Part shown: positions 1-64,000 of the stretch, one piece after another | Numbering within the stretch: position 1 is the stretch's first letter | Layout of the letters: each line of letters starts with the position of its first letter | Assembly (NCBI GenBank): GCA_902790475.1 | Contig: CADASG010000006.1 | Location: 1-64,000 of the forward strand | Direction of reading: 5' to 3' | From: an uncultured Ruminococcus sp. | GTDB taxonomy: Bacteria > Bacillota > Clostridia > Oscillospirales > Acutalibacteraceae | DNA length: 64,000 bases | The notes under the pieces: generated by a model | What the model was told of the DNA's origin: nothing | The model's database searches: none | Seen by the model: only the letters and a program-made list of their open reading frames with translations | Program-made: the position numbers and the translations under genes

Positions 1-144
1 TGGAAGTGGGCGAACAGCAGGAAAGCATATTGGCGTATAGCCGACAGCCATGTTCTGCATATGTCATTAACAAATGAATACCTTGCATCCGTCGGGTATA
101 ATGACATACTCAACAGATACAAGGTACTGCACTCAAACTATTGA
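1..144 (+). CDS. ltrA: Group II intron reverse transcriptase/maturase, C-terminal end (partial)
   Basis: The window opens inside a reading frame of 47 codons ending at TGA (142-144). It starts WKWANSRKAYWRIADS and continues with LTNEYLASVGYNDIL. This pattern (W-x-N-x-R-K-x-Y-W-R, then LTN-x-Y-L) is the usual C-terminal end of group II intron maturases that lack an endonuclease domain. Such proteins bind the intron RNA for splicing and reverse-transcribe it during retrohoming. The identification is supported by the intron RNA domains that follow at once. The reverse-transcriptase core lies outside the window, so completeness cannot be judged. Confidence 0.85.
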   Translation, partial: WKWANSRKAYWRIADSHVLHMSLTNEYLASVGYNDILNRYKVLHSNY

Positions 145-219
145 ACCGCCGTGTACCGAACGGTACGCACGGTGGTGTGAGAGGTCGGCTGCTCAATTAA
201 TGGGCAGCCTCCTACTCGA
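145..219 (+). mobile_element. Group II intron domains V and VI (3' end of the intron)
   Basis: About 75 bases after the maturase stop fold as the catalytic end of a group II intron. Domain V is a hairpin from about 145 to 175: CCGCCGTG pairs with CACGGTGG, a UACC/GGUA distal stem carries a GAAC loop, and a two-base CG bulge separates the stems. The base carries ACCGCC, which offers a CGC-type catalytic triad as in IIC-like introns. Domain VI is the GGCTGC/GCAGCC hairpin (187-208), followed by TCCTACTCGAT with a candidate branch-point A. The intron appears to end at about 219-220, exactly against the ntpD stop codon. The subtype is inferred, not proven. Confidence 0.8.
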
Positions 220-849
220 TTATTCTGCATTTTCTTTTAGTTTTTTCCGTTTGATAACCTTTAAACGGCTGAATTCCTCACGGTCCTTTTCATCCAAAGC
301 GTCCGTGATAAATTTTACCGTTTCCTCAAAGCGAGGGATCATTATGTTCTTTAGAGCGTTGGCACGCTTCTGAGTTTTTTTGATCGAATCCGCCAAACGA
401 TAAACGCTGTTTTCTATTTCGGCAAGCTCGACCGTTAATTCTTTAACTCTTGTAAACAGGATATAAACCTTGTCCACAGCCGAATTAGTCGTTCTGGTTC
501 CGTAGTGCATGTAGTTATAGTTCTCACTTTCATCCATAGTGAGAATCGGGATCTCGACTCCCATAACGCTGCGTGAATCCATATGCAAACCGTTTTCGAC
601 GGGTATAGCCATGGAGATCTCCTCACAGAAGCCGTTAGTGATATTGGCGGTTTGAAGAGCAAAATATGCTTCTTCATAAGCGCCGTCGATTTTTTCCTGT
701 ATCGCGTTGGCGTGGTCGATCAGAGTCATCATCTCGCGTATGAGAATATTTCGCTTTCTGTCGAGCAGCTCATAACCGTTTTTTGCAAGAGCGAGAGATT
801 TTTTAGTATTCATTAGGTTACCTTTGGTAGGTACAGCCTGTACAGCCAT
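220..849 (-). CDS. ntpD: V-type ATP synthase subunit D
   Basis: This 209-residue protein is the central-stalk (rotor) subunit D that couples the A3B3 head to the membrane ring. The N-terminus MAVQAVPTKGNLMNTKK and the long helical coiled-coil ends, with LLDRKRNILIREMM, are diagnostic. The length is normal for the family. The ATG has an AAGGTG site upstream. It is the last gene of the nine-gene operon and starts 13 bases after the ntpB stop. Its own stop codon abuts the oppositely oriented intron end, so no transcription terminator can be seen on the 3' side within the window. Confidence 0.97.
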   Translation of the reverse strand: MAVQAVPTKGNLMNTKKSLALAKNGYELLDRKRNILIREMMTLIDHANAIQEKIDGAYEEAYFALQTANITNGFCEEISMAIPVENGLHMDSRSVMGVEIPILTMDESENYNYMHYGTRTTNSAVDKVYILFTRVKELTVELAEIENSVYRLADSIKKTQKRANALKNIMIPRFEETVKFITDALDEKDREEFSRLKVIKRKKLKENAE

Positions 850-861
850 TATGACACCTTC

Positions 862-2235
862 TTAGCCCTTGTAGTAAACGTCCAGTACCGCGTCGTCAAC
901 ACGGTCGAGCTCAGCTCTGGGAAGAGTTGACAAAAGCTCCCAGCCCAGATCAAGACTTTGCTCGATACTGCGGTTTTCCGTAAAGCCCTGATTTACAAAT
1001 CTCGATTCAAACAGTCTGCCGAACTCAATATACTTTTTGTCGATCGGAGAGAGCTCTTCCTCGCCGATAACGGACGCCAGCGCACGGGCGTCGATAACCT
1101 TCGCGTAGGAAGCGAATAGCTGATTGGCAAGCGACTGATGATCCGCCCTTGTGTATCCTTCGCCGATGCCGTCCTTCATAAGTCGCGACAGCGACGGCAG
1201 TACGCTGACGGGCGGATAAAAGCCCTGTCCCTGAAGCGTTCTGTCCAAAACGATCTGACCCTCGGTGATATAGCCCGTGAGGTCGGGTATCGGGTGTGTG
1301 ATATCGTCGTTAGGCATGGTGAGAATGGGGATCTGAGTTACGGAGCCCGGGTGACCGCTGATCATACCTGCACGCTCATACAGCGAAGCAAGGTCGGAGT
1401 ACAGATATCCGGGATAACCCTTACGACCGGGGATCTCACCCTTTGAGGATGAGAATTCGCGCAGAGCCTCGGCGTAGGAGGTCATATCGGTCATAATTAC
1501 AAGAATATGCATATCCAATTCAAACGCAAGGTACTCTGCGATTGTCAGGGCGCAGCGAGGCGTGAGGGTACGCTCGATAATGGGATCGTTTGAGAGATTC
1601 AAAAGCATTACGACGCGTGATAATACGCCGCTTTCCTCAAAGCTTTTCCTGAAATACTCTGCAACGTCCTTTTGAACGCCCATTGCGGCGAAAACAACGC
1701 CGAAGTTGCTGCTGTCAGCTCCGCTGATTTTTGCCTGTCGAACGATTTGAACAGCCAAATCATTATGCGACATGCCCGAACCCGAGAATATCGGAAGCTT
1801 TTGACCGCGGATCAGCGTCATAAGAGTGTCGATGGTAGATATGCCGGTGTTGATATAGTTTTTCGGATATACTCTTGAAACGGGATTGATCGGCGTACCG
1901 TTGATGTTCATACGCTTCACGGGGAAAATATCGCCTAAACCGTCTTTGGGTCTACCTGCTCCGTCAAGAACTCTTCCGATGATCTCGGGAGAAAGCGGCA
2001 TTTCCATAGGGTGACCCGTAAGACGTGTGCGTGTATTTTTAAGGCTGATACGCCTTGTTCCTTCAAAGACCTGAACAACTATGCGTTCGCCTTCGATCTG
2101 CACCACGCGTCCTTGACGGACCGAGCCGTTATCAAGCTTTATATCTACGATCTCTTCGTTGGAAACGCCTTTAACGCCGTCCATGACGATCAAAGAACCG
2201 TTGATTTCTTTAACGCCTACATAATCTATAATCAA
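862..2235 (-). CDS. ntpB: V-type ATP synthase subunit B
   Basis: This 457-residue protein is the non-catalytic nucleotide-site subunit of the A3B3 head. It has the family sequence [14 protein letters not shown] where subunit A carries a P-loop, followed by [10 protein letters not shown] and [11 protein letters not shown]. The full length matches the family. It appears to start at a TTG (2233-2235) with AAGGAGG about seven bases upstream, directly after ntpA. The gap to ntpD is 12 bases, so the genes are cotranscribed. Together with subunit A it forms the alternating hexamer whose ATP turnover drives, or is driven by, ion flow through the membrane ring. Confidence 0.97.
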
Positions 2236-2247
2236 AGCGTTTCCTCC

Positions 2248-4002
2248 TTACTGTAATAATTCGCCGAGCTTTTCGTCGATTTCTTTGATGTAATCATCGA
2301 ACATATCCAATCGGCTGTTGGGGATATCATACTTCATTTTGGTGAGCTTGTCAAAAAGACCCAGCGCTGTGATTTTTGAAATAGGGATCTCAAGCGCAAC
2401 TATCTCTTTTGCCTTGGCATGAAGATGAAGGATCACTTTCATCATAAGCTTTTGCTTTTCAAGCGGAACATAGGTATCCTCCGCGTGGAAAGCGTTTTGC
2501 TGCAGGAAACCGACGCGGATCACTCTCGCGGTCTCGATTACCAGCTTTTGATCGTCGGGGAGAACATCGGATCCGATAAGCTTTACTATTTCCATCAGCG
2601 AGCTTTCCTCCTGAAGAAGAGCGCTGATGCGGTTTCTGTATTCTATAAAATCCTCGCCGAGATTTTCCCTGAACCACGGGTCAAGGTCGTTAAAATACTC
2701 GCTGTAGCTGTTGATCCAATTGATGGCAGGATAGTGTCTTGCATACGCAAGCGCTTTATCAAGAGCCCAAAACACACGCGTAAAGCGCTTGGTGTTTTGG
2801 GTAACAGGCTCTGAAAAGTCGGAGCCCTGCGGCGATACCGCTCCGATAAGAGTTACGGAGCCTTCCGCGCCGCAGAGAACGTCGGCGCGTCCGCCTCTTT
2901 CATAGAATTCCGCAAGACGTGAGGGCAGATATGCCGGGAAGCCTTCCTCGGCAGGCATTTCTTCCAGACGACCCGAGATCTCTCTGAGCGCCTCCGCCCA
3001 ACGCGAGGTGGAGTCTGCCATCATAGCCACGTGATAACCCATGTCTCGGTAATACTCAGCCAGTGTGATTCCCGTGTAGATTGACGCTTCACGCGCTGCA
3101 ACGGGCATATTTGAGGTGTTGGCGATAAGCACCGTTCTGTCGGTCATAGGACGGTTTGACTTCGGGTCGATAAGCTCTGAGAACTCATTGAGCACCTGAC
3201 TCATTTCGTTTCCGCGTTCACCGCAGCCGACATAAATGATGATATCCGCGTCGCACCACTTTGCAAGCTGATGCTGGTTCATGGTTTTGCCGGTACCAAA
3301 ACCTCCGGGAATAGCAGCCGTTCCGCCTTTGGCTATGGGAAACAGAGTGTCCATAACACGCTGACCCGTAATCAGGGGGATTGACGGAGTGAGCCTGTTT
3401 TCAACAGGACGCGCGGTTCTTATCGGCCACTGCTGGCAAAGCGTTAATTCATGCTGTTCGCCGAGGTCGTCCTCGATGACAGCGATGGTATCGAATAATT
3501 TGTACTCGCCGTCGGGCGCGACCTTTTTCACCACACCGGAAAGATCGGGATGAACCATGAGCCGATGCTCGATTATCGGCGTTTCGGGAAGTGTAGCGTA
3601 GATCTGACCGCCCGAAAGCTTATCGCCGACTTTGACCTTCATAGTTACAGCCCAAAGCCTGTTCTCGTCAAGAGGAGATACCGAAGCACCTCTGCTGATA
3701 AAAGCGCCCGATTGCTTCTCGATAGCCTTCAGAGGACGTTCGATACCGTCAAAAATATTGTCAATGATACCGGGTCCGAGCAACACGTTCATAGGCGCGC
3801 CGGTTCCGGTGACAGGATCACCCGGCTTTAAGCCTGTTGTCTCCTCGTAAACCTGTATCGTTGTGATTGCGTCGGTGATTCCGATAACCTCACCCACCAG
3901 GTTTTGCGCGCCGACGTGAACCATTTCCATCATTTCAAAGCTATCGGCGTTTTTCACGGTGACGACAGGACCGTTGATTCCGTAAATTACATTATTATTC
4001 AT
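2248..4002 (-). CDS. ntpA: V-type ATP synthase catalytic subunit A
   Basis: This 584-residue protein is the catalytic subunit of the head. The Walker A motif GGFGTGKT lies at residues 233-240, and the large non-homologous insert typical of V/A-type A subunits (about residues 110-200) precedes it. GERGNE and the [22 protein letters not shown] stretch are family signatures. The length is standard. The start ATG is preceded by an AGAGATGA site and lies 24 bases after ntpE. It hydrolyses or makes ATP at the A/B interface; the direction in this organism cannot be read from sequence. Confidence 0.98.
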
Positions 4003-4026
4003 ATTATTTCATCTCTTTCGGATCCT

Positions 4027-4617
4027 TTAGAGTACGGAGAGATCGGCGTTTTCCACAAACCACTCCCGCTGTGCTTCCAGCTTACTGTCAAGCGTTTCGT
4101 CGGCAATGACACCCATTGCGGCGCAATAACCCTTGATACCGCCGATTTTGACGGTCTTATCCGCCTTGACTTCAACACTGCCGCTGAACATGGATCTCAT
4201 TTTTTCGGCAGCGTCAATATCGCGTTCGCTGACATAAAGAACACAATCGTTACCGCCAAAAAACTCGGCGATTTTTTTGGCGCTTTCGGAAAGCTTTGCG
4301 GAATAATCCTCGGTTTGCGTAAAAGCGATGAGCTTTTCCGATGCGGCGTGAAAGATCTCTTCCGTCATGGCGGCACGCTCAATAAACAGCTTTTTCTGTC
4401 CCTCCTGCATTTTTGTGGCAAGATTCGCGGTTTCGCGGTTACGGGTTTCAATAAGCTTGATCCTGACTAAATTCTCTCTCTCGCGGCTCGCCTGTTCCTC
4501 AGCTTCCTTCAAACGTTCGGATTTGAGCTGCTTGACCTCGCTCTTTAACAGGTTTTTCTGATGCTTTGCATATCCTTTTATTGCCTTCAAAAAATTATCG
4601 GTTTTATTTTTTTGCAT
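4027..4617 (-). CDS. ntpE: V-type ATP synthase subunit E
   Basis: This 196-residue peripheral-stalk subunit E has an N-terminal half (about residues 1-100) that is a highly charged Lys/Glu coiled coil and a compact C-terminal half that caps the head. It pairs with the G/H-type coiled-coil protein encoded first in the operon to form the stator. The length is close to the usual 190-200. An AAGGA site precedes the ATG. Gene order places it between subunits F and A. Sequence conservation is low, as usual for this subunit, so the call rests on composition, size and operon position. Confidence 0.9.
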   Translation of the reverse strand: MQKNKTDNFLKAIKGYAKHQKNLLKSEVKQLKSERLKEAEEQASRERENLVRIKLIETRNRETANLATKMQEGQKKLFIERAAMTEEIFHAASEKLIAFTQTEDYSAKLSESAKKIAEFFGGNDCVLYVSERDIDAAEKMRSMFSGSVEVKADKTVKIGGIKGYCAAMGVIADETLDSKLEAQREWFVENADLSVL

Positions 4618-4643
4618 AAGTATCCTTCTTTCCGCGATAACGT

Positions 4644-4952
4644 TTACAGCTTCACGCCGATAGCGTCCTGAACGTATTTGGTGATGCTGTCTTTTGTGCG
4701 ACCGTTTCCGTGACGGTCGGGAATTTCAACAATCAGCGGTTTTTTGCAGTTTAGCTTTAAATCATAAACGATGTCGGGACAAAGCGAAACGAGCTTTTCA
4801 GTCATCAGAATAACGGCGATATCCTCTCGCCCGATAGCCTTTGTCAGCTCGCGCCTGACTTCATCCTCCTCGTGTACGACAACGCCTTCGATCCCCGCAA
4901 AGCGCATACCCATTTTTGTGTCTACGTTATCACTAATCAAAAAGAATTTCAT
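4644..4952 (-). CDS. V-type ATP synthase subunit F
   Basis: This is a central-stalk subunit of 102 residues from the chosen start, MKFFLISDNVDTKMGMRFAG, which matches the usual N-terminus of the family (about 100 residues). A longer in-frame start at 4991 would add 13 residues, but those codons lie partly in an inserted palindromic repeat. AAAGGA sits about nine bases before the ATG at 4952, so the shorter form is preferred. Subunit F binds subunit D in the rotor. It is separated from ntpK by about 80 bases containing that repeat, the only large gap inside the operon. Confidence 0.93.
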   Translation of the reverse strand: MKFFLISDNVDTKMGMRFAGIEGVVVHEEDEVRRELTKAIGREDIAVILMTEKLVSLCPDIVYDLKLNCKKPLIVEIPDRHGNGRTKDSITKYVQDAIGVKL

Positions 4953-4975
4953 CCAATCAATCCTTTGCGGTTCTT

Positions 4976-5031
4976 TAGGACAATATCGCATAATTCAGGT
5001 GTGCGCCGTGAATTGTGCGGTGTTGCCTTAG
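4976..5031. repeat. Palindromic repeat family, copy A (short), inside the V-ATPase operon
   Basis: The left end (CAATATCGCATAATTCAGG) and right end (GAATTGTGCGGTGTTGCC) match the ends of the longer copies at 14677-14831 and 32141-32268. The middle is deleted and the left end has two or three substitutions. The copy fills the gap between ntpK and the subunit F gene. On the transcript it would fold as an imperfect hairpin just upstream of the subunit F ribosome-binding site. Confidence 0.8.
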
Positions 5032-5034
5032 ATA

Positions 5035-5466
5035 TTATTGTTTTGCGAAAATAAGCAGAATGGATACCAGCATACCGTAAATAGCGATACCTTCGCCCAA
5101 AACTACGAAGATGATAGCTTTACCGAAAGCCTTTGGATCCTCACTGGTGGCTCCGATAGCCGCAGGAGCCGCGTTACCTACCGCGATACCGCCGCCTAAG
5201 CAGGCGATACCGGTGGAAAGAGCTGCGCCGATATAGGAAAGACCATCGGCAAGATCTGATGAAGAAGCGCCTGCGTCGCCGGTAGCAGCATTAGCAACGA
5301 TAGGACAAATAAGGCAAATCGCAAAAACAGCTGCAAAGGAGAAGATCTGCATCAGTACAGACTGTTTTTTACTTCTTCCTCTTTCATACATCTTTACCGC
5401 GATAATAGCGGACGCAACAAGAAAAATAACGGGCAAAGCCATCATAACGCAATTAAACAAAAACAT
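5035..5466 (-). CDS. ntpK: V-type ATP synthase subunit K (membrane rotor ring)
   Basis: This 143-residue proteolipid forms the ion-carrying ring. Residues 75-143 are a classic c-subunit hairpin with the ion-binding carboxylate at Glu125 (VVLGEGIAIYG). Residues 5-60 form two more hydrophobic segments without a membrane carboxylate, ending IVANAATG. The protein is either a four-helix type with a degenerate first hairpin or a single hairpin behind a long leader. The first helix of the functional hairpin reads CLGGGIAVGN, so the glutamine common in sodium-binding rings is not evident. GGAGG precedes the ATG. Ion specificity is unresolved. Confidence 0.93.
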   Translation of the reverse strand: MFLFNCVMMALPVIFLVASAIIAVKMYERGRSKKQSVLMQIFSFAAVFAICLICPIVANAATGDAGASSSDLADGLSYIGAALSTGIACLGGGIAVGNAAPAAIGATSEDPKAFGKAIIFVVLGEGIAIYGMLVSILLIFAKQ

Positions 5467-5483
5467 AATTAAACCTCCAAATA

Positions 5484-7415
5484 TTAATCATTTATTATTC
5501 TTACGGGTTCAAAGGCTCTTCCTTCTCCCGAGTAGAAACGGCTGAACATTTCATAGTATTCCAAACGCAGCACCTGGATTGAAACAAGCAGAGCCTCCAG
5601 TACCATGACGAACGCGTTGCCGAAAACGACTATAGGCCAGTAGGCAACGGGACCGGCGGTATCCGCCAAAACGAATACGACCATCATCATGCCGGCGTGT
5701 ACAAGCACAAATGCGCCTACACGCAGGAAGCTGACTGTGTTGGTGACATATTCGAGCAGCACCATGATAGATTCGATGATGTGCTCCATGATAAATCCCG
5801 CCCAGCTTTCGGGCTTCCAGTCGGGACTTTTTGCGATCAGCCCGTCAAGCGGTTCCTCGAAGAAAATCAGCAGGAAGGGCAAAACGATCAGTCCCAATAT
5901 ATAGGGCAGAGTCAGTATATGCAGGTTGAACATCAACTCAGCGACCATTCCGAAAACCAGCGCCGAATAGAAAACGATTCCGGCTACTCCGTTGGCGCTG
6001 AACAGCGCGCGCCCGATGTGCCCCTGCTTTATTGAGCTGTATACATTCAGGCACATGGCTGTTATCACCAAAAGTACGCCTATCGCTACCGCCGCAAGCA
6101 AAATGACGATAATGGATTTTGAGGTCATTACCTCGATCGGCTTCTCCTTGAAGCCCATTGCAAAATACAGCGGATCGAGTACATGCTCAAAGCCGAACAA
6201 GCTGCCGAATATCGTACCGAACACAACTGATGAAATCCCGCACGGAGTCAATATCCTGCCGATCTTCATGCCCTTGAGCTTCCACATCAGCATACCTACC
6301 ACAGACAGGCATATACCCTGACCGATATCGGCAAACATGATTCCGAAAATGATAGTATACGTTATAGCAATAAACAGCGTGGGGTCGATCTCGTTGTAAT
6401 TGGGAACACCGTACATATCGGTATAAAACTCGAACGGCTTTGCCAAAAAACAGTTTTTGAGCTTGACCGGGGGACGCTTGTCTATCTCTTCTTTAGCGTC
6501 GGCGAAATCAAGCTCGACGCTTCTGATCTTTTTAAGTCTCTTCTTTATCTGTTTCTTGTTTTCGGCAGGTACCCAGCCGACAATTATGAAACTGTTGTGG
6601 TACTGCATCGCCTTGCTTCGAATACCGGAGTACAGATATAATTCCTCGAGCTTTGAGAGATAACGGGTTATTTGCTCCGAGTTGTCGTCGAGATATTCTT
6701 CGAGGTTCCTCTGTGCTTCATCAACCTGTTTTTCAAGGAGCGGAAGCTCTTTTTTATACCCCTCTATACGCTCTCCCGGAGTCTCCTTCTCCCCTACCAA
6801 TTCGGCAGGCTCAAAATACAAACCCTCAAATATCCTGTCGATCTCATCTTCCTTGCTCAAGGGAGTAAAATATACGCCCCAGCAATGAGTTTTGTCTTTG
6901 GTACATACGGCGAAATCGACGTATTTGTTGTCCTTATACGCTTCAAGCTTCTCCATGCTGTCCTTGGGCAGCTTGCCGAAGTGCGCCTTCATGTACTTCA
7001 TTTTAAGGATCTGTTCAATTTCTACGTCAAGACCGGCAAAATGCTCGGCAATGCTGAGGTTTCGTTTTTCCTCCTCAAGCTTTGCCGCGGCCGCTTCCCT
7101 TGCTTCAACCAGAGAATCTATTTCCGAAGTTGTCACGGAGGAAAAGCTTTCGAGCTCCTCAAAAGACGGGCTGAAATCGCTTACGTCCGTCAATGGAAAA
7201 ACCCGTTTGGTAAGGTTTAGCGCGGCTTTGAGATTTGTCAGAGGTTCGGCGTAGATGTTTTTTGTTTGCAGATGTGTGAAATCCCTCAGGTTGTTGTAAA
7301 AAACACTGACCTCGTCGGGATGAAACACACCCGATTCACCAAGAACCGTGATCACCTCGTCGATGTGTTCCATCAAACCGATAATGTTCACAGCCTGCAT
7401 TGATGATACTGCCAA
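5484..7415 (-). CDS. ntpI: V-type ATP synthase subunit I (membrane stator, a-subunit type)
   Basis: This is a protein of about 643 residues. The N-terminal half (1-300) is cytoplasmic, charged and coiled coil; the C-terminal half holds about seven or eight membrane helices, including GIMFADIGQG and the late helix SFLRVGAFVLVHAGMM. It supplies the half channels and conserved arginine region facing the K ring. I place the start at the TTG of 7415 (LAVSSMQ), seven bases after GAGGTG; the TTG two codons upstream sits too close to that site. The gene lies 17 bases before ntpK. Confidence 0.95.
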   Translation of the reverse strand: MAVSSMQAVNIIGLMEHIDEVITVLGESGVFHPDEVSVFYNNLRDFTHLQTKNIYAEPLTNLKAALNLTKRVFPLTDVSDFSPSFEELESFSSVTTSEIDSLVEAREAAAAKLEEEKRNLSIAEHFAGLDVEIEQILKMKYMKAHFGKLPKDSMEKLEAYKDNKYVDFAVCTKDKTHCWGVYFTPLSKEDEIDRIFEGLYFEPAELVGEKETPGERIEGYKKELPLLEKQVDEAQRNLEEYLDDNSEQITRYLSKLEELYLYSGIRSKAMQYHNSFIIVGWVPAENKKQIKKRLKKIRSVELDFADAKEEIDKRPPVKLKNCFLAKPFEFYTDMYGVPNYNEIDPTLFIAITYTIIFGIMFADIGQGICLSVVGMLMWKLKGMKIGRILTPCGISSVVFGTIFGSLFGFEHVLDPLYFAMGFKEKPIEVMTSKSIIVILLAAVAIGVLLVITAMCLNVYSSIKQGHIGRALFSANGVAGIVFYSALVFGMVAELMFNLHILTLPYILGLIVLPFLLIFFEEPLDGLIAKSPDWKPESWAGFIMEHIIESIMVLLEYVTNTVSFLRVGAFVLVHAGMMMVVFVLADTAGPVAYWPIVVFGNAFVMVLEALLVSIQVLRLEYYEMFSRFYSGEGRAFEPVRIIND

Positions 7416-7439
7416 ATTCAAATCACCTCTTTATTACAG

Positions 7440-8474
7440 TCAGCGGATTATCAGCGACTGAATAGTTTTAGGATCGATCCGGTATCGAACGCCCTCTATC
7501 AGGCTGATTATATTCATCAGCTCGATTTCGGACAAAAACATGAACGATACCATAACGACCGTTGGATTGCTGGAAAAATGGATATGTTTTTTCGCCAGCC
7601 TGTACTGCACGCGCGGACTGATATCACCTGCGTGCTTGTAGCCGATTTTACCTATCAGCCTTCCGCAGCCCGTACTCTGCATGATCTGGAATACTTCCGC
7701 CGAGGATTCAGCCTCGCACATGCGGTTCACAAGCTTTGGACTAAGGCTGCCGTATTCGGGCAGCATATAGCTTTTGATAATCTCGGGAGAAAGATTATAG
7801 TACTTTTTCATTCGCAGTATTCTTGAAAAAGCAGCGTAATCATTTACGGTTTTAATAATTGATTCAAGCTCTCGGCGCTCGCTTCCCTTGGTTTTCTTTT
7901 TTATCAAGGCGAGAACATGACTGAGGATCTGAGCGTACAGCTTGTTTTCGATATCGGAAACAGGCAGTTGTCCCTTATCATCCGGCTTGAATCCGGAGAG
8001 GAGCTCAAAATAAGGCGTGCGCTTCAGTGCATCCAGAAAATCGTCGTAATCACGAGCGTTTGCGATCCGATTGACGTCAAGCACCGTGTGCTTGGCAAGA
8101 AAAGCAGGAAACTGAAAAATAAATTTTTCTGTTGACTGAGAATTGAGCAGCACCAAATAACGGATTATCTGCTCGACCTCGGATTTTTCGATTATATACC
8201 GCGAAAAACCGGCGCTAACGCCCGAATCATAACGGCAAAATGAGTCAAATTCGTCAAACAAATACTGGCGAAGCAGCATTTCCAGCCTGCCTCTGTGTAC
8301 GTCTCGTTCATTGACGTCGGCGAGCGCAGAAGCGTAGTGTGTGTGCGATTTCAAGTAAACCATTACTTCGGGCACGCTTTGACACGCAAGGAGTCCGGCA
8401 TAATCCCGGTCAGATAAGAATCTGCCGTATTTTGATCTTGCTTTCGTCATGACAGCATAAGATGTGGCAGACAT
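7440..8474 (-). CDS. ntpC: V-type ATP synthase subunit C
   Basis: This 344-residue, mostly helical, soluble protein matches the V/A-type C subunit (d subunit), which sits as a funnel between the K ring and the D/F shaft. Typical features are the N-terminal YAVMTKARSKYGRFLS segment and the repeated helical bundles. The length is within the family range of 320-360. GGGGAGG precedes the ATG. In many operons this gene follows subunit E; here it comes second, before subunit I, which is a different gene order. Confidence 0.93.
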   Translation of the reverse strand: MSATSYAVMTKARSKYGRFLSDRDYAGLLACQSVPEVMVYLKSHTHYASALADVNERDVHRGRLEMLLRQYLFDEFDSFCRYDSGVSAGFSRYIIEKSEVEQIIRYLVLLNSQSTEKFIFQFPAFLAKHTVLDVNRIANARDYDDFLDALKRTPYFELLSGFKPDDKGQLPVSDIENKLYAQILSHVLALIKKKTKGSERRELESIIKTVNDYAAFSRILRMKKYYNLSPEIIKSYMLPEYGSLSPKLVNRMCEAESSAEVFQIMQSTGCGRLIGKIGYKHAGDISPRVQYRLAKKHIHFSSNPTVVMVSFMFLSEIELMNIISLIEGVRYRIDPKTIQSLIIR

Positions 8475-8489
8475 TCAAACACCTCCCCG

Positions 8490-8798
8490 TCAGCCTATGA
8501 CCCGGCTGACAATTTCATCTACCCATCTGTCGCGGTTCTGCTCAAAGTCAGATCTCAGCTTTATCAGGGCGGATTCCTGCTTGGCTGTTGCATCTTTCAG
8601 TTTTCTGCTGTAGCGTTTTGAAAGATATTCGTCGTTTTTGGCGATCTCAGCCTGTGCTTCATCCATGTATTTTTGATGGATCTCCTCGACCTCTCGTTCG
8701 ATTTTTTGCTTTTCTTTTTCGGCAGCCTTTTTATTGGCTTCCTCCAAAGCTTTTGCTTCATTGTCAGCTTCGACAATTCGTTTGATCATATCCTGCAA
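8490..8798 (-). CDS. V-type ATP synthase peripheral stalk subunit (G/H-like)
   Basis: This is a charged coiled-coil protein of about 102 residues, rich in Glu, Lys and Ala (EADNEAKALEEANKKAAEKEKQ). It fits the small stalk partner of subunit E. The preferred start is the TTG at 8798 (LQDMIKRIVEAD), because GGAGGTGA lies six bases upstream; an ATG at 8825 would place that site inside the coding region. It is the first gene of the operon and lies 15 bases before ntpC. Identification is by size, composition and position, as this family is poorly conserved. Confidence 0.8.
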   Translation of the reverse strand: MQDMIKRIVEADNEAKALEEANKKAAEKEKQKIEREVEEIHQKYMDEAQAEIAKNDEYLSKRYSRKLKDATAKQESALIKLRSDFEQNRDRWVDEIVSRVIG

Positions 8799-8842
8799 AT
8801 AAATCACCTCCGATTTACGGCGCATTATGTTAATGAAGCGGC

Positions 8843-8870
8843 GTTATATATTAACCTTTAGCGTTATCAA
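8843..8870 (-). promoter_or_regulatory. Likely promoter of the V-ATPase operon
   Basis: On the minus strand TTGATA (8865-8870) is followed after 16 bases by TATAAC (8843-8848), about 40 bases before the first gene's start. The upstream gene ends at 8883, so the operon may also receive read-through. Confidence 0.45.
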
Positions 8871-8882
8871 ATGAAATAAGGG

Positions 8883-10346
8883 TCATACCGCGAAAGCATT
8901 GATCACAAAAACAGCGATCAGCAGCAGTACAAAGGCAATGTGCAGCCACTTCTTCTCAACTAACAATCCGATAAATTCACGCAAAAAGGCGTTGAAATAG
9001 AAATACGGCTTGGTTTTCGAGGAAATACCTTTCGCCTCAAAACCGTTTTTCTGCGCTAAAATATAACCGCGAAACACATGATAATTGGTAGTTGAAAAAG
9101 CGGTTTTAACATTTTTGATATCCCCGGAGCGTTCCTCGATTATTTTTTTTGAGAAAAGCATGTTTTGGAAAGTGTTTACGCTCTTGTCCTCACGTAATAT
9201 CTGCTCTTTCGGGATACCGATCTCCTTAAGGTAATTTTCCATCGCTTCTCCCTCGGAAATCACTTCGTCGTCTCCCTGACCGCCCGAAGGAACAAAGACC
9301 GCGTGCTTTCCGGTCTTTTCGTACTGCGCCTTTTCAAAAGCGACTGCGCTGTCCACCCTGCCTTTCAGCAGCGGTGTAAGTGAACCGTCGCGCCTAATGG
9401 CACATCCGAGAATAATGATATAATCACGGTCGTAAGGTATTTTATATTTTGTAGCCAAATAAGTGCATGCTACTGTCGATATGAAAATACATTCAAAATA
9501 GTCGATTAAGTAAATCAAAAATACCTTGACCGTTTGATAATTGGGTATAAAGTTGATATCAAATAAGAGCGTGGAACCCATCGTTAACAGAGAACCGATA
9601 AACCAAACAACAGCAAAAATGATACCCAATGTATTTACAGGGCGGTAGCCTTCGTTGCGAATGAGCCAAATATTACTGGCTGCCAGCGCTACCGAAAGGA
9701 TCATCATGGGAAGCGTCAGACCAATCATCAAAATCTGCCCCGTTTCAACAATCAACGGATAAACTCTGGAAAAATAATTTACAACGTTATTTAGCAATTT
9801 GTAGGTGAGAAACATCCACAGTACGAAGGTGTAAATGCCAATACCTCCGCAGGCGACCATAGTATGAGAGAAGTTTCCCCGTTTGAAATCATAGAAAAAT
9901 CGCCAAACCATAACGGCGGTTATTTGAAGCAGGAGAGCGAGGATCAAAGCAATAACAGCGACAAAACCGTTGAAGCTGTGATATAACTCAGAGGAAAACG
10001 TGATCAAGCCGAGCTGATTAACATTGAAATGGCAGTTGAAGGTCCATCTGCTTTCCTCCGGATCATTAGCATAAAAACGAACAGTCGCGTCCGTATCTCC
10101 CTGTTCCACTGCTTTAAACCCCAAAACAAGCTCGTTATTTTCCCAGCGCACATCATCTAACTCGACCACGCCGTTTTTTTCATAAGTCACTTCCGGCTCC
10201 GGTAAACTCCGGTATTCGGAAAATACCGAGGTATGATAATCAAACCTGTTGCCGACGGAAAAAATATAGATATTTACAGCAACTATTTCAATAACGGTAA
10301 TCACAGCAAGAGCAATGCAGAATATTGCTTTTTTGCTTATTTTCAT
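8883..10346 (-). CDS. YdcF/SanA-type (DUF218) membrane protein, copy 1
   Basis: This is a protein of about 487 residues from the ATG at 10346, chosen because AAGGTG lies eight bases upstream. The order is one N-terminal membrane anchor, an extracytoplasmic segment of about 100 residues, several membrane helices (about 115-310), then a DUF218 domain (about 310-460) with DYIIILGCAI, PSGGQGDDE, SEGEAM and STTNYHVFRGY. A final helix lies at the C-terminus. YdcF/SanA/ElyC proteins act in envelope integrity by unknown chemistry. A full-length paralogue with the same architecture lies at 43247-44752. Substrate and partners are unknown. Confidence 0.85.
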   Translation of the reverse strand: MKISKKAIFCIALAVITVIEIVAVNIYIFSVGNRFDYHTSVFSEYRSLPEPEVTYEKNGVVELDDVRWENNELVLGFKAVEQGDTDATVRFYANDPEESRWTFNCHFNVNQLGLITFSSELYHSFNGFVAVIALILALLLQITAVMVWRFFYDFKRGNFSHTMVACGGIGIYTFVLWMFLTYKLLNNVVNYFSRVYPLIVETGQILMIGLTLPMMILSVALAASNIWLIRNEGYRPVNTLGIIFAVVWFIGSLLTMGSTLLFDINFIPNYQTVKVFLIYLIDYFECIFISTVACTYLATKYKIPYDRDYIIILGCAIRRDGSLTPLLKGRVDSAVAFEKAQYEKTGKHAVFVPSGGQGDDEVISEGEAMENYLKEIGIPKEQILREDKSVNTFQNMLFSKKIIEERSGDIKNVKTAFSTTNYHVFRGYILAQKNGFEAKGISSKTKPYFYFNAFLREFIGLLVEKKWLHIAFVLLLIAVFVINAFAV

Positions 10347-10404
10347 ATTTTCAACACCTTCGTTATTCTCGTTACGGTATACCACACTTTTTTAAAAAAG
10401 TCAA

Positions 10405-10444
10405 TAATATAAAAATGATTTTTATAATATAAAAATGATTTTTA
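10405..10444. repeat. Perfect tandem duplication of a 20-base A/T-rich unit
   Basis: Two identical 20-base units (10405-10424 and 10425-10444, beginning TAATATAAAAATG) lie head to tail between the ydcF-like gene and queT, ending one base from the queT stop. It looks like a slippage product; no function is evident. Confidence 0.75.
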
Positions 10445-11005
10445 CTAATCCTTGCCGGAATTAAGATGTACGGTTTTTCCGAAATTTGTTTTATCAATAA
10501 TCACGCTGAGCGGAAGTCCCAATATAAAGAGAACCGCCAGCTCTCCCAAAGCGACCAAGCTTCCCTGCAGCAAAAAATCGGCAAAATCAAAATGCCATGC
10601 ATTGATAAAGAAAAAGTCAATTTCAAATCCGATGATTATCCCGTTCATCAGCGCAGGCATCAGCGCCGCCAAAACCGGCAGCTTGAACAGCCGGATGTTT
10701 CTGAACAGATACATCAGCAGCGCCGCGCAAAAGCTTGCCAGTGAACCGAAAATCAAATCGTAAGCGCCCAACACCGCAACAGAGCTGATATTGGCTATAA
10801 TGCAGCCTATCGTAAGTCCCGGAATAGCGGCAGTGGTATATAATGCCAAAATCGTCAGCACCTCCGCAACACGGAACTGAACCGCCATGGAAGCCGAGCC
10901 GGGCAAAAGAACGTTTTGTAAAATCGTCAACGTCGCGTAAAGAGCGGCAATCACAGCGCCCTGAGCGATCAAAAGCGATTTTTTACGCTTATATTTCTTT
11001 TCCAT
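10445..11005 (-). CDS. queT: QueT family queuosine precursor transporter
   Basis: This is a protein of about 186 residues with five or six membrane helices. It resembles the QueT (DUF988) integral membrane component of ECF-type vitamin transporters, with the signature FRVAEVLTILALYT and GCIIANIS. It would import preQ0/preQ1-type precursors using a shared energizing module that is not in this window. The ATG at 11005 is preferred over 11011 because AAGGATGATT gives it proper spacing. Its closeness to the queuosine synthesis operon (15.4-18.2 kb) supports the role. Confidence 0.88.
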   Translation of the reverse strand: MEKKYKRKKSLLIAQGAVIAALYATLTILQNVLLPGSASMAVQFRVAEVLTILALYTTAAIPGLTIGCIIANISSVAVLGAYDLIFGSLASFCAALLMYLFRNIRLFKLPVLAALMPALMNGIIIGFEIDFFFINAWHFDFADFLLQGSLVALGELAVLFILGLPLSVIIDKTNFGKTVHLNSGKD

Positions 11006-11024
11006 AATCATCCTTATTAGTAAG

Positions 11025-11070
11025 AATAGTGAATAAAGAATAATGGATACACTACTCTTTATTCACTATT
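11025..11070. repeat. Perfect 15-base inverted repeat upstream of queT
   Basis: AATAGTGAATAAAGA (11025-11039) and its exact complement (11056-11070) flank a 16-base loop, about 20 bases upstream of the queT start. The transcript would form a long A/U hairpin. It could be a regulatory stem or a small miniature-element remnant; no U-run follows, so it is not a classic terminator. Confidence 0.6.
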
Positions 11071-11074
11071 CATG

Positions 11075-11094
11075 AGCCTTGTTTAAACAAGGCT
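11075..11094 (-). terminator. Hairpin after tRNA-Ser
   Basis: The 20-base perfect palindrome AGCCTTGTTTAAACAAGGCT starts five bases beyond the tRNA 3' end. It lacks a clear U-run, so termination is uncertain; it may act as a processing hairpin. Confidence 0.4.
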
Positions 11095-11098
11095 TACT

Positions 11099-11187
11099 TG
11101 GCGGAGACGGCGGGATTCGAACCCGCGGGGGATTGCTCCCTAACTGATTTCGAGTCAGCCCCGTTATGACCACTTCGATACGTCTCC
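11099..11187 (-). tRNA. tRNA-Ser (anticodon CGA)
   Basis: This is an 89-base minus-strand cloverleaf. GGAGACG (5' end at 11187) pairs with CGTCTCC, the discriminator is G and CCA is encoded. The anticodon arm CTGA-CTCGAAA-TCAG gives anticodon CGA, which reads UCG serine codons. The long variable arm (about GGGAGCAATCCCC) and the T arm with GGTTCGAATCC confirm a class II serine tRNA. Confidence 0.95.
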
Positions 11188-11227
11188 GTACAGACGGCTT
11201 ATTTTGCCGTTTTTTTACAACAGAAGT

Positions 11228-11256
11228 ATTATAACATAAAATTTATGGTAACGCAA
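11228..11256 (-). promoter_or_regulatory. Promoter of tRNA-Ser
   Basis: On the minus strand TTGCGT (11251-11256), a 17-base spacer and TATAAT (11228-11233) lie about 40 bases upstream of the tRNA 5' end. A small GC stem followed by T7 on the plus strand (11193-11216) lies in between. Confidence 0.65.
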
Positions 11257-11275
11257 GTGGTATTTTGATTTTTTC

Positions 11276-11818
11276 TTATTCTCCGACCAAATGAACGGTT
11301 TTATAGCTGTGATGTACGGCAGGAAGGTATTTTTTCAGGATATCTTCCGTTTTGATTTTCAGGCTTGACGTGTTGACGCAGGGGTGACAGCCGATATATT
11401 CATCTTTCAGGATATCTTCGTCAATCAAAAGCGTGACCGCTCCTTCGATATCGTTCATCAGCCCCATAACGCTGACCGCACCCGGCTCAATGTCCAAATA
11501 TGCGAGCATATTCTCCGGAGAAGCAAAAGACAGACGCGCCGACCGGATCTGTGAAGATATCTCTTTGGTTTTAAACGGCTTGTCTCCGGGCATCAAAAGC
11601 AAATAAAACTGCGTCTGCTGTCGGTTGCATAAAAACAAATTCTTGCATATTTTGGCTTTTAACACCTCGTCGATCTCTTTGCACACCTCCATATTTTCAG
11701 CAGCTTCATGATCTGCGCGCTCATATTCAATGCCCAGTTTATCCAAAAAATCATATACCCTGATTTCTCTGCTCTGTCTGTTTTCGCACGACGAAGGTCT
11801 GCCCTTGTACAGCTCCAT
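11276..11818 (-). CDS. ProX/YbaK-type aminoacyl-tRNA deacylase (PrdX-like)
   Basis: This 180-residue protein matches free-standing prolyl-tRNA-editing domains, which hydrolyse Ala-tRNA(Pro) formed in error. Family features are the N-terminal helix EIRVYDFLDKLGIEYERADHEAA, the conserved lysine context KAKICKNLFLCNRQ, then GAVSVMGLMND and the late YIGCHPCVNTSSLKI strand. The length is typical (160-180). The ATG has GGAAG upstream. It appears to be a single gene, transcribed away from the BMP-like gene at 11995. Confidence 0.85.
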   Translation of the reverse strand: MELYKGRPSSCENRQSREIRVYDFLDKLGIEYERADHEAAENMEVCKEIDEVLKAKICKNLFLCNRQQTQFYLLLMPGDKPFKTKEISSQIRSARLSFASPENMLAYLDIEPGAVSVMGLMNDIEGAVTLLIDEDILKDEYIGCHPCVNTSSLKIKTEDILKKYLPAVHHSYKTVHLVGE

Positions 11819-11933
11819 TGTTCAACTTCCTTCCAAAAATATAATAACGGGTCAAAAGGATACAGTGTCGAGTACTCCGCCCATGACATTATATAACAGT
11901 TTCACAAACTTATCAATATCTGATTTTTTTATA

Positions 11934-11962
11934 TGGACAAGTATTCGCTTTTATATTATACT
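11934..11962 (+). promoter_or_regulatory. Promoter of the BMP-like gene
   Basis: TGGACA (11934-11939), a 17-base spacer and TATACT (11957-11962) precede a GGGGAGG ribosome-binding site and the ATG at 11995. Confidence 0.6.
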
Positions 11963-11994
11963 GATAACAGAATAAATTTTGGGGAGGATTATAA

Positions 11995-14031
11995 ATGCCT
12001 GAGCAATACTATAAAGAAGCGTATAAATTGGCGCAGAAAGAATACCGTGCTTGTGTATCCAAGGGTAAAAACCCCTGCCTGCCTGTGCTTGATGATTTTG
12101 TTTCCACCAAAAATGTTTCAGCCGGAGTTGATTTAGGTCTGGTTCAGATCCCCGCAGAATTCATTGTCGGTACAAAGTCCCGAAGCAGAGTAAACGCGTT
12201 TGCGCCTAACTTTATGCCGATTTTAGATGAAGAAACCGAATTTGCCGACAAATGGAACCGTTTGTGTCAGGCGCATATAAGCGAGGGTATCCGCGATCCG
12301 ATCAAGGCATATGAATACATGAACCGTTTTTACGTTGAAGAAGGCAATAAACGCGTCAGCGTGCTAAAGTTTTTCGACGCGCTGACGATCGTAGGTCACG
12401 TGATACGCGTTATGCCCGAGATCAATGACGAAAACGACGAAGAAGTCCAGATTTACAACGAGTTTGTCGAGTTTTACAAGTACAGCAAAATAAACTTTAT
12501 TGAGTTCAGCAAAAAGGGAAGCTTTTCGGAGCTGTTAAAGCTGCTTGATAAAGGTCCTACCGATGAATGGACAGATGATGAGCGCAATGAGTTTTCCGGC
12601 AGATATTATTATTTCAAGAAAGCGTATCTGTCCAACGGCGGCGGAAAGCTCCAGTCTACCGTCGGAGACGCGATGCTCAGCTACATCAAGGTCTACGGCT
12701 ACAATGAACTGAAATCAGCCGATACTTCCGAAATAAAAAAGAATCTGAGCAGGATGTGGGAGGAAGTCGCTCTCCAGGAGGAAGAAGCTCCTATCGAGCT
12801 CAAGCTTGACCCTCCCGAGGAAAAGAAACAGAGCGTTTTATCGCGCGTACTCTCCCCTGCTACTCCCGCCGTACTAAAGGTTGCTTTTCTATACGACGGC
12901 ACACCCGAGCGTTCCGGATGGGTCCACGGTCACGAGCTGGGACGAATACACGTACAAAATGTATTTGACGACAAGATCGAAACCAAGGCGTTTCCGAACG
13001 CTATGGAAAACGATCCGCTCGGCGTTATTGAACAGGCTATCGACGAAGGGTACACCATGATCTTCACTACCTCTCCGCGCTTTTCTCAGGCAAGCCTGCG
13101 CGCAGCCGTGGAGCACCCGGACATCGTCATAATGAACTGCTCGCTTAATAAATCTCACCGCTACATCAGAACCTATTACACGCGTATGTATGAGGCTAAG
13201 TTTATTTTAGGCGCTCTTGCAGGTTCGCTGACCGAAAGCGGAAGGATCGGATATGTATGCGACTATCCGATCTACGGACAGATCGCAGGTATCAACGCCT
13301 TTGCGATCGGCGCACAAATGATCAATCCCCGCGCTAAAGTTTATTTGGAGTGGTCTGCGATAAAAGGCGCGAAGGAAGCGGCGCAGTCGCTCATAGAGCA
13401 GGGAATCAAACTGATAAGCTCACAGGATACCGCAAGGTTTCGTGAGGATGACCGCGACAGCTTCGGTTTATCCGTAATTGACGGCGACGATATGCAGCTG
13501 ATTGCAAATCCCGTTTGGAAGTGGGATGTATACTACGAGGAAATACTGCGGAGGGTTTTCAACAAAACCATGCAGACAGAATACGAGCGCAGCAACAAGG
13601 CGCTTAACTATTACTGGGGACTTTCGGCAGGAGTAGTGGATGTTGAATACGCCGATACGCTGCATCATGCCTCCAAGCGTCTGGCTGATTTCTTAAAGGA
13701 AAGCATTATCCGCGATATCTGTATACCTTTCTTAACTCCCCTGCACAAGCAAAACGGCGCTGTTATCGGCGAAGACGAAAAAACTCTGAACCCCGAGCAG
13801 ATCATCAATATGGACTATCTCGTTGAAAACGTTATCGGAACCATCCCAAAATACGAGGAGCTTACGCCTATGGGCAAAGCAACGGTGGACACGGCAGGTG
13901 TGGAAAAAGCACAGAGCCCCGGACTCGACACCGGCGACGATGATGAAGACGATGAAATAACCGTCGAAGCGCAGGAAAACACAGCGGAGGATCTCAATGT
14001 ACCTAACGGGGATCCGGGAGAACAGTCATGA
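11995..14031 (+). CDS. BMP-family substrate-binding-like protein with ParB/sulfiredoxin-like N-terminus, no signal peptide
   Basis: This 678-residue protein starts MPEQYYKEAYKLAQK with no signal peptide or lipobox, so it should be cytosolic. Residues about 45-145 resemble the ParB/sulfiredoxin fold, with YVEEGNKRVSVLKF at 113-126 (compare the ParB G-x-R-R-x-x-A pattern). Residues about 290-600 resemble BMP/Med ligand-binding proteins (VAFLYDGTPERSGWVHGHELGR, TTSPRFSQ, GRIGYVCDYPIYG), which in exported form bind nucleosides. An acidic tail (DDDEDDEITVE) ends it. It overlaps the next gene by four bases. Function is unknown; a nucleoside-type sensor is a guess. Confidence 0.7.
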   Translation: MPEQYYKEAYKLAQKEYRACVSKGKNPCLPVLDDFVSTKNVSAGVDLGLVQIPAEFIVGTKSRSRVNAFAPNFMPILDEETEFADKWNRLCQAHISEGIRDPIKAYEYMNRFYVEEGNKRVSVLKFFDALTIVGHVIRVMPEINDENDEEVQIYNEFVEFYKYSKINFIEFSKKGSFSELLKLLDKGPTDEWTDDERNEFSGRYYYFKKAYLSNGGGKLQSTVGDAMLSYIKVYGYNELKSADTSEIKKNLSRMWEEVALQEEEAPIELKLDPPEEKKQSVLSRVLSPATPAVLKVAFLYDGTPERSGWVHGHELGRIHVQNVFDDKIETKAFPNAMENDPLGVIEQAIDEGYTMIFTTSPRFSQASLRAAVEHPDIVIMNCSLNKSHRYIRTYYTRMYEAKFILGALAGSLTESGRIGYVCDYPIYGQIAGINAFAIGAQMINPRAKVYLEWSAIKGAKEAAQSLIEQGIKLISSQDTARFREDDRDSFGLSVIDGDDMQLIANPVWKWDVYYEEILRRVFNKTMQTEYERSNKALNYYWGLSAGVVDVEYADTLHHASKRLADFLKESIIRDICIPFLTPLHKQNGAVIGEDEKTLNPEQIINMDYLVENVIGTIPKYEELTPMGKATVDTAGVEKAQSPGLDTGDDDEDDEITVEAQENTAEDLNVPNGDPGEQS

Positions 14032-14621
14032 GGATCTTAGCGGTGTCGGACATCGAGTCAAAATTCTTTTATGACTACTATTCTCCGGGCAAGCTGGACG
14101 GTTATGATCTGATCATCGCCTGCGGTGACCTAAAGGTGTCGTATCTTGAGTTTCTTGTCACCATGGCAAACTGTCCTTTAGTGTATGTTCACGGCAACCA
14201 CGACGAGCATTTCAAGCGCGAGCCCGAGGGCTGCGTTTGCGTTGACGATGATATTTTTGAATTCAAGGGCGTTCGCATCATGGGACTGGGCGGCAGCTTC
14301 AAATACCGCGACGGCAAATATATGTACTCGGAAAAAGCGATGCGGCGCAGGATACGAAAACTGAAATTCAAACTCTTCCGAAAAAAGGGCATTGATATTT
14401 TAGTGACCCACGCGCCTGCCAGACATTTAAACGATTTTGACACGATCACGCACAAGGGCTTTGAATGCTTCAACGACCTGCTTGAACGCTACGAACCTAA
14501 GCTCTTTGTTCACGGTCACATTCACCGCAATTACAGCCACGGTATCCCCCAAAAAATGCAGCACAACAACACACTTGTAGTCAACGCGTCCGACTACTGC
14601 AATATTGATCTGGAAATATGA
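14028..14621 (+). CDS. Calcineurin-like metallophosphoesterase
   Basis: This 197-residue protein has the metallophosphoesterase motifs in order: SDIES (14-base-overlap start region, residues 7-11), CGDLK, GNHDE, THAP and GHIH. The first motif normally reads D-x-H; here the histidine position is Glu, so metal binding at one site may differ. It overlaps the BMP-like gene by ATGA, indicating translational coupling and probably a joint role. The substrate could be a nucleotide or a phosphodiester; nothing in the sequence decides this. A strong terminator follows. Confidence 0.85.
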   Translation: MRILAVSDIESKFFYDYYSPGKLDGYDLIIACGDLKVSYLEFLVTMANCPLVYVHGNHDEHFKREPEGCVCVDDDIFEFKGVRIMGLGGSFKYRDGKYMYSEKAMRRRIRKLKFKLFRKKGIDILVTHAPARHLNDFDTITHKGFECFNDLLERYEPKLFVHGHIHRNYSHGIPQKMQHNNTLVVNASDYCNIDLEI

Positions 14622-14630
14622 ATCCAACCT

Positions 14631-14663
14631 AAAAGACCGACTCAAACGAGCCGGTCTTTTTTT
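14631..14663 (+). terminator. Rho-independent terminator after the phosphoesterase gene
   Basis: AAGACCG-ACTC pairs with GAGC-CGGTCTT around an AAAC loop, followed by a T-run, ten bases after the stop codon. Confidence 0.85.
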
Positions 14664-14676
14664 ACGCCGTTGGCGT

Positions 14677-14831
14677 ATTATAGGCAACACCGCACAATTC
14701 AAGGCGCACGGCTTGCTTGAATCTTATTCCGTCAGCTTGCCCAAAAAATCTCGGCAAGGCGACAGCCTTACCTCAATGAAAAATCTTACTGCGCAATCCG
14801 CACACCTGAATTATGCGGTATTGCCTATAAT
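14677..14831. repeat. Palindromic repeat family, copy B (long form, about 155 bases)
   Basis: The ends ATTATAGGCAACACCGCA and TGCGGTATTGCCTATAAT are inverted repeats extending about 25 bases with two mismatches. The interior contains CTCGGCAAGGCGACAGCC and AAAAATCTTACTGCGC, also present (inverted) in copy D at 32141-32268; this copy has about 35 extra bases and D has about 18 of its own. No coding capacity is seen. The right end contains the stop codon of the acetyltransferase gene. The structure resembles a MITE with possible TA target duplication. Confidence 0.85.
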
Positions 14832-15307
14832 TCTATGTAATACGGGCAAATGTTTTCAAAATGTCCGTCTTTCATGCGGAAGCCGTTTGGGATAACGCCG
14901 AGCTGAGTAAAACCGATCCTTTCATACAGATGTCGTGCATGGATATTACTCTCGACAACTGCGTTAAACTGAAGAATGGAAAAACCGATTTTCTTTGCCT
15001 GCGCTATACAATCCATTACAAGCTTTTCGCCGATATGCTGACCTCTAAGCTTAGCACTTACCGCGTAGCTTGCGTTACAAATATGTCCGCAGCGCCCCAC
15101 GTTATTCGGGTGCAGGATGTATAAGCCGACGACTTCGCCACTTTCGTCAGCGGCTACGCCGCACCAACTCTGTGAGGAGAAAAAAGCCTCGCCTGTTTTC
15201 TCTGTCAGTAATTCTTCCTGTGGAAAGGCAGTGCCGTCCTCCACTACCCGGTTCCAAATGGTTATCATTTGCTGAAGATCATTTTTATCGTATTTTCGTA
15301 TCACCAT
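14825..15307 (-). CDS. GNAT family N-acetyltransferase
   Basis: This 160-residue protein runs from the ATG at 15307, chosen because GGAG lies seven bases upstream. The GNAT fold is visible: IRKYDKNDLQQM at the start, motif A region AVSAKLRGQHIGEKLV (R-x-x-G-x-G-like acetyl-CoA loop) at about 90-105, and motif B NIHARHLYERIGFTQLG. It resembles phosphinothricin/amino-acid acetyltransferase-like enzymes, but the substrate is unknown. Its stop codon lies in the end of repeat copy B, so the natural C-terminus may have been altered by insertion. It is downstream of queF on the same strand. Confidence 0.85.
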   Translation of the reverse strand: MVIRKYDKNDLQQMITIWNRVVEDGTAFPQEELLTEKTGEAFFSSQSWCGVAADESGEVVGLYILHPNNVGRCGHICNASYAVSAKLRGQHIGEKLVMDCIAQAKKIGFSILQFNAVVESNIHARHLYERIGFTQLGVIPNGFRMKDGHFENICPYYIEL

Positions 15308-15361
15308 TAGCATTCTCCATATACACGACAGATGCAAATAATACTTGGCTTGTATCTGTAT

Positions 15362-15859
15362 TTATCGGTTATCCACTTGTTCGGGGTTCATATCGTGATT
15401 GGCGAGTCTTTGCCACGCTAACTGCTCCCACTTAGTGTCGGGCTTGCCGTAGTTGCAGTACGGGTCAATGGAAAGACCTCCGCGCGGAAGGAATTTTCCC
15501 CACACTTCGATATACTTTGGCTTCATGAGCTTTATCAGGTCTTTCATGATTATATTGACGCAGTCCTCATGAAAATCACCGTGATTGCGAAAGCTGAAAA
15601 GAAAAAGCTTAAGCGACTTGCTTTCCACCATCAGTTCATCGGGGATATAGGAAATGTAAATCGTAGCGAAATCCGGCTGACCCGTGATTGGACATAGCGA
15701 AGTGAATTCGGGACAGTTGAATTTTACAAAATAATCGTTTTCCCTGTGTTTATTCGGAAAGGTTTCCAATATCTCGGGCGCATAATCCTTTTGATATACA
15801 ACGTGACGGTTGCCCAAAAGGGTCAAGCCCTCCGTTTCATTCGGTTGTCTGCCGCTCAT
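15362..15859 (-). CDS. queF: QueF, NADPH-dependent 7-cyano-7-deazaguanine reductase
   Basis: This 165-residue unimodular (YkvM-type) QueF reduces preQ0 to preQ1 in queuosine synthesis. The family core [27 protein letters not shown] contains the catalytic Cys that forms the thioimide, and [20 protein letters not shown] contains the QueF motif (E-S-K-S-x-K). The length is normal. AAAGGATG precedes the ATG. It is the last gene of the queD-E-folE-C-F operon, six bases after queC. Confidence 0.97.
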
Positions 15860-15864
15860 TTATT

Positions 15865-16551
15865 TCATCCTTTCATCAGTGGGTCTACAGTATGATTTGC
15901 TTCAAACGCCGCGATTCTGTCACGGCAGGTACCGCAAACTCCGCAAGGTCGCTCTCCTCCTTCGTAACAGCTCCAGGTGAGTTCATACGGAACCTGCAAG
16001 GATAAGCCAAGCTTTACAATGTCCGCTTTATTCATGCCGACAAACGGAGCGATAACCGTAAGCTGTTCGCCGCTTCCGATAAATACCGCGCTGCCTATAG
16101 CGTCGTTGAACGCCTGACTGCAATCGGGATACGCGTTCCCTGCCGCGTCGTCGCTGTGCGCTCCATAGTATATTTCGGAACATCCGCGTGACAGCGCTAT
16201 GCTTGCCGCCGCCGAAATAAATAATCCGTTGCGAAACGGAACATAAGTGGATACCGGCGCACCGTTTGTTTTTTGAAGCTGCGCCGAGTAATCCTCTTTG
16301 GGAATATCACGCCCGGAGTCTTTTAGCAGCGAACAATCCGAGCCCTCAAAAATCGAAGCCAAATCAAGTATTCTGTGTTCGACCTTATAATACGCGGCGA
16401 TATCCTTCGAGGCTTTCAGCTCTTTAGTGTGTTTCTGACCGTAGCTCACAGATAATGCTATTACATTTTCGCTGCCGTAACGATCAACTGCCATAGCCAG
16501 ACAAGTGGTGCTGTCCACTCCGCCGCTGAATAAAACCAGCGCTTTTTTCAC
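15865..16551 (-). CDS. queC: QueC, 7-cyano-7-deazaguanine synthase
   Basis: This enzyme of about 228 residues converts 7-carboxy-7-deazaguanine to preQ0 with ATP and ammonia. The PP-loop SGGVDSTTCLAM lies near the N-terminus, and the zinc-binding cysteines appear in TWSCYEGGERPCGVCGTC near the end. I choose the GTG at 16551 (VKKALVLFSGG), which matches the usual N-terminus; GGAG lies 11 bases upstream. An upstream TTG at 16578 would overlap folE by 11 bases. Confidence 0.97.
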   Translation of the reverse strand: MKKALVLFSGGVDSTTCLAMAVDRYGSENVIALSVSYGQKHTKELKASKDIAAYYKVEHRILDLASIFEGSDCSLLKDSGRDIPKEDYSAQLQKTNGAPVSTYVPFRNGLFISAAASIALSRGCSEIYYGAHSDDAAGNAYPDCSQAFNDAIGSAVFIGSGEQLTVIAPFVGMNKADIVKLGLSLQVPYELTWSCYEGGERPCGVCGTCRDRIAAFEANHTVDPLMKG

Positions 16552-16567
16552 TGTTATCACTTCTCCG

Positions 16568-17140
16568 TCAATTATCAAATTTCAATAGCTCTTTTAGTTT
16601 AGAATCGATTTTAAACGCGCCGATATATGTTGTTGTAAGCGTTTTTGAGGAAGCGTTTTTTATACCGCGCGCGGTCATGCAGCTGTGACATCCGCTGATA
16701 GCCACGCCGACATCCGGAGATCCTGTTGCCTCGGAAACGATCTCGGCAATATCTCTGCCCAGTCGTTCCTGCAATTGCAGGCGCTTTGCCGCCATATCGC
16801 AAATGCGCGCGATCTTGCTAAGACCGATCACCCTGTCGCGCGGAATATATGCTACGTTCACCTTCATATCGTACATCAGCGCCAAATGGTGCTCGCAGTA
16901 GCTGAACACCGTGATATCCTTCATCACTACCGCATCTTCCGTTTCTCCGCAGCTTTCGTTGGTGAAGGTTTTGCTGAACATCTGCGCGATCTCATGATTG
17001 CTGTAGGCTGTGCCCTCGAGCACTTCGGCAAGCATTTTAGCTACGCGGTGCGGAGTTTCCTTTAAGCCTTCGCGGTTCGGATCCTCCCCTATCGCCTCTA
17101 AAATACCGAGCACATGCTCTTCTAACGCTTTTATGTCCAT
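16568..17140 (-). CDS. folE: GTP cyclohydrolase I
   Basis: This enzyme of 190 residues opens the GTP ring to 7,8-dihydroneopterin triphosphate, the common entry to folate and queuosine. Conserved parts are EGLKETPHRVAKML, the zinc and active-site stretch FSYCEHHLALMYDM and ISGCHSCMTARGI. I prefer the ATG at 17140 because GGGGAG is then at good spacing; an ATG two codons upstream is too close. Location inside the que operon implies that this copy serves queuosine synthesis. Confidence 0.97.
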   Translation of the reverse strand: MDIKALEEHVLGILEAIGEDPNREGLKETPHRVAKMLAEVLEGTAYSNHEIAQMFSKTFTNESCGETEDAVVMKDITVFSYCEHHLALMYDMKVNVAYIPRDRVIGLSKIARICDMAAKRLQLQERLGRDIAEIVSEATGSPDVGVAISGCHSCMTARGIKNASSKTLTTTYIGAFKIDSKLKELLKFDN

Positions 17141-17142
17141 GC

Positions 17143-17802
17143 TCATACTCCCCTTCTGCTTGGTTCCCAGATAATTTTATGGATCTGCAGTTGTAATCTG
17201 ACATTGTTAAGCTTATGCTGCAGCATAAACCGAACGATTTCAGAAGATTCAAGCTTACCGAAAACCGCGCTGAAATACACGTGACACTTTTCGGTCAAAT
17301 CATATTGCTCAATCACCTCAAGAGCAGCTTCCAAATCTTCCTCACTTCCTGCGACAAATTTGACCGTGTCGCTTGGGATGAGAAGCGAAAAATTATCTCG
17401 CTGCATAAACCGTTCCATTTTACTGGACGGTAGCTTATAATCCATTGTAAAAACAGGTCTGTTGGCTAAAGACGCCAATTCATCCAAAGCTACGCTGCCG
17501 TTGGTTTCTATTTCTACGCGATGTCCGTTTTGCGTAAGCTTTGTGATAAGCTCGGTGATATCCTTCTGCAAAAGCGGCTCTCCGCCGGTAAGCGTAACGT
17601 TATGAATACCTGTTTTTTTCGCCCACAAAGTAAGCTGCTCGGCTGAATACTCCTCCGAATCAGTCGCGCTGCTGCTCGCCCACTTGGTATCGCAATACGG
17701 ACAGCTGAGGTTACAGCCCTTAAAACGGATAAACGCCGCTAACTCACCGGCGTGAGCTCCTTCGCCGTTGATGCTTACAAATTTCTCAACTACATTTAAC
17801 AT
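17143..17802 (-). CDS. queE: QueE, 7-carboxy-7-deazaguanine synthase
   Basis: This radical SAM enzyme of about 219 residues makes 7-carboxy-7-deazaguanine from 6-carboxytetrahydropterin. The CX3CX2C cluster motif is CNLSCPYC at about residues 35-42, followed by TGGEPLLQKD. The start at 17802 (MLNVVEKFVSINGEG) has GGGAGG upstream and overlaps queD by seven bases. The length is normal for the Gram-positive type. Confidence 0.96.
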   Translation of the reverse strand: MLNVVEKFVSINGEGAHAGELAAFIRFKGCNLSCPYCDTKWASSSATDSEEYSAEQLTLWAKKTGIHNVTLTGGEPLLQKDITELITKLTQNGHRVEIETNGSVALDELASLANRPVFTMDYKLPSSKMERFMQRDNFSLLIPSDTVKFVAGSEEDLEAALEVIEQYDLTEKCHVYFSAVFGKLESSEIVRFMLQHKLNNVRLQLQIHKIIWEPSRRGV

Positions 17803-18224
17803 AAACGATCCTCCCTGTAGCACGCGCAGTTTTCGGGGGTTTCATATACGGTTACCTCTGTTACAGGCAACGACCCGCTTAAACGCTCATAAAAACAGCG
17901 GGCAAAATTCTCCGCAGTCGGACGAAAGGGAACTTCTATTATTTTGAAGCATTCTTCTCTGAGCGCAGCCAATGTATTTTCTTTTAAAGAATTACTTTCA
18001 ATTATCAACGCATGGTCAAAGCTGTCGGCAAGTGCTTTGACAGCCTGCTTTAAATCGCCGAAATCTATAATCATTCCGCGTTTTTCACCTGTTTGCATCA
18101 ACTCACCGGCGCTGACAGTAACTTCGATCATCCAGCGGTGACCGTGAATGTTGGAGCATTTGCCTTTGTAGCCGCTGAGAAAATGAGCACTGTCAAAGGA
18201 CGCGGAGGTTTTTAAGCTATACAT
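17796..18224 (-). CDS. queD: QueD, 6-carboxy-5,6,7,8-tetrahydropterin synthase
   Basis: This 142-residue PTPS-family enzyme has zinc-binding histidines in SFDSAHFL and CSNIHGHRW and the catalytic region DFGDLKQAVK with the late VYETPENCACY. It converts dihydroneopterin triphosphate to carboxytetrahydropterin. It is the first gene of the queuosine operon. AGGTGAGATG precedes the ATG. Two terminator-like hairpins and a candidate preQ1 aptamer lie within 180 bases upstream, suggesting control by attenuation. Confidence 0.96.
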   Translation of the reverse strand: MYSLKTSASFDSAHFLSGYKGKCSNIHGHRWMIEVTVSAGELMQTGEKRGMIIDFGDLKQAVKALADSFDHALIIESNSLKENTLAALREECFKIIEVPFRPTAENFARCFYERLSGSLPVTEVTVYETPENCACYREDRLC

Positions 18225-18237
18225 ATATCATCTCACC

Positions 18238-18266
18238 TAAAAAAAGCGTCTGCCAAAAGCAGACGC
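18238..18266 (-). terminator. Terminator just upstream of queD (second attenuator)
   Basis: On the minus strand GCGTCTGC-TTTT-GGCAGACGC (18246-18266) is followed by T7, ending about 14 bases before the queD start. A strong terminator in the leader of the operon it precedes implies conditional read-through. Confidence 0.75.
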
Positions 18267-18323
18267 ATCCGAAAATAGCGCAATAAAACTTCGCCGCTGT
18301 GTAACGGCAAGCAATATTGTCAA

Positions 18324-18348
18324 GAAAAAAAGCGCACCATGCGCTTTA
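18324..18348 (-). terminator. Terminator following the candidate preQ1 aptamer
   Basis: On the minus strand AAAGCGCA-TGG-TGCGCTTT plus a T-run lies about ten bases after the aptamer tail. Its loop and right arm (ATGGTGCGC) can alternatively pair with GCGCCAT in the aptamer loop, giving a possible antiterminator. Confidence 0.65.
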
Positions 18349-18357
18349 AGGATGCCC

Positions 18358-18397
18358 TGGTTTTGTTTAAAGACAGGATGGCGCAAACGAACTGTCT
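18358..18397 (-). promoter_or_regulatory. Candidate preQ1-I riboswitch in the queD leader
   Basis: On the minus strand AGACAG (18392-18397) and CTGTCT (18371-18376) form a 6-bp P1. The loop begins with UUC, as in preQ1-I aptamers, and ends with C-rich bases. After P1 comes the A-rich tail TTAAACAAAACC, very like known preQ1-I tails; loop GUUU can pair with tail AAAC as the pseudoknot. The loop is about 15 bases, a little longer than classical examples. Position before queuosine genes and a terminator strongly supports the call. Confidence 0.55.
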
Positions 18398-18427
18398 GAA
18401 ATGAAAATATTAAAATGAATAAAGAAA

Positions 18428-18458
18428 ACAAGAAACCCCACAGCATTATACTGTGGGG
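18428..18458 (-). terminator. Terminator of tRNA-Ala
   Basis: CCCCACAG (18451-18458 read on the minus strand) pairs with CTGTGGGG (18436-18443), followed by TTTCTTGTTTTC, seven bases after the tRNA. Confidence 0.8.
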
Positions 18459-18464
18459 AATTTC

Positions 18465-18540
18465 TGGTGGAGATAACGGGGCTCGAACCCGTGACCTCTT
18501 GACTGCCAGTCAAGCACTCTCCCAGCTGAGCTATACCCCC
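18465..18540 (-). tRNA. tRNA-Ala (anticodon GGC)
   Basis: This is a 76-base minus-strand cloverleaf: acceptor GGGGGTA with TATCTCC, discriminator A, encoded CCA, and anticodon arm CTTGA-CTGGCAG-TCAAG giving GGC (reads GCC and GCU). The D arm AGCTCAGCTGGGAGAGT and T arm GGGTTCGAGCCC are standard. Confidence 0.96.
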
Positions 18541-18555
18541 ATAAGTCTATGGTAC

Positions 18556-18584
18556 ATCATACTACGAAAGGGCTTATTTGTCAA
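18556..18584 (-). promoter_or_regulatory. Promoter of tRNA-Ala
   Basis: On the minus strand TTGACA (18579-18584), a 17-base spacer and TATGAT (18556-18561) lie 15 bases from the tRNA 5' end. Confidence 0.8.
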
Positions 18585-18690
18585 GAGGAAAATCGAAAAA
18601 ACTGTAATTTTATATAGTCAAAAACCACTTTAAAAATCAAATATTCATAGTTTCGGATTTATTCGGCTTTATTGTTTTGAGCTTTGCTTT

Positions 18691-18918
18691 TTACTGCTGC
18701 TCATGCTCTTTTACAAACTTTTCAAGGTTTTCGATCAGTTCATCTTCCGGCATTCCTGCGCGCTTGCTCAAATCGGTGATCGTCGCACTTTTGAGAAGCA
18801 TTTTGCCTACCGGGGTCTTGGCGAGTTTAAACTTTGGCTCTACCTTGATCAGCTCGTCAAGAAGCCATGGGTACTCCTGCATAATATCCTTTAATTTGGT
18901 ATCCTTTGTAACGTTCAT
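18691..18918 (-). CDS. DUF1858 domain protein
   Basis: This 75-residue soluble protein runs from the ATG at 18918 (GAGGTG six bases upstream). It reads MNVTKDTKLKDIMQEYPWLLDELI, then KLAKTPVGKMLLKSATITDLSKRAGM, the usual DUF1858 pattern. These small domains are often found with hybrid-cluster or redox proteins and Crp/Fnr regulators, and are thought to be involved in redox or nitrosative stress. It is divergent from the Crp-type gene at 19013. No partner enzyme lies in the window. Biochemical role unknown. Confidence 0.85.
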   Translation of the reverse strand: MNVTKDTKLKDIMQEYPWLLDELIKVEPKFKLAKTPVGKMLLKSATITDLSKRAGMPEDELIENLEKFVKEHEQQ

Positions 18919-18939
18919 TATTATCACCTCATAAATTGC

Positions 18940-18997
18940 TTGACTTCTCAAGCGGATTGTACTATGATAGAATCAATGAATATGTTGTATTCACAAC
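18940..18997 (+). promoter_or_regulatory. Promoter and palindromic operator of the Crp-type gene
   Basis: TTGACT (18940-18945), a 17-base spacer and TATGAT (18963-18968) form the promoter. Sixteen bases later the palindrome GTTGTATTCACAAC (18984-18997) overlaps the expected start of transcription and is a plausible operator for the regulator itself or for the divergent DUF1858 gene. Confidence 0.65.
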
Positions 18998-19012
18998 GTT
19001 TTGGAGGCGCTT

Positions 19013-19666
19013 ATGGATTACGCACTTCTGCGAAACTCGCTGCTGTTCAAAAACATGGAAGAAAACGAAATCAGAAGCTGTCTGAGAGTATTTAAAGCCC
19101 GCGAGCTTGACTGTCAAAAAAACGATTTAATCTTGGCTGCGGGCGACAACACGAACAGCCTCGGGCTGGTACTGAGCGGCAGTGTGATTATAGAGCGCAA
19201 CGACCTCTGGGGCAACCGAATTGAGATTTGCGAAGTGGAAAAACTGAGGTTATTCGCAGACACTTACGCCGTTTTGAATAACGAAACTCTTTTGTTCGAT
19301 GTCCGCGCGGAGAGCAGCTGCCGAGTGCTGCTGCTGCAAATCGGCGATATCAACACACTGGCTCGCTTGCGTGAAAAATGGACAGTCAAATTTGTCTGCA
19401 ACCTGCTGATGATCTCATCGCTCGACAACCTCGAATTATCCGAAGAGCTCTTCCATACCAAGTCCAAAACAATGCGCGGACGTATTTTGTCGTATTTGAA
19501 CACCGTCGCGCTGCGAACTCATAAAAGAGAATTTGATATCCCCTATAACCGTCAGCAAATGGCGGATTATCTTAACGTTGAACGCTCCGCATTATCCGGT
19601 GAGCTGAGCCGTATGCAGAAGGATGGCATCATAAAATACCGCAAAAATCATTTTATCCTATTGTAA
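19013..19666 (+). CDS. Crp/Fnr family transcriptional regulator
   Basis: This 217-residue protein runs from the ATG at 19013 (GGAGG seven bases upstream). An N-terminal cyclic-nucleotide-like jelly roll (about 10-125, with LGLVLSGSVIIERNDLWGN) is followed by a dimer helix and a C-terminal winged helix with the recognition region NRQQMADYLNVERSALSGELSRMQKDG. No cysteine cluster of the Fnr type is apparent, so the effector is unclear. It belongs to the group found with DUF1858/hybrid-cluster protein genes in clostridia, which suggests NO or redox sensing, as inference only. Confidence 0.88.
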   Translation: MDYALLRNSLLFKNMEENEIRSCLRVFKARELDCQKNDLILAAGDNTNSLGLVLSGSVIIERNDLWGNRIEICEVEKLRLFADTYAVLNNETLLFDVRAESSCRVLLLQIGDINTLARLREKWTVKFVCNLLMISSLDNLELSEELFHTKSKTMRGRILSYLNTVALRTHKREFDIPYNRQQMADYLNVERSALSGELSRMQKDGIIKYRKNHFILL

Positions 19667-19814
19667 TACTTTCTGTTTTTGATATTATACTACATACTCA
19701 ACTCATTTGCAAGCTGTTTTGCGAAGCAGTAATACGAAAAGGGTCTGAAACTGTGACAAAGACATTTATTTGAAACCCGTGTTTTATCATGGCATATTTA
19801 AAAGAGGTTAGATT

Positions 19815-20423
19815 ATGAATCAGAATGACAAGCTATTTTACGGTGAATTTGCACCGAGGCTGGAAGAAATCAGTGATTTGATGATGAGCGAGATACAGGC
19901 TATCCTTGACTCGATCAGCACCGACTCTGAAACCGCGCCTGCCGAACACATCAAATGCAGGATCAAGGGAGCTGACAGCCTCAAGGAAAAACTGCGCAGA
20001 CGCGGTCTGAGCGAAACAGCCGAGAACGGCTTGCGTGAATTGTCCGATATTGTCGGCGCGCGGGTCGTCACCCATTTTATCGGCGATATTTACGCAGTGC
20101 TGGACAGTATTTGTAAAAGCAACAAGTGGCAGATCAAAACGATTAAGGATTATATAGCCAACGCAAAGCCTAACGGATATCGCAGTCTGCATATTATTCT
20201 AACGATCCCCTTCGGCGTCGGCGGGATCGATACAATCAACACGGAAATCCAGATGCGCACGATCGCAATGGATTGCTGGGCGAGTCTTGAGCATCAGCTA
20301 AAATACAAAAAAAGCATTCGCAACACTGCCCTTATCGTAGAGGAATTAAAACGCTGCGCCGATGAAATGGCTTCTACGGATTTGTCAATGCAAACTATCA
20401 GAGATTTGATTCAGAGGGGATAA
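19815..20423 (+). CDS. Small alarmone synthetase (RelP/RelQ-type GTP pyrophosphokinase)
   Basis: This 202-residue protein consists of a single RelA/SpoT synthetase domain: RIKGADSLKEKLRRRG, ELSDIVGARVVTHFIGDIY, KPNGYRSLHIIL and TEIQMRTIAMDCWASLEHQLKYKK. Residues for pyrophosphate transfer from ATP to GTP/GDP are in place. There is no hydrolase, TGS or ACT domain, so it is a small synthetase. GAGG precedes the ATG. It sits immediately before a two-component pair (gap of four bases), suggesting cotranscription with an envelope or stress sensor. Confidence 0.9.
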   Translation: MNQNDKLFYGEFAPRLEEISDLMMSEIQAILDSISTDSETAPAEHIKCRIKGADSLKEKLRRRGLSETAENGLRELSDIVGARVVTHFIGDIYAVLDSICKSNKWQIKTIKDYIANAKPNGYRSLHIILTIPFGVGGIDTINTEIQMRTIAMDCWASLEHQLKYKKSIRNTALIVEELKRCADEMASTDLSMQTIRDLIQRG

Positions 20424-20427
20424 CAAA

Positions 20428-21093
20428 ATGAACATATTATATGCCGAAGATGAAATGCAGCTTTCCGCTGCGGTAACCGAGATCTTAAAAATGGAGGGCT
20501 TCACCGTCACGCCCGTTTATAACGGCAAGGAAGCGCTTGAAGCGATGGCAGACAATTACTTTGACGCGGTCGTTCTTGACATCATGATGCCCGTGACAAA
20601 CGGTATTGAGGTTCTTCAAAAGATGAGAAGCAGCGGTGATCACACTCCTGTGCTGATGCTGACCGCTAAATCTACGCTGGACGACCGTATTTCGGGACTG
20701 ACCGAGGGAGCGGACGATTATCTCGCAAAGCCCTTTGCAATGAAAGAGCTGGTCGCGCGTCTGCGCTCGCTGCTTCGCCGACAAAGTGATTATCAGCATT
20801 CCGTGCTGCAATATGCGAATATTGAGCTGGATACTCAGACCTGCGAGTTAAAAACCGACAAAGGAAGCCTTCGTCTGAACAATACTGAGGCTGCGCTGCT
20901 GTCTTTTTTGATACGCAACGCAGAGGTTTATTATTCTCCGGAAGAAATAAACGAAAAAGTGTGGAAGGGCGCGGAAAGTCCCGAAAAAGCGGAGCTGTAT
21001 CTTTTTTATCTAAAAAACAAGCTCAGACAGATCCATGCGGAAGTCAGTATTCTTATTCAAAACGATAAATACGCGCTGGGGGCTGCAAAATGA
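20428..21093 (+). CDS. OmpR-family response regulator
   Basis: This 221-residue protein has a receiver domain at 1-115 with the phosphorylation site in VVLDIMMPVTNG, followed by a winged-helix DNA-binding domain (about 130-218). The acidic pocket (EDE at the N-terminus) and the conserved Lys (DDYLAKPF) are present. It overlaps the kinase gene by ATGA and forms a standard pair with it. GGGG at good spacing precedes the ATG. The regulon is unknown. Confidence 0.95.
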   Translation: MNILYAEDEMQLSAAVTEILKMEGFTVTPVYNGKEALEAMADNYFDAVVLDIMMPVTNGIEVLQKMRSSGDHTPVLMLTAKSTLDDRISGLTEGADDYLAKPFAMKELVARLRSLLRRQSDYQHSVLQYANIELDTQTCELKTDKGSLRLNNTEAALLSFLIRNAEVYYSPEEINEKVWKGAESPEKAELYLFYLKNKLRQIHAEVSILIQNDKYALGAAK

Positions 21094-22331
21094 AGAAGCT
21101 TCGCTTTAAAATAGTGATCGGTGTATTTCTGTCGGCTACGATCGTGTTTTTGATGACGATATTCTTTTTCGGATTATCCGCGAAGGTGAACATCGAAAAC
21201 CGCTCCGACAACATCACCGAATTGATCGACAATTACAACGGTCAGCTTCCGCCTTTTCATATTTACAACAAAATGGACGAGGGTGAACGCAGAAGGGTTT
21301 TCGAGTACGACGCAGAATCTCCTTACCGAGTCAGGTACTGCATTGTAACTTATGAGGATGAGAACGTAAAAGAAGTTGATGTGACCCATATTGCAGCGAT
21401 CGACCAAGATAAAGCGAAGGAAATGGCAGATGAAGTCCGCAACAGAAGAAGCTCAGTCGGATACTATGACAATTACCGTTACCGGGTCTGCGAAAAAACC
21501 GGAAGGGTAATCTTTTTGGATGACACGGATGATCTTAAATCACTGAACACTCTGCTGCTGATGATTTCAGTAATCGCGGTTTTCTTTGTACTGATGATCA
21601 CCGTGGTATTTTACTTCCTGTCAAACCGCATCGTCAAACCTTTTGAGGAAAACGCGCAGATGCAAAAGCAGTTCATCACAGACGCAAGCCATGAACTGAA
21701 AACACCGCTTGCGATAATATCAGCCAACGCGGAGGTTCTTGCCTACAAGGACGGTGAAAATGAATGGCTCGGCAACATCACTTCGCAGGTGTCGCGCATG
21801 AGCGAACTGATAAACGAACTGCTGACGCTGAACCGACTGGAGGAAATTGAAGAAATCAGAGATATCGAATCCGTCGATTTAAGTGTAAAGCTCAACGCGG
21901 TATCGGACTCTTTCGGAGAAGTATTCAACAATAAAAACGTCACTGTAAAACGTGAGATACAACCCGACGTCGTGATTAACTGCAATCCTGCGCAGATAGA
22001 GCGCCTGATATCCGTACTGGTGGAAAATGCGGGCAAATATGTCAGCGAAAACGGCGAGGTAATTATTTCACTCTCGAAGGAAACGAGATATACTACGCTT
22101 AATGTATTTAACACCTGTGAGATAGATAAAGAAGTGGATTACTCGCATCTGTTTGACCGATTCTATCGACCTGACGACTCACGCACTTCAAAAACGGGAG
22201 GTCACGGGATCGGACTCAGCATAGCCAAACGCATCGTTACCTTGCACGGCGGCAGCATAGCAGCGGTTCCGTCCGAAACGGGTTTATCCTTTAACGTCAA
22301 GTTATCAAACAAGCTAAAATCTAAAAAGTAA
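21090..22331 (+). CDS. Sensor histidine kinase
   Basis: This 413-residue kinase has a first membrane helix at 7-28 and an extracytoplasmic domain of about 125 residues. A second helix (about 155-178) and a short HAMP-like linker follow, then HisKA with DASHELKTPLA and an HATPase domain with the N box LVENAGKY and G box GGHGIGLSIA. All catalytic boxes are intact. It is coupled to the response regulator upstream and ends at a terminator. The sensed signal is unknown. Confidence 0.95.
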   Translation: MKKLRFKIVIGVFLSATIVFLMTIFFFGLSAKVNIENRSDNITELIDNYNGQLPPFHIYNKMDEGERRRVFEYDAESPYRVRYCIVTYEDENVKEVDVTHIAAIDQDKAKEMADEVRNRRSSVGYYDNYRYRVCEKTGRVIFLDDTDDLKSLNTLLLMISVIAVFFVLMITVVFYFLSNRIVKPFEENAQMQKQFITDASHELKTPLAIISANAEVLAYKDGENEWLGNITSQVSRMSELINELLTLNRLEEIEEIRDIESVDLSVKLNAVSDSFGEVFNNKNVTVKREIQPDVVINCNPAQIERLISVLVENAGKYVSENGEVIISLSKETRYTTLNVFNTCEIDKEVDYSHLFDRFYRPDDSRTSKTGGHGIGLSIAKRIVTLHGGSIAAVPSETGLSFNVKLSNKLKSKK

Positions 22332-22336
22332 TAAAA

Positions 22337-22376
22337 GCGGCAAAGAGAAAACATCATCTCTTTGCCGTTATTCTTT
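22337..22376 (+). terminator. Terminator after the two-component operon
   Basis: GCGGCAAAGAGA pairs with TCTCTTTGCCG around an eight-base loop, followed by TTATTCTTTT. Confidence 0.8.
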
Positions 22377-22398
22377 TGATAGGTTATACTATTTTCAG

Positions 22399-23613
22399 TT
22401 AAATCCGGAATTCGGAAAGGTAATCGTTGAACAGTGTGTTGAGCTTATATGTATCGGAGCTGGAATAGTTGCTGTAGGAAACAAAAAGCTCTGATTCGTC
22501 GGTTGAATATGTGATCATAGTACCGAACGCTCCGATCTGCGAGTTGAGCGTGATACGGTCTCCGTCAATCTTCACCCCGTAGCCGTAGCCGTTTTTCCAT
22601 GGTGTATGCATATCAAGCAGTGAATCGCTGTTGATAATGCTTTCGTCAAACATTCCCTCGATATAACGGATGGTGTCCGAAATATTTGTGATAAAGCCAA
22701 GCGCAGAATATCCAACGCCCTCAAGTGTAAGCTTGTTCACCTTGTCGTTGTCATCATACGCCGACGCCATGCTTTTCGGCTGCTTGAAGCCCGAATGGTT
22801 CACACCGAGCGGTTTCAGGATATTATCCTTTATATAGGAGGTATAACTCGTACCGCTTGCCTGTTCTATGATTTTTCCCAGTAAAAAGAAATCACTGTCG
22901 GAATAACGATAGACTGCACCGGGAGTGCCGTCAATCTTTTGAGATAAAATCCATTTAAAAACGGCTGACTTATTATCTTCTTCGGAATTATTTTCTTTGA
23001 TTTTGCTGTCCAATTCACTGTTAAGCAATAATTTACCGCTGCTTTCGCTGAATTCGGTATAGCTTGGAACACCGGAGGTCATAGTCAGCAGATCCTTGAT
23101 CTTAACGCTGCTTCCATAGGAACAGTTCTTAAAGTATTTGTCGAGCTTATCGCTCAAAGAAAGCTTTTTTTCCTCACTGAGCTTTAAAACTGCTGCAGCG
23201 GTAAGATGCTTTGTAAGAGCACCCGCGTTAAAGTAGGTGTGTATGGAATTATTTTGATGTTCGACCTCGTCGGAAGCGCCTGTGCAGCGGCTGAATTCCA
23301 AATCATTTCCAAGCTTTAAGTAAACCGCGCCCTGAAAATGATTATCGCTGATTATATTTTCCAAGTTTGTGCAAATGACGTCTGTCTTTTGCTTTATCGC
23401 TAAGAAGTTGTACTTCCGTGGTGCGGTGGCGTTGTCAACGGTAGCAGCGCCTGTGGAAGCGACAGTCGGCTCAGCGGTAGTGACAGGAGCAGTCGTAACC
23501 GGCTGAGTGCGTTCAGGCTTTGAGGAAGATGGTTTTTTCTCATTGCCGCAGCCCGCCATCAGAAGCATGGAGGCAAGCGAAACGCATGCGATTCGTTTAA
23601 CTGTTTGAAGCAT
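22399..23613 (-). CDS. Beta-lactamase-fold (serine hydrolase-like) lipoprotein lacking the catalytic serine
   Basis: This lipoprotein of about 404 residues has signal peptide and lipobox LMAGC, then a Thr/Pro/Ala-rich linker (about 30-65) and a class C beta-lactamase/esterase-like domain. The expected G-S-x-T-K motif reads GALTK (codon GCT), so the nucleophile serine is alanine; the following TAAAVLKLSEEKKLSLSDKL and RYSDSDFFLLGKIIEQ regions fit the family, with YSD instead of YSN. The late H-x-G motif is not recognisable. The start at 23613 gives AAAGGA proper spacing. It is probably a non-catalytic, peptidoglycan-binding or regulatory protein. Confidence 0.8.
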   Translation of the reverse strand: MLQTVKRIACVSLASMLLMAGCGNEKKPSSSKPERTQPVTTAPVTTAEPTVASTGAATVDNATAPRKYNFLAIKQKTDVICTNLENIISDNHFQGAVYLKLGNDLEFSRCTGASDEVEHQNNSIHTYFNAGALTKHLTAAAVLKLSEEKKLSLSDKLDKYFKNCSYGSSVKIKDLLTMTSGVPSYTEFSESSGKLLLNSELDSKIKENNSEEDNKSAVFKWILSQKIDGTPGAVYRYSDSDFFLLGKIIEQASGTSYTSYIKDNILKPLGVNHSGFKQPKSMASAYDDNDKVNKLTLEGVGYSALGFITNISDTIRYIEGMFDESIINSDSLLDMHTPWKNGYGYGVKIDGDRITLNSQIGAFGTMITYSTDESELFVSYSNYSSSDTYKLNTLFNDYLSEFRI

Positions 23614-23626
23614 CTTTGTCATTCCT

Positions 23627-25864
23627 TTAGATTTTCTCCATTTTACAGTAATTTGCCATTAGTTTTTTTGTACCTGCCTTATCAAAAGCAATCTCAAGCA
23701 GAGTGTCGTTACCCATTTTTTCGGTTGCCATTATCAAGCCTTTGCCAAACGCCTTATGCAGAACAGTGTCTCCGATCTTATAGGTAACGCCCGTTTGCGC
23801 GGCAGGTCTTTGATATGTATTGAACCGTCCTGCTCCCGATGCTTTGGAGCCGCCGATCGCTACCTTCTCCCCCGTTCCCTGCGCAAAACCGCTTGAATAT
23901 GAGGGACGTACACGCTCCTCGCCCGATTTTGTGACAAGTTCATCAGGGATCTCACTGACAAAGCGCGATTCTTTATTGTAGGTTGTTGAACCGAACAGCA
24001 TACGGGATTTGGTTTTGGTAAGATAAAGCTTTTGCTTTGCCCGGGTAATACCCACATACGCAAGACGGCGTTCCTCGTTGATTTCTTCAGGATTCATTAT
24101 GGAAGCGATCGAAGGAAACAGTCCGTCCTCCATGCCGGTGATGAAAACCACGGGAAATTCCAGTCCCTTTGCGCTGTGGAGCGTCATCATTACGCAGGTG
24201 TCCGCGTCCGCGTCGTAGTTATCTATATCGGTCATAAGCGAGATTTCTTCAAGAAAAGCGGAAAGCTCAGCTTCGTCGCCGTAATCCTCTTCAAACTTGA
24301 TGATGTTAGAGGATAATTCCTCTATATTCTCAATACGAACATCGGCGTTTTCTTTTTCTGTTTTCAGATAATTCTCATAATTTGTATGTTCCAAAATCAG
24401 ATTATATAATTCTGCTAAAGAATAATCTTCACTTTCCTCCGCTTCGATCAGACCGTCGATCAGCGTAACAAAGCTTTTGAGCTTTGCCGCTGCACGGGAC
24501 AGTTGAGGATAATTGTCAGCCTCTTTGATGACCGAGTAAATGCTCTCCCCCAGTCCTGCAGCGATATCGGCTGCAACGGCGACCGTGCGCTGACCGATCC
24601 CGCGCTTGGGGACATTGATGATGCGCGAGAGCCTGACGTCGTCGTGAGGATTGTTGATAACCTGCAAATAGGCGATCATATCGCGGATTTCCTCACGGTC
24701 ATAAAAGCGGTGACCGCCGATTATGCGGTGAGGTATGCCGCTGCGCGAAAGTGCCTGCTCAACGGCGTTGGACTGAGCGTTTGTGCGGTAAAGCACTGCA
24801 TAATCGGAATAACTCCGACCGCCTGAAACGCCGTCCATTATGGTTTTTGCGATAAACATCGCTTCTCCGCGCTCGTCCTCGGCGGTATGGATCTCTATCT
24901 TTTCACCGTCGGGGTTCTGCGTCCACAGAGTTTTTCCCTTTCGCACGGTATTGTTGGAAATCACGGCGTTTGCGGCGTTAAGGATATTCTGAGTACTGCG
25001 GTAGTTTTGTTCCAGACGAATGATCTTAGCGCCCTTGAAGGTGTTTTCAAAAGACAGGATATTTTCGATCGTAGCTCCCCGGAACTTATAGATACTCTGG
25101 TCATCGTCTCCGACCACACAGATATTTCCGTATTTTTGTGCGAGCATTGAAACAAAGCGATACTGAACGCGGTTAGTGTCCTGATACTCGTCCACCATTA
25201 TGTACTTGAACTGATTTTGATAGAACTCCAAAATCTCGGGACACTGCTCGAACAGCTCCACCGCTTTGCAAAGCAAGTCGTCAAAATCCATTGCGTCAGC
25301 GGTTTTAAGCCTTGCCTGGTATATCTCATAAACCTTGGCTATAGACACCTTGCGGTAATCATATTCGGCGGTTTCCAGCATTTCCTGCGGAGTTATCATT
25401 TTATCCTTAGCCTTGGATATTTCGGAAAGGATATTTTTTACGGGAAGCTGCTTTTCGTCGATATTCAGCTGCTTGACTATATCCTTGCACAGCTTTTTTT
25501 GATCGTCGGTCGCATACACGGTAAAGTGACTGCTGTAGCCCAAACGGTCTCCGTATCGGCGAAGGATGCGCGCGCAGGTCGAGTGGAAGGTAGCTGCCCA
25601 GATGTCTCCGCCGCCCTCCGGAACGGTGCTGCATATACGCTCCTTGAGCTCGCCTGCCGCCTTGTTGGTAAAGGTGATGGCGAGGATATTCCACGGATTG
25701 CAAAGCCCCGACCTAAGGATATAGGCAATACGGTTGACCAGCACGGTGGTTTTGCCCGAACCCGCGCCCGCCAAAATCAAAAGCGGTCCCTCGGTGGCAA
25801 ACACCGCCTGACGCTGCATCTCATTCATATGTGAAAATTCTTGTTTGATATCGGTTTGATTCAT
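23627..25864 (-). CDS. pcrA: ATP-dependent DNA helicase PcrA/UvrD
   Basis: This 745-residue superfamily 1A helicase has Walker A GAGSGKTTVL near residue 35, DEYQDTN (Walker B), GDDDQSIYKFRGA, QNYRST and VMMTLHSAKGLEFPVV (motif V), with the PcrA-type C-terminal Tudor-like end KIGDTVLHKAFGKGLI. It unwinds DNA 3' to 5' in repair and plasmid replication and displaces proteins. Complete length. AAGGCGG precedes the ATG. It follows the DUF4358 gene, separated by a terminator. Confidence 0.96.
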   Translation of the reverse strand: MNQTDIKQEFSHMNEMQRQAVFATEGPLLILAGAGSGKTTVLVNRIAYILRSGLCNPWNILAITFTNKAAGELKERICSTVPEGGGDIWAATFHSTCARILRRYGDRLGYSSHFTVYATDDQKKLCKDIVKQLNIDEKQLPVKNILSEISKAKDKMITPQEMLETAEYDYRKVSIAKVYEIYQARLKTADAMDFDDLLCKAVELFEQCPEILEFYQNQFKYIMVDEYQDTNRVQYRFVSMLAQKYGNICVVGDDDQSIYKFRGATIENILSFENTFKGAKIIRLEQNYRSTQNILNAANAVISNNTVRKGKTLWTQNPDGEKIEIHTAEDERGEAMFIAKTIMDGVSGGRSYSDYAVLYRTNAQSNAVEQALSRSGIPHRIIGGHRFYDREEIRDMIAYLQVINNPHDDVRLSRIINVPKRGIGQRTVAVAADIAAGLGESIYSVIKEADNYPQLSRAAAKLKSFVTLIDGLIEAEESEDYSLAELYNLILEHTNYENYLKTEKENADVRIENIEELSSNIIKFEEDYGDEAELSAFLEEISLMTDIDNYDADADTCVMMTLHSAKGLEFPVVFITGMEDGLFPSIASIMNPEEINEERRLAYVGITRAKQKLYLTKTKSRMLFGSTTYNKESRFVSEIPDELVTKSGEERVRPSYSSGFAQGTGEKVAIGGSKASGAGRFNTYQRPAAQTGVTYKIGDTVLHKAFGKGLIMATEKMGNDTLLEIAFDKAGTKKLMANYCKMEKI

Positions 25865-25886
25865 CTTATCCGCCTTTTTATAATAA

Positions 25887-25914
25887 TAGAAAAAGGGCGA
25901 ACAGCGTCCGCCCT
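25887..25914 (-). terminator. Terminator of the DUF4358 lipoprotein gene
   Basis: On the minus strand AGGGCG-GACGCTGTT-CGCCCT followed by TTTTTC. The stem and loop closely resemble the pfkA terminator at 35040-35067. Confidence 0.75.
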
Positions 25915-25927
25915 GTGTTGGTTATGA

Positions 25928-26380
25928 TCATTTAACGCTGTCGTTAAAGATGTTAAGCATTCCTTCCGCGTCCTCAGCCATGATCAAGGTAACAAAGTTG
26001 TTCTCATTGGTAACCTTGCACTTTTCAGCCATAGCCTTGTTTTCCTTGGAATAGCTTGCGTACTGATTGATATTGCTCTTGAGGTGAGCGTCGAGCTTTT
26101 CTGCAATGTTCTTTGCAGCGTCGCTGTCCTTGGCTTCTACCAGCACGATCTCAACGGGCGCATTGCTGTCGGAATTGATCTCAGCGGCAAACTGCTTAAC
26201 GTCGTCGTTGCTGACCTGATAATACTTGTTAAGGTCATCGATCTTTTTAAGATTCAGCTTGTACTCGGTGTTGATTTTATTCATCACCTCGTCGAGCTTT
26301 ACGTCCTTGCTGCCGCCGCAGCCTGCGAACGCTGTCAGACACATTACCATAGCAAGTGCGAATGTGAGTATTTTTTTCAT
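25928..26380 (-). CDS. DUF4358 family lipoprotein
   Basis: This 150-residue protein has a signal peptide and lipobox FAGC at about 17-20, followed by a single small alpha/beta domain with a charged, lysine-rich surface. The pattern (D-E-V-M-N-K-I near the start, then EIVLVEAKDSDAAKNI, and a repeated asymmetric strand end) is that of DUF4358 lipoproteins common in Ruminococcaceae and Lachnospiraceae. Function unknown. GGAGG precedes the ATG. It is monocistronic, with its own terminator. Confidence 0.75.
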   Translation of the reverse strand: MKKILTFALAMVMCLTAFAGCGGSKDVKLDEVMNKINTEYKLNLKKIDDLNKYYQVSNDDVKQFAAEINSDSNAPVEIVLVEAKDSDAAKNIAEKLDAHLKSNINQYASYSKENKAMAEKCKVTNENNFVTLIMAEDAEGMLNIFNDSVK

Positions 26381-26571
26381 ATTTCTTCCTCCAAATATTT
26401 TGATATCTATTTTATTATAGTATATCTTGTTTGGTTGTCAATATTTATGATAATATTGTAATTATTGTGTACCAATGCTTATTCTACACGTCAGTACGTT
26501 TGATGTCAAGCGATTTCACAGAACATTCACACATGTAATAAAAACATACAACAACATCAAAAAGCGCCTTA

Positions 26572-27354
26572 TCAATAATCATTATATAAAAAATCCGCCC
26601 AGTAATACTGGCTCATATATTCGTTCTGATAGGCGTTGACCGCTCCTGCGTCGAGCTCCTGAAAACGGTAGTAATCGCAGTCAAGCGTGTCAACGTTGAC
26701 CGAAATGCTGTTGTAGCTTTTGTTGATAACGCTTTCGGCTCCGATTTTTTTCAGGCTCTTCATCATGGCGCTGATCAGGATTTGAAGGTATCCCTGCTGC
26801 TTTTTATCATACGGCTCGTCTTCAAAAAGCGCAGCGGCGATTTCTTTGATCGAGCAGGAGCTGCCGTGGCGATGCACCAGATAAGCAAAGATCTCCTTGC
26901 TGCGGCTCCTGTCAAAATGCACGGGCTTGCCGTCGGGAGTGAAGACGTCGAAGTTGCCGAAGCACTGGACCTTAAGCAGAGCGTTTTCCTTTGGAACGAT
27001 CGGGAACCTGAGCTCGTCGAGCTCCTCCTTTACCGCTTCCGTCGTTACGGGCTTCATGATATATCCGCTTGCGCGCAGGCGCATAGCGTCGCCCGTGTAT
27101 TCGGAAAAACCCGTTACAAAAATAATATTCATTTTGGGATTAACGGCTTTGAGCTCCTTTGCAAGCTCCACGCCTGTCATTCCTCCCATATGTATATCGA
27201 GGAAGGCAACGTCGCAGCCGTCTTTCTTCGCCGCCTCGAGCAAGTCCTCCGGTTCGTCAAAGGTCTCTATATCAGCGTCGGGTTTTGCTTCTCTTACCGC
27301 CAGCTCAAGCATTTGCAGCATCAGCGGCTCATCGTCTACGCACATGATCCTCAT
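26572..27354 (-). CDS. Response regulator with SARP/BTAD-like winged helix
   Basis: This response regulator of about 260 residues runs from the ATG at 27354 (MRIMCVDDEPLML, GGAGG about ten bases upstream). Its receiver domain has the phospho-acceptor in VAFLDIHMGGMTG and Lys in GYIMKPV. The second half (about 125-255) reads KVQCFGNFDVFTPDGKPVHFDRSRSKEI, the winged-helix plus transcription-activation pattern seen in SARP-like regulators. The start overlaps the kinase stop by ATGA. It probably activates genes after signalling from the kinase at 27351-29276; targets are unknown. Confidence 0.85.
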   Translation of the reverse strand: MRIMCVDDEPLMLQMLELAVREAKPDADIETFDEPEDLLEAAKKDGCDVAFLDIHMGGMTGVELAKELKAVNPKMNIIFVTGFSEYTGDAMRLRASGYIMKPVTTEAVKEELDELRFPIVPKENALLKVQCFGNFDVFTPDGKPVHFDRSRSKEIFAYLVHRHGSSCSIKEIAAALFEDEPYDKKQQGYLQILISAMMKSLKKIGAESVINKSYNSISVNVDTLDCDYYRFQELDAGAVNAYQNEYMSQYYWADFLYNDY

Positions 27355-29276
27355 GCTTCGGATACCTCCTTGGGAATTATAACTTTTGCAACAGTGCCTT
27401 CGCCTACGACACTGCTGATCTCGACCTTCGCGTTGCACATCTCTTTCAGGCGCCTGCGAATATTTTCCATTCCGATGTGCGAACGCCCGTCGTCTTTAAC
27501 TTCATTAACATCAAATCCTGTTCCGTCGTCGGAAACTATCACTTCGTAGGCGTCATCTGTTTCACGCGTGGCTATCGTCAGCGTACCGCCGCCGCGCTTT
27601 TTACTGATACCGTGCTTAACGGCGTTTTCAGCCAAAGGCTGGATACTAAGCTGCGGCAGCTCAAAATCGGTTGCCTGAATATCATACTCAACATTCAGCT
27701 TCTTGCCAAAGCGCAGTTTTTCAATATACAAATACTTTTTCAGATGCTCCAGCTCCTGCTCAAACGGGATCGGCTTTGTTTGCTTCAGCGAATCCATATT
27801 GCTGCGCAAATACTGCGAAAAAGTGATGGTCGCCTGATACGCCGTGTCCGCGTCAAGCTTACAGAGCATTGCGATGGAAGAAAGCGCGTTATACAAAAAG
27901 TGGGGTTGGATCTGGCTGACCATGACGCTTACCTTAGCCTCATACAGCTCCTTCTGCATTTGCTGATATCGAATTGACTCGACATATTGCTTCCTGAGCC
28001 TCAGCACCGAACGTGCGATTTGATATAGCATCGTTACGGCAAGACCAGAGTAGAAAAAATCAATGGTTGTAAACTGCAGATAATGGTTCAGGGCGTCGAT
28101 GATCAGCGTCGTCGCCAACGGAACGCAGGACAGCAGCGTACCGTAAGTGCTGATATCGAAGCGCGTTTCCACACAAAGCAGTACCGCCATAACGATCGCG
28201 CATACAGCGGTTACGGCGAACATATACGGCGACATCGCGTGCAAATCAGTGACCGCAGTAAAGTGCAGAGCCATTGCGGCGATGATCATCATTATGTATA
28301 TCGTGCCGAGAATGTTCCCTATCAAGCGCGGTATTCGCCGCTGGAAATTTGATTTTAAATAGAACAGCAGAGAAAGAATGAAGAAATAATTCGGCATGGT
28401 ATCCAGCGCAAGACAAACCGAGGAATCCGAGATCCACAAATTCATAAAGCTGCTTACGCTTCTCACCATCATAAAAATACCCCAGTTAAAGCAAAGGATA
28501 CCGAACGAAAGATAACTGTAGTCGATTTTTCCGAGAATAAAGCCTGCCATCGGGAAAAAGAAAACGCCGATAAAGCAAACAAGCAAAAACAGGATAAAAA
28601 ACGGCATTGAGTAGAAAAACTGCATATACTTTCCGTTTGATTCACTTATCAAACAGCTAAAGCAGTCTCTGAATTCCGTGTGATTCATTTTATACGGATA
28701 AGTCACTTCCAGAATCACATCGGTATTCTCATTGAGCAGTTTTTCGTCGTAATCATATATCATCAAATCATTGACACTGTAGCCGGGAGTGTTTGGCATA
28801 CGAAACTGGAAAAAGCCCTTTTTCATACTTCTTGCCCGAAAGCTTTCAAACCCAAGCTTTTCTTCGCCAAAATAATCATTTAGATCCTTATTTAAACCAT
28901 CGTTAAGGTAATAATGATACATTTTGCGCATGTCGATATAATTATGGTCGATGATTATTAATCCGTCTGCCGTTTTAAGCGTATACCAAACATTTTTTGA
29001 GGAAATCGTGATATTTCCCATAAGAAAAGCTTCTTTGGGGATCTTTCCTTTAAAAACCGCCTTGTGGAAAAAATCATTTACTTCCTGACCTGACTCGAGG
29101 TCTTTCCATTCGCCTCCGTCAACGGAATACTTTCCCTCCACGCACACGGACATCGGTATGCTGATATTCATATAATTAAAAAAATGAAACGCCAAAACGG
29201 TAAGGAAAATCATTAACGCTCCCATAATACTAAGGATCACGGCTGCGTATTTTTTTCCCTGTAAATTGTGCAGCAT
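27351..29276 (-). CDS. LytS/YesM-type sensor histidine kinase with 7TM-DISM-like sensor
   Basis: This kinase of about 641 residues has an N-terminal membrane helix and an extracytoplasmic beta-rich domain (about 35-215, DISM type). Seven or so membrane helices (about 215-430) follow, then a His_kinase domain with the histidine in QIQPHFLYNALSSIAML and an HATPase domain (PLAENAVKHGI, SDDGTGFDV, HIGMENIRRRL). All expected boxes are intact. The start at 29276 uses a GAGAGG site. It is coupled with the downstream regulator. Ligand-binding DISM kinases often sense carbohydrates or envelope compounds; here that is inference. Confidence 0.85.
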   Translation of the reverse strand: MLHNLQGKKYAAVILSIMGALMIFLTVLAFHFFNYMNISIPMSVCVEGKYSVDGGEWKDLESGQEVNDFFHKAVFKGKIPKEAFLMGNITISSKNVWYTLKTADGLIIIDHNYIDMRKMYHYYLNDGLNKDLNDYFGEEKLGFESFRARSMKKGFFQFRMPNTPGYSVNDLMIYDYDEKLLNENTDVILEVTYPYKMNHTEFRDCFSCLISESNGKYMQFFYSMPFFILFLLVCFIGVFFFPMAGFILGKIDYSYLSFGILCFNWGIFMMVRSVSSFMNLWISDSSVCLALDTMPNYFFILSLLFYLKSNFQRRIPRLIGNILGTIYIMMIIAAMALHFTAVTDLHAMSPYMFAVTAVCAIVMAVLLCVETRFDISTYGTLLSCVPLATTLIIDALNHYLQFTTIDFFYSGLAVTMLYQIARSVLRLRKQYVESIRYQQMQKELYEAKVSVMVSQIQPHFLYNALSSIAMLCKLDADTAYQATITFSQYLRSNMDSLKQTKPIPFEQELEHLKKYLYIEKLRFGKKLNVEYDIQATDFELPQLSIQPLAENAVKHGISKKRGGGTLTIATRETDDAYEVIVSDDGTGFDVNEVKDDGRSHIGMENIRRRLKEMCNAKVEISSVVGEGTVAKVIIPKEVSEA

Positions 29277-29342
29277 ACTGTCACGTCCTCTCACATGCTG
29301 TTAAAAGCAGCGGAACATAAGGGAAACCGATAGTATTCCGCT

Positions 29343-29921
29343 TTAATCCTCGAAAATGATGGGCAGCTCGTACTCATCGGTCGGAAAAGGTACTTCCGCC
29401 GACGACTGTTTATTCTGTGAAGAGGCGCTGCTCTGCTTAGACTGGCTGCTTTGCTTAGACTGGCTGCTTTGCTTGGATTGGCTGCTCTGCTTGGATTGAC
29501 TGCTCTGCTTGGACTGACTGCTCTGCTTGGACTGACTGCTCTGCTTGTAAGCTGAGCTCTTCTTATCGCTGTTGCCGGTCTGTGATTTTTCCTCCGTGTC
29601 GTGCGACTGATTTCCGCTGATTACTGAGGATGACGAGTTATTACTCTGTGTGCCGCTGTTTTGCGAGCTTTTATTTTTATCGGCAGCCGAAGATTTATTT
29701 TCGGTTTTGCTGTTTTTTTCAGATGACTGTGAAGATGTTTTTGCGGAGCCGCTGCTTTCGGTCGTTGTCTGTCCATCGGTCGGGCTTTCGGTGGACTGAA
29801 CCGCCGCAGTCTGTGACGTCTTTGACGCAGACGCGGAACTATTGTTGTCCTCGCCGCAGGAAGAAAACAGCGTCGCACCGACAGCAAGAACCGCGATCAA
29901 AATAAACGCTTTTTTATTCAT
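29343..29921 (-). CDS. Ser/Gln/Lys-rich repeat lipoprotein
   Basis: This 192-residue lipoprotein has signal peptide and lipobox FSSC (about 19-22). The rest is low-complexity, Ser/Asn/Thr/Lys-rich and disordered, with seven units of KQSSQS at 126-167, then a short acidic end PFPTDEYELPIIFED. The repeats are 18 bases per unit, nearly identical in DNA, so copy number can vary. It probably forms a wall-spanning stalk presenting the acidic tail. GGGAG precedes the ATG. No recognised domain; function unknown. It lies between a PqqD-like protein gene and the sensor kinase, on the same strand. Confidence 0.7.
   Translation of the reverse strand: MNKKAFILIAVLAVGATLFSSCGEDNNSSASASKTSQTAAVQSTESPTDGQTTTESSGSAKTSSQSSEKNSKTENKSSAADKNKSSQNSGTQSNNSSSSVISGNQSHDTEEKSQTGNSDKKSSAYKQSSQSKQSSQSKQSSQSKQSSQSKQSSQSKQSSQSKQSSASSQNKQSSAEVPFPTDEYELPIIFED
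29421..29546. repeat. Seven tandem 18-base units within the Ser/Gln lipoprotein gene
   Basis: Each unit reads as KQSSQS (last unit KQSSAS) on the minus strand. Units differ by occasional C/T changes at third positions, showing recent duplication under reading-frame constraint. Confidence 0.85.
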
Positions 29922-30000
29922 GATAATATCTCCCGAAATTTGCTGCTGTGAGCAAAAATATGTAAAGTTATTTTTTTATTTTTCAGCTTTCAGCCGATCA

Positions 30001-30261
30001 TTATTCATCGACAGCGCCGATTTCCTTTAGTCTGGATACAACGTCGGCGACATCCTCTTCGATAACCGAGCGGTCACCGTCGTATTTTTCGCACAGAAAA
30101 TCAACGATTTCCGTCTCGGACATATCCTTTTCAAGACAGCTTAAAATATCGTCTACTGTCTTATTTCCCTGAACTATACCGTGAAAATCCGCACCTGCGA
30201 CCGGAACGACCAACGCCATACCGTCCATTGTATGCTTAATAAAATTAGGATTCAGTTTCAT
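30001..30261 (-). CDS. PqqD-like RiPP-recognition-element protein
   Basis: This protein of about 86 residues from the ATG at 30261 (MKLNPNFIKHTMDGMAL) matches PqqD-family domains: two short strands with VVPVAGADFHGIVQGNKTVDDILSCL, then a winged helix with SETEIVDFLCEKYD and EEDVADVVSRLKEIGAV. PqqD/RRE domains bind leader peptides of ribosomally made, modified peptides. No maturase, precursor or exporter lies beside it, so it is an orphan, and stand-alone PqqD proteins of this size occur in clostridia with unknown roles. The start is uncertain by 11 residues; an ATG at 30294 is the alternative. Confidence 0.75.
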   Translation of the reverse strand: MKLNPNFIKHTMDGMALVVPVAGADFHGIVQGNKTVDDILSCLEKDMSETEIVDFLCEKYDGDRSVIEEDVADVVSRLKEIGAVDE

Positions 30262-30324
30262 TTTACCGCTTCTTTCTGTTTTATCACCTATCATTTTACC
30301 TTATTTCCCGTAATAGGTCAAGCA

Positions 30325-30366
30325 AAAAAACAAACCGACCCGAAACTAATTGTTCCGAGTCGGTCT
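30325..30366 (-). terminator. Terminator after the DUF3789 gene
   Basis: On the minus strand AGACCGACTCGG pairs with CCGGGTCGGTTT around an AATTAGTTT loop, followed by GTTTTTTTGC. It lies just after the small ORF at 30374-30460. Confidence 0.75.
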
Positions 30367-30373
30367 GAGAAAA

Positions 30374-30460
30374 TCAACTCCTGCTGTAATAAAGCAGACA
30401 CATCAGGCTGACGCCAATAAAAGCGCCGATAAAAGTACCGATAATGATCCCAAGCCACAT
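30374..30460 (-). CDS. DUF3789-like single-span membrane microprotein (28 residues)
   Basis: This small ORF reads MWLGIIIGTFIGAFIGVSLM then CLLYYSRS. The gene has GGAGG nine bases before the ATG and its own terminator. The G-rich membrane helix (G-x-x-x-G-x-x-x-G) plus CLL end is the DUF3789 pattern, a family of tiny clostridial membrane proteins of unknown function. It is convergent with nothing and divergent from spoIIGA, with both genes sharing the 70-base intergenic region. Confidence 0.75.
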   Translation of the reverse strand: MWLGIIIGTFIGAFIGVSLMCLLYYSRS

Positions 30461-30481
30461 AAAATTTTGCCTCCGTCCTTT

Positions 30482-30517
30482 TTTGACATTTATTATTACC
30501 ACAATATGCCATAATAA
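30482..30517 (+). promoter_or_regulatory. spoIIG-type promoter with extended spacer
   Basis: TTGACA (30483-30488) and CATAAT (30510-30515) are separated by 21 bases, like the unusual 22-base spacing of the Bacillus spoIIG promoter that needs phosphorylated Spo0A. TGTCAAA, a near match to a Spo0A box, lies on the minus strand over the -35 element. Confidence 0.55.
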
Positions 30518-30532
30518 AAGCGTGGTGATGAA

Positions 30533-31327
30533 ATGCGTACCGTTTATATTGACGTGCTGATTACCGTCAATCTGTTCATAGACTTCTTTTTATTATTATG
30601 CACCAAAACACTGCTTCATATTCACACAAGCATTCGACGGCTGATAATCGGCGCTGCTTTCGGCGGATCGCTCAGCCTTATTGCCCTGCTTCCCGCGCTT
30701 CCCGCAGGAATAAACATCGCGGCAGATGTGGCGCTGTCCGTCCCAATTGTACTGATAGCGTTCGGACGGTGTGAACCAAAGCTCATTGTAAAGCGAACAG
30801 CGGCATACTTTTTATGCTCATTTGTTTTCTGCGGAGTAATGGTGCTGCTCTATACCTCGCTCAAGCCAAAAGGAATGGCTGTCTATAACAATGTGGTATA
30901 TTTTAATATTTCCCCTATGTTACTAATTATACTGACGCTGGCGGCTTATTATGTGATAAAGCTTACGGAAAAGCTCACCCGCGGAGAAATCGGCAAACGC
31001 GTTTGCGAGGTCAAAGTGTTTGACAAAAGCGGCTGCGCGCAATTTCAGGCAATGGTCGATACCGGCTGTCATGTTCGCGAGCCGTTTTCGGGACGATATG
31101 TGATCATCGCCGAGCAGGAGCTTGTCCGTGAGCTTTCACTGTCGGAAAACACCCTGCGGGTGATCCCCTTCGGCAGTCTGAACGGAAGCGGAGTTATCAG
31201 GGGTTATTTGCCGTCGCGAGTGCTTATCGACGGCTCCCCAACCGAGGAACTGCCGTATATCGGCATCTGCGAAAACATCATGAAGGGCGAGGTGAGAGCT
31301 ATTATTCCGCGCGAGCTTGCAGTCTGA
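30533..31327 (+). CDS. spoIIGA: SpoIIGA, pro-sigma-E processing peptidase
   Basis: This 264-residue protein has five membrane helices (about 1-135) followed by a cytoplasmic aspartic protease-like domain with the catalytic motif MVDTGCHVREP at about residue 180. It cleaves pro-sigma-E at the asymmetric septum after a signal from the forespore (SpoIIR). GGTGATG precedes the ATG. It is followed by sigE, as in all spore formers, with a repeat element inserted between them. This gene is strong evidence for endospore formation. Confidence 0.96.
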   Translation: MRTVYIDVLITVNLFIDFFLLLCTKTLLHIHTSIRRLIIGAAFGGSLSLIALLPALPAGINIAADVALSVPIVLIAFGRCEPKLIVKRTAAYFLCSFVFCGVMVLLYTSLKPKGMAVYNNVVYFNISPMLLIILTLAAYYVIKLTEKLTRGEIGKRVCEVKVFDKSGCAQFQAMVDTGCHVREPFSGRYVIIAEQELVRELSLSENTLRVIPFGSLNGSGVIRGYLPSRVLIDGSPTEELPYIGICENIMKGEVRAIIPRELAV

Positions 31328-31337
31328 TAAAACATCA

Positions 31338-31380
31338 TTAAGGCAACACCGCACACCTGAATTATGCGGTATTGCCTTAA
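31338..31380. repeat. Palindromic repeat family, copy C (short), between spoIIGA and sigE
   Basis: This 43-base element starts TTAAGGCAACACCGCA and ends TGCGGTATTGCCTTAA. The two ends pair over 16 bases with a single mismatch. It consists of only the ends of the family (compare copies B and D), and fills the gap between spoIIGA and sigE. Confidence 0.85.
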
Positions 31381-31397
31381 AAAGAAAGGTGAGGTAA

Positions 31398-32093
31398 ATG
31401 TTAAATTTCTTATTTAGAATCAAAATGTTCTTTTCCGCTGATAACGAGGTGTTCTACATAAACGGAACGGACGCGCTTCCGCCGCCTCTTTCAAAAGCCG
31501 AGGAAGAAGCCGTGCTGCGCCGTATCAGCGCAGGCGACGAGAACGCTCGCGAACCGCTGATAGTTCACAACCTGCGATTGGTGGTATATATCGCGAAAAA
31601 GTTTGAATCGCCCGGAGCAGGCACGGAGGATCTGATATCTATAGGAACAATAGGACTCATCAAAGCAGTCAACACCTTTTCGCCCGAAAAAAACATCAAG
31701 CTTGCTACCTACGCCTCTCGCTGTATCGAAAACGAAATACTGATGTTTTTGCGCAAGTCCTCTCAGTTAAAAAACGAGGTCAGCATTGACGAGCCGCTCA
31801 ACACAGACCGCGAAGGAAACGAGCTTCTCCTGTGTGATATTTTGGGAAGCGATCCCGACGAGATCAACAACGGACTCGAAAGTGAAATGGAGCGGCGGCT
31901 GGTGCTGCACGAGGTAAGCCGTCTGAGTCCCCGGGAATGCACTATAATGGAGCTGCGTTTCGGGCTAAACGGTAAAAAGGAGCACACACAAAAACAGGTC
32001 GCCGATGAGCTTGGAATTTCGCAGTCTTACATTTCCAGGCTCGAAAAGAAAATAATCGGTCAGCTCAAGGAAGAGCTGAAAAAAGCGGTATAA
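31398..32093 (+). CDS. sigE: RNA polymerase sporulation sigma factor SigE (pro-sigma-E)
   Basis: This 231-residue sigma-70 factor runs the mother-cell programme after septation. The N-terminal pro-sequence is hydrophobic and amphipathic ([20 protein letters not shown]), then [12 protein letters not shown], region 2 ([31 protein letters not shown]) and region 4 ([21 protein letters not shown]). The length is normal. GGTGAGG precedes the ATG. A terminator follows, so sigG is not part of the operon within the window. Confidence 0.97.
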
Positions 32094-32108
32094 CAAAAAT
32101 ATTTATGA

Positions 32109-32141
32109 AAAAGCGATGGGTAGTCCCACCGCTTTTTCTTT
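32109..32141 (+). terminator. Terminator after sigE
   Basis: AAAAAGCG-ATGGG pairs with CCCAC-CGCTTTTT around TAGT, followed by C-T3. Confidence 0.8.
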
Positions 32142-32268
32142 AGGCAATACCGCATAATTCAGGTGTGCGGATTGCGCAGTAAGATTTTTCGTCAGGTTGT
32201 TCAAATAAATTGAGGTAAGGCTGTCGCCTTGCCGAGCCGTGCGCCTTGAATTGTGCGGTGTTGCCTTT
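32141..32268. repeat. Palindromic repeat family, copy D (long form, inverted relative to copy B)
   Basis: The ends are GGCAATACCGCATAATTCAGG and CTTGAATTGTGCGGTGTTGCC. Its complement matches copy B end to end: both share CTCGGCAAGGCGACAGCC and AAAAATCTTACTGCGC. It lacks a 35-base block and has an 18-base block of its own. It lies immediately after the sigE terminator. Confidence 0.88.
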
Positions 32269-32290
32269 AGGGATTATTCAGAGGTTCCCT

Positions 32291-32599
32291 TTATTCACTC
32301 GTTTCGGATGTGACCTCTTCGGTCGCATCCTGCTCCGAAGCGCTTTCAGTGTCGTCGTTGTCGCCAATCACACCGTCGCTGTCGCTGACCTCTCCGTTAT
32401 CGACGGCGGAAGTTATGGCGCTGTTCGAGTCGGAAACCGCCTGAGATGCGCCGTCGCCGATGTCGTCCACGACTCTGCCCGCGCCTGACACAGCGTCGGA
32501 GGCAACCTGAGAAGTAGTGGAAGCGGCGTTTTCACCGCAGCCTGTCAGCATTGCCGCCGCCATCATTCCGATCAGCGCAAGGGCTGTTATTCTTTTCAT
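32291..32599 (-). CDS. Small Ser/Ala/Asp-rich lipoprotein
   Basis: This protein of about 102 residues from the ATG at 32599 (AAGGATG upstream) has signal peptide and lipobox LTGC (about 17-20). The rest is disordered, Ser/Ala/Asp/Glu-rich (SQVASDAVSGAG then EEVTSETSE), with no recognised domain. It could be a Ruminococcaceae wall-surface lipoprotein. No partner is evident. It is convergent with sigE and separated from it by repeat copy D. Confidence 0.65.
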   Translation of the reverse strand: MKRITALALIGMMAAAMLTGCGENAASTTSQVASDAVSGAGRVVDDIGDGASQAVSDSNSAITSAVDNGEVSDSDGVIGDNDDTESASEQDATEEVTSETSE

Positions 32600-32667
32600 A
32601 TACATTCATCCTTAAAATAAAATGACGTCGTAAACCGACGCCATTAGTATATGATAGTTTTATTTGA

Positions 32668-33459
32668 TTATGTATTATTTTTTATTTCAAGATGAGGATA
32701 AGGAATTGTTATTCCGTTTTCATCAAAAGCGAGCTTTACCTGTTCCTCCATTGAGAAAAGCACGGGAAAATAATCCGAAGGATCCGCCCAAACAAAAACC
32801 TTGATCTCCACTCCGCTGTCAAGGTGGTCGCTTATATACACCTTAGGCTCAGGCTCGGACAGAATCTTTTCATTTTTTGCGATAACATCATAGATAACGC
32901 TCTTGACCTGAGCGAGATTGTCATCATAGCTGACAGAAAACACCAGAGGCACTCGGCGGTACTCGCCTTCGGAGCAATTGGTAACGTTATTGGCGGTCAG
33001 CCGTGAGTTTGGTATTTTCACGCTCTTATTGTTATAATCGGTGATAGTTGTGTAAAAGATACGGATACTCTGAACATAACCTTCAACACCCTCAAATTCT
33101 ATCAGATCTCCTGCCGTGAACGGCTTGCTGAACAGGATTATCAATCCGCTCACAAGGTTTTTCAACGTGTCCTGCAGCGCAAAACCCGCTGTAAGCAGGG
33201 CAGCGCCGAAAGCAGTGATAATAGAATCAACATTCACGCCGACAGTTCCCAGCGCGGTAATGACCACAAAGGCGTAAAGCACTACGCGGATAACGGAAAA
33301 CAAGAAGGTTTTGACGGTATGATCGAGCTTTGTTTTGAGTATGAGCTTCCTGACAAAATGTGTGGTAAGCTTAACGATCAGCACACCGATGATGAGCACG
33401 GCGGCGAACAAAAGAAAGTTTTCTCCTATTTTAAGCATCATAGCACTGAAATTATCCAT
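32668..33459 (-). CDS. MscS-family mechanosensitive ion channel
   Basis: This protein of about 263 residues has three membrane helices (about 10-90) and a soluble vestibule. The pore helix reads SIITAFGAALLTAGFALQDTLKNLVSG, followed by ILFSKPFTAGDLIEFEGVEGYVQSI and VKIPNSRLTANNVTN. It opens on membrane tension to release solutes after hypo-osmotic shock. The start at 33459 has GGGAG five bases upstream. It begins 11 bases after the MORN gene stop, so the two are probably cotranscribed. Confidence 0.95.
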   Translation of the reverse strand: MDNFSAMMLKIGENFLLFAAVLIIGVLIVKLTTHFVRKLILKTKLDHTVKTFLFSVIRVVLYAFVVITALGTVGVNVDSIITAFGAALLTAGFALQDTLKNLVSGLIILFSKPFTAGDLIEFEGVEGYVQSIRIFYTTITDYNNKSVKIPNSRLTANNVTNCSEGEYRRVPLVFSVSYDDNLAQVKSVIYDVIAKNEKILSEPEPKVYISDHLDSGVEIKVFVWADPSDYFPVLFSMEEQVKLAFDENGITIPYPHLEIKNNT

Positions 33460-33470
33460 ATTTGCTCCCG

Positions 33471-34991
33471 TCAATCTACTATTATCTTCTCGGAAATCAT
33501 TTCACCGTCAAGCCACACACGCACAACAAGATTGCCGTCTTTATCAAAGGAAACGCTCTTTCCGCTGCGCTTGCCGTTGACATAGGTACACACATCCATA
33601 AAATTGCCGTTCTTGTCAAAACGTGCTCCGAAACCGTGAGGAGTGTTGCTGCTCCAGCTTCCAGCGTGCATTGTACCGTCGCTGAGACGATAGCCGACAC
33701 CTGCGCCCTCTCTCGAGCCGTTATCCCAGTTTCCGACATAATTAACGCTGCCGTCCTTGTAATAGCATACGCCAAAGCCGTGGCGCCTATCCTCTTCGTA
33801 GCCGCCCTCATATAGGGTAATGCCTTTGTCGGAAACTGTTCTGCCCTTTCCGGAGCGGCGTTTTTTGTCATCAAGGGCGCCGTAGTAGCGGTATTCACCG
33901 GATTTGGCATTTATTATACGATCCGGTTCGGATTCCTGCGCAGGAATGAAAGAGGTGTTCTCCGTATTATCAAACTGAGCGGACGGAAAAACGGAAGCCT
34001 CGGGATTTTGACCGAACGCCTCTACCATTTCCAGTGCGGCTTCATCGGCGTCCTGCTCATTTTCGGATAACGAATCGCGATCGGTTTCCTCGGAAACAGG
34101 TTCTTCCTGCTGAGCTTCGGATGGGTTTTCACCTTTGGTCTGATTTACAAGCTCACCAAAGAGATTCTTGTTGGTTTTCTGCGCCTCAAACAGGATCCTC
34201 TCGATTTTGTCGTATGCCGAATAGGAATCGTTTTCCTCAAAGACAGGTTCCGTTTTTACTTCTTCATCCGCAGCTGCCGAATGAATATCTTTCTCGGTAA
34301 GATAAGGAGCTTCGTCGATAAGACGCGATATCCCGGAAAAAATATCCGCGGAAAAATCCTCGTGCCGAAAATCAAAGCCTCCTTTGGCGACAGGCTTTTC
34401 CTCGCAGAAATCGTCCGGACGAAAAGACTCGTCATACCAAATCATACCCGAATTTGAATAAACAAGAGCTGCAGATTTATTTCGCGGCGCACTTGTTGAG
34501 GGAAACAAAAGACGCGTGGCTTTGGTTCCCTTATCGTCAAACTCTTTGTACTTAAGCAAAACAAGGCTGTTTTTAAACTTCGGAGACAGAACCGCGCGCA
34601 GGACGTTTCCCGTGTCCGCACTGTAATACTCTGTGCGAAGCCACAGGTGAAAAATATCATAATACTGCCGCTTGACCACTACGCCGTCGGCATTATAGGA
34701 AATGACGCAGTATACATCGCCGCTCTCACGCTTGACGGTCTGGTAGGGCTGGTTATTATAGATAGCCTTCCACGAAAGGGGTTCGCCGCCCTTCATTGAG
34801 TATGACAGACTCAGAGGTTTGCCGTCAATAGTCAGCTCGGTTTTTTCGGTCTGCGGAAGATTGTGAGAATTGAAGTAATTTGCGCGAACTCCTGCCAGCG
34901 CGTCGTTTTTAAAATCAAGCGGTTCAAACTCGGATACAAGCGCTGAATAAATCAGCAGATCCTTGGAAATCTTTTTTAAATCAGACAGCAT
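33471..34991 (-). CDS. MORN-repeat protein
   Basis: This 506-residue soluble protein has an N-terminal domain (about 1-210) that is globular and not recognised, and a middle part (about 220-360) that is acidic and disordered. The C-terminal 130 residues hold four to five MORN repeats (YEGGYEEDRRHGFGVCYYKDG, GNWDNGSREGAGVGY, GSWSSNTPHGFGARF, YVNGKRSGKSVSFDKDG). MORN repeats form beta hairpins for membrane or protein contact. No signal peptide is seen. It heads an operon with the mechanosensitive channel gene. A role in envelope or cytoskeletal attachment is only a suggestion. Confidence 0.75.
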   Translation of the reverse strand: MLSDLKKISKDLLIYSALVSEFEPLDFKNDALAGVRANYFNSHNLPQTEKTELTIDGKPLSLSYSMKGGEPLSWKAIYNNQPYQTVKRESGDVYCVISYNADGVVVKRQYYDIFHLWLRTEYYSADTGNVLRAVLSPKFKNSLVLLKYKEFDDKGTKATRLLFPSTSAPRNKSAALVYSNSGMIWYDESFRPDDFCEEKPVAKGGFDFRHEDFSADIFSGISRLIDEAPYLTEKDIHSAAADEEVKTEPVFEENDSYSAYDKIERILFEAQKTNKNLFGELVNQTKGENPSEAQQEEPVSEETDRDSLSENEQDADEAALEMVEAFGQNPEASVFPSAQFDNTENTSFIPAQESEPDRIINAKSGEYRYYGALDDKKRRSGKGRTVSDKGITLYEGGYEEDRRHGFGVCYYKDGSVNYVGNWDNGSREGAGVGYRLSDGTMHAGSWSSNTPHGFGARFDKNGNFMDVCTYVNGKRSGKSVSFDKDGNLVVRVWLDGEMISEKIIVD

Positions 34992-35039
34992 GGTTTATAA
35001 TTCCTTTCAGGAAATATAATGATAAGGGTACAACGGTAA

Positions 35040-35067
35040 AAATCAAGGGCGAACACCGTCCGCCCTT
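35040..35067 (-). terminator. Terminator after pfkA
   Basis: On the minus strand AAGGGCG-GACGGTGTT-CGCCCTT followed by GATTTTT. The loop is nearly the same as in the terminator at 25887-25914. Confidence 0.75.
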
Positions 35068-35072
35068 AAGCA

Positions 35073-36113
35073 TCAAATGGAGATCGTCATAGCGATCTTA
35101 TAAAGCTCTTTGTCAAAGACACGCTCCATATTCAGCGCCTCGGTGATATCAAGGTCTGTGATTTTGCCGTCACGCATTACGACAACACGGTTTCCGATAC
35201 CCCTGTCAAGCAGGTCTACTGCGTGGTAGCCCATCTGACTGGCAACCACACGATCGCGCAGAGTGGGCGAACCGCCGCGCTGTACGTGACCCAAAATGGT
35301 AGCTCTGGCTTCGATGCCGAGTCTTTGCTCAATAAAATTCGCTATGTCTTCAACTCTGTTTTTCTTGCCGACACCCTCGGCAACAACGATAATAAAGTGC
35401 TTTTTACCCGTTTTCTGGGTCTTGATGATCCTGGGGATAACATCGCGCTCAAGGCTATATTCAACCTCGGGTACCAAAATAGCGGTAGCGCCTGTGGCTA
35501 TACCGGTTTGCAGCGCTATATCGCCGCACTGTCTGCCCATTACCTCAACGATCGAGCAGCGGTCATGCGACTGCGCGGTGTCGCGGATACGGTCAACCAT
35601 TTCAAGCGCGGTATTCATAGCGGTATCAAAGCCCACGGTATACTCGGAGCAGGCTATATCGTTGTCGATCGTACCGGGAACTCCGATACAGTTGATTCCG
35701 GCGTTGGTAAGCGCTCTTGCACCCTGGAATGAACCATCGCCGCCGATGACTACAACGCCGCAGATCCCTTTGCTGCGGCAAAATTCAGCCGCTCTGAGCT
35801 GAGCCTCTTTCTTTTTGAACTCTTCACTGCGGGCGGTGTACAGCATGGTGCCGCCGTTGCCGATGATCTCGGACACGCTGCGCAGATTCATCTCTTCGAT
35901 GTCTCCGTTGAGCAAGCCGTTGTAACCGCGGTAAACACCGAAAACTCGCATTCCCTTATTGATTCCGGTACGGACAACAGCTCTGACAGCCGCGTTCATT
36001 CCGGGTGCGTCGCCGCCGCTGGTGAGCACCGCGATCGCTTTTTGCTGCTCGTCCTTTTTCGGTTCAACAGTTCTTGTTTCCTCGGTTAAGGTTTTTAAAA
36101 GTATATCTGACAT
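35073..36113 (-). CDS. pfkA: ATP-dependent 6-phosphofructokinase
   Basis: This 346-residue enzyme has a core like other bacterial PfkA proteins (about 320) plus an N-terminal extension of about 24 residues. Signature parts are TSGGDAPGMNAAVRAVVR, VVIGGDGSFQGA (the GGDGS form typical of ATP users, not the GGDDT type of pyrophosphate users), GVPGTIDNDIA and EVMGRQCGDIA. It phosphorylates fructose 6-phosphate in glycolysis. GGAGG precedes the ATG, and a strong divergent promoter lies upstream. Confidence 0.95.
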   Translation of the reverse strand: MSDILLKTLTEETRTVEPKKDEQQKAIAVLTSGGDAPGMNAAVRAVVRTGINKGMRVFGVYRGYNGLLNGDIEEMNLRSVSEIIGNGGTMLYTARSEEFKKKEAQLRAAEFCRSKGICGVVVIGGDGSFQGARALTNAGINCIGVPGTIDNDIACSEYTVGFDTAMNTALEMVDRIRDTAQSHDRCSIVEVMGRQCGDIALQTGIATGATAILVPEVEYSLERDVIPRIIKTQKTGKKHFIIVVAEGVGKKNRVEDIANFIEQRLGIEARATILGHVQRGGSPTLRDRVVASQMGYHAVDLLDRGIGNRVVVMRDGKITDLDITEALNMERVFDKELYKIAMTISI

Positions 36114-36148
36114 AGTTAATCCTCCGTTAATACAATTGTTTCTTATTC

Positions 36149-36177
36149 ATTATAATACATATACCTTTTATTTACAA
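36149..36177 (-). promoter_or_regulatory. Promoter of pfkA
   Basis: On the minus strand TTGTAA (36172-36177), a 17-base spacer and TATAAT (36149-36154), about 35 bases upstream of the ATG. Confidence 0.7.
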
Positions 36178-36236
36178 GAGAATTTTGAAACTATTTCACT
36201 TTTCTTACAAAATTTTTGTATATAACTAACTGTTTC

Positions 36237-36265
36237 TTGACAACGAGGTAATTTAGCGTTATTAT
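36237..36265 (+). promoter_or_regulatory. Promoter of the GT2 glycosyltransferase gene
   Basis: TTGACA (36237-36242), a 17-base spacer and TATTAT (36260-36265), about 42 bases upstream of the ATG. Confidence 0.75.
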
Positions 36266-36307
36266 ATTAATACGAATAATTATTTATTTAATTCTCAGGA
36301 GATTATT

Positions 36308-37252
36308 ATGACGAAATTATATTTAGCGATCCCATGCTATAACGAGGAAGAGGTTCTCAGAGACTCCGCAGCGAAGCTCTCGAATAAATATAAAGCAATG
36401 ATGTCTGAGGGAAAGATCACCTCAGACAGTAAAATCGTTTTTATCGACGACGGCTCCAAGGACAAAACCTGGGAGATCATAACTCAGCTCCACGCTGAAA
36501 ATCCTGTTTTTCAGGGTATCAAGCTAAGCCGCAACAGGGGTCACCAAAACGCGCTGCTGTGCGGATTGATGACTCTGAAAAACAAGGCTGACGCAGTGAT
36601 TTCAATTGACGCGGATCTTCAGGACGATATCAATGTTTTTGACGAGATGGTGGAAAAGTACGAAGCCGGCTGCGACGTTGTATACGGCGTTCGTTCCAAG
36701 CGTGAGACCGATACCTTCTTTAAACGCTTCACCGCTGAGGCATTCTACAAAATACTTGAGAAAATGGGCGCAAAGGTCATCTTTAACCACGCCGATTTCC
36801 GTCTGATGAGCAAAAGAGCGCTGGAAGCGTTCTCACATTATAAGGAAACCAATATTTTCCTGCGCGGAATGGTGCCGCTTATCGGCTACAAAAGCGACAT
36901 AGTTACCTACGAGCGCAGCGAGCGTTTGGCAGGCGAAAGTAAGTATCCTCTCAAAAAAATGCTGGCGCTCGCCTGGGAGGGTATCACCTCGCTCAGTATT
37001 CAGCCGATACGCATCATTACATGGCTGGGTCTGATAATCTTTTTGATCAGCTTAGTGATGATAATTTACTCTATCGTTCGTTTCTTTATCGGTGCTACCG
37101 TAAGCGGCTGGGCAAGCACTCTGTGCTCCATTTGGGCACTCGGCGGTCTGCAGCTGCTGGCTATCGGAATCATCGGAGAGTATATCGGCAAGATATATAT
37201 GGAAACAAAACGCCGTCCGCGTTTTATTGTCGAAACATTCCTCGAGGACTGA
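36308..37252 (+). CDS. GT2 glycosyltransferase (GtrB/DPM1-like, membrane-anchored)
   Basis: This 314-residue GT-A-type enzyme has IPCYNEEEVL, FIDDGSKDKT, the metal-binding ISIDADLQDD and RSKRETDTFFKRF, and two membrane helices (about 232-255 and 265-290) near the C-terminus. It matches GtrB/CsbB family polyprenyl-phosphate sugar transferases, which load undecaprenyl phosphate for extracytoplasmic glycosylation by a GT-C enzyme. The GT-C-like protein encoded next (37406-40390) is a plausible user of the lipid-linked sugar. CAGGAG precedes the ATG. Confidence 0.92.
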   Translation: MTKLYLAIPCYNEEEVLRDSAAKLSNKYKAMMSEGKITSDSKIVFIDDGSKDKTWEIITQLHAENPVFQGIKLSRNRGHQNALLCGLMTLKNKADAVISIDADLQDDINVFDEMVEKYEAGCDVVYGVRSKRETDTFFKRFTAEAFYKILEKMGAKVIFNHADFRLMSKRALEAFSHYKETNIFLRGMVPLIGYKSDIVTYERSERLAGESKYPLKKMLALAWEGITSLSIQPIRIITWLGLIIFLISLVMIIYSIVRFFIGATVSGWASTLCSIWALGGLQLLAIGIIGEYIGKIYMETKRRPRFIVETFLED

Positions 37253-37269
37253 TCCTAAGAGCAACAAAT

Positions 37270-37308
37270 TTTATGCTGACACACATTCCGTTGTGTCAGC
37301 ATTTTTCA
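37270..37308 (+). terminator. Terminator after the GT2 gene
   Basis: ATGCTGACACA pairs with TGTGTCAGCAT around a CATTCCGT loop, followed by TTTTC. Confidence 0.8.
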
Positions 37309-37326
37309 TGTTTTTTGCAAAAGCAG

Positions 37327-37355
37327 TTGTATCACGGCGAAAATTGTGGTATGAT
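37327..37355 (+). promoter_or_regulatory. Promoter of the acyltransferase-glycosyltransferase fusion gene
   Basis: TTGTAT (37327-37332), a 17-base spacer and TATGAT (37350-37355). The core GAAAATTGTGGTATGAT is very like the promoter at 43140-43168. Confidence 0.65.
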
Positions 37356-37405
37356 TACAGTAATCATAAAAAACATAAGTGAAAAACAGTGTAAGGAGAA
37401 TTCTT

Positions 37406-40390
37406 ATGAATTTATCAAAACTGGAACGGCGCAACAGCTCAATGGATCTGATCCGTGTTGTTGCGGTATTCACGGTGCTGTCGGTACACTTTTTCCTTCA
37501 CAACGGCTTTTACAATGAGCCTGTTGAGGGAATGTCCCCTATCGGCGGACTTATCGACTATTTCACCACTCATAACGCCGCGTCGCTGCACGGCCCGATC
37601 ATGTTTGTCATGGTTACCATGCGAACGTTGTTTTCGATCTGCGTACCGCTGTTTTTGATTTTGACAGGCTATCTGATGAGTCATAAGCAGCTGAGCAGAG
37701 GGTATTACAAGGGTATAAGAAAAACCCTTATCATCTATGCCATTGCTTCCGTGCTTTGCATGGTGTTCAAAGCGATACATGAAAACCCCGGTGCAAAAAC
37801 AGCGTTCTACAACTTTGACTTCAGCGCGATGTTCAGCGCTATCGAACGAACCAATCAATACAGGCCTCAGGACTTTTTGCTGAATCTTTTTGACTTCTCC
37901 GGCGCTAACTACTCGTGGTATGTCGAGATGTATATCGGTCTGTTCCTGATCGCACCTTTCCTTAATTTGGCATATCATAAGCTCGGCACCAAACGCCGCA
38001 AGCAGGTTTTGGTAGCGACTTTCGTCTTTATCACGGCGCTGCCTACGCTGTTTAACATCTTCTATTTTGAATCCGCCGATTGGTGGCTGACTCCGACTCT
38101 CAGCGACAATTTTAAAAAGCTTTTGCCTGCATACTGGCTTTCCGTATACCCGATAACCTTCTACTTTACGGGCTGCTATATCCGTGAATACGGCATCAAG
38201 CTCAGGACACGTTCAATGATCGCAGTGCTCGCGGTTTCGCTGCTGCTGTTTTCCGCGTTCAACTGGTTTAGAAGCTACGGAAAAGGCTTTGATTCGGGAA
38301 TGTGGGTCTACTGGTACGGATTTGAGCCTTATGTACTGTCTACACTTGTCTTTACCCTGCTGAGCCGCGTGAAAGCCAACAACTGGCACCCGGCAGTGCG
38401 GTTTTCTTTGTGGCAGCTGTCCGATCTGGCGCTCGGAATATATTTGATGTCGTTTGTTTTCGACAAGCTGATTTACGAAGAGCTGACAGCGAATGTCCCG
38501 GTTATGGTTGACCGTCTCCCCTATTACTTCGTCACCGTACCGCTGTCCTTCATTTTCGCTGCCATTACTTCATGGCTCATGAACAGACTGGAAACGCTGA
38601 TTATTTTTCTTTTTGAGAAAATTAAAGAAATCGTCAAGCAGCAAAAGGCTCGCTCCAACGGTCGTATTTGGCAGGACTATCTGTTTTTTGCTCTGCTGTT
38701 AGGCGGCTTTGTATTCTCGCTTTGGAAAACCCAATACGGTTTCGGCGGCTCCGACGAAGCATTCTATTTGACTATCCCTCACCGACTGCTCAAGGGTGAC
38801 GCGCTGTTTGTTGACGAATGGCATCTTTCACAGCTTTCGGGCGTTTTACAGCTGCCGTTCGTTTGGGCGTACACCACTTTTACTGGCTCAACCGAAGGTA
38901 TTATTCTTGCGGCAAGAGTGTTCTATGTATTTGTTCACACAGCCGCCGCGTTTTTGATTTACTGGAAGATCAGAAAATACGGATTAGTCAGCGTTTTCGC
39001 ATCCTTCTTCTACCTTATCTACACTCCCTACAACATTATGGCTCTCAGCTACGATTCCATGGGAGTTGAGCTTGTCACTCTGGGAGGAGTCCTGCTGGCA
39101 ACAGCGAATTATGATAAGAAATTACAGCTGATTTTCAGCGGCTTGTGTCTTGCCGGCGCAGTGCTTTGCAATCCGTATCTGGCAGTGATTTATTTGCTGT
39201 TCGCGATCGGCATGGTCGCGCATATCCTGTTAAAGAAAAAGAACATCAACTGCGCAATCACAACAAAAATGTTTGCGCCTAAAACCTTCCTCTTCTTCTC
39301 GATAGGCGTTTTTGCAGCTGCAGCAGTGTTCTTGATTTTTGTTCTTACAAGAGCAGGAATAGCTGATATAATGCAAAACATTCCCTATATGCTCGAAGAC
39401 CCGGAGCACCCCTCGATCCCGATGATGACGAAGATCGGCAATTACTTTAAAGCGCTGTTCAATTTGCATGAGCACTTCCGTTACGGTCTGCTTGCCTACG
39501 CGGTCATGCTTGTTGTAATGATATTTGACAAAAAAAGAAGGCTGCACCGCTCGGTGTACCTTATCACGACCACAGGCGTAGTTATCTTTACACAGCTCCT
39601 GCTGCTACCCAAGCTCGGCGAAAGCTCATATAACGCAATCATGCTTCCCATGCTGTTTATCGGCATCACCTCGTATATCCTTTGCAGGAAGAAACCGATG
39701 ACGTTCTTTGCAGGATTGTTTATCCCGGGCATTATCTATTCATTCTGTATTCACTGCACGTCTAACCAGTCGATCTATGTTATCGCCATGGCAATGACCG
39801 CCGCCAATATAGCGAGTTACGTTTTCCTTGCGAGACTTATCAAAGAAATGCGCGAAACTCCCGACAACATCACCTATGCGGTTTGGATCAAGCGCTTTAG
39901 CTTCTGCTTTGCAGCGCTTATGCTTACCTTACAGGGAACGTTTGAAATCGGCTCCAAGGCGCGTCACGTGTTCTGGGAATCAGAGCCCTCTACCCTGACA
40001 GCGGAGATCGAACACGGAGCTGCTAAGGGCATTTTTACCAACGAAACACGCAAATCAACCTATGAGAACTACTACACCGACATGCAGTTATACAAGGATA
40101 TGCGTCCGGGCAATATTCTGTTCATGACAGTGAACACCTGGCTGTATTTGGATACGGAGGATTTCGATTACGGCACCTACTCCGCATGGCTGTCAGGAGA
40201 AACTCCCTCAACGATAGAGCGTCTTAATACATTTTATCAGCTTAATCCAGACAAACAGCCCGAGTATGTTTATGTTCCCTATGACTCAGAGTGGAATATT
40301 GATTCTCTGAAAGCACTTGCTACTCAAAACGGATATTCTATTCAAACCGCCCAGTTCGGCTTGAGGTTTGAAAAAGCGATTGCAAAATAA
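37406..40390 (+). CDS. Acyltransferase 3 fused to a GT-C-like membrane glycosyltransferase
   Basis: This is a very long membrane protein of 994 residues from the ATG at 37406 (AAGGAG seven bases upstream). Residues about 10-410 form an acyltransferase 3 (OafA/WecH-type) domain with ten or so helices, the N-terminal MDLIRVVAVFTVLSVHFF containing the conserved His. Residues about 425-850 form a second block of ten or so helices with WKTQYGFGGSDEAFYL, the D-E pair placed as in GT39/GT83-type GT-C enzymes; the last 130 residues are extracytoplasmic. It probably acylates and glycosylates a surface polymer. The GT2 enzyme next door could supply its polyprenyl-sugar. Confidence 0.8.
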   Translation: MNLSKLERRNSSMDLIRVVAVFTVLSVHFFLHNGFYNEPVEGMSPIGGLIDYFTTHNAASLHGPIMFVMVTMRTLFSICVPLFLILTGYLMSHKQLSRGYYKGIRKTLIIYAIASVLCMVFKAIHENPGAKTAFYNFDFSAMFSAIERTNQYRPQDFLLNLFDFSGANYSWYVEMYIGLFLIAPFLNLAYHKLGTKRRKQVLVATFVFITALPTLFNIFYFESADWWLTPTLSDNFKKLLPAYWLSVYPITFYFTGCYIREYGIKLRTRSMIAVLAVSLLLFSAFNWFRSYGKGFDSGMWVYWYGFEPYVLSTLVFTLLSRVKANNWHPAVRFSLWQLSDLALGIYLMSFVFDKLIYEELTANVPVMVDRLPYYFVTVPLSFIFAAITSWLMNRLETLIIFLFEKIKEIVKQQKARSNGRIWQDYLFFALLLGGFVFSLWKTQYGFGGSDEAFYLTIPHRLLKGDALFVDEWHLSQLSGVLQLPFVWAYTTFTGSTEGIILAARVFYVFVHTAAAFLIYWKIRKYGLVSVFASFFYLIYTPYNIMALSYDSMGVELVTLGGVLLATANYDKKLQLIFSGLCLAGAVLCNPYLAVIYLLFAIGMVAHILLKKKNINCAITTKMFAPKTFLFFSIGVFAAAAVFLIFVLTRAGIADIMQNIPYMLEDPEHPSIPMMTKIGNYFKALFNLHEHFRYGLLAYAVMLVVMIFDKKRRLHRSVYLITTTGVVIFTQLLLLPKLGESSYNAIMLPMLFIGITSYILCRKKPMTFFAGLFIPGIIYSFCIHCTSNQSIYVIAMAMTAANIASYVFLARLIKEMRETPDNITYAVWIKRFSFCFAALMLTLQGTFEIGSKARHVFWESEPSTLTAEIEHGAAKGIFTNETRKSTYENYYTDMQLYKDMRPGNILFMTVNTWLYLDTEDFDYGTYSAWLSGETPSTIERLNTFYQLNPDKQPEYVYVPYDSEWNIDSLKALATQNGYSIQTAQFGLRFEKAIAK

Positions 40391-40402
40391 AAATCACAGA
40401 AA

Positions 40403-40447
40403 AACGGCGAAAAGTATGATGTAGATATTGTATTTTTCGCCGTTTTA
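40403..40447. terminator. Bidirectional terminator after the fusion gene
   Basis: AAAACGGCGAAAA pairs perfectly with TTTTCGCCGTTTT around a 19-base loop; T-runs occur on both strands. Confidence 0.75.
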
Positions 40448-40515
40448 TGATATATTAGTACTTGGATAGGTGTTTATACTACAATTTTCTACTATTAATT
40501 AATGAGGTGAAACGA

Positions 40516-42237
40516 ATGGATACAATGAAGCTTTACAAAGACTGGTGCGAAAAAGCTGTTGACGACGCGGATTTAGTCAGTGAGCTTGCGGCGATTCAGG
40601 AGGATCAAAAGGAGATTTACGAACGCTTCTACACTGCGCTGAAATTCGGCACGGCAGGACTCAGAGGCATTATCGGAGCAGGTACCAACCGCATGAACAT
40701 CTATGTTGTGCGTCAGGCTACCCAGGGTCTGGCAAACTACGTGCTGAAAAAATACGGCAAGGGCGCAGTGGCTATTTCACACGACAGCCGCATCAAAGCC
40801 GATTTATTTATGATTGAGGCAGCAAAAGTCTTGGCGGCAAACGGAATAAAGGCATATATAACTTCCGAGCTGCAGCCGACTCCCGTTTTGTCCTATCTGG
40901 TACGCTATTTCCATTGCCAGGCAGGTATTATGGTTACGGCAAGCCACAATGAAGCAAAGTATAACGGCTACAAGGCATACGGCGAGGACGGTTGTCAGAT
41001 GACCGACAACGCCGCAAACGCCGTATATGACGAGATCACTTCTCTTGATATATTTGACGATGTAAAGACCATGGACTTTGACGAAGCGGTCAAAGCAGGT
41101 CTGATCGAATACGTTGATGACAGCGTTTATGACAGCTATCTTGAAAAGGTGCTTGAACAGCAGGTAAACCCCGGTATTTGCAAAGAAACCAACTTAAAGG
41201 TAGTATACACACCCCTCAACGGCTGCGGAAACAAGCTCGTCAGAAAGGTGCTTGAAAAAATCGGCGTAACCGAAACCGTGATAGTCAAGGAGCAGGAGCT
41301 GCCCGACGGCAACTTCCCCACCTGTCCGTATCCCAATCCTGAAACACGCGAAGCATTGCAGCGCGGCTTGGATCTGTGCGAGACCGAGCAGCCCGATCTG
41401 CTGCTTGCCACCGATCCCGACTCCGACAGAGTGGGCATTGCCGTAAAGGATTACGACGGCAGCTACCGTTTGATAACGGGCAACGAAAACGGCGTGATGC
41501 TGACCAACTACATTCTTTCCTGCAAAAAGGAAAACGGCACTCTGCCCGAAAAGCCCGTGGTGGTTAAGACAATTGTCAGCACTCCGCTTATCGACAAGCT
41601 GTGCGACGACTACGGCTGCGAGCTGAAAAACGTTTTGACAGGCTTTAAATACATCGGCGAAGTGATTCTTAATTTAGAGAAGGATCACGAGGAAAACCGC
41701 TATATGTTCGGCTTTGAGGAAAGCTACGGTTATTTGGCAGGCACCTATGTGCGCGACAAGGACGCTGTTGTCGCTTCCATGCTGATTTGCGAAATGGCAG
41801 CGTATTACAAAAAACAGGATAAGGATACTCTTGCAAGCGTAATCGACGGACTGTATAAGAAATACGGTTACTATCTGAACAAAACCTTCTCGTTTAAATA
41901 TGAAGGCGCTGAGGGTATGCAGAAAATGGCTGATATCATGAGCGGCATTCGCGGTAATCTGCCCGAGAGCATAGCCGGCTTCAAGGTTTTGAAGGTCAGC
42001 GACTACCAGCTTAAAACCGAAACCGACATGACAACAGGAGAAGAAACCAAGCTCACCCTCCCCACCTCCAACGTCATCGCGCTCCATCTTGAGGGCAACA
42101 ATTGTGTGATCGTCCGTCCCAGCGGCACGGAGCCGAAAATCAAGCTCTACATCACCGCTGTTGAAGAAAGCAAAGAAAAAGCGACCGAAATATGCAACAA
42201 GCTTCTTGAATCTTCCGAGGAAGTTTTGGGACTGTAA
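40516..42237 (+). CDS. Phosphoglucomutase/phosphomannomutase
   Basis: This 573-residue enzyme of the alpha-D-phosphohexomutase family (PgcA-type) has LKFGTAGLRGIIGAGTNRMN, the catalytic phosphoserine loop MVTASHNEAKYNGYK, the metal-binding DPDSDRVGIAV and the sugar/phosphate loops GFEESYGY and RPSGTEPKIKLY. It interconverts glucose 1- and 6-phosphate for glycolysis, glycogen and wall sugar nucleotides. The ATG at 40516 is chosen because GAGGTG lies eight bases upstream. Full length. Confidence 0.95.
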   Translation: MDTMKLYKDWCEKAVDDADLVSELAAIQEDQKEIYERFYTALKFGTAGLRGIIGAGTNRMNIYVVRQATQGLANYVLKKYGKGAVAISHDSRIKADLFMIEAAKVLAANGIKAYITSELQPTPVLSYLVRYFHCQAGIMVTASHNEAKYNGYKAYGEDGCQMTDNAANAVYDEITSLDIFDDVKTMDFDEAVKAGLIEYVDDSVYDSYLEKVLEQQVNPGICKETNLKVVYTPLNGCGNKLVRKVLEKIGVTETVIVKEQELPDGNFPTCPYPNPETREALQRGLDLCETEQPDLLLATDPDSDRVGIAVKDYDGSYRLITGNENGVMLTNYILSCKKENGTLPEKPVVVKTIVSTPLIDKLCDDYGCELKNVLTGFKYIGEVILNLEKDHEENRYMFGFEESYGYLAGTYVRDKDAVVASMLICEMAAYYKKQDKDTLASVIDGLYKKYGYYLNKTFSFKYEGAEGMQKMADIMSGIRGNLPESIAGFKVLKVSDYQLKTETDMTTGEETKLTLPTSNVIALHLEGNNCVIVRPSGTEPKIKLYITAVEESKEKATEICNKLLESSEEVLGL

Positions 42238-42283
42238 ATTTTCGGAATGATTTTTCGTTCTGTAAATCTATATAAATAATCTC

Positions 42284-42324
42284 CGACGGAGTTTTCAAAA
42301 CGAAAGCTCCGTCGGTTTTTCTTT
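42284..42324 (+). terminator. Terminator after phosphoglucomutase
   Basis: CCGACGGAG pairs with CTCCGTCGG around a 15-base loop, followed by T5-C-T6. From here to 42441 nothing else is recognisable. Confidence 0.85.
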
Positions 42325-42441
42325 TTTAAAACAGCAGCCGGATGTTCTGTTTTTCTAACATGCACAGACTTTTGTAAGTTTGTCAGTATTACGATAACGA
42401 TTCCGATGAACGAAGTTAGCAACCGATTTTGCGGACGACAA

Positions 42442-42468
42442 AAGAGGCGGCAAACGCTGCCGCCTCTT
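42442..42468 (-). terminator. Strong terminator ending the repeat/small-ORF unit
   Basis: On the minus strand AAGAGGCGGCA-GCGTT-TGCCGCCTCTT is followed by TTGTC. It closes a transcription unit of about 620 bases that starts near 43060. Confidence 0.85.
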
Positions 42469-42493
42469 GAAATCCTTCAAAAAATTAACTGAA

Positions 42494-42984
42494 CTTGGGA
42501 CTCAACTCCGAAAATAGATTTTGTTTTGGATTGAAAAATGAGTATTACATTGGACTAATCTCCGTTCGTCAAAATACCAAGAAAAAGATTAAACATACAT
42601 GGGACTAATCTCCTATCAATCGAAAAACAATTATCTTACTGAAATCCGTCGATATATATATCGAAAAAGTTATACTCTCATTGGACTATCCTCAGTGTTA
42701 AAATTCTTAGAAGACTTTTTAATATTAAATTGTAAGTAAGTCCGAAACCCGACCGCTTACTTGTAAGGCTGAGCCGATTATTGGGATAAGCGCTTCCTAT
42801 ATATCAACATCTATGAAAGTATGGAGGGCTATTCGACGGAAGCTGCCTATCATATGAATGCAAATCACGAAAAATAATAATTAATATGTTTTATAACATT
42901 GAAAATCTATGTTGCTTCAACTCAATAAGCTTAATCAGCGGTACCCGTAAACTCCGGGCGTGTTACATTGGGGGGTAATCTCCG
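42494..42984 (-). repeat. Five degenerate repeats with SD-like GGAG and start-stop ORFs
   Basis: On the minus strand a motif close to CGGAGATTAGTCCAATGTA occurs at 42966-42984, 42679-42695, 42598-42614 and 42548-42564, with a weaker copy at 42494-42510. Three of them are also followed by TTTTTC. In four copies GGAG precedes an ATG by about 8-11 bases, and that ATG is followed by a stop after none or two codons (ATG-TAA twice, ATG-TAT-GTT-TAA, ATG-AGA-GTA-TAA). The segment between copies at 42700-42960 is A/T-rich and non-coding, with an AAGTAAG/CTTACTT hairpin at 42733-42762. Function unknown. Confidence 0.6.
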
Positions 42985-43029
42985 CAGATAGTCTTTAATC
43001 TGTGGTCTGTAAGAAAACTTTACTTTCAT
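42931..43029 (-). CDS. Unidentified 32-residue small protein at the head of the repeat unit
   Basis: This ORF has ATG at 43029 with GGAGG eight bases upstream and lies about 30 bases after a consensus promoter. It reads MKVKFSYRPQIKDYLRRLPP then NVTRPEFTGTAD; basic in the first two thirds. The RRLPPN part is encoded by the first of the five repeats, and the same register in other copies gives RRLV-x-C. It has no signal peptide or membrane helix. I do not recognise a family. It could be a real peptide or simply a leader ORF in a regulatory RNA. Confidence 0.5.
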   Translation of the reverse strand: MKVKFSYRPQIKDYLRRLPPNVTRPEFTGTAD

Positions 43030-43066
43030 ATTAAAGACCTCCTTGTCATCTCTTTGATTTGTCTAT

Positions 43067-43095
43067 ATTATATATCATATTCTCAACAATGTCAA
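43067..43095 (-). promoter_or_regulatory. Consensus promoter of the repeat/small-ORF unit
   Basis: On the minus strand TTGACA (43090-43095), a 17-base spacer and TATAAT (43067-43072) match the housekeeping consensus at every position, the best promoter in the window. Confidence 0.85.
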
Positions 43096-43139
43096 TACTT
43101 TTTATAAAAATATTTATTTTTTTATTTTTCCAAATAGTA

Positions 43140-43230
43140 TTGCGAAGCTATAAAAATTGTGGTATAATGTATATTGTGAGAGTGCAGAAAAAGCAGAGCC
43201 GAACGTTAAAACGGCTCTGCTTTTTTATTC
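43140..43230 (+). ncRNA. Candidate short RNA: promoter followed at once by a terminator
   Basis: TTGCGA (43140-43145), a 17-base spacer and TATAAT (43163-43168) are followed by only about 15 bases before AAAAAGCAGAGCCG pairs with CGGCTCTGCTTTTTT (43188-43226). A transcript of about 50-60 bases would result. No start codon with a ribosome-binding site lies in it. The hairpin also ends the minus-strand ydcF-like gene, so the RNA might be a by-product of a shared bidirectional terminator. Confidence 0.4.
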
Positions 43231-43246
43231 AGAACAACAGAAAAAA

Positions 43247-44752
43247 TTACATCATAATAAACGCCAAGACAGCGAAGCTCAGCGCCGTGATCCCCGCATA
43301 AAACAGATGGCGCCACCTTTCTTCAAACAGCAGTCCGATGAACTCTCTGACAAAAGCGTTGGGATAATAATAGAGCTTTGTTTTTGCCGAAAGACCCCGT
43401 GCCTTCAAGCCGTTTTTTTTGGCTAATATGTAACCGCGAAACACATGGTAGTTGGTGGTCGAAAAAGCGACGGCAGGCTCTTCCCCTTCATTCGTATTTT
43501 CATTGATTATCCTTTTGGAGTATTCCATATTCTGTCGGGTGTTTACGCTTTTATCTTCCTTTAGTATCCGTTCCTCGGGAACACCCAGCGTTAATAAACA
43601 GCGCTTCATGCTCTCAGCCTCCGAGATTATCTCATCACTCCCCCTGCCTCCTGAGGGTATAAAACAAGCGTGCTTGCCTGTTGCCTGAAACTGTGCCTGC
43701 TCATATTCAAAGGCTCGGTCGATTCTGCTGCGGAGTATCGGCGTGGGAGTTCCGTCACTGCGGATAGCGCAGCCTAAAATGATGATATAATCCATTGAAT
43801 AAGGCACTTTGTAACGCGTCGCCATAACCGCGCAAACAATGGTCGAGAACAGCATACATTCCAAATAGCAAAACGCATATTGCAGCGCTGAGTCAATAGC
43901 GCTGTACACCTTGTACTCAAACGGATCGCTTAAAAAACGAGAGGAAGAAAACACAATAATAAAGGCAAAAGCTGCGATGATCGTAAAGCCAAATATCATT
44001 CCCAGCAGATTAACGGGATGAACTCCCTCGTGTCGGATCAGCCAAAGGTTACTTAGCGAAACAGCCACGGCTAAAATAAGCAGGATCGGAAATGTAATTA
44101 TCGCAAACATTATCCCACCGTAAACAAGCAGACTGCACAATTCATTAAATGATGAAATACCAAAGCTTCTGTCATTTCCGCTGGTGATTGCCCAATATAG
44201 GATCAAATTCAACAGTATACCGATCGAATAGAGCCAAGCTCCGCCTAATGCGACCATAGAATATGAAAACTCACCCTTGGTTTGTTTTTCAATAAAAGAC
44301 CTGCCGAAAAAGACCGCTACCAAAAAAATCGACAGTAATAAAGACGGAAACAAAACAAAATATCCGTTGAATTCATGAGCTGTAGAATTGAAAACAAAAC
44401 CGCCGGGCAAGACCAAAACACGAAAGTCACGTTTCAAATTTACCTTTCCGTCTTGATTTTGATAAATGCTGACGGTGGTTTCGCCGGAGCTGCGGCCTTC
44501 AAAAGTAAAGTTAGGCAAATCAAATGAACCGTAAGGTTTCGTATTTTTAACAGATTTTAAGGCTACAATGTCGGGATTATCTATTTTTACGGAATAATCG
44601 GAAACAGAGCTAAAAAATTCACCCGGGTAAAGCCTTTCGGTATAAACCTGTGAGTTAAAATAAACAGCAACTGCCGAAACTGCAAAAATCACCGCCAAAA
44701 TTATGATCAGAACAAAATATCGTTTTTTAAATTCACGTTCTTGCTTTTTCAT
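43247..44752 (-). CDS. YdcF/SanA-type (DUF218) membrane protein, copy 2
   Basis: This 501-residue paralogue of the protein at 8883-10346 has the same plan: an N-terminal membrane anchor, an extracytoplasmic domain of about 100 residues, five or so helices (about 125-330), a DUF218 domain (about 325-470) with DYIIILGCAIRSDG, PSGGRGSDE, SEAESM and STTNYHVFRGYILAKKNG, and a last helix. Conservation is strong in DUF218 and weak in the external domain, suggesting different partners. A bidirectional terminator follows. Enzymatic role unknown. Confidence 0.85.
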   Translation of the reverse strand: MKKQEREFKKRYFVLIIILAVIFAVSAVAVYFNSQVYTERLYPGEFFSSVSDYSVKIDNPDIVALKSVKNTKPYGSFDLPNFTFEGRSSGETTVSIYQNQDGKVNLKRDFRVLVLPGGFVFNSTAHEFNGYFVLFPSLLLSIFLVAVFFGRSFIEKQTKGEFSYSMVALGGAWLYSIGILLNLILYWAITSGNDRSFGISSFNELCSLLVYGGIMFAIITFPILLILAVAVSLSNLWLIRHEGVHPVNLLGMIFGFTIIAAFAFIIVFSSSRFLSDPFEYKVYSAIDSALQYAFCYLECMLFSTIVCAVMATRYKVPYSMDYIIILGCAIRSDGTPTPILRSRIDRAFEYEQAQFQATGKHACFIPSGGRGSDEIISEAESMKRCLLTLGVPEERILKEDKSVNTRQNMEYSKRIINENTNEGEEPAVAFSTTNYHVFRGYILAKKNGLKARGLSAKTKLYYYPNAFVREFIGLLFEERWRHLFYAGITALSFAVLAFIMM

Positions 44753-44844
44753 AAGTATTCACCAACCGCAAAAGAATATGATTATTATACATTATTTTCC
44801 GAAAAAACACAAGAAAAAAGAGAGCTGTAACAGCTCTCTGAATT

Positions 44845-44908
44845 CTTAAAGCAAAACCGCATAAATAAGGTGTGCGGTGCGTCTTAAATTGTGCGGTGTT
44901 GCCTTAAG
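44845..44908. repeat. Palindromic repeat family, copy E (short, diverged)
   Basis: This element reads GCAAAACCGCATAAATAAGGTGTGCGG at the left and AATTGTGCGGTGTTGCCTTAA at the right, matching the ends of copies A-D with several substitutions. It lies just past the stop of the XRE gene. Confidence 0.75.
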
Positions 44909-44916
44909 GATACTCT

Positions 44917-45165
44917 TCATTTTTCCCTGCCGAGAAGGTAGTCTACGGAAACCTCAAGAATATCAGCCAGTGCAACCAGCTCTACGTCGGTGACAAAGCG
45001 AATCTGTCCCTCCAGCTTTGAAAGCCCCGACGCGTTCATATCTACGCCGTTAACCTGAAGCTGGGCAAGCAGTTCTTTTTGTTTCATACCTTTTTGCTTT
45101 CTGACCAACTCAACACGGTTGCCCACCAAATTTCTGTCTCCCAATTCCTGTTTGCGTAATCTCAT
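44917..45165 (-). CDS. XRE-family helix-turn-helix regulator
   Basis: This small DNA-binding protein of about 82 residues runs from the ATG at 45165 (TTGGAG eight bases upstream). The HTH spans about 16-75 (VGNRVELVRKQKGMKQKELLAQLQ, then MNASGLSKLEGQIRFVTDVELVALADILEVSVDYLLG), close to Cro/C1 regulators. There is no effector domain. Four A/T-rich direct repeats immediately upstream could be its own operators. It is not next to a toxin or phage gene. Confidence 0.85.
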   Translation of the reverse strand: MRLRKQELGDRNLVGNRVELVRKQKGMKQKELLAQLQVNGVDMNASGLSKLEGQIRFVTDVELVALADILEVSVDYLLGREK

Positions 45166-45206
45166 TTTTATTCTCTCCAATTAGTTTTAATTCCTTTTTG
45201 AAATTC

Positions 45207-45270
45207 TTAATAAATATTCTTCAAAAATATTCCTTTAAAATATTCTTCAAAAATATTCTTAAAAATCATT
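45207..45270. promoter_or_regulatory. Four direct A/T repeats, possible operator of the XRE gene
   Basis: On the minus strand AAGAATATTT or a one-base variant is repeated four times at 12-14 base spacing between 45210 and 45265, just upstream of the XRE ribosome-binding site. Tandem operator sites next to a small HTH gene suggest autoregulation. Confidence 0.45.
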
Positions 45271-45577
45271 ATGTGACTATTATAATACGTTTTAAGAAAA
45301 AAAGCAAGACATTTTTGTAAGAAAATTTAAAAAAATGAAATTTTTTCACGAAATTTATTACAAACAGAAATTTGTTCGTTGTTTTATATAGTTTTATTAA
45401 TTCAATAAATGAGTTGATAGGCTATTATTTACAATAGCCATGTTGTTGTGGAGAGTTGTTAACTCTGTTGAAAACCGTTTTTTCAAATGTTAATAGTTGT
45501 CAAACATGTTGATATGTCATTTTTTGCAGATTTAGCGGTAAAAATATTACAAAATAATTACACGCGCATGATACAAA
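45271..45577. other. A/T-rich intergenic region without a gene
   Basis: About 300 bases with no coding potential. It contains GCTATT-ATTTAC-AATAGC (about 45421-45438), and AGAGTTGTTAACTCT (45451-45465). TTGTGGAGA and several ATGTT/CAAAC blocks recall replication-origin sequence, but no exact DnaA boxes cluster here and no origin genes are near. Confidence 0.4.
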
Positions 45578-45603
45578 AAAGGACGCCGCTGCGGACGTCC
45601 CTT
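45578..45603 (-). terminator. Terminator after rpiB
   Basis: On the minus strand GGACG-TCCGCAGCGG-CGTCC followed by TTTTTTG, ten bases past the rpiB stop. Confidence 0.8.
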
Positions 45604-45611
45604 ATAAATAA

Positions 45612-46061
45612 TTATTCGGAAAAAGTGCCGTTTTCAATTTGCTCTATCATAGCAACGCGCTTGTCATGTCTGCCGCCTTCTTCGGGGGTATTCAGGAAAA
45701 TATCGGTATACTTTACCGCTTCCTCCTCGCTTGTGACCCTTCCGCCCATACAAAGAATATTGGCGTGGTTGTGGCGGCGCGTCATTTCCGCGCCGAAGGC
45801 ATTGCCCACTACCGCAGCGCGAATACCCTTGATCTTGTTCGCAGCCATGGATATGCCGATTCCTGTACCGCAGCACAGAATCCCCATCTCACATTCGCCT
45901 GAGGTGACCGCCTTGGCGACCTTGTAGGCGTATACGGGATAATCGACGCTGTCCTCGCTAAAGGTTCCGAATTCCTTATAGGCGATATTGCGTTCGTCCA
46001 GATATTTTTTTACGGCGCAAATCAAATTATATCCGCCGTGGTCACATCCTAAAGCTATCAT
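45612..46061 (-). CDS. rpiB: Ribose 5-phosphate isomerase B
   Basis: This 149-residue enzyme interconverts ribose 5-phosphate and ribulose 5-phosphate. Family signatures are the N-terminal IALGCDHGGY, the catalytic cysteine loop GILCCGTGIGISMAANK and RAAVVGNAFGAEMTRRHNHANILCMGGR. The start overlaps the tsaB stop by ATGA. It is the last gene of the fhs-tsaE-tsaB-rpiB operon. Confidence 0.95.
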   Translation of the reverse strand: MIALGCDHGGYNLICAVKKYLDERNIAYKEFGTFSEDSVDYPVYAYKVAKAVTSGECEMGILCCGTGIGISMAANKIKGIRAAVVGNAFGAEMTRRHNHANILCMGGRVTSEEEAVKYTDIFLNTPEEGGRHDKRVAMIEQIENGTFSE

Positions 46062-46768
46062 TTTGTAACACCCATCCTTTTGTTTAATTCTCTTTGAGCC
46101 TGTGGTAACCTAAGATAGACAGGCATAAGTTGTTCATCTGTAAGCATTTTCCCTTCTCTAATGCGCTCAAACGCCGCAAGAGCCGTTGAAGAAGCTCTTT
46201 GGATACGAATATTGCATGGCGCCAAAACTACGTTAGGAAGCGAATCTCGCAGATAATCGTATGTGATTTCCGCACCGTCGCCGATCAGAATAAATCTTTC
46301 ACCTTCACGGCGTGACAAATCGCTCTGCAAATCACCGAGCTCCAGAGCCCTGTCCTCACACAAGCGCTCAACCGTTCCGTTACAGACCCGAAACAAGGCG
46401 TTGTAAACCTGCGAGCGTCGGGCATCCATTACAGCGCAGACTACTCCGTCCGCACCGAGAGCATTATACGCCATGCTTTCCAGCGTGGATACCGAGATAC
46501 AAGGCAAATCATGGGCAAATGCCAAGCCCTTTGCCGCCGCTACGCCGATCCTGACGCCGGTAAAGGAACCCGGACCTGCGTTGACTGCGATCGCGTCAAG
46601 CTCTTCAAGCGAGACCTGCGCGTTTTTGGCAAGCTGCTCTATCATGGGAATAAGCGTCTGACTGTGCGTCAGCGATGTATCAATAAAAAACTCGCCTATG
46701 ATTTTATCCTCTTGTGCAAGGCACGCCGACGCCGCCTTTGCAGAGGTATCAATTGCCAGTATAGTCAC
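46058..46768 (-). CDS. tsaB: tRNA N6-threonylcarbamoyladenosine synthesis protein TsaB
   Basis: This 236-residue ASKHA-fold protein has N-terminal ILAIDTSAKAASACL, then SLTHSQTLIPMIEQL and the AVNAGPGSFTGVRIG signature. It is the non-catalytic dimer partner of TsaD in t6A37 tRNA modification. It starts at GTG overlapping the tsaE stop. TsaD is not in the window. Confidence 0.95.
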   Translation of the reverse strand: MTILAIDTSAKAASACLAQEDKIIGEFFIDTSLTHSQTLIPMIEQLAKNAQVSLEELDAIAVNAGPGSFTGVRIGVAAAKGLAFAHDLPCISVSTLESMAYNALGADGVVCAVMDARRSQVYNALFRVCNGTVERLCEDRALELGDLQSDLSRREGERFILIGDGAEITYDYLRDSLPNVVLAPCNIRIQRASSTALAAFERIREGKMLTDEQLMPVYLRLPQAQRELNKRMGVTK

Positions 46769-47190
46769 CGAATATCAAGACCTTCCGTTTCAATGATTCT
46801 TTGCTGTTCGTTTTCTCCGGGAGATATCGTAATTCTGACGCAATCCTCCGGAAGCGCGCCTTCGATATTCTCGCTCCACTCAATTACCAGTACACCATTG
46901 TCAAGATAATCGAAAAAGCCCGTGGAGTACAGATCCTCCCAAGTTGTAACACGGTACATATCAAAGTGATATACATTGAATTTGCCGCGGTACTCATTGA
47001 CGAGGGAGAACGTGGGACTGGACACGCCGTCTGAGATCCCGAGACCTTTTGCGAGTCCGCGCGTAAATGCGGTTTTTCCCATTCCGAGTCCGCCGAACAG
47101 AGCTATGACCTCTGTGCCCTTTAGCGCGGCTGCAACTCTCTCCCCTATTTTCTCGGTTTCCTCAGGGCTGTAGGATATCAGCTTTGTCAT
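46765..47190 (-). CDS. tsaE: tRNA threonylcarbamoyladenosine synthesis ATPase TsaE
   Basis: This 141-residue P-loop ATPase of the t6A complex has GGLGMGKTAFTRGLAKGLGI (Walker A) near residue 35, SPTFSLVNEY and FDMYRV, with VIEWSENIEGALPED near the C-terminus. The start codon overlaps the fhs stop (TGATG). The three-gene overlap chain suggests cotranscription from the fhs promoter. Confidence 0.95.
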   Translation of the reverse strand: MTKLISYSPEETEKIGERVAAALKGTEVIALFGGLGMGKTAFTRGLAKGLGISDGVSSPTFSLVNEYRGKFNVYHFDMYRVTTWEDLYSTGFFDYLDNGVLVIEWSENIEGALPEDCVRITISPGENEQQRIIETEGLDIR

Positions 47191-48857
47191 CAGAACAGCC
47201 CCGTGATATTGCCTTCGGCATTTACATCAATATTGTGCGCGGCAGGAGCCTTGGGCAGTCCCGGCATCGTCATGATATCGCCCGTATATACGACCACAAA
47301 GCCTGCGCCGTTTGAAAGTGAAACATTCTTTACCGTGATGTTAAAATCCTTTGGCGCGCCTAAAAGTGTGGGATCGTCGGACAGTGAATACTGTGTTTTC
47401 GCTATACAAACGGGAAGCTTGTCGCCGCCCAGCGCAGTTACTTCCGCTATGGCTTTTTCCGCTGCGGCAGTATAGTTTACACCGGAAGCTCCGTAGATAT
47501 TCCCGGCGATTTTTTCTATTTTTTCTTTTACGGTCAAATCAAGGCTGTAGATCGGAGCGAAGTCGGAGGGCTTTTCGCAGGCTTCAACTACCTTTTTCGC
47601 AAGCTCGGTGCCTCCGTCGCCACCCTTGCCAAACACTTCGGAGAGAGCGAAATCCGCGCCGTTTGCCTTGCAGTAATCTTCAATAAACTGCAGCTCCGCG
47701 TCGGTATCTGCGCCGAAGCGGTTGATAGCGACCACTACAGGAACATTGTACTTACGCATGTTAGCAATATGTACTCCAAGATTTGCGATACCTTTTTTCA
47801 GTGCTTCGAGGTTTTCTTCGCCGACCTCGGTTTTCGGAACTCCGCCGTTGTACTTTAACGCGCGGCAGGTTGCCACCAAAACAATAGCGTTCGGCTTTAA
47901 GCCTGCATAGCGGCACTTGATGTCCAAAAACTTCTCCGCGCCCAAATCCGAACCGAAGCCTGCCTCGGTGATGCAGTAATCTCCCAGCTTCAAAGCAAGC
48001 TTGGTTGCGCGAACGCTGTTGCAGCCGTGCGCGATATTTGCAAAGGGTCCTCCGTGCATAACAGCCGGAGTACCTTCGAGAGTCTGCACCAGATTAGGCT
48101 TTATAGCGTCCTTTAGCAGAGCGGTCATCGCGCCGTCCGCCTGCAAATCACGGGCGTAAACGGGCTCGCCGCCATAGGTATAAGCAACAAGAATATTGCC
48201 GAGGCGACGCTTTAGATCTTCTGTATCTGACGCAAGACAAAGGATCGCCATAACTTCGGAGGCTACGGTGATTATGAAATGATCCTCACGCGGCACTCCG
48301 TTGACCTTGCCGCCGAGACCGATGATAATATTTCTCAATGCCCTGTCGTTCATATCAAGACAGCGCTTTATAAGGATCCTTCTTTGGTCGATGCCGAGCG
48401 TGTTGCCCTGCTGGATATGGTTGTCGAGCATGGCGCAGCACAGATTATTCGCCGAGGTAATGGCGTGCATATCTCCGGTGAAATGAAGGTTGATATCCTC
48501 CATAGGCAGTACCTGCGCGTATCCTCCGCCTGCAGCGCCGCCCTTGATTCCGAATACCGGACCGAGAGAGGGCTCGCGCAAAGCGATCACTGCTTTTTTG
48601 CCGATTTTAGCCATCGCCTGACCCAAGCCGGCTGTAGTAGTTGTTTTACCCTCACCCGCAGGTGTGGGATTAATGGCGGTAACAAGGATCAGTTTGCCGT
48701 CGGGTCTGTCTTTCAGACGCTCACTGAGCGCGTCGGACAGCTTCGCCTTATATTTTCCGTAAAACTCAAGTTCATCCTCGGAAACGCCGATCTGTGATGC
48801 GACGTCTTTTATAGGCAACAGCTTTGCCTGCTGCGCTATCTCAATATCTGTAAGCAT
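47190..48857 (-). CDS. fhs: Formate-tetrahydrofolate ligase
   Basis: This 555-residue enzyme attaches formate to tetrahydrofolate with ATP, giving 10-formyl-THF for purines and the acetyl-CoA pathway. The family P-loop [18 protein letters not shown] is at about residue 64-81, followed by [36 protein letters not shown] and [14 protein letters not shown]-like sequence. Full length. ACGGAGG precedes the ATG. It heads the operon. Confidence 0.97.
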
Positions 48858-48956
48858 TTAAAAACCTCCGTATACTGTGTTTTCCCATTAATGGATCCGA
48901 TAGTTTTTTAGTAACGCTATTATTATAACAAATTATAATTATTTAATTATTCTCTA

Positions 48957-48985
48957 TTGATATTATGAAAAGAATTTACTATAAT
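48957..48985 (+). promoter_or_regulatory. Promoter of the RodA/FtsW gene
   Basis: TTGATA (48957-48962), a 17-base spacer and TATAAT (48980-48985), about 30 bases upstream of the TTG start. Confidence 0.75.
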
Positions 48986-49016
48986 AAATGTGAATAAACC
49001 TAAATGAGGCGTTATC

Positions 49017-50186
49017 TTGGGTAACAATTTAGTGACCGATTTTTTTAAAAAGACCGATAAGCTGCTTTGGCTGCTGACAGTTTCGGCGGTGATATACAGC
49101 TTTTTGCTGATCTCCAGTATGCAGCGGTCGGGCGATTACAATTATCTGCGGCCGCAGATCGCCGCTGTGGTACTGGGTGCTGCCGCCGCGCTGCTTATAG
49201 CCAACGCCGATTACCGCTTTTTGCTGAAAAAATGGTATATCGCTGCATTGATAGGAATAACACTGGCGGTGCTGGTGTTTTTCTTCGGAATAAATGTCAG
49301 CGGTACAGACGACACAGCGTGGCTCATGCTGCCCGGAGGCTTCACGATACAGCCGTCCGAATTTATAAAAATCTGCTTTATTATCACGTTTACAAAGCAT
49401 TTATCCTTTCTCAATGAAAAGAAGCTTATCCAAAGCCCGTTGGGAGTTGCTACGCTGACGATACACGCGCTGATCCCTATGGTAATGATACACTTTCAGG
49501 GCGACGACGGGACAGTGCTGATCTTCGGACTGATATTTCTTTTTATGTCATATATCGCAGGAGTTCAGCTGCGATATTTTGCCGCGTTGGGTATCATGCT
49601 GCTGGTGGGTATCCCGGTTATTTGGAGCTTTGTTCTAAACGACGAGCACCGAAACCGTTTTTTGGCGCTGTTTGACTTAGACGGCAACGCGACGACCAAT
49701 TACGGCTGGCAGCAGTTCCAAGGGAAGATCAGCATGGCAGGCGGCGGCTTGACTGGCAGCGGTCTGTATGAAGGGTCGCGTGTGGAATACGGTATCGTAC
49801 CTGAACAGGAAAATGATTTTATCTTTACCGTTGCCGGCGAGGAGTTAGGCTTTATCGGTTGTATGATACTGATGGCTATTCTGTTCGGTATCATTATCCG
49901 CGTTATCATTGACGCGCGAAAAGCAAATGAAAACGACGGGCGCTTCCTGTGTACGGGAGTGTTCGCGACCATAGCTTCCCAGACGATAATCAATCTTGGA
50001 ATGGTGCTGGGCTTCCTTCCCGTTATCGGAATAACCCTGCCGCTGTTCAGCGCAGGAGGAACCTCGGCGCTGAGCACGCTGATATGTATAGGCTTGGTTC
50101 AAAGCGTGTGCAACCACAACGAGGACGATATGGACACCGCAAGGATCAACCGCAAAAACCGAAGCAGAACGAGAATCAGATTATAA
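49017..50186 (+). CDS. SEDS-family peptidoglycan polymerase (RodA/FtsW-type)
   Basis: This 389-residue membrane protein has about ten helices. It carries the SEDS signature TDDTAWLMLPGGFTIQPSEFIKI, the catalytic-region Asp in FQGDDGTVLIF, and the C-terminal PVIGITLPLFSAGGTSALSTLI. It polymerises glycan strands from lipid II together with a class B PBP. RodA and FtsW cannot be told apart here. The start is a TTG with GAGG seven bases upstream. A terminator follows. Confidence 0.92.
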   Translation: MGNNLVTDFFKKTDKLLWLLTVSAVIYSFLLISSMQRSGDYNYLRPQIAAVVLGAAAALLIANADYRFLLKKWYIAALIGITLAVLVFFFGINVSGTDDTAWLMLPGGFTIQPSEFIKICFIITFTKHLSFLNEKKLIQSPLGVATLTIHALIPMVMIHFQGDDGTVLIFGLIFLFMSYIAGVQLRYFAALGIMLLVGIPVIWSFVLNDEHRNRFLALFDLDGNATTNYGWQQFQGKISMAGGGLTGSGLYEGSRVEYGIVPEQENDFIFTVAGEELGFIGCMILMAILFGIIIRVIIDARKANENDGRFLCTGVFATIASQTIINLGMVLGFLPVIGITLPLFSAGGTSALSTLICIGLVQSVCNHNEDDMDTARINRKNRSRTRIRL

Positions 50187-50198
50187 TAGAAGAAACCT

Positions 50199-50236
50199 CT
50201 AAAAAAGCTGCCACGCATGAAGCATGGCAGCTTTTT
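50199..50236. terminator. Terminator after the RodA/FtsW gene
   Basis: AAAAAGCTGCCA pairs with TGGCAGCTTTTT around CGCATGAAGCA; A/T runs on both sides make it bidirectional. It also follows the surface-protein remnant at 50246. Confidence 0.85.
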
Positions 50237-50245
50237 AATCAAATA

Positions 50246-50443
50246 TTATTCCGATATTTTATGACGATAGTAGCCAAACAGGCAAACAGCAGTAAGCAAT
50301 GTCAGCAGCATAACGGAGAGCCATGAATCACCTGTTTGAACAGCGCCGTTGCCAACGCCGCCGCTCTTTCCTGCGTTTACGCCGCTGTAGCCGCCTGACT
50401 TGCCGCTGTCAGATGAAGCCGGGCTGTCTCTATTGACGCGGAT
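50246..50443 (-). pseudogene. Remnant of a sortase-anchored surface protein (C-terminal end)
   Basis: On the minus strand the open frame ends SDSGKSGGYSGVNAGKSGGV, then NGAVQTGDSWLSVMLLTLLT and a YYRHKISE tail: a Gly/Ser linker, a QTGD sorting-type motif, a membrane helix and a basic end. A stop at 50444-50446 closes the frame, while a different frame just upstream reads TTTAPGKSASI, the kind of Thr/Pro linker that would come before it. The gene has therefore suffered a frameshift and lost its N-terminus. The rest of the region 50447-50572 is A/T-rich with nothing recognisable. Confidence 0.65.
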
Positions 50444-50572
50444 TTACCCGGAGCGGTTGTCGTTTGAATATATGAGAATATTGTTAAAAAATTTTATATT
50501 TTTTCACATTTTTGTAAAACAAAAGCCGCCATACAAACGTATGACAGCTTTCTAAATTTCTTTATCGGAATT

Positions 50573-51832
50573 TTATTTTGATTCAACTACTACGCTTGCC
50601 AAATGGGAACCGTACGCCCAGCAGGTGTCGTTATCACCTAAATCAAAGGAAACGGGCAGCTCCTGCGCTGCGGCGTTTCCGCCTGAGTCGGAAGCGTCGA
50701 TCTTTGCAGTGATTTTTGAAGCGGAAAGCTTATCCAGATCCGCTTTCGGTCCGTAGAAGGTGACCTTTAGGTTATTGGTAGTGACATTGGCTTTAAAATT
50801 CTTGGCAAGGTTTTCGACTTTAAACTTGTCGATCGTCAGCGTCTTGGAAGAAAAGCCGCTAAGATCCAAATTGACTTTGATAACCGAAGTCGTATCGATC
50901 AGCTTGTATCCGTCGGGAACAGTAAGGTTAAGAGAGTCTATATTGTACTTTTGATTTTTCAGTGTCGAAAAGTCGATCGCGTCAAGCTTGACCTTAAAGA
51001 GTCGGTCAAGATCCTCCTCCGAACCGGCGATACTTACCTTTTCGGGATCGATCGCAAGAATACTGTCGTCGATCTTGAGCGCGGGCGGCTTATTCAAAAA
51101 CTCCGCCTCTACCGGAACGGTTTTTTGAGGAGTGATTTTTACCGTACCCTTAACGGTTTCCGCTGAAAGCGTAAGATAGGTTTTAGGCAAGACCTGATTG
51201 TTTTCATCATACAGCACTATATCGGCAGTGAAATCTTTGGAAGCATCCAGGTTCTCCATATCACCTGTTACCGCGCCTACCTTGCTGATCGCTCGAATGG
51301 ACTCACCCGGTCCGGTCACGGTGATCGTATCATTGTTGTAGGTTACGGAAGCATACAAGCCGTCTTTGGCTCCGTACTTGAATTTTGATACGATTTTGAA
51401 GTCCTTTTTTGACTCCGTATCAACCATTACCTCGATTTTTGAGGGAGAACAGTTGGTTATCTGAAAATTATTGATTGATGATTTTTTATCGGCTGAGACC
51501 GCGAGCTCATATTTTCCGCGGTTATCAACGGTGCTGGCATTCGCGGTGACGATAAAATCATCTTCGGCAATGGAGCCGAGCAGCTTGCGGTTGCCTGTTA
51601 CCGTGACAGAAGCGTAGGCGGTATCGTTATCCGAAAAATACGTGTTGTACCCTCCGCTTTTCATTTCATCGGACAAGTCGATCTGGATAGGAACTTTTGA
51701 AACAGTAACGACCGTGTCATTGCTGGAGCCGGTGCTCATGTATACCCAGATAGCCAGAGAAATCAACACCGCAAGGAAAAACAAAACCTGATTATTTCCG
51801 AGGATCCTTTGTGAGAGAGAGCGTTTTTTCAC
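50573..51832 (-). CDS. cdaR: CdaR (YbbR-domain) regulator of c-di-AMP synthesis
   Basis: This 419-residue protein has a single N-terminal membrane helix (about 15-35) and an extracytoplasmic part of about four YbbR beta domains (each about 80 residues, with KVPIQIDLS, TITVTGPGESIRAISKV and TVPVEAEF as repeat landmarks). It binds CdaA and modulates its activity. It starts at a GTG overlapping the cdaA stop (GTGA), a typical coupled arrangement. The usual third gene, glmM, does not follow. Confidence 0.93.
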   Translation of the reverse strand: MKKRSLSQRILGNNQVLFFLAVLISLAIWVYMSTGSSNDTVVTVSKVPIQIDLSDEMKSGGYNTYFSDNDTAYASVTVTGNRKLLGSIAEDDFIVTANASTVDNRGKYELAVSADKKSSINNFQITNCSPSKIEVMVDTESKKDFKIVSKFKYGAKDGLYASVTYNNDTITVTGPGESIRAISKVGAVTGDMENLDASKDFTADIVLYDENNQVLPKTYLTLSAETVKGTVKITPQKTVPVEAEFLNKPPALKIDDSILAIDPEKVSIAGSEEDLDRLFKVKLDAIDFSTLKNQKYNIDSLNLTVPDGYKLIDTTSVIKVNLDLSGFSSKTLTIDKFKVENLAKNFKANVTTNNLKVTFYGPKADLDKLSASKITAKIDASDSGGNAAAQELPVSFDLGDNDTCWAYGSHLASVVVESK

Positions 51833-52689
51833 TGTTTGTCCCTCCCTCTTCGGAATTTTCGGGTCTTCTCTTCTTCGTCGGTTTCGTCAAGAAGCAGCTG
51901 ATTGAGCTTTTTTATCAGCTTTTCGCGTTTTAGATTGCGAATCAAAGACCCTCCGATAGCAAGGGAAACAACTCCTGTTTCCTCGCTGACGATCAGAACA
52001 ACGGCGTCGCTGATCTCACTGATACCGAGCGCCGCTCTGTGTCGTGTTCCGAGGTTTATATCGACATTTGGGTTGTCGGTAAGCGGTAGAATACAGCCTG
52101 CGGCGTGGAGCTTACCGCCGCGTATTATGCTCGCTCCGTCATGAAGCGGAGCTTTATTATAGAAAATATTGCCGAACAGCGCCACGGAAGTATCGGCGTT
52201 GATAACCGTGCCTGTTGCAGCGATATCGGAAAGCATGGTCTGGCGCTCAAACACGATCAGTGCGCCTGTGCGTGAGCGTGAGAAAATAACCGAGGTGTCA
52301 GCCGCGTCAACGATGGATTTTTTTACTGCCAACGTCAAGTCGTCGTTTTGCCTCGGCTTGGTAATAGCTGAGACCGCTCTTCTCCATGTGTTATTTCGTC
52401 CCATCTGTTCAAGCGCCTTGCGGATCTCAGGCTGAAAGATTATTGCTATGATAATAACCGACGCCTCGAAAAATACCCTCAGCAGAGACGACAGCATTAC
52501 CAATTCAAATACCGACGAAATAAAATAAATAAGCAGAAGCAGCAGGATCCCTTTGAGAAGCTGGATCGCGCGGGTTTCCCTGATCAGGCGGAACAATCCG
52601 AAGATTATCAAAGCAATGGCAATAATATCAATAACATCGCGCACCTGAATGGTTTTTAGAATCGAAAAAAGATTCTGGAATACTTCCAC
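51829..52689 (-). CDS. cdaA: Diadenylate cyclase CdaA
   Basis: This 286-residue enzyme makes c-di-AMP from two ATP. It has three N-terminal membrane helices (about 18-85) and a DAC domain with the catalytic motifs PLHDGASII (DGA) and GTRHRAALGISE (RHR). It begins at a GTG after AAAGGAGC. c-di-AMP controls potassium and wall homeostasis in Firmicutes. The upstream 70 bases to the desulfurase gene contain A/T-rich sequence only. Confidence 0.96.
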   Translation of the reverse strand: MEVFQNLFSILKTIQVRDVIDIIAIALIIFGLFRLIRETRAIQLLKGILLLLLIYFISSVFELVMLSSLLRVFFEASVIIIAIIFQPEIRKALEQMGRNNTWRRAVSAITKPRQNDDLTLAVKKSIVDAADTSVIFSRSRTGALIVFERQTMLSDIAATGTVINADTSVALFGNIFYNKAPLHDGASIIRGGKLHAAGCILPLTDNPNVDINLGTRHRAALGISEISDAVVLIVSEETGVVSLAIGGSLIRNLKREKLIKKLNQLLLDETDEEEKTRKFRRGRDKQ

Positions 52690-52759
52690 GTCCTCAGCTC
52701 CTTTCTTTTTTGCATAGCTTTCTTTTTTATTTTACCACAAAACACTTTCCAATTGCAAC

Positions 52760-53914
52760 CTATTTTCTTGCCTTTTTAGAAATTTTATTGATCGCGCTCA
52801 AACAGGCTTGGATCTGAGAGTGATTCGTAAACGCGGAAGCCACTACGCGAACCGTTCCGTTTTCCTCGGTACCGTAGTGCTCATGCGCCAACGGAGCGCA
52901 GTGAAGACCCGCGCGAACGGCGATATCATAATTCTCACTGAGCAGGGCGGCGACCTCCTCGCTGTCCCGATTTTTGAGATTGAATGACAGAACGGGAACG
53001 TGACTGTCCGCTTTAGGCGGCTCTGTGTACAACACTACTTCGCTGATATCGGCAAGCCCCTCATAAAGGAGGCTTATCAGGCGAAGCTCACGCGCGCGGA
53101 GGTTTTCCGCTCCGTTTTGCCGCACAAAACGTATACCCTCGCTCAGACCTGCTATGCCGGGCAGATTCGGAGTACCGCTTTCGTAGCGATCCGGGAGAAT
53201 AGAGGGCTGACGGCGATCTGAGGACAGGCTGCCCGTGCCCCCCTGAATAAGACTTTCGGGAATACGGTCGCTGTTGATAAGCAGCAGCCCTGTTCCCATA
53301 GGACCGTACAACCCTTTATGCCCGGGAGCGCAAAGGTAATCAATGCAGGAATTTTGCAGCGAAATCGGCACAATTCCTGCGCTTTGCGCAGCGTCTAAGC
53401 AAAAAGGGATATTGTAGATCCGACACAACGCCGCGATACGCTCGGCTGGAAGCTTAACGCCGAACACATTGGAAGCGTGTGTGCATACGACCAAAGCCGT
53501 GTTTTCCCGAAGCGCCGAGCGAAAGTTGGAAATGGTTTTTTCATCGTCGCCCTCAACGACCTCGGCGACCGTATAGCTTATACCCTCGTCCTTTAGGGCT
53601 TCAACGGGGCGCAGGACCGCGTTATGCTCCAGTGAGGAAATAACAACATGGTCTCCCTTTTTGAGCAGACCGTGGATAACGGTATTTAGCGCCGTTGTGC
53701 AGTTCTGTGTGAAAATAACATTTTCGGGCTTGTCAAGTCCAAAAAACTCCGCCGCCTGTTCACGACACCGAAAAAGGATTTCAGAGGCGCGAATCGACAG
53801 TCGGTGTCCGCTGCGTCCGGGATTCGCTCCGAACCGCATCAGCGTATTGCAGACCGCTCCGACGACCGCGCGCGGCTTGGGAAAGGTCGTAGCGCCGTTG
53901 TCAAGATAAATCAA
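52760..53914 (-). CDS. Cysteine desulfurase-like class V aminotransferase
   Basis: This 384-residue PLP enzyme of the SufS/CsdA type has MIYLDNGATTFPKP-like start, THASNVFGV, FCLDAAQSAGIVPI, the PLP lysine in CAPGHKGLYGPMGTG, and a C-terminal GLHCAPLAHEHYGTEE with the sulfur-carrying Cys in GLHCAP. It would mobilise sulfur (or selenium) from cysteine. It starts at a TTG overlapping the DUF3343 stop (TTGA), and the two form a coupled pair. There are no sufBC or nifU genes near, so the acceptor is unknown. Confidence 0.85.
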   Translation of the reverse strand: MIYLDNGATTFPKPRAVVGAVCNTLMRFGANPGRSGHRLSIRASEILFRCREQAAEFFGLDKPENVIFTQNCTTALNTVIHGLLKKGDHVVISSLEHNAVLRPVEALKDEGISYTVAEVVEGDDEKTISNFRSALRENTALVVCTHASNVFGVKLPAERIAALCRIYNIPFCLDAAQSAGIVPISLQNSCIDYLCAPGHKGLYGPMGTGLLLINSDRIPESLIQGGTGSLSSDRRQPSILPDRYESGTPNLPGIAGLSEGIRFVRQNGAENLRARELRLISLLYEGLADISEVVLYTEPPKADSHVPVLSFNLKNRDSEEVAALLSENYDIAVRAGLHCAPLAHEHYGTEENGTVRVVASAFTNHSQIQACLSAINKISKKARK

Positions 53915-54138
53915 GGAGAATCAGCGGCGGCTGTGCCCGCCGTCTGAACACCCGCGTTGTGAATGATATCAAGCGCCTCGTTTATATCTGTACGCACCTG
54001 AAGGCTGTAGCCGCAGGAACGGCGGCGCAGAGCGGCAGGCGTTCTGATAACACGCGAGAAGATACCCCGGCGGCGCAGAGCCTCTCTGCCCTTTAGCACG
54101 GCAGTCATGGAATAAAAAAGTATTAAATTTGGATTCAT
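53911..54138 (-). CDS. DUF3343 putative sulfur/selenium carrier protein
   Basis: This 75-residue protein has FYSMTAVLKGREALRRRGIFSRVIRTPAALRRRSCGYSLQV: the C-G-Y-S-L motif is that of DUF3343, thought to act as a persulfide carrier alongside desulfurases. The sequence is basic. It starts at an ATG with AAGGTG upstream and overlaps the desulfurase gene, so the pairing suggests that the cysteine receives sulfur from it. A C-terminal tail of Ala/Gly follows the domain. Confidence 0.75.
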   Translation of the reverse strand: MNPNLILFYSMTAVLKGREALRRRGIFSRVIRTPAALRRRSCGYSLQVRTDINEALDIIHNAGVQTAGTAAADSP

Positions 54139-54212
54139 GGTTTCACCTTTTTCTTTATACTGGAGATTCCTTGTTAATATAATATGTAAAAATCCAAAAA
54201 GGTGAACCTGTC

Positions 54213-54247
54213 AAAAAAACAACAGGGCTCGGAAAAACCAAGCCCTT
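54213..54247 (-). terminator. Terminator after dapB
   Basis: On the minus strand AAGGGCT pairs with AGCCCT around GGTTTTTCCG, followed by GTTGTTTTTTT. Confidence 0.8.
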
Positions 54248-54270
54248 AAACGGATGATTATAATTCTAAT

Positions 54271-55032
54271 TTAGAACTTTGAAGAAAGAAGATCGCCCAT
54301 GTTATACATGCCTGCAGGCTGTGAAGCAAGAAACACGGCGGCGTTGACCGAACCGACGGCGAACACTTCCTTTGACTGCGCCTGATGCGTCAGTGTAACG
54401 ACCTCGTCATGACCGGCAAAAATCACCTCGTGCTCGCCCACAATGGTACCGCCTCTGACCGCATGGATACCGATTTCATTCTTAGAGCGCTTTTTGCGGT
54501 AGGCGTGACGATCGTACACATACTGCGGTTCCTCGGGGAGCGCCTCTGAAATAGCGTCCGCAAGCATCAGCGCCGTACCGCTGGGCGCATCGACCTTTAG
54601 GTTATGATGCTTTTCAACTATTTCAATATCAAAGCCCTGTCCTAAAACCTTCGCCGCCTGCTTGGAAAGCTCAATAAGCAAATTGATCCCCAGCGACATG
54701 TTTCCGGAATAAAAAATCGCAACTTTCTTTGAAGCTTCCTTTATCTGCTCAATTTGCGCGGCGGAATAACCGGTGGTACAGATAACGCAGGGAACTCCGT
54801 TGTCGGTCGCGTAAGACAGCATATCGTCGAGGTTTGAAGGATGAGAAAAATCTATGATCACGTCAGGCTTGTCCTGCGCTTCCTTAAAGCTTTTTAATAC
54901 CGGAAACTCATTTTTATTAGTACCGAACGCGTCAACACCAAACAAAATCTCCGCTCCGCTGTGCTCGCTGACTGCCTGCGACACAAAGCCGCCCATTTTT
55001 CCGTTACAGCCCAAAATCGCTGTCTTAATCAT
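54271..55032 (-). CDS. dapB: 4-hydroxy-tetrahydrodipicolinate reductase
   Basis: This 253-residue enzyme of the diaminopimelate/lysine route has a NAD(P) site ILGCNGKMGGF at the N-terminus, DFSHPSNLDDML, TTGYSAAQIEQI, the substrate site EKHHNLKVDAPSGTALML and GTIVGEHEVIFAG near the end. Full length. It is the third gene of the asd-dapA-dapB operon, separated from dapA by a palindromic hairpin. GGGGGAAG precedes the ATG. Confidence 0.96.
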   Translation of the reverse strand: MIKTAILGCNGKMGGFVSQAVSEHSGAEILFGVDAFGTNKNEFPVLKSFKEAQDKPDVIIDFSHPSNLDDMLSYATDNGVPCVICTTGYSAAQIEQIKEASKKVAIFYSGNMSLGINLLIELSKQAAKVLGQGFDIEIVEKHHNLKVDAPSGTALMLADAISEALPEEPQYVYDRHAYRKKRSKNEIGIHAVRGGTIVGEHEVIFAGHDEVVTLTHQAQSKEVFAVGSVNAAVFLASQPAGMYNMGDLLSSKF

Positions 55033-55058
55033 TTTTTTACTTCCCCCTTATAATGATG

Positions 55059-55084
55059 CAGGGAGTGACGCTCGTCGCTCCCTG
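55059..55084 (-). other. Intercistronic hairpin between dapA and dapB
   Basis: CAGGGAGCGACG and CGTCACTCCCTG pair over almost the whole length with a two-base loop. No U-run follows, so it more likely affects mRNA stability or partial termination than full termination. Confidence 0.55.
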
Positions 55085-55092
55085 TGAATGCT

Positions 55093-55989
55093 TTATATTT
55101 TGTTAAGAAGATCGTACTTCGCCATGCAATCTTTGAGATCGTGATAGCCTGCAACGCTCATAGGAACAAGCGGCAGTCTGCACTCCCCTACGTCAAAGCC
55201 GTAAAGGTTCATAGCGGTTTTGACGGGAATGGGATTGACGTCGCTGAACATAATATTCATCAGCTCCAAATAATGGAAGTGGAGCTTCTGCGCTTCCGCG
55301 AAGTTATTGTCAAGGCAAAGCTGAGTTATTTGGTGCATTTCGGAAGGACAAATATTGGCAAATACCGAAATAACGCCCAAAGCACCAAGCGACATGAAGG
55401 GAACGGTTTGATCGTCGTTGCCCGAATAGATTTCGAGGTCATCGCCGCAGAGCGAACGGATCAAAGCAACCTGAGAAATATTTCCGCTGGCTTCCTTAAT
55501 AGCCTTGATATTGGGATGCTTGCTCAGCTCCTGACAGGTTTTCGGCTGAATATTACAGCCTGTGCGCGAGGGGACATTGTACAGTATAACGGGAACGTCA
55601 ATGGAATCAGCGATAACGTTAAAGTGCTTAACAAGTCCTGCCTGAGATGTTTTGTTATAATAGGGTGTGACCGAAAGCACAGCGTCCACGCCGAACTTCT
55701 GCGCTTCCTTGGACAGCATTACTGCGGTGGAAGTGTCGTTGCTGCCTGTTCCTGCGATGACAGGGATCCTGCCGTCGATAGTCTTTGCGACGAACTCCAG
55801 TACCTCGCAATGCTCTTTTTCCGATAGCGTCGCTGCTTCACCTGTAGTTCCGCACGCAATGATAGCGTCGGTACCGTTTTCAACATGGAATGCAAGCAGC
55901 TGCCCGAGCACGTCGTAATTAACGGTCCCGTCCGAATTCATCGGTGTTATCAGCGCAACACCCGAACCCGTAAAAATGTGGTTAGCCAT
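55093..55989 (-). CDS. dapA: 4-hydroxy-tetrahydrodipicolinate synthase
   Basis: This 298-residue enzyme condenses pyruvate with aspartate semialdehyde. Signatures are GSGVALITPMNSDG, IIACGTTGEAATLSEKEH, YYNKTSQAGLVKHF, the catalytic tyrosine region VPVILYNVPSRTGCNI and the Schiff-base lysine in IKAIKEASGNISQ. Full length. It follows asd by 19 bases in the same operon. Confidence 0.96.
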   Translation of the reverse strand: MANHIFTGSGVALITPMNSDGTVNYDVLGQLLAFHVENGTDAIIACGTTGEAATLSEKEHCEVLEFVAKTIDGRIPVIAGTGSNDTSTAVMLSKEAQKFGVDAVLSVTPYYNKTSQAGLVKHFNVIADSIDVPVILYNVPSRTGCNIQPKTCQELSKHPNIKAIKEASGNISQVALIRSLCGDDLEIYSGNDDQTVPFMSLGALGVISVFANICPSEMHQITQLCLDNNFAEAQKLHFHYLELMNIMFSDVNPIPVKTAMNLYGFDVGECRLPLVPMSVAGYHDLKDCMAKYDLLNKI

Positions 55990-56008
55990 AATCTGCCTCC
56001 GTAATATC

Positions 56009-57094
56009 TTAATCCATATAGCCTTCGGCGCAGAGCAGCTCGGCGAGCAATACAGCGCCGCCTGCAGCGCCTCTTAATGTATTATGCGACATGCAAACGA
56101 ATTTGTAGTCGTACTGAGTGTCTTCTCTGAGTCTGCCTACCGAAACCGCCATTCCGTTCTCAAGGTTACGCTCCGATTTGATCTGAGGACGGTCGGGCTC
56201 GGTGAAGTAATGCAGAAAATTCTTGGGTGCGCTGGGAAGCTCCAACTCCTGCGCTCTTCCCTTATAATTCTGCCAAATGTCGATGATCTCCTCTACAGAG
56301 GGCTTTTTCACGCCTTCCTTAAAGGACATAAACACAGCAGCGGTATGACCGTCGGACACGGGAACGCGGATGCACTGAGAAGTGATCGAGATATCGTCGG
56401 TCTTAACGATCTTATCGCCCTCGATTTTACCCCAGATCTTCAGCGGCTCCTGCTCGGATTTTTCTTCTTCTCCGCCGATGTAAGGGATAACGTTGTCGAT
56501 CATCTCAGGCCATGTTTTAAATGTTTTACCTGCACCGGAAATCGCCTGATAGGTGCAGGCAAGCACCTTGTCAACGCCAAGCTCCTTGAGAGGATTCACA
56601 GCAGGCACGTAGCTTTGCAGCGAGCAGTTGGACTTAACAGCCACAAAACCTCTTTTTGTTCCGAGACGTTTCCTCTGAGCATCAATGATTTTTATATGAT
56701 CGGCGTTGATTTCGGGGATAACCATCGGAACGTCGGGAGTAAAGCGGTGAGCAGAGTTATTGGATACAATGGGGCATTCCGCCTTTGCGTAACTCTCCTC
56801 AAGAGCCTTGATCTCATCTTTTTTCATATTGACGGCACAGAAACAAAAATCGACCTTGGAGGCAACCTCCTCCACGTTTTCCGCGTCAAGAACGATCATT
56901 TCTTTATACTTTTCGGGCAGCTCCTGTGCCATGTGCCATCTGCCCTCTACGCAGTCGGCGTATTTTTTTCCGGCGCTTCTTCCGCTGGCGGCTAAAGCCG
57001 TTACCTCAAACCAGGGATGATTTTCAAGCAGCAGCGCAAAACGCTGTCCGACCATTCCGGTCGCGCCGATTATACCTACCTTGTACGTTTTCAT
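56009..57094 (-). CDS. asd: Aspartate-semialdehyde dehydrogenase
   Basis: This enzyme of about 361 residues reduces aspartyl phosphate to aspartate semialdehyde. It has VGIIGATGMVGQRFALLL, the catalytic cysteine in KSNCSLQSYVPAVNPL, and SGAGKTFKTWPEMIDN, the archaeal/clostridial subtype of the family. The start at 57094 (MKTYKVGIIG) has GGAGG nine bases upstream; an in-frame ATG at 57151 would give 19 extra residues not usual for the family. It heads the asd-dapA-dapB operon behind a structured leader of about 200 bases. Confidence 0.94.
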   Translation of the reverse strand: MKTYKVGIIGATGMVGQRFALLLENHPWFEVTALAASGRSAGKKYADCVEGRWHMAQELPEKYKEMIVLDAENVEEVASKVDFCFCAVNMKKDEIKALEESYAKAECPIVSNNSAHRFTPDVPMVIPEINADHIKIIDAQRKRLGTKRGFVAVKSNCSLQSYVPAVNPLKELGVDKVLACTYQAISGAGKTFKTWPEMIDNVIPYIGGEEEKSEQEPLKIWGKIEGDKIVKTDDISITSQCIRVPVSDGHTAAVFMSFKEGVKKPSVEEIIDIWQNYKGRAQELELPSAPKNFLHYFTEPDRPQIKSERNLENGMAVSVGRLREDTQYDYKFVCMSHNTLRGAAGGAVLLAELLCAEGYMD

Positions 57095-57210
57095 TGATAA
57101 TTCCTCCGATTTCCCAAAAAATTTAAAAAAGGAGTTGCCATATTCGCTCAAATATTATATTATAGAAATAATGTGTTACTACGCAGCAACTTCTCTTAAG
57201 CAGTATTCTC

Positions 57211-57276
57211 ATACCAATCTCAAATCAAACACGTTTCATAGCTAAATTACAGACTGATTTAAGTTGAGATTGATAC
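57211..57276 (-). promoter_or_regulatory. Long hairpin in the asd leader
   Basis: On the minus strand ATCAATCTC and AAATCA pair with TGATTTGAGATTGGT: nine plus six base pairs separated by a five-base bulge, around a loop of about 26 bases. Two smaller stems (such as GTTGCT/AGTAAC) follow before the ribosome-binding site. It does not fit the lysine riboswitch or a T-box. Possible attenuation or an unrecorded riboswitch. Confidence 0.5.
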
Positions 57277-57298
57277 AAGACACATCCACTTACTATAT

Positions 57299-57327
57299 AA
57301 TATATCATTTTACACGGATATTGTCAA
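57299..57327 (-). promoter_or_regulatory. Promoter of the asd-dapA-dapB operon
   Basis: On the minus strand TTGACA (57322-57327), a 17-base spacer and TATATT (57299-57304), leaving a leader of about 200 bases. Confidence 0.75.
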
Positions 57328-57379
57328 TTATTTCAGCTTTGCTTTTTTAGAAAAATTACTTTGACTGTGAGGAATCCCC

Positions 57380-58405
57380 ATGAAAACAAGCGACTTTTAT
57401 TATGACCTTCCCAAGGAACTGATAGCGCAAACGCCCGTGGAGCCGCGCGACAGTTCGCGGATGCTCGTGCTGAACCGCGCCGACGGTACTGTAAAACACA
57501 GGCATTTTTATGATATCATTGATTATCTGAATGAAGGTGATCTGATCGTCGCCAACGATTCCCGCGTTTTGCCTGCCAGGATCTACGGGGTAAAAAACGG
57601 AACAGGAGCGCGTGTAGAATTTCTGTTGCTGCGGCAAATCAGCGGCAACCGCTGGGAAACACTGTGCAAACCCGGCAGAAAAGCTCGTGAAGGCGCGTGC
57701 TTTTCTTTCGGAGACGGGATCCTGACAGCCACGGTTGCAGAGGTCAGGGACGACGGAAACAGAGTCGTGGACTTTGACTGTGATGAAAACTTTTTCGCCG
57801 CTTTGGACAAGATCGGCAAAATGCCTCTTCCTCCCTATATCACGGAAGAGCTGAAGGATCAGGAACGCTATCAGACGGTCTACAGTCACGAGTTAGGCTC
57901 CGCCGCAGCCCCGACTGCAGGACTTCACTTCACCGAAGAACTGATGGATAGAATCAAAGCAAAAGGCGTGAAGATCGCATATGTCACCCTGCATGTCGGC
58001 TTAGGGACCTTCAGACCCGTTAAGGTTGACGACGTTACCAAGCACAAAATGCACAGTGAGCACTATGAGATACCCGAAGAAACCGCGCGATTGATCAACG
58101 AGACCAAGAAAAACGGAGGACGTATCATCTCCATAGGGACTACCTCCTGCCGCACGCTTGAAAGCGTTGCGACTCAGTACGGCGAGATTAAGCCATGTGA
58201 GGGCTTCACCGATATTTTCATATATCCGGGCTACAAATTTAAAGTTCTCGACGGATTAGTTACCAACTTCCACCTTCCCGAAAGTACGCTGATCATGCTG
58301 GTTTCGGCTTTTGCAGGCTACGATAATGTTATGAACGCCTATAAAACCGCAGTCGAGGAACGTTACAGATTCTTTTCTTTCGGGGACGCCTGTTTCATTT
58401 ATTAA
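57380..58405 (+). CDS. queA: QueA, S-adenosylmethionine:tRNA ribosyltransferase-isomerase
   Basis: This 341-residue enzyme transfers and rearranges ribose from SAM onto preQ1 in tRNA to make epoxyqueuosine. Signatures are [48 protein letters not shown] and [13 protein letters not shown], with the C-terminal [18 protein letters not shown]. Full length. GAGGAAT precedes the ATG. It is separated from tgt by a toxin-antitoxin module. Confidence 0.97.
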
Positions 58406-58424
58406 CCGAACGGAGGATTATTTT

Positions 58425-58544
58425 ATGAGTGAAAGAGATTACGCTAAAAGTATTGTTGATATTATTCCCGAGGAACACCTAAGTCAATATGACTTTCAGA
58501 TTTTATGCGCAATTTATAACTTATTTATGCGCATAACAGGTTGA
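58425..58544 (+). CDS. 39-residue small protein upstream of the toxin-antitoxin pair
   Basis: This ORF has GGAGG eight bases before the ATG. It reads MSERDYAKSIVDIIPEEHLS then QYDFQILCAIYNLF and ends MRITG. The pattern resembles the short proteins with E-x-A-K-x-x-x-D-x-I-P that often lie before RelB/RelE-type modules in clostridia. It is probably a helical bundle and has no known function. Its stop overlaps the -35 element of the next promoter. Confidence 0.65.
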   Translation: MSERDYAKSIVDIIPEEHLSQYDFQILCAIYNLFMRITG

Positions 58545-58569
58545 CAATCCTTGGTATCAGGTGTAAAAT
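58541..58569 (+). promoter_or_regulatory. Promoter of the RelB/YafQ module
   Basis: TTGACA (58541-58546), a 17-base spacer and TAAAAT (58564-58569), about 30 bases upstream of the antitoxin start; the first T's overlap the small-ORF stop. Confidence 0.75.
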
Positions 58570-58599
58570 AGAAATATCAAGAATAAAGGAGTTGTTCTT

Positions 58600-58873
58600 A
58601 TGGCTAAGGTCAGCACAAATATCAGCATAGACGCGGATATCAAAAAGCAGGCGCAGGAGTTGTTTGCAGAGCTCGGAATGGATTTGTCAACAGCTATCAA
58701 TATTTTTATCAGACAAGCGCTCAGACAGCATTCGATTCCGTTTGAAATCACTACCGAAGTGCCGAATAAAGATACATTGGATGCGGTGAACGAATACTAC
58801 GAAATGTTAGAACACCCCGAAAAATATAAGCGGTACTCCTCCTTCAAAGAGGCTATGAGTGAGGTTCTTGAAG

Positions 58874-58881
<8 letters not shown>
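58600..58881 (+). CDS. RelB/DinJ-family antitoxin
   Basis: This 93-residue protein has an N-terminal ribbon-helix-helix (MAKVSTNISIDADIKKQAQELFAELGMDLSTAINIFIRQALRQ) that binds DNA, and a C-terminal half (about 50-93) that wraps the toxin. It pairs with the YafQ-like gene that overlaps its end by eight bases. AAGGAG precedes the ATG. It neutralises the toxin and represses its own promoter. Confidence 0.92.
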
Positions 58882-60321
<1,440 letters not shown>

Positions 60322-60333
60322 TCAAAAAAACAC

Positions 60334-60362
60334 TTGCATTACCGCACCAAAACTGTTATAAT
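60334..60362 (+). promoter_or_regulatory. Promoter of yajC
   Basis: TTGCAT (60334-60339), a 17-base spacer and TATAAT (60357-60362), about 30 bases before the ATG. Confidence 0.7.
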
Positions 60363-60394
60363 CATAATAATTGTTTGAAAGGAATGACGGAAAA

Positions 60395-60802
60395 ATGTTC
60401 AATAATTTACCGATTTTGGCGCAGGCAGGCGCTAACAACGAACCGGGCGGATTTGGTATGTGGGGTATGATCCTCATTTACGGCGTTATCATCGCCGCAG
60501 TATATTTCTTCCTGCTCAGACCCAACTCCAAGAAGAAGAAGGAAGAAGCCGAGATGAGAAATTCGCTGGAGATCGGCGATGAGATCACCACTATCGGCGG
60601 TATCATGGGCAGAGTTGTTGCGATCAAGGATGAAGAGGACGCGCTGATCATCGAGACAGGCTCCGACAGAGTAAAGATGAAATTTAAAAAGTGGTGCATT
60701 TCCTCGGTTGACACTCAAAAAGAGACCTCTCAGACAGCTGCTCCCGAAAAGAAGAGCTTTTTCGGAAAGTTCATGAAGAATAAAGACGAGAACGCCGAAT
60801 AA
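60395..60802 (+). CDS. yajC: YajC, preprotein translocase accessory subunit
   Basis: This protein of about 135 residues runs from the ATG at 60395. It has one membrane helix (about 20-42, MILIYGVIIAAVYFFLLRPNSKKKKE) then a cytoplasmic domain with GDEITTIGGIMGRVV and a Lys-rich tail. The R-P-N-x-K-K-K end of the helix is the YajC hallmark. It works with SecDF at the Sec translocon; tgt-yajC order is common. AAAGGA precedes the ATG. Confidence 0.95.
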   Translation: MFNNLPILAQAGANNEPGGFGMWGMILIYGVIIAAVYFFLLRPNSKKKKEEAEMRNSLEIGDEITTIGGIMGRVVAIKDEEDALIIETGSDRVKMKFKKWCISSVDTQKETSQTAAPEKKSFFGKFMKNKDENAE

Positions 60803-60840
60803 GAAACTCAACACATCAATAAAGTATGAATCACTATTCT

Positions 60841-60872
60841 CCTGAATATAATTTAGCAAGATTATATTCAGG
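60841..60872 (+). promoter_or_regulatory. Perfect 12-base-pair hairpin overlapping the ribosome-binding site
   Basis: CCTGAATATAAT (60841-60852) and ATTATATTCAGG (60861-60872) form a perfect stem with an eight-base loop. The last G's are part of the GGGGGA ribosome-binding site of the gene at 60883, so the hairpin could limit translation. Confidence 0.55.
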
Positions 60873-60882
60873 GGGATTTTTT

Positions 60883-61281
60883 ATGTCTGACAAAAAGAAA
60901 CTCGCGAAAGCTGCAGCGGTGGGATGCATATGCGGAATACTCGGCAGCGCAGCGCTGACGGGAATATTCGCCGCAATAATACTGGGAACGGGCTTGCTCC
61001 CCAACGAACTTACCGACTGTATTATGGCAGGGATTTTAGGCGCCGGGGCTGTTATAGGGGGAATCATCGCTGCGAAAATCAACGGAGGCGCGGGGATCCC
61101 CGTCGGCGGTATCACAGGTCTGGCTATCTTCTTCGTTACGGCTGTTGCTTCTCTGTCACGCAGCGGAGCAGGCGTTACCTCTCTGACTGTCATCAAGCTG
61201 TGCGCATCGGCTATCGGAGGGATCGCAGGCGGAATACTCGGACTTAAAGAAAAAAGAATGTCTAAATATAAACGATTTTAA
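60883..61281 (+). CDS. TIGR04086-family membrane protein
   Basis: This protein of about 132 residues has four glycine-rich membrane helices (AAVGCICGILGSAALTGIFAAIIL, GILGAGAVIGGIIAAKINGG, GITGLAIFFVTAVASL, IGGIAGGILGL). The pattern is that of the TIGR04086/YrzE-like family often found after yajC in clostridia. The start at 60883 has GGGGGA ten bases upstream. No function is known; the location next to yajC suggests a link with secretion or the envelope, but only weakly. Confidence 0.75.
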   Translation: MSDKKKLAKAAAVGCICGILGSAALTGIFAAIILGTGLLPNELTDCIMAGILGAGAVIGGIIAAKINGGAGIPVGGITGLAIFFVTAVASLSRSGAGVTSLTVIKLCASAIGGIAGGILGLKEKRMSKYKRF

Positions 61282-61439
61282 CAATAAGGACTGAAAAAGC
61301 CTTTTTACGACAAAATAATAATTTAAAAATTTTGTGAAAACAGTGGAAAAAGCCGTTATAATGTGCTATAATAATATGACGTATGAAAAGAGAGATTTGA
61401 GAATCAGGATATTTTGTTGTGAGTAAAGGAGACGTTTAA

Positions 61440-63485
61440 ATGGCAAGATTTAAATTACCCGAACCTTTAAAAGCGTGGAAGGTAGCGTCATCCTTGCCTG
61501 AGAAGAACGGCTATCCGCAGTATGCGATAACACGAAAGGAAGCTGACGGAAGCATAACTCAGGCGGTTTTGACGCATATAGCTTTTAATGACGACAAGTA
61601 CAACAGCGACAACGTTCAGTTTGTCAATGAAGAAGCAGCGTTTATCAAAAACGTTATGCGATGCGGAGTGAGCAATTATATAGCTGCCGAGATCATGGAC
61701 AGACCGCCGAAGCAGCGTATCGCTCTGTTTATCATTACAGAGCGCTTATCGACACTGTCCGAGAAGCTCAGTGAAAAAAGCTTTAGCGAAGATGAAATAA
61801 TTGATTTTGGACTGCAGATGAGCGATTTGCTCGCAAAGCTTGAAAAAAATAACATTTTCCACGGAAATCTGAATCCGGATAATATCTGCGTAACTGACGA
61901 CGGGCATTATAAGCTCAGCGGTTTCACTGATTTTGAGAGCAGCATCAAGGATCTGTCCTTCATTGCTCCCGAGATCGCCAACGATAAAACGCCCGACTAT
62001 ACGACCGATCTGTACTCTCTGGGTCTGATGATGTACGCCATGAGCAGCGGCGGCACTATTCCCTTTGAAGGCGAAAACGTAACACGTGAAAAAGCGATCG
62101 AAAAACGTTTTGCAGGCGAAAGCATCACAGCACCCAAATACGGTTCCGAAAAGCTTAAAAGCGTTATCGTCATAGCCTGTCAGCCGGACAACCGCAACCG
62201 CTGGAAAAACGCGGGCAATCTGAAAAACGCGCTTGCCTCTATCAATTCGGATGCAGAGCCGCAAAAGCAGGAAAAGGAAGAAATCATAGCTCCCAAGGGC
62301 ACGGATTTTAACGGTAACGTGTTTGAAGAATCCGCGTTTACCGAAGAAAAGCCAAGCGAAACACCTGACGATCAAGCAGGCAATAACGATAAAGCGGCGA
62401 AAGCCGCAGCAGCAGCCATCGCAGGCGGCGCTGCCGCTGTAGCAGCAGGAGCTGCAAAAGACAAAAAACAGCAAGCGGACAAAAACCTTGATAAAATCAA
62501 GGACGCGATACAGCAGAAGAACGGCAAGAGCGCCGAGAGCAAAACACTGCCCGAGAGCGACGCCGCGACCGTGCAGGTTCCGATATCCGACATCAAAACA
62601 GCCAAACAGTCAGAGGACAAAAGCTCAGCAAAAACGGACAAGCCTGCACAGGGCAACGAGATAGACAACCGGGTTTTTGACGACTATCAGCTGCAAACCA
62701 AGGTGTTCAGTCTAAAGGACGCAGCAAAGGACAACAAGGATTACGGCGAGTTCTTTGAGGACGAGCCTGAGGTCGAAGCTGCTCCCGACCCCGAAGAAAA
62801 GGTCGATACGGAGTTCGGTCAGAACGGCTTTTATGAGGATAACTCCTTTTATGCCGAACAAAAAGAAGAAGAAAAACGCAACCGCAAGGGAATTATCGCC
62901 TTGATCATTTCTGTAGTCGCGGTCATAGCGCTTGCCTCGGTATTTTGCGTAATCGCATTTTCAAACGACTGGTTCAGCGACAAAGGAAAGCCTGCAGAAC
63001 AGGTGGCGACTGTGCAGCCCTTTACGGAGAACACAACAGCTCCGCTCGTCACTACTGCTCCTGCAACGACGGTAGCTCCTACTACCCAACCGGCAGATGA
63101 GGTTTATCCTCCCAACGTACTGGGCGCCTACTATGACTATGCTAAGAGTGTTTTGGAGGAAGAAGGCTTCAAGGTCGTCAGAGGCGAGGATGCCGAGAGC
63201 CAATACTACGAGGAAGGCTTGGTAATGTCTATGGAGCCTACCTCGGAAGATCTTGTCAAGCCGGGCAGCACCATTACACTGTATGTTTCCTCAGGGTTGA
63301 TCGACGACTCCGATAACGGTGAAGACGAATACATCGAAGACGACTACGACGAGTATGATGACGAGTACGACGGCGAATACGATTATGAATATGAGGATGA
63401 AGACGAGAACGCAGAAGATGAAGATAACGGCGACGAAGAAAACAACGACAATGACAATAACGACCGTCCCTCAAGACGCAATTAA
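61440..63485 (+). CDS. PASTA-domain Ser/Thr protein pseudokinase
   Basis: This 681-residue protein has a protein-kinase fold at 1-275, but HRD reads HGN at 141-143, DFG reads GFT at 161-163, and no clear VAIK lysine is present, so it should be catalytically dead. Asn148 of the catalytic loop remains. A low-complexity segment (about 275-480, with a long Ala run) follows. Then come a membrane helix (about 482-508), a Thr/Pro linker, a single PASTA domain (about 557-619) and a strongly acidic tail rich in Asp, Glu and Tyr (620-681). It probably binds muropeptides or lipid II outside and scaffolds inside. Confidence 0.85.
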   Translation: MARFKLPEPLKAWKVASSLPEKNGYPQYAITRKEADGSITQAVLTHIAFNDDKYNSDNVQFVNEEAAFIKNVMRCGVSNYIAAEIMDRPPKQRIALFIITERLSTLSEKLSEKSFSEDEIIDFGLQMSDLLAKLEKNNIFHGNLNPDNICVTDDGHYKLSGFTDFESSIKDLSFIAPEIANDKTPDYTTDLYSLGLMMYAMSSGGTIPFEGENVTREKAIEKRFAGESITAPKYGSEKLKSVIVIACQPDNRNRWKNAGNLKNALASINSDAEPQKQEKEEIIAPKGTDFNGNVFEESAFTEEKPSETPDDQAGNNDKAAKAAAAAIAGGAAAVAAGAAKDKKQQADKNLDKIKDAIQQKNGKSAESKTLPESDAATVQVPISDIKTAKQSEDKSSAKTDKPAQGNEIDNRVFDDYQLQTKVFSLKDAAKDNKDYGEFFEDEPEVEAAPDPEEKVDTEFGQNGFYEDNSFYAEQKEEEKRNRKGIIALIISVVAVIALASVFCVIAFSNDWFSDKGKPAEQVATVQPFTENTTAPLVTTAPATTVAPTTQPADEVYPPNVLGAYYDYAKSVLEEEGFKVVRGEDAESQYYEEGLVMSMEPTSEDLVKPGSTITLYVSSGLIDDSDNGEDEYIEDDYDEYDDEYDGEYDYEYEDEDENAEDEDNGDEENNDNDNNDRPSRRN

Positions 63486-63609
63486 AGCTGCGCCGCAAAT
63501 TTGCGGTCTTGACAGCACTATGTAGCTTTAGCAGCCGGTCAATCACGATTCATTTCAAAACACTCCGGCGCAACAGGTCATTATCATTATACAGCTTAGG
63601 ATCATTGCC

Positions 63610-64000
63610 ATGAAGGATTTAATTCTCAAAATTGTAAAAAGCAAGCTGCTTCTTGCAGTCCTGCTTAACATGGTGTTTGCCGCAGCGGTGATAATATTCA
63701 CCTCATTCTCCTACCTTGACAGCGGCGATTATAACAACTCCATGCTGATTTGCAAGAACCATTTTTATTACAACAGCAATATAAATTATATTCTCGCTGT
63801 GATCATCGGTACGGTTCAGTATTCGCTTTCCGATTTCAACTGTTTTGTACTGTTTATGACCTTGGCGTCCTACGCCGCCTTTGTATCCATCACCTTTGTA
63901 TTCGCGGATAAATACAACACGCGCAAAGCGGTCATCTTTACAGCCGTTCTAAACATCATTTACGCGCTGAACCACTATTCACAGGTCAGCAGCAACAGCA
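63610..64000 (+). CDS. Multi-pass membrane protein, N-terminal part (runs off the window)
   Basis: An open frame starts at ATG 63610 (AGGA eight bases upstream) and reaches the window edge after 130 codons. There are three or four hydrophobic segments: about 12-32 (LLLAVLLNMVFAAAVIIFTS), 66-85, 90-108 and 118-130. An extracytoplasmic stretch SYLDSGDYNNSML lies after the first. I do not recognise the family; the layout could fit a polysaccharide or lipid-modifying membrane protein. The 125 bases before it after the pseudokinase gene show no other gene. Confidence 0.6.
   Translation, partial: MKDLILKIVKSKLLLAVLLNMVFAAAVIIFTSFSYLDSGDYNNSMLICKNHFYYNSNINYILAVIIGTVQYSLSDFNCFVLFMTLASYAAFVSITFVFADKYNTRKAVIFTAVLNIIYALNHYSQVSSNS

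Follow-up and report, generated by a model that had tools for sequence, protein, structure and literature searches.

A conserved structured RNA carrying an array of start-stop mini-ORFs in the Ruminococcus bromii group, with a possible role in engaging ribosomes

The stretch of DNA analysed here (the window) comprises 64,000 nucleotides of contig CADASG010000006.1 from an uncultured Ruminococcus sp. (assembly GCA_902790475.1), and its minus strand harbors, from position 43095 to 42442, what by layout, as read directly, is one self-contained transcription unit (Table 1). The unit is bracketed by a perfect sigma-A type promoter and a strong intrinsic terminator, between which are located a 32-codon leader ORF (MKVKFSYRPQIKDYLRRLPPNVTRPEFTGTAD) with a good ribosome-binding site (AAGGAGGT), a long stretch without a larger ORF and an array of repeats of the GGAG-N-TCC-N-ATG type. 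Direct reading bore out these elements of a previous, sequence-only reading of this DNA, as it did the presence of five repeat copies, one of which lies inside the leader ORF. The same reading had described a GGAG followed by an ATG and an early stop in four of the repeats; the actual mini-ORFs are MRV-stop, MYV-stop and M-stop, while the ATG-TAA inside the leader ORF is not general, given that relatives, unlike the window, read AAT-GTN, AAC-stop and similar combinations after the Pro-Pro-Asn (PPN) codons, and the last copy carries AAG.

A genome search returned a single copy of the unit. The sole near match to a second repeat copy elsewhere in the genome is positioned inside an 825-amino-acid ORF and looks like chance. 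Within the 64 kb of the window, GGAGATTAGTCCMATGTA occurs twice at up to three mismatches, against 0.06 occurrences expected, and the pattern GGAG-N5-10-ATG-(0 to 2 codons)-stop occurs four times over both strands, two of these being in the unit. Both TTGACA and TATAATATAGACAA were read in many relatives, the promoter variant TATAATATGTACAAC in many units of the ML.RP clade, and a hairpin with a T run likewise follows the array in many relatives.

Table 1. Features of the transcription unit on the minus strand of the window.
Feature	Position	Strand	Basis or remark
Sigma-A type promoter, TTGACA-17-TATAAT	43067..43095	-	Read directly: TTGACA 43095-43090, 17 nt, TATAAT 43072-43067
Leader Shine-Dalgarno (SD), AAGGAGGT	43037..43044	-	Read directly
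Leader ORF, 32 codons, MKVKFSYRPQIKDYLRRLPPNVTRPEFTGTAD	42931..43029	-	Peptide-level conservation, 61 distinct units
Internal SD GGAG in Arg-Ser codons (Arg-Arg in the window), 7 nt 5' of the second Pro codon	42980..42983	-	GGAG in 61/61
Pro-Pro-Asn codons, putative stall site	42967..42975	-	PPN 61/61; third positions synonymous; residues after Asn variable
Hairpin just 3' of the PPN codons; 5' arm can alternatively pair with the distal core side	42943..42959	-	Shuffle test
Structured core (junction RNA)	42743..42962	-	Covariance model and covariation
GGACUUA, putative 5' strand of an array-closing helix	42737..42743	-	Pairs with 42498-42504
Mini-ORF 1, ATG AGA GTA TAA (MRV-stop)	42670..42681	-	GAGG at 42690-42693
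Mini-ORF 2, ATG TAT GTT TAA (MYV-stop)	42589..42600	-	GGAG at 42610-42613
Mini-ORF 3, ATG TAA (M-stop)	42545..42550	-	GGAG at 42560-42563
Last repeat GGAGTTGAGTCCCAAG, AAG replacing ATG	42494..42509	-	GGAG 42509-42506; AAG form gathered in 32 units
Intrinsic terminator, hairpin and T run	42442..42468	-	Read directly

Back to back with the unit, on the plus strand at 43140-43226, is a divergent promoter (TTGCGA ... TATAAT, the latter at 43163-43168) whose stretch soon ends in a terminator (GCAGAGCCG...CGGCTCTGC-TTTTTT). Several relatives, inspected by eye, likewise display a divergent -10 element and an early terminator, a nitroreductase-like gene being present instead in L007. A small helix-turn-helix gene is located near the unit on the minus strand (44917-45180; weak HTH matches below the Pfam cut-offs), and a similar-looking gene was seen by eye near the unit in some relatives, the other neighbors being different.

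The leader ORF comprises 20 to 35 codons among the units and terminates in RSLPPN or a near variant (RRLPPN in the window), the conserved segment across relatives being IKDFxRSLPPN. Some of the first 61 leader units had been chosen by a pattern demanding GGAG, and the features were therefore recounted on 61 distinct units selected without that demand (before duplicate removal, 44 early units, L106, L107 and 19 profile-found loci, L194 being too short). In this recount GGAG was present in 61/61 units and PPN, which formed part of the search criteria for some leaders, also in 61/61, with the motif split into RSLPPN (50 units), RSFPPN (nine) and RRLPPN (two, the window and L197). Among the first 61 distinct units, the R, P, P and N residues of RSLPPN are invariant in all 61 (entropy of 0), S is retained in 60, L in 56 (F in the remaining five) and I at position -5 in 60, whereas Asn is followed by 0 to 14 variable codons, of which the next three residues exceed 2 bits of entropy. 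Because the Arg codon is CGG (58 units) or AGG (three) and the codon after it AGC, AGT or AGA, GGAG is fixed at the nucleotide level. The Leu/Phe codons, by contrast, drift among TTA, TTG, CTT, CTC, TTC and TTT, the first Pro codon among CCC (23), CCA (21) and CCG (17), the second among CCC, CCT and CCA, and Asn between AAT and AAC. With GGAG and PPN constant in the recount and the Leu, Pro and Asn codons drifting, the leader peptide and the internal SD appear to be selected together.

A hairpin positioned at about 7 nt 3' of the PPN codons is more stable than in shuffled sequences (p<=0.05) in 20 of 61 units, the window giving p 0.10. It is plausible that the internal SD, Pro-Pro-Asn and the downstream hairpin together constitute a programmed ribosome pause. 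The internal SD and downstream hairpin also resemble a signal for programmed frameshifting at CCC CCN; this candidate was discarded because the variation of the first Pro codon among CCC, CCA and CCG means that no slippery run is kept. Pairing of the leader start (AUGAAAG) with the conserved CUUUCAU of the core was similarly rejected (mean z -0.08; 4/52 units at p<=0.05).

The mini-ORF array was assessed over 237 distinct sites from 80 distinct units, a site being defined as an ATG or GTG after CCN, picked by this pattern and individually uninspected. Closure within two sense codons was found at 172 sites in frame 0, compared to 88 in the +1 frame, 19 in the +2 frame and 54.4 +/- 5.7 with a shuffled flank, and only seven of the 237 sites were still open past nine codons. 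The stops at the early-closing sites are TAA (118), TAG (39) and TGA (15), the starts are ATG (233) and GTG (4), and ATG is directly followed by a stop at 25/115 sites. The sites thereby display the composition of minigenes, i.e., an SD, a start, one or two codons and a stop. Since relatedness inflates site counts, the types of substitution carry more weight than the counts themselves. The early stops are in part due to AU-richness and common descent, as the start-less, AAG-form last repeat also has close in-frame stops (within six codons in 31/32 and within two in 13/32).

The ML.RP clade (24 distinct units) is informative in this regard. Its units are composed of the leader, a short linker, three to seven mini-ORFs and the terminator, and codon 3 is a stop at 45 of 49 later sites (TAG 35, TAA 7, TGA 3). 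As many as 44/49 read ATG-NNC-stop, with TTC, ATC, CGC, TGC, TAC and CAC (F, I, R, C, Y and H) as second codons, the four exceptions among the 49 being a tRNA-gene false positive, two sites of L185 that are closed at another codon (M-stop and MRV-stop) and one MFQ-stop. The second site of these units is closed within five sense codons in 17/18 cases (MICL-stop, MIYS-stop, MIRS-stop, MIGL-stop and others, with all three stops in use) and after seven in L190, while the first site, which starts with ATG or GTG, is closed within three in 14/14 despite single-base indels that move the frame. Such a pattern of closure accords better with selection acting on short ORFs than on an RNA motif.

The spacing of the array is also regular: 118 of the 182 gaps between successive sites measure 44 to 60 nt (commonest 52, median 55), a distance close to the span covered by one initiating ribosome. 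The number of sites per unit ranges from one to seven over the 80 units, cut contigs included (as noted for L008, L083, L011, L142 and L190). Near-identical tandem units of about 101 nt in L008 suggest that arrays grow by duplication.

Application of RNAalifold to 13 clade-A units yielded a junction structure for the segment between the leader ORF and the array. Two-sided changes occur in 18 pairs of a selected 54-pair subset, itself derived from the same 13 sequences, compared to 6.7 in shuffles, and sliding of the pairing partners destroys the signal. A covariance model of the core, constructed from 13 relatives, matches the window over its full length (E 1.9e-6) and a further 15 distinct units over their full length at E<=1e-3, the other matches being partial or weak; no match was obtained in 12/44 sources (L012, L044, L052, L058, L082, L084, L106, L107, L136, L137, L196 and L197). 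The 33 core-model matches include an opposite-strand artefact (L063, E 4.6e-4) and a repeated unit (L018 = L006). Over these matches, 40 of 44 pairs exhibit two-sided changes, with a score of 0.271 against 0.101 when shuffled and at most 0.071 when slid, in an alignment that is fitted to the structure it tests and contains the L063 artefact and partial matches. The segment thus possesses the covarying secondary structure that characterizes structured noncoding RNAs and represents a conserved folded core, not filler. The window RNA as a whole folds no better than its shuffles (z -0.85, 4/20). The core model found nothing in the four ML.RP-clade loci tried (L058, L082, L106 and L107), and because these loci keep both leader and array, the latter two elements form the common minimum of the unit.

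Two further possible pairings of the RNA merit description. The first helix has a 5' arm (CCC..., just after PPN) that can pair either with a local partner or with the distal core side, which, as judged from complementarity alone, would make a two-state switch. The UGAGUCC of the last repeat can pair with a GGA(C/U)UUA upstream of the array, and in the window may close a long-range helix (p 0.037). The corresponding test, which covered units with a last repeat and a AATTTAATA anchor (L078, L085, L134 and L142, which have no such anchor, were left out), gave p<=0.05 in 7/23 units outside clade A and in 0/14 units within it.

The distribution of the unit was assessed by several searches. A leader profile built from 28 leaders matches 82 of 162 genomes of the genus of the window (the R. 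bromii group), its own included, at E<=1e-3, the weakest among the best matches of these 82 genomes being 7.6e-7; among good-quality genomes of the genus the proportion is 43/82. As about half of the genus genomes are without a profile match, the unit is not essential to the genus. The exact pattern AAGGAGGN4-9ATG followed by the leader end is present in 57/162 genus genomes, compared to 0 for the reversed control, and misses the window's own genome owing to the RRL variant there. A DNA pattern from promoter to leader start retrieved 38 named stretches in genome contigs, the carriers including R. bromii YE282, 5AMG and ATCC 27255 and many rumen or gut Ruminococcus assemblies. By blastn with the unit, 17/60 genomes, again including its own, were matched at E<=0.01 (the weakest of the 17 probably by chance), several of which share the leader end and the array end.

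When 398 genomes of the family were searched with the first profile, only four, all of them genus members, were matched strongly (E<=7e-8). The next best match (G841, E 4.5e-4) lacks an array and was judged by eye to be unrelated, and was consequently rejected as an occurrence in another genus of the family. An order-wide pattern search of 394 genomes returned four matches, two in genus members and two, apparently by chance, in genomes outside the genus (G304 and G394), whose matched stretches have no IKD..RSLPPN context. Within the searches made, the unit therefore looks restricted to the genus. One genome (G130) carries two clearly different units, L138 (G130:C85) and L196 (G130:C59), each with a leader and an array. 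Another unit, L197 (G174:C7), consists of a leader, a core-like stretch and a first mini-ORF without the usual -10 element and leader SD, its leader ATG directly following a TTGACA-like box; this unit may be a damaged copy.

Taken together, a conserved structured RNA whose mini-ORFs are under selection as ORFs is very probably what the unit encodes, as judged from comparative sequence evidence. The sequence-only reading had offered a regulatory RNA with minimal ORFs that could load and hold ribosomes, and this interpretation gains from the conservation of the start-stop layout over 80 distinct units and the covariation of the core; the conserved repeats, structure and ORF in relatives are contrary to the outcome by which that reading would have been abandoned. 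Its further suggestions fare less well. A peptide-precursor array is not supported, since it is the start, the early stop and the pitch that persist, the mini-ORF peptides themselves varying from repeat to repeat and from species to species; nor is a decayed multi-gene family, in view of the clear constraint on the leader peptide and the core. An active role of the complementary strand is likewise unsupported, given that promoter, terminator and the constraint on codons and stop codons are all found on the minus strand. No Rfam family scored above its gathering cut-off over the unit: the whole window yielded only two tRNAs above cut-off, and the unit alone, searched with permissive filters, nine matches that are all below it.

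What such an RNA does may be explained in several ways. The repeats might be RNA elements in which GG-N-CC folds into a small hairpin or base-pairs with the 3' tail of 16S rRNA (GGAUCACCUCC), with AUG and stop as by-products and the RNA binding the 16S tail or a protein. In 13 clade-A units, none of the four repeats departs from CC directly 5' of the start (or of AAG), and initiation alone does not explain this CC; the last repeat, moreover, retains GG..CC without an AUG. GGAG-N4-5-UCC is complementary to the 16S tail, and 77/88 repeats pair with it better than spacer-shuffled copies (mean gain of 2.1 kcal/mol), the tail sequence GCGGCTGGATCACCTCCTTT having been found in 3/6 genus genomes searched and not in the window's own assembly. 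Flanking positions also pair above expectation, the inner ones in 108/128 copies (89.9 expected) and the outer ones in 47/128 (33.6 expected), as compared to shuffles in which relatedness is disregarded, some copies contributing in two registers. If formed, the extended 16S pairing would reach almost up to the AUG and might, by way of speculation, hold a 30S subunit non-productively. As GGA..UCC can pair with itself as well as with the tail, however, local hairpin and 16S pairing are indistinguishable by sequence, and repeats acting purely as RNA would not account for the interchange of TAA, TAG and TGA at the stop, the change of ATG to GTG at one start or the closure maintained through indels, which makes this explanation improbable. 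Somewhat better placed, although still unlikely, is the view that the mini-ORFs only coat the RNA, i.e., that bound ribosomes shield an AU-rich structured regulatory RNA from nucleases while its action proceeds via the core or by base pairing. The strong conservation of the core in many clades is compatible with such a role, and mini-ORFs of the axe-txe and LEE leaders have been proposed to protect RNA in cis (PMC8708949); the ML.RP loci, on the other hand, keep leader and array without a core-model match (4/4), so that the action of the RNA there cannot reside in the core alone.

The leader peptide could itself be the product, acting in trans as a small protein or peptide with the remainder as a long regulated 3' region, and indeed it has the strongest SD of the unit and is conserved at the peptide level. 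Its strictest conservation is, however, found in the last residues up to Asn and gives way to 0 to 14 variable codons, as would be expected of a nascent-chain pause, and the three leaders scanned matched no entry of Pfam or NCBIfam; we regard a peptide product as very unlikely. Although a leader ORF, alternative pairings and a terminator are reminiscent of attenuators, a transcription attenuator or leader of a neighboring gene is scarcely credible: in the window the unit is closed off by its own terminator ahead of pgm (40462-42237), which runs on the opposite strand, and different neighbors were seen by eye in other relatives. Three further candidates were dismissed: replacement of tmRNA, as a standard tmRNA scores above cut-off in 6/6 genus genomes; replacement of 6S RNA, which is above cut-off in 4/6 genus genomes, below it in the window genome (at G000:C55:6317-6479) and not found in G069; and a phage origin, blastn of a phage collection being without a match.

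Relatives preserve this arrangement even though most of their sequence has diverged, and the RNA therefore probably acts through the engagement of ribosomes. The best overall explanation of the comparative data, to which we accord close to an even chance, is a stand-alone structured RNA, some 620 nt in length, engaging ribosomes at several fixed points; that the holding of ribosomes is the function of the RNA is a possibility we would place somewhat below even. It is proposed that a ribosome translating the leader would pause when Pro-Pro occupies the P site and Asn the A site. Two features would aid this pause: pairing of GGAG with the anti-SD, some 7 nt upstream, and the hairpin some 7 nt downstream. 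At the mini-ORFs, ribosomes would initiate, make zero to few bonds, and terminate or drop off; with the SD so close, re-initiation in place would be possible, so that several ribosomes could occupy each RNA. The leader pause would then choose between two folds of the core, the CCC... arm having two possible partners, one local and one on the distal side. Finally, the occupied RNA might buffer or sense ribosome supply, early-elongation or termination capacity in trans, or control its own lifetime. Among these steps, the leader pause and the events at the mini-ORFs are the most likely and the role of the occupied RNA is the least certain. In its fullest form, to which we give roughly one chance in three, the proposal is for a new class of ribosome-parking RNA, in which the leader pause sets the core fold and the SD-anchored start-stop array holds a row of ribosomes at footprint spacing, allowing the cell to sense or buffer its ribosome supply or its capacity for early elongation or termination.

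Bacterial minimal ORFs known to us have so far been single elements or pairs in mRNA leaders, or laboratory tools. In the present unit, from the group to which a keystone gut starch degrader belongs, what is conserved within a stand-alone structured RNA is whole arrays of mini-ORFs. These offer a natural system in which to ask what start-stop translation is for, whether an RNA may act through ribosome occupancy and how a nascent-chain pause may steer a large fold. To our knowledge, a genus-wide structured RNA with an array of start-stop ORFs is of a kind not described before; literature searches judged on titles and the beginnings of abstracts returned no paper recognizable as describing the RNA of this unit, and a search on minigenes and start-stop ORFs gave no result. 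The OLE, GOLLD and ROOL class of RNAs resembles the unit in being stand-alone and several hundred nucleotides in length, with a covarying core, and we know of no conserved mini-ORF arrays in that class.

SecM is a ribosome arrest peptide, and the leader has in common with it and with the RAPP-type peptides ApdA and ApdP a short conserved segment 5' of the putative stall, an Arg a few residues before Pro-Pro and a variable tail. As in arrest peptides, strict conservation is confined to the segment up to the putative stall codon. Control of a downstream gene, a further feature of such peptides, was not found, since the unit has its own terminator, the next gene in the window is on the opposite strand and neighbors of relatives, by eye, vary. 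The unit further differs from arrest peptides in its ORF of 20 to 35 codons, its internal SD within the Arg-Ser codons and the absence of a regulated gene downstream. RAPP-type arrest peptides combine an RxPP arrest module with a modulating N-terminal part (PMC10951233), whereas 59 of 61 units read RS(L/F)PPN, i.e., RxxPP-N, and only the RRLPPN of the window and L197 contains RxPP.

For the array, the nearest likeness is to minigenes, of which lambda bar is a precedent. Mini-ORFs of the unit share with lambda bar, axe-txe mg2 and the LEE mini-ORF (PMC8708949) an SD and start, one or two codons and a stop. Those minigenes occur singly or in pairs in an mRNA leader, whereas the unit lines up several mini-ORFs, spaced by close to 52 nt, in an RNA that is structured, stand-alone and conserved across the genus. 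Work cited in PMC8708949 has it that two-codon minigenes, the type that predominates in the ML.RP clade, are the most toxic when overproduced, that ribosomes on minigenes with a strong SD re-initiate in place without leaving, and that ribosomes on mini-ORFs protect RNA; the axe-txe minigene of that paper acted, by its account, in cis, and its overproduction was without growth inhibition. An AUG directly followed by a stop (AUGUAA), an arrangement also seen in the unit, is a functional stall element in the plant NIP5;1 5' untranslated region, which, in contrast to the unit, is eukaryotic, boron responsive and part of an mRNA (PMC11915504).
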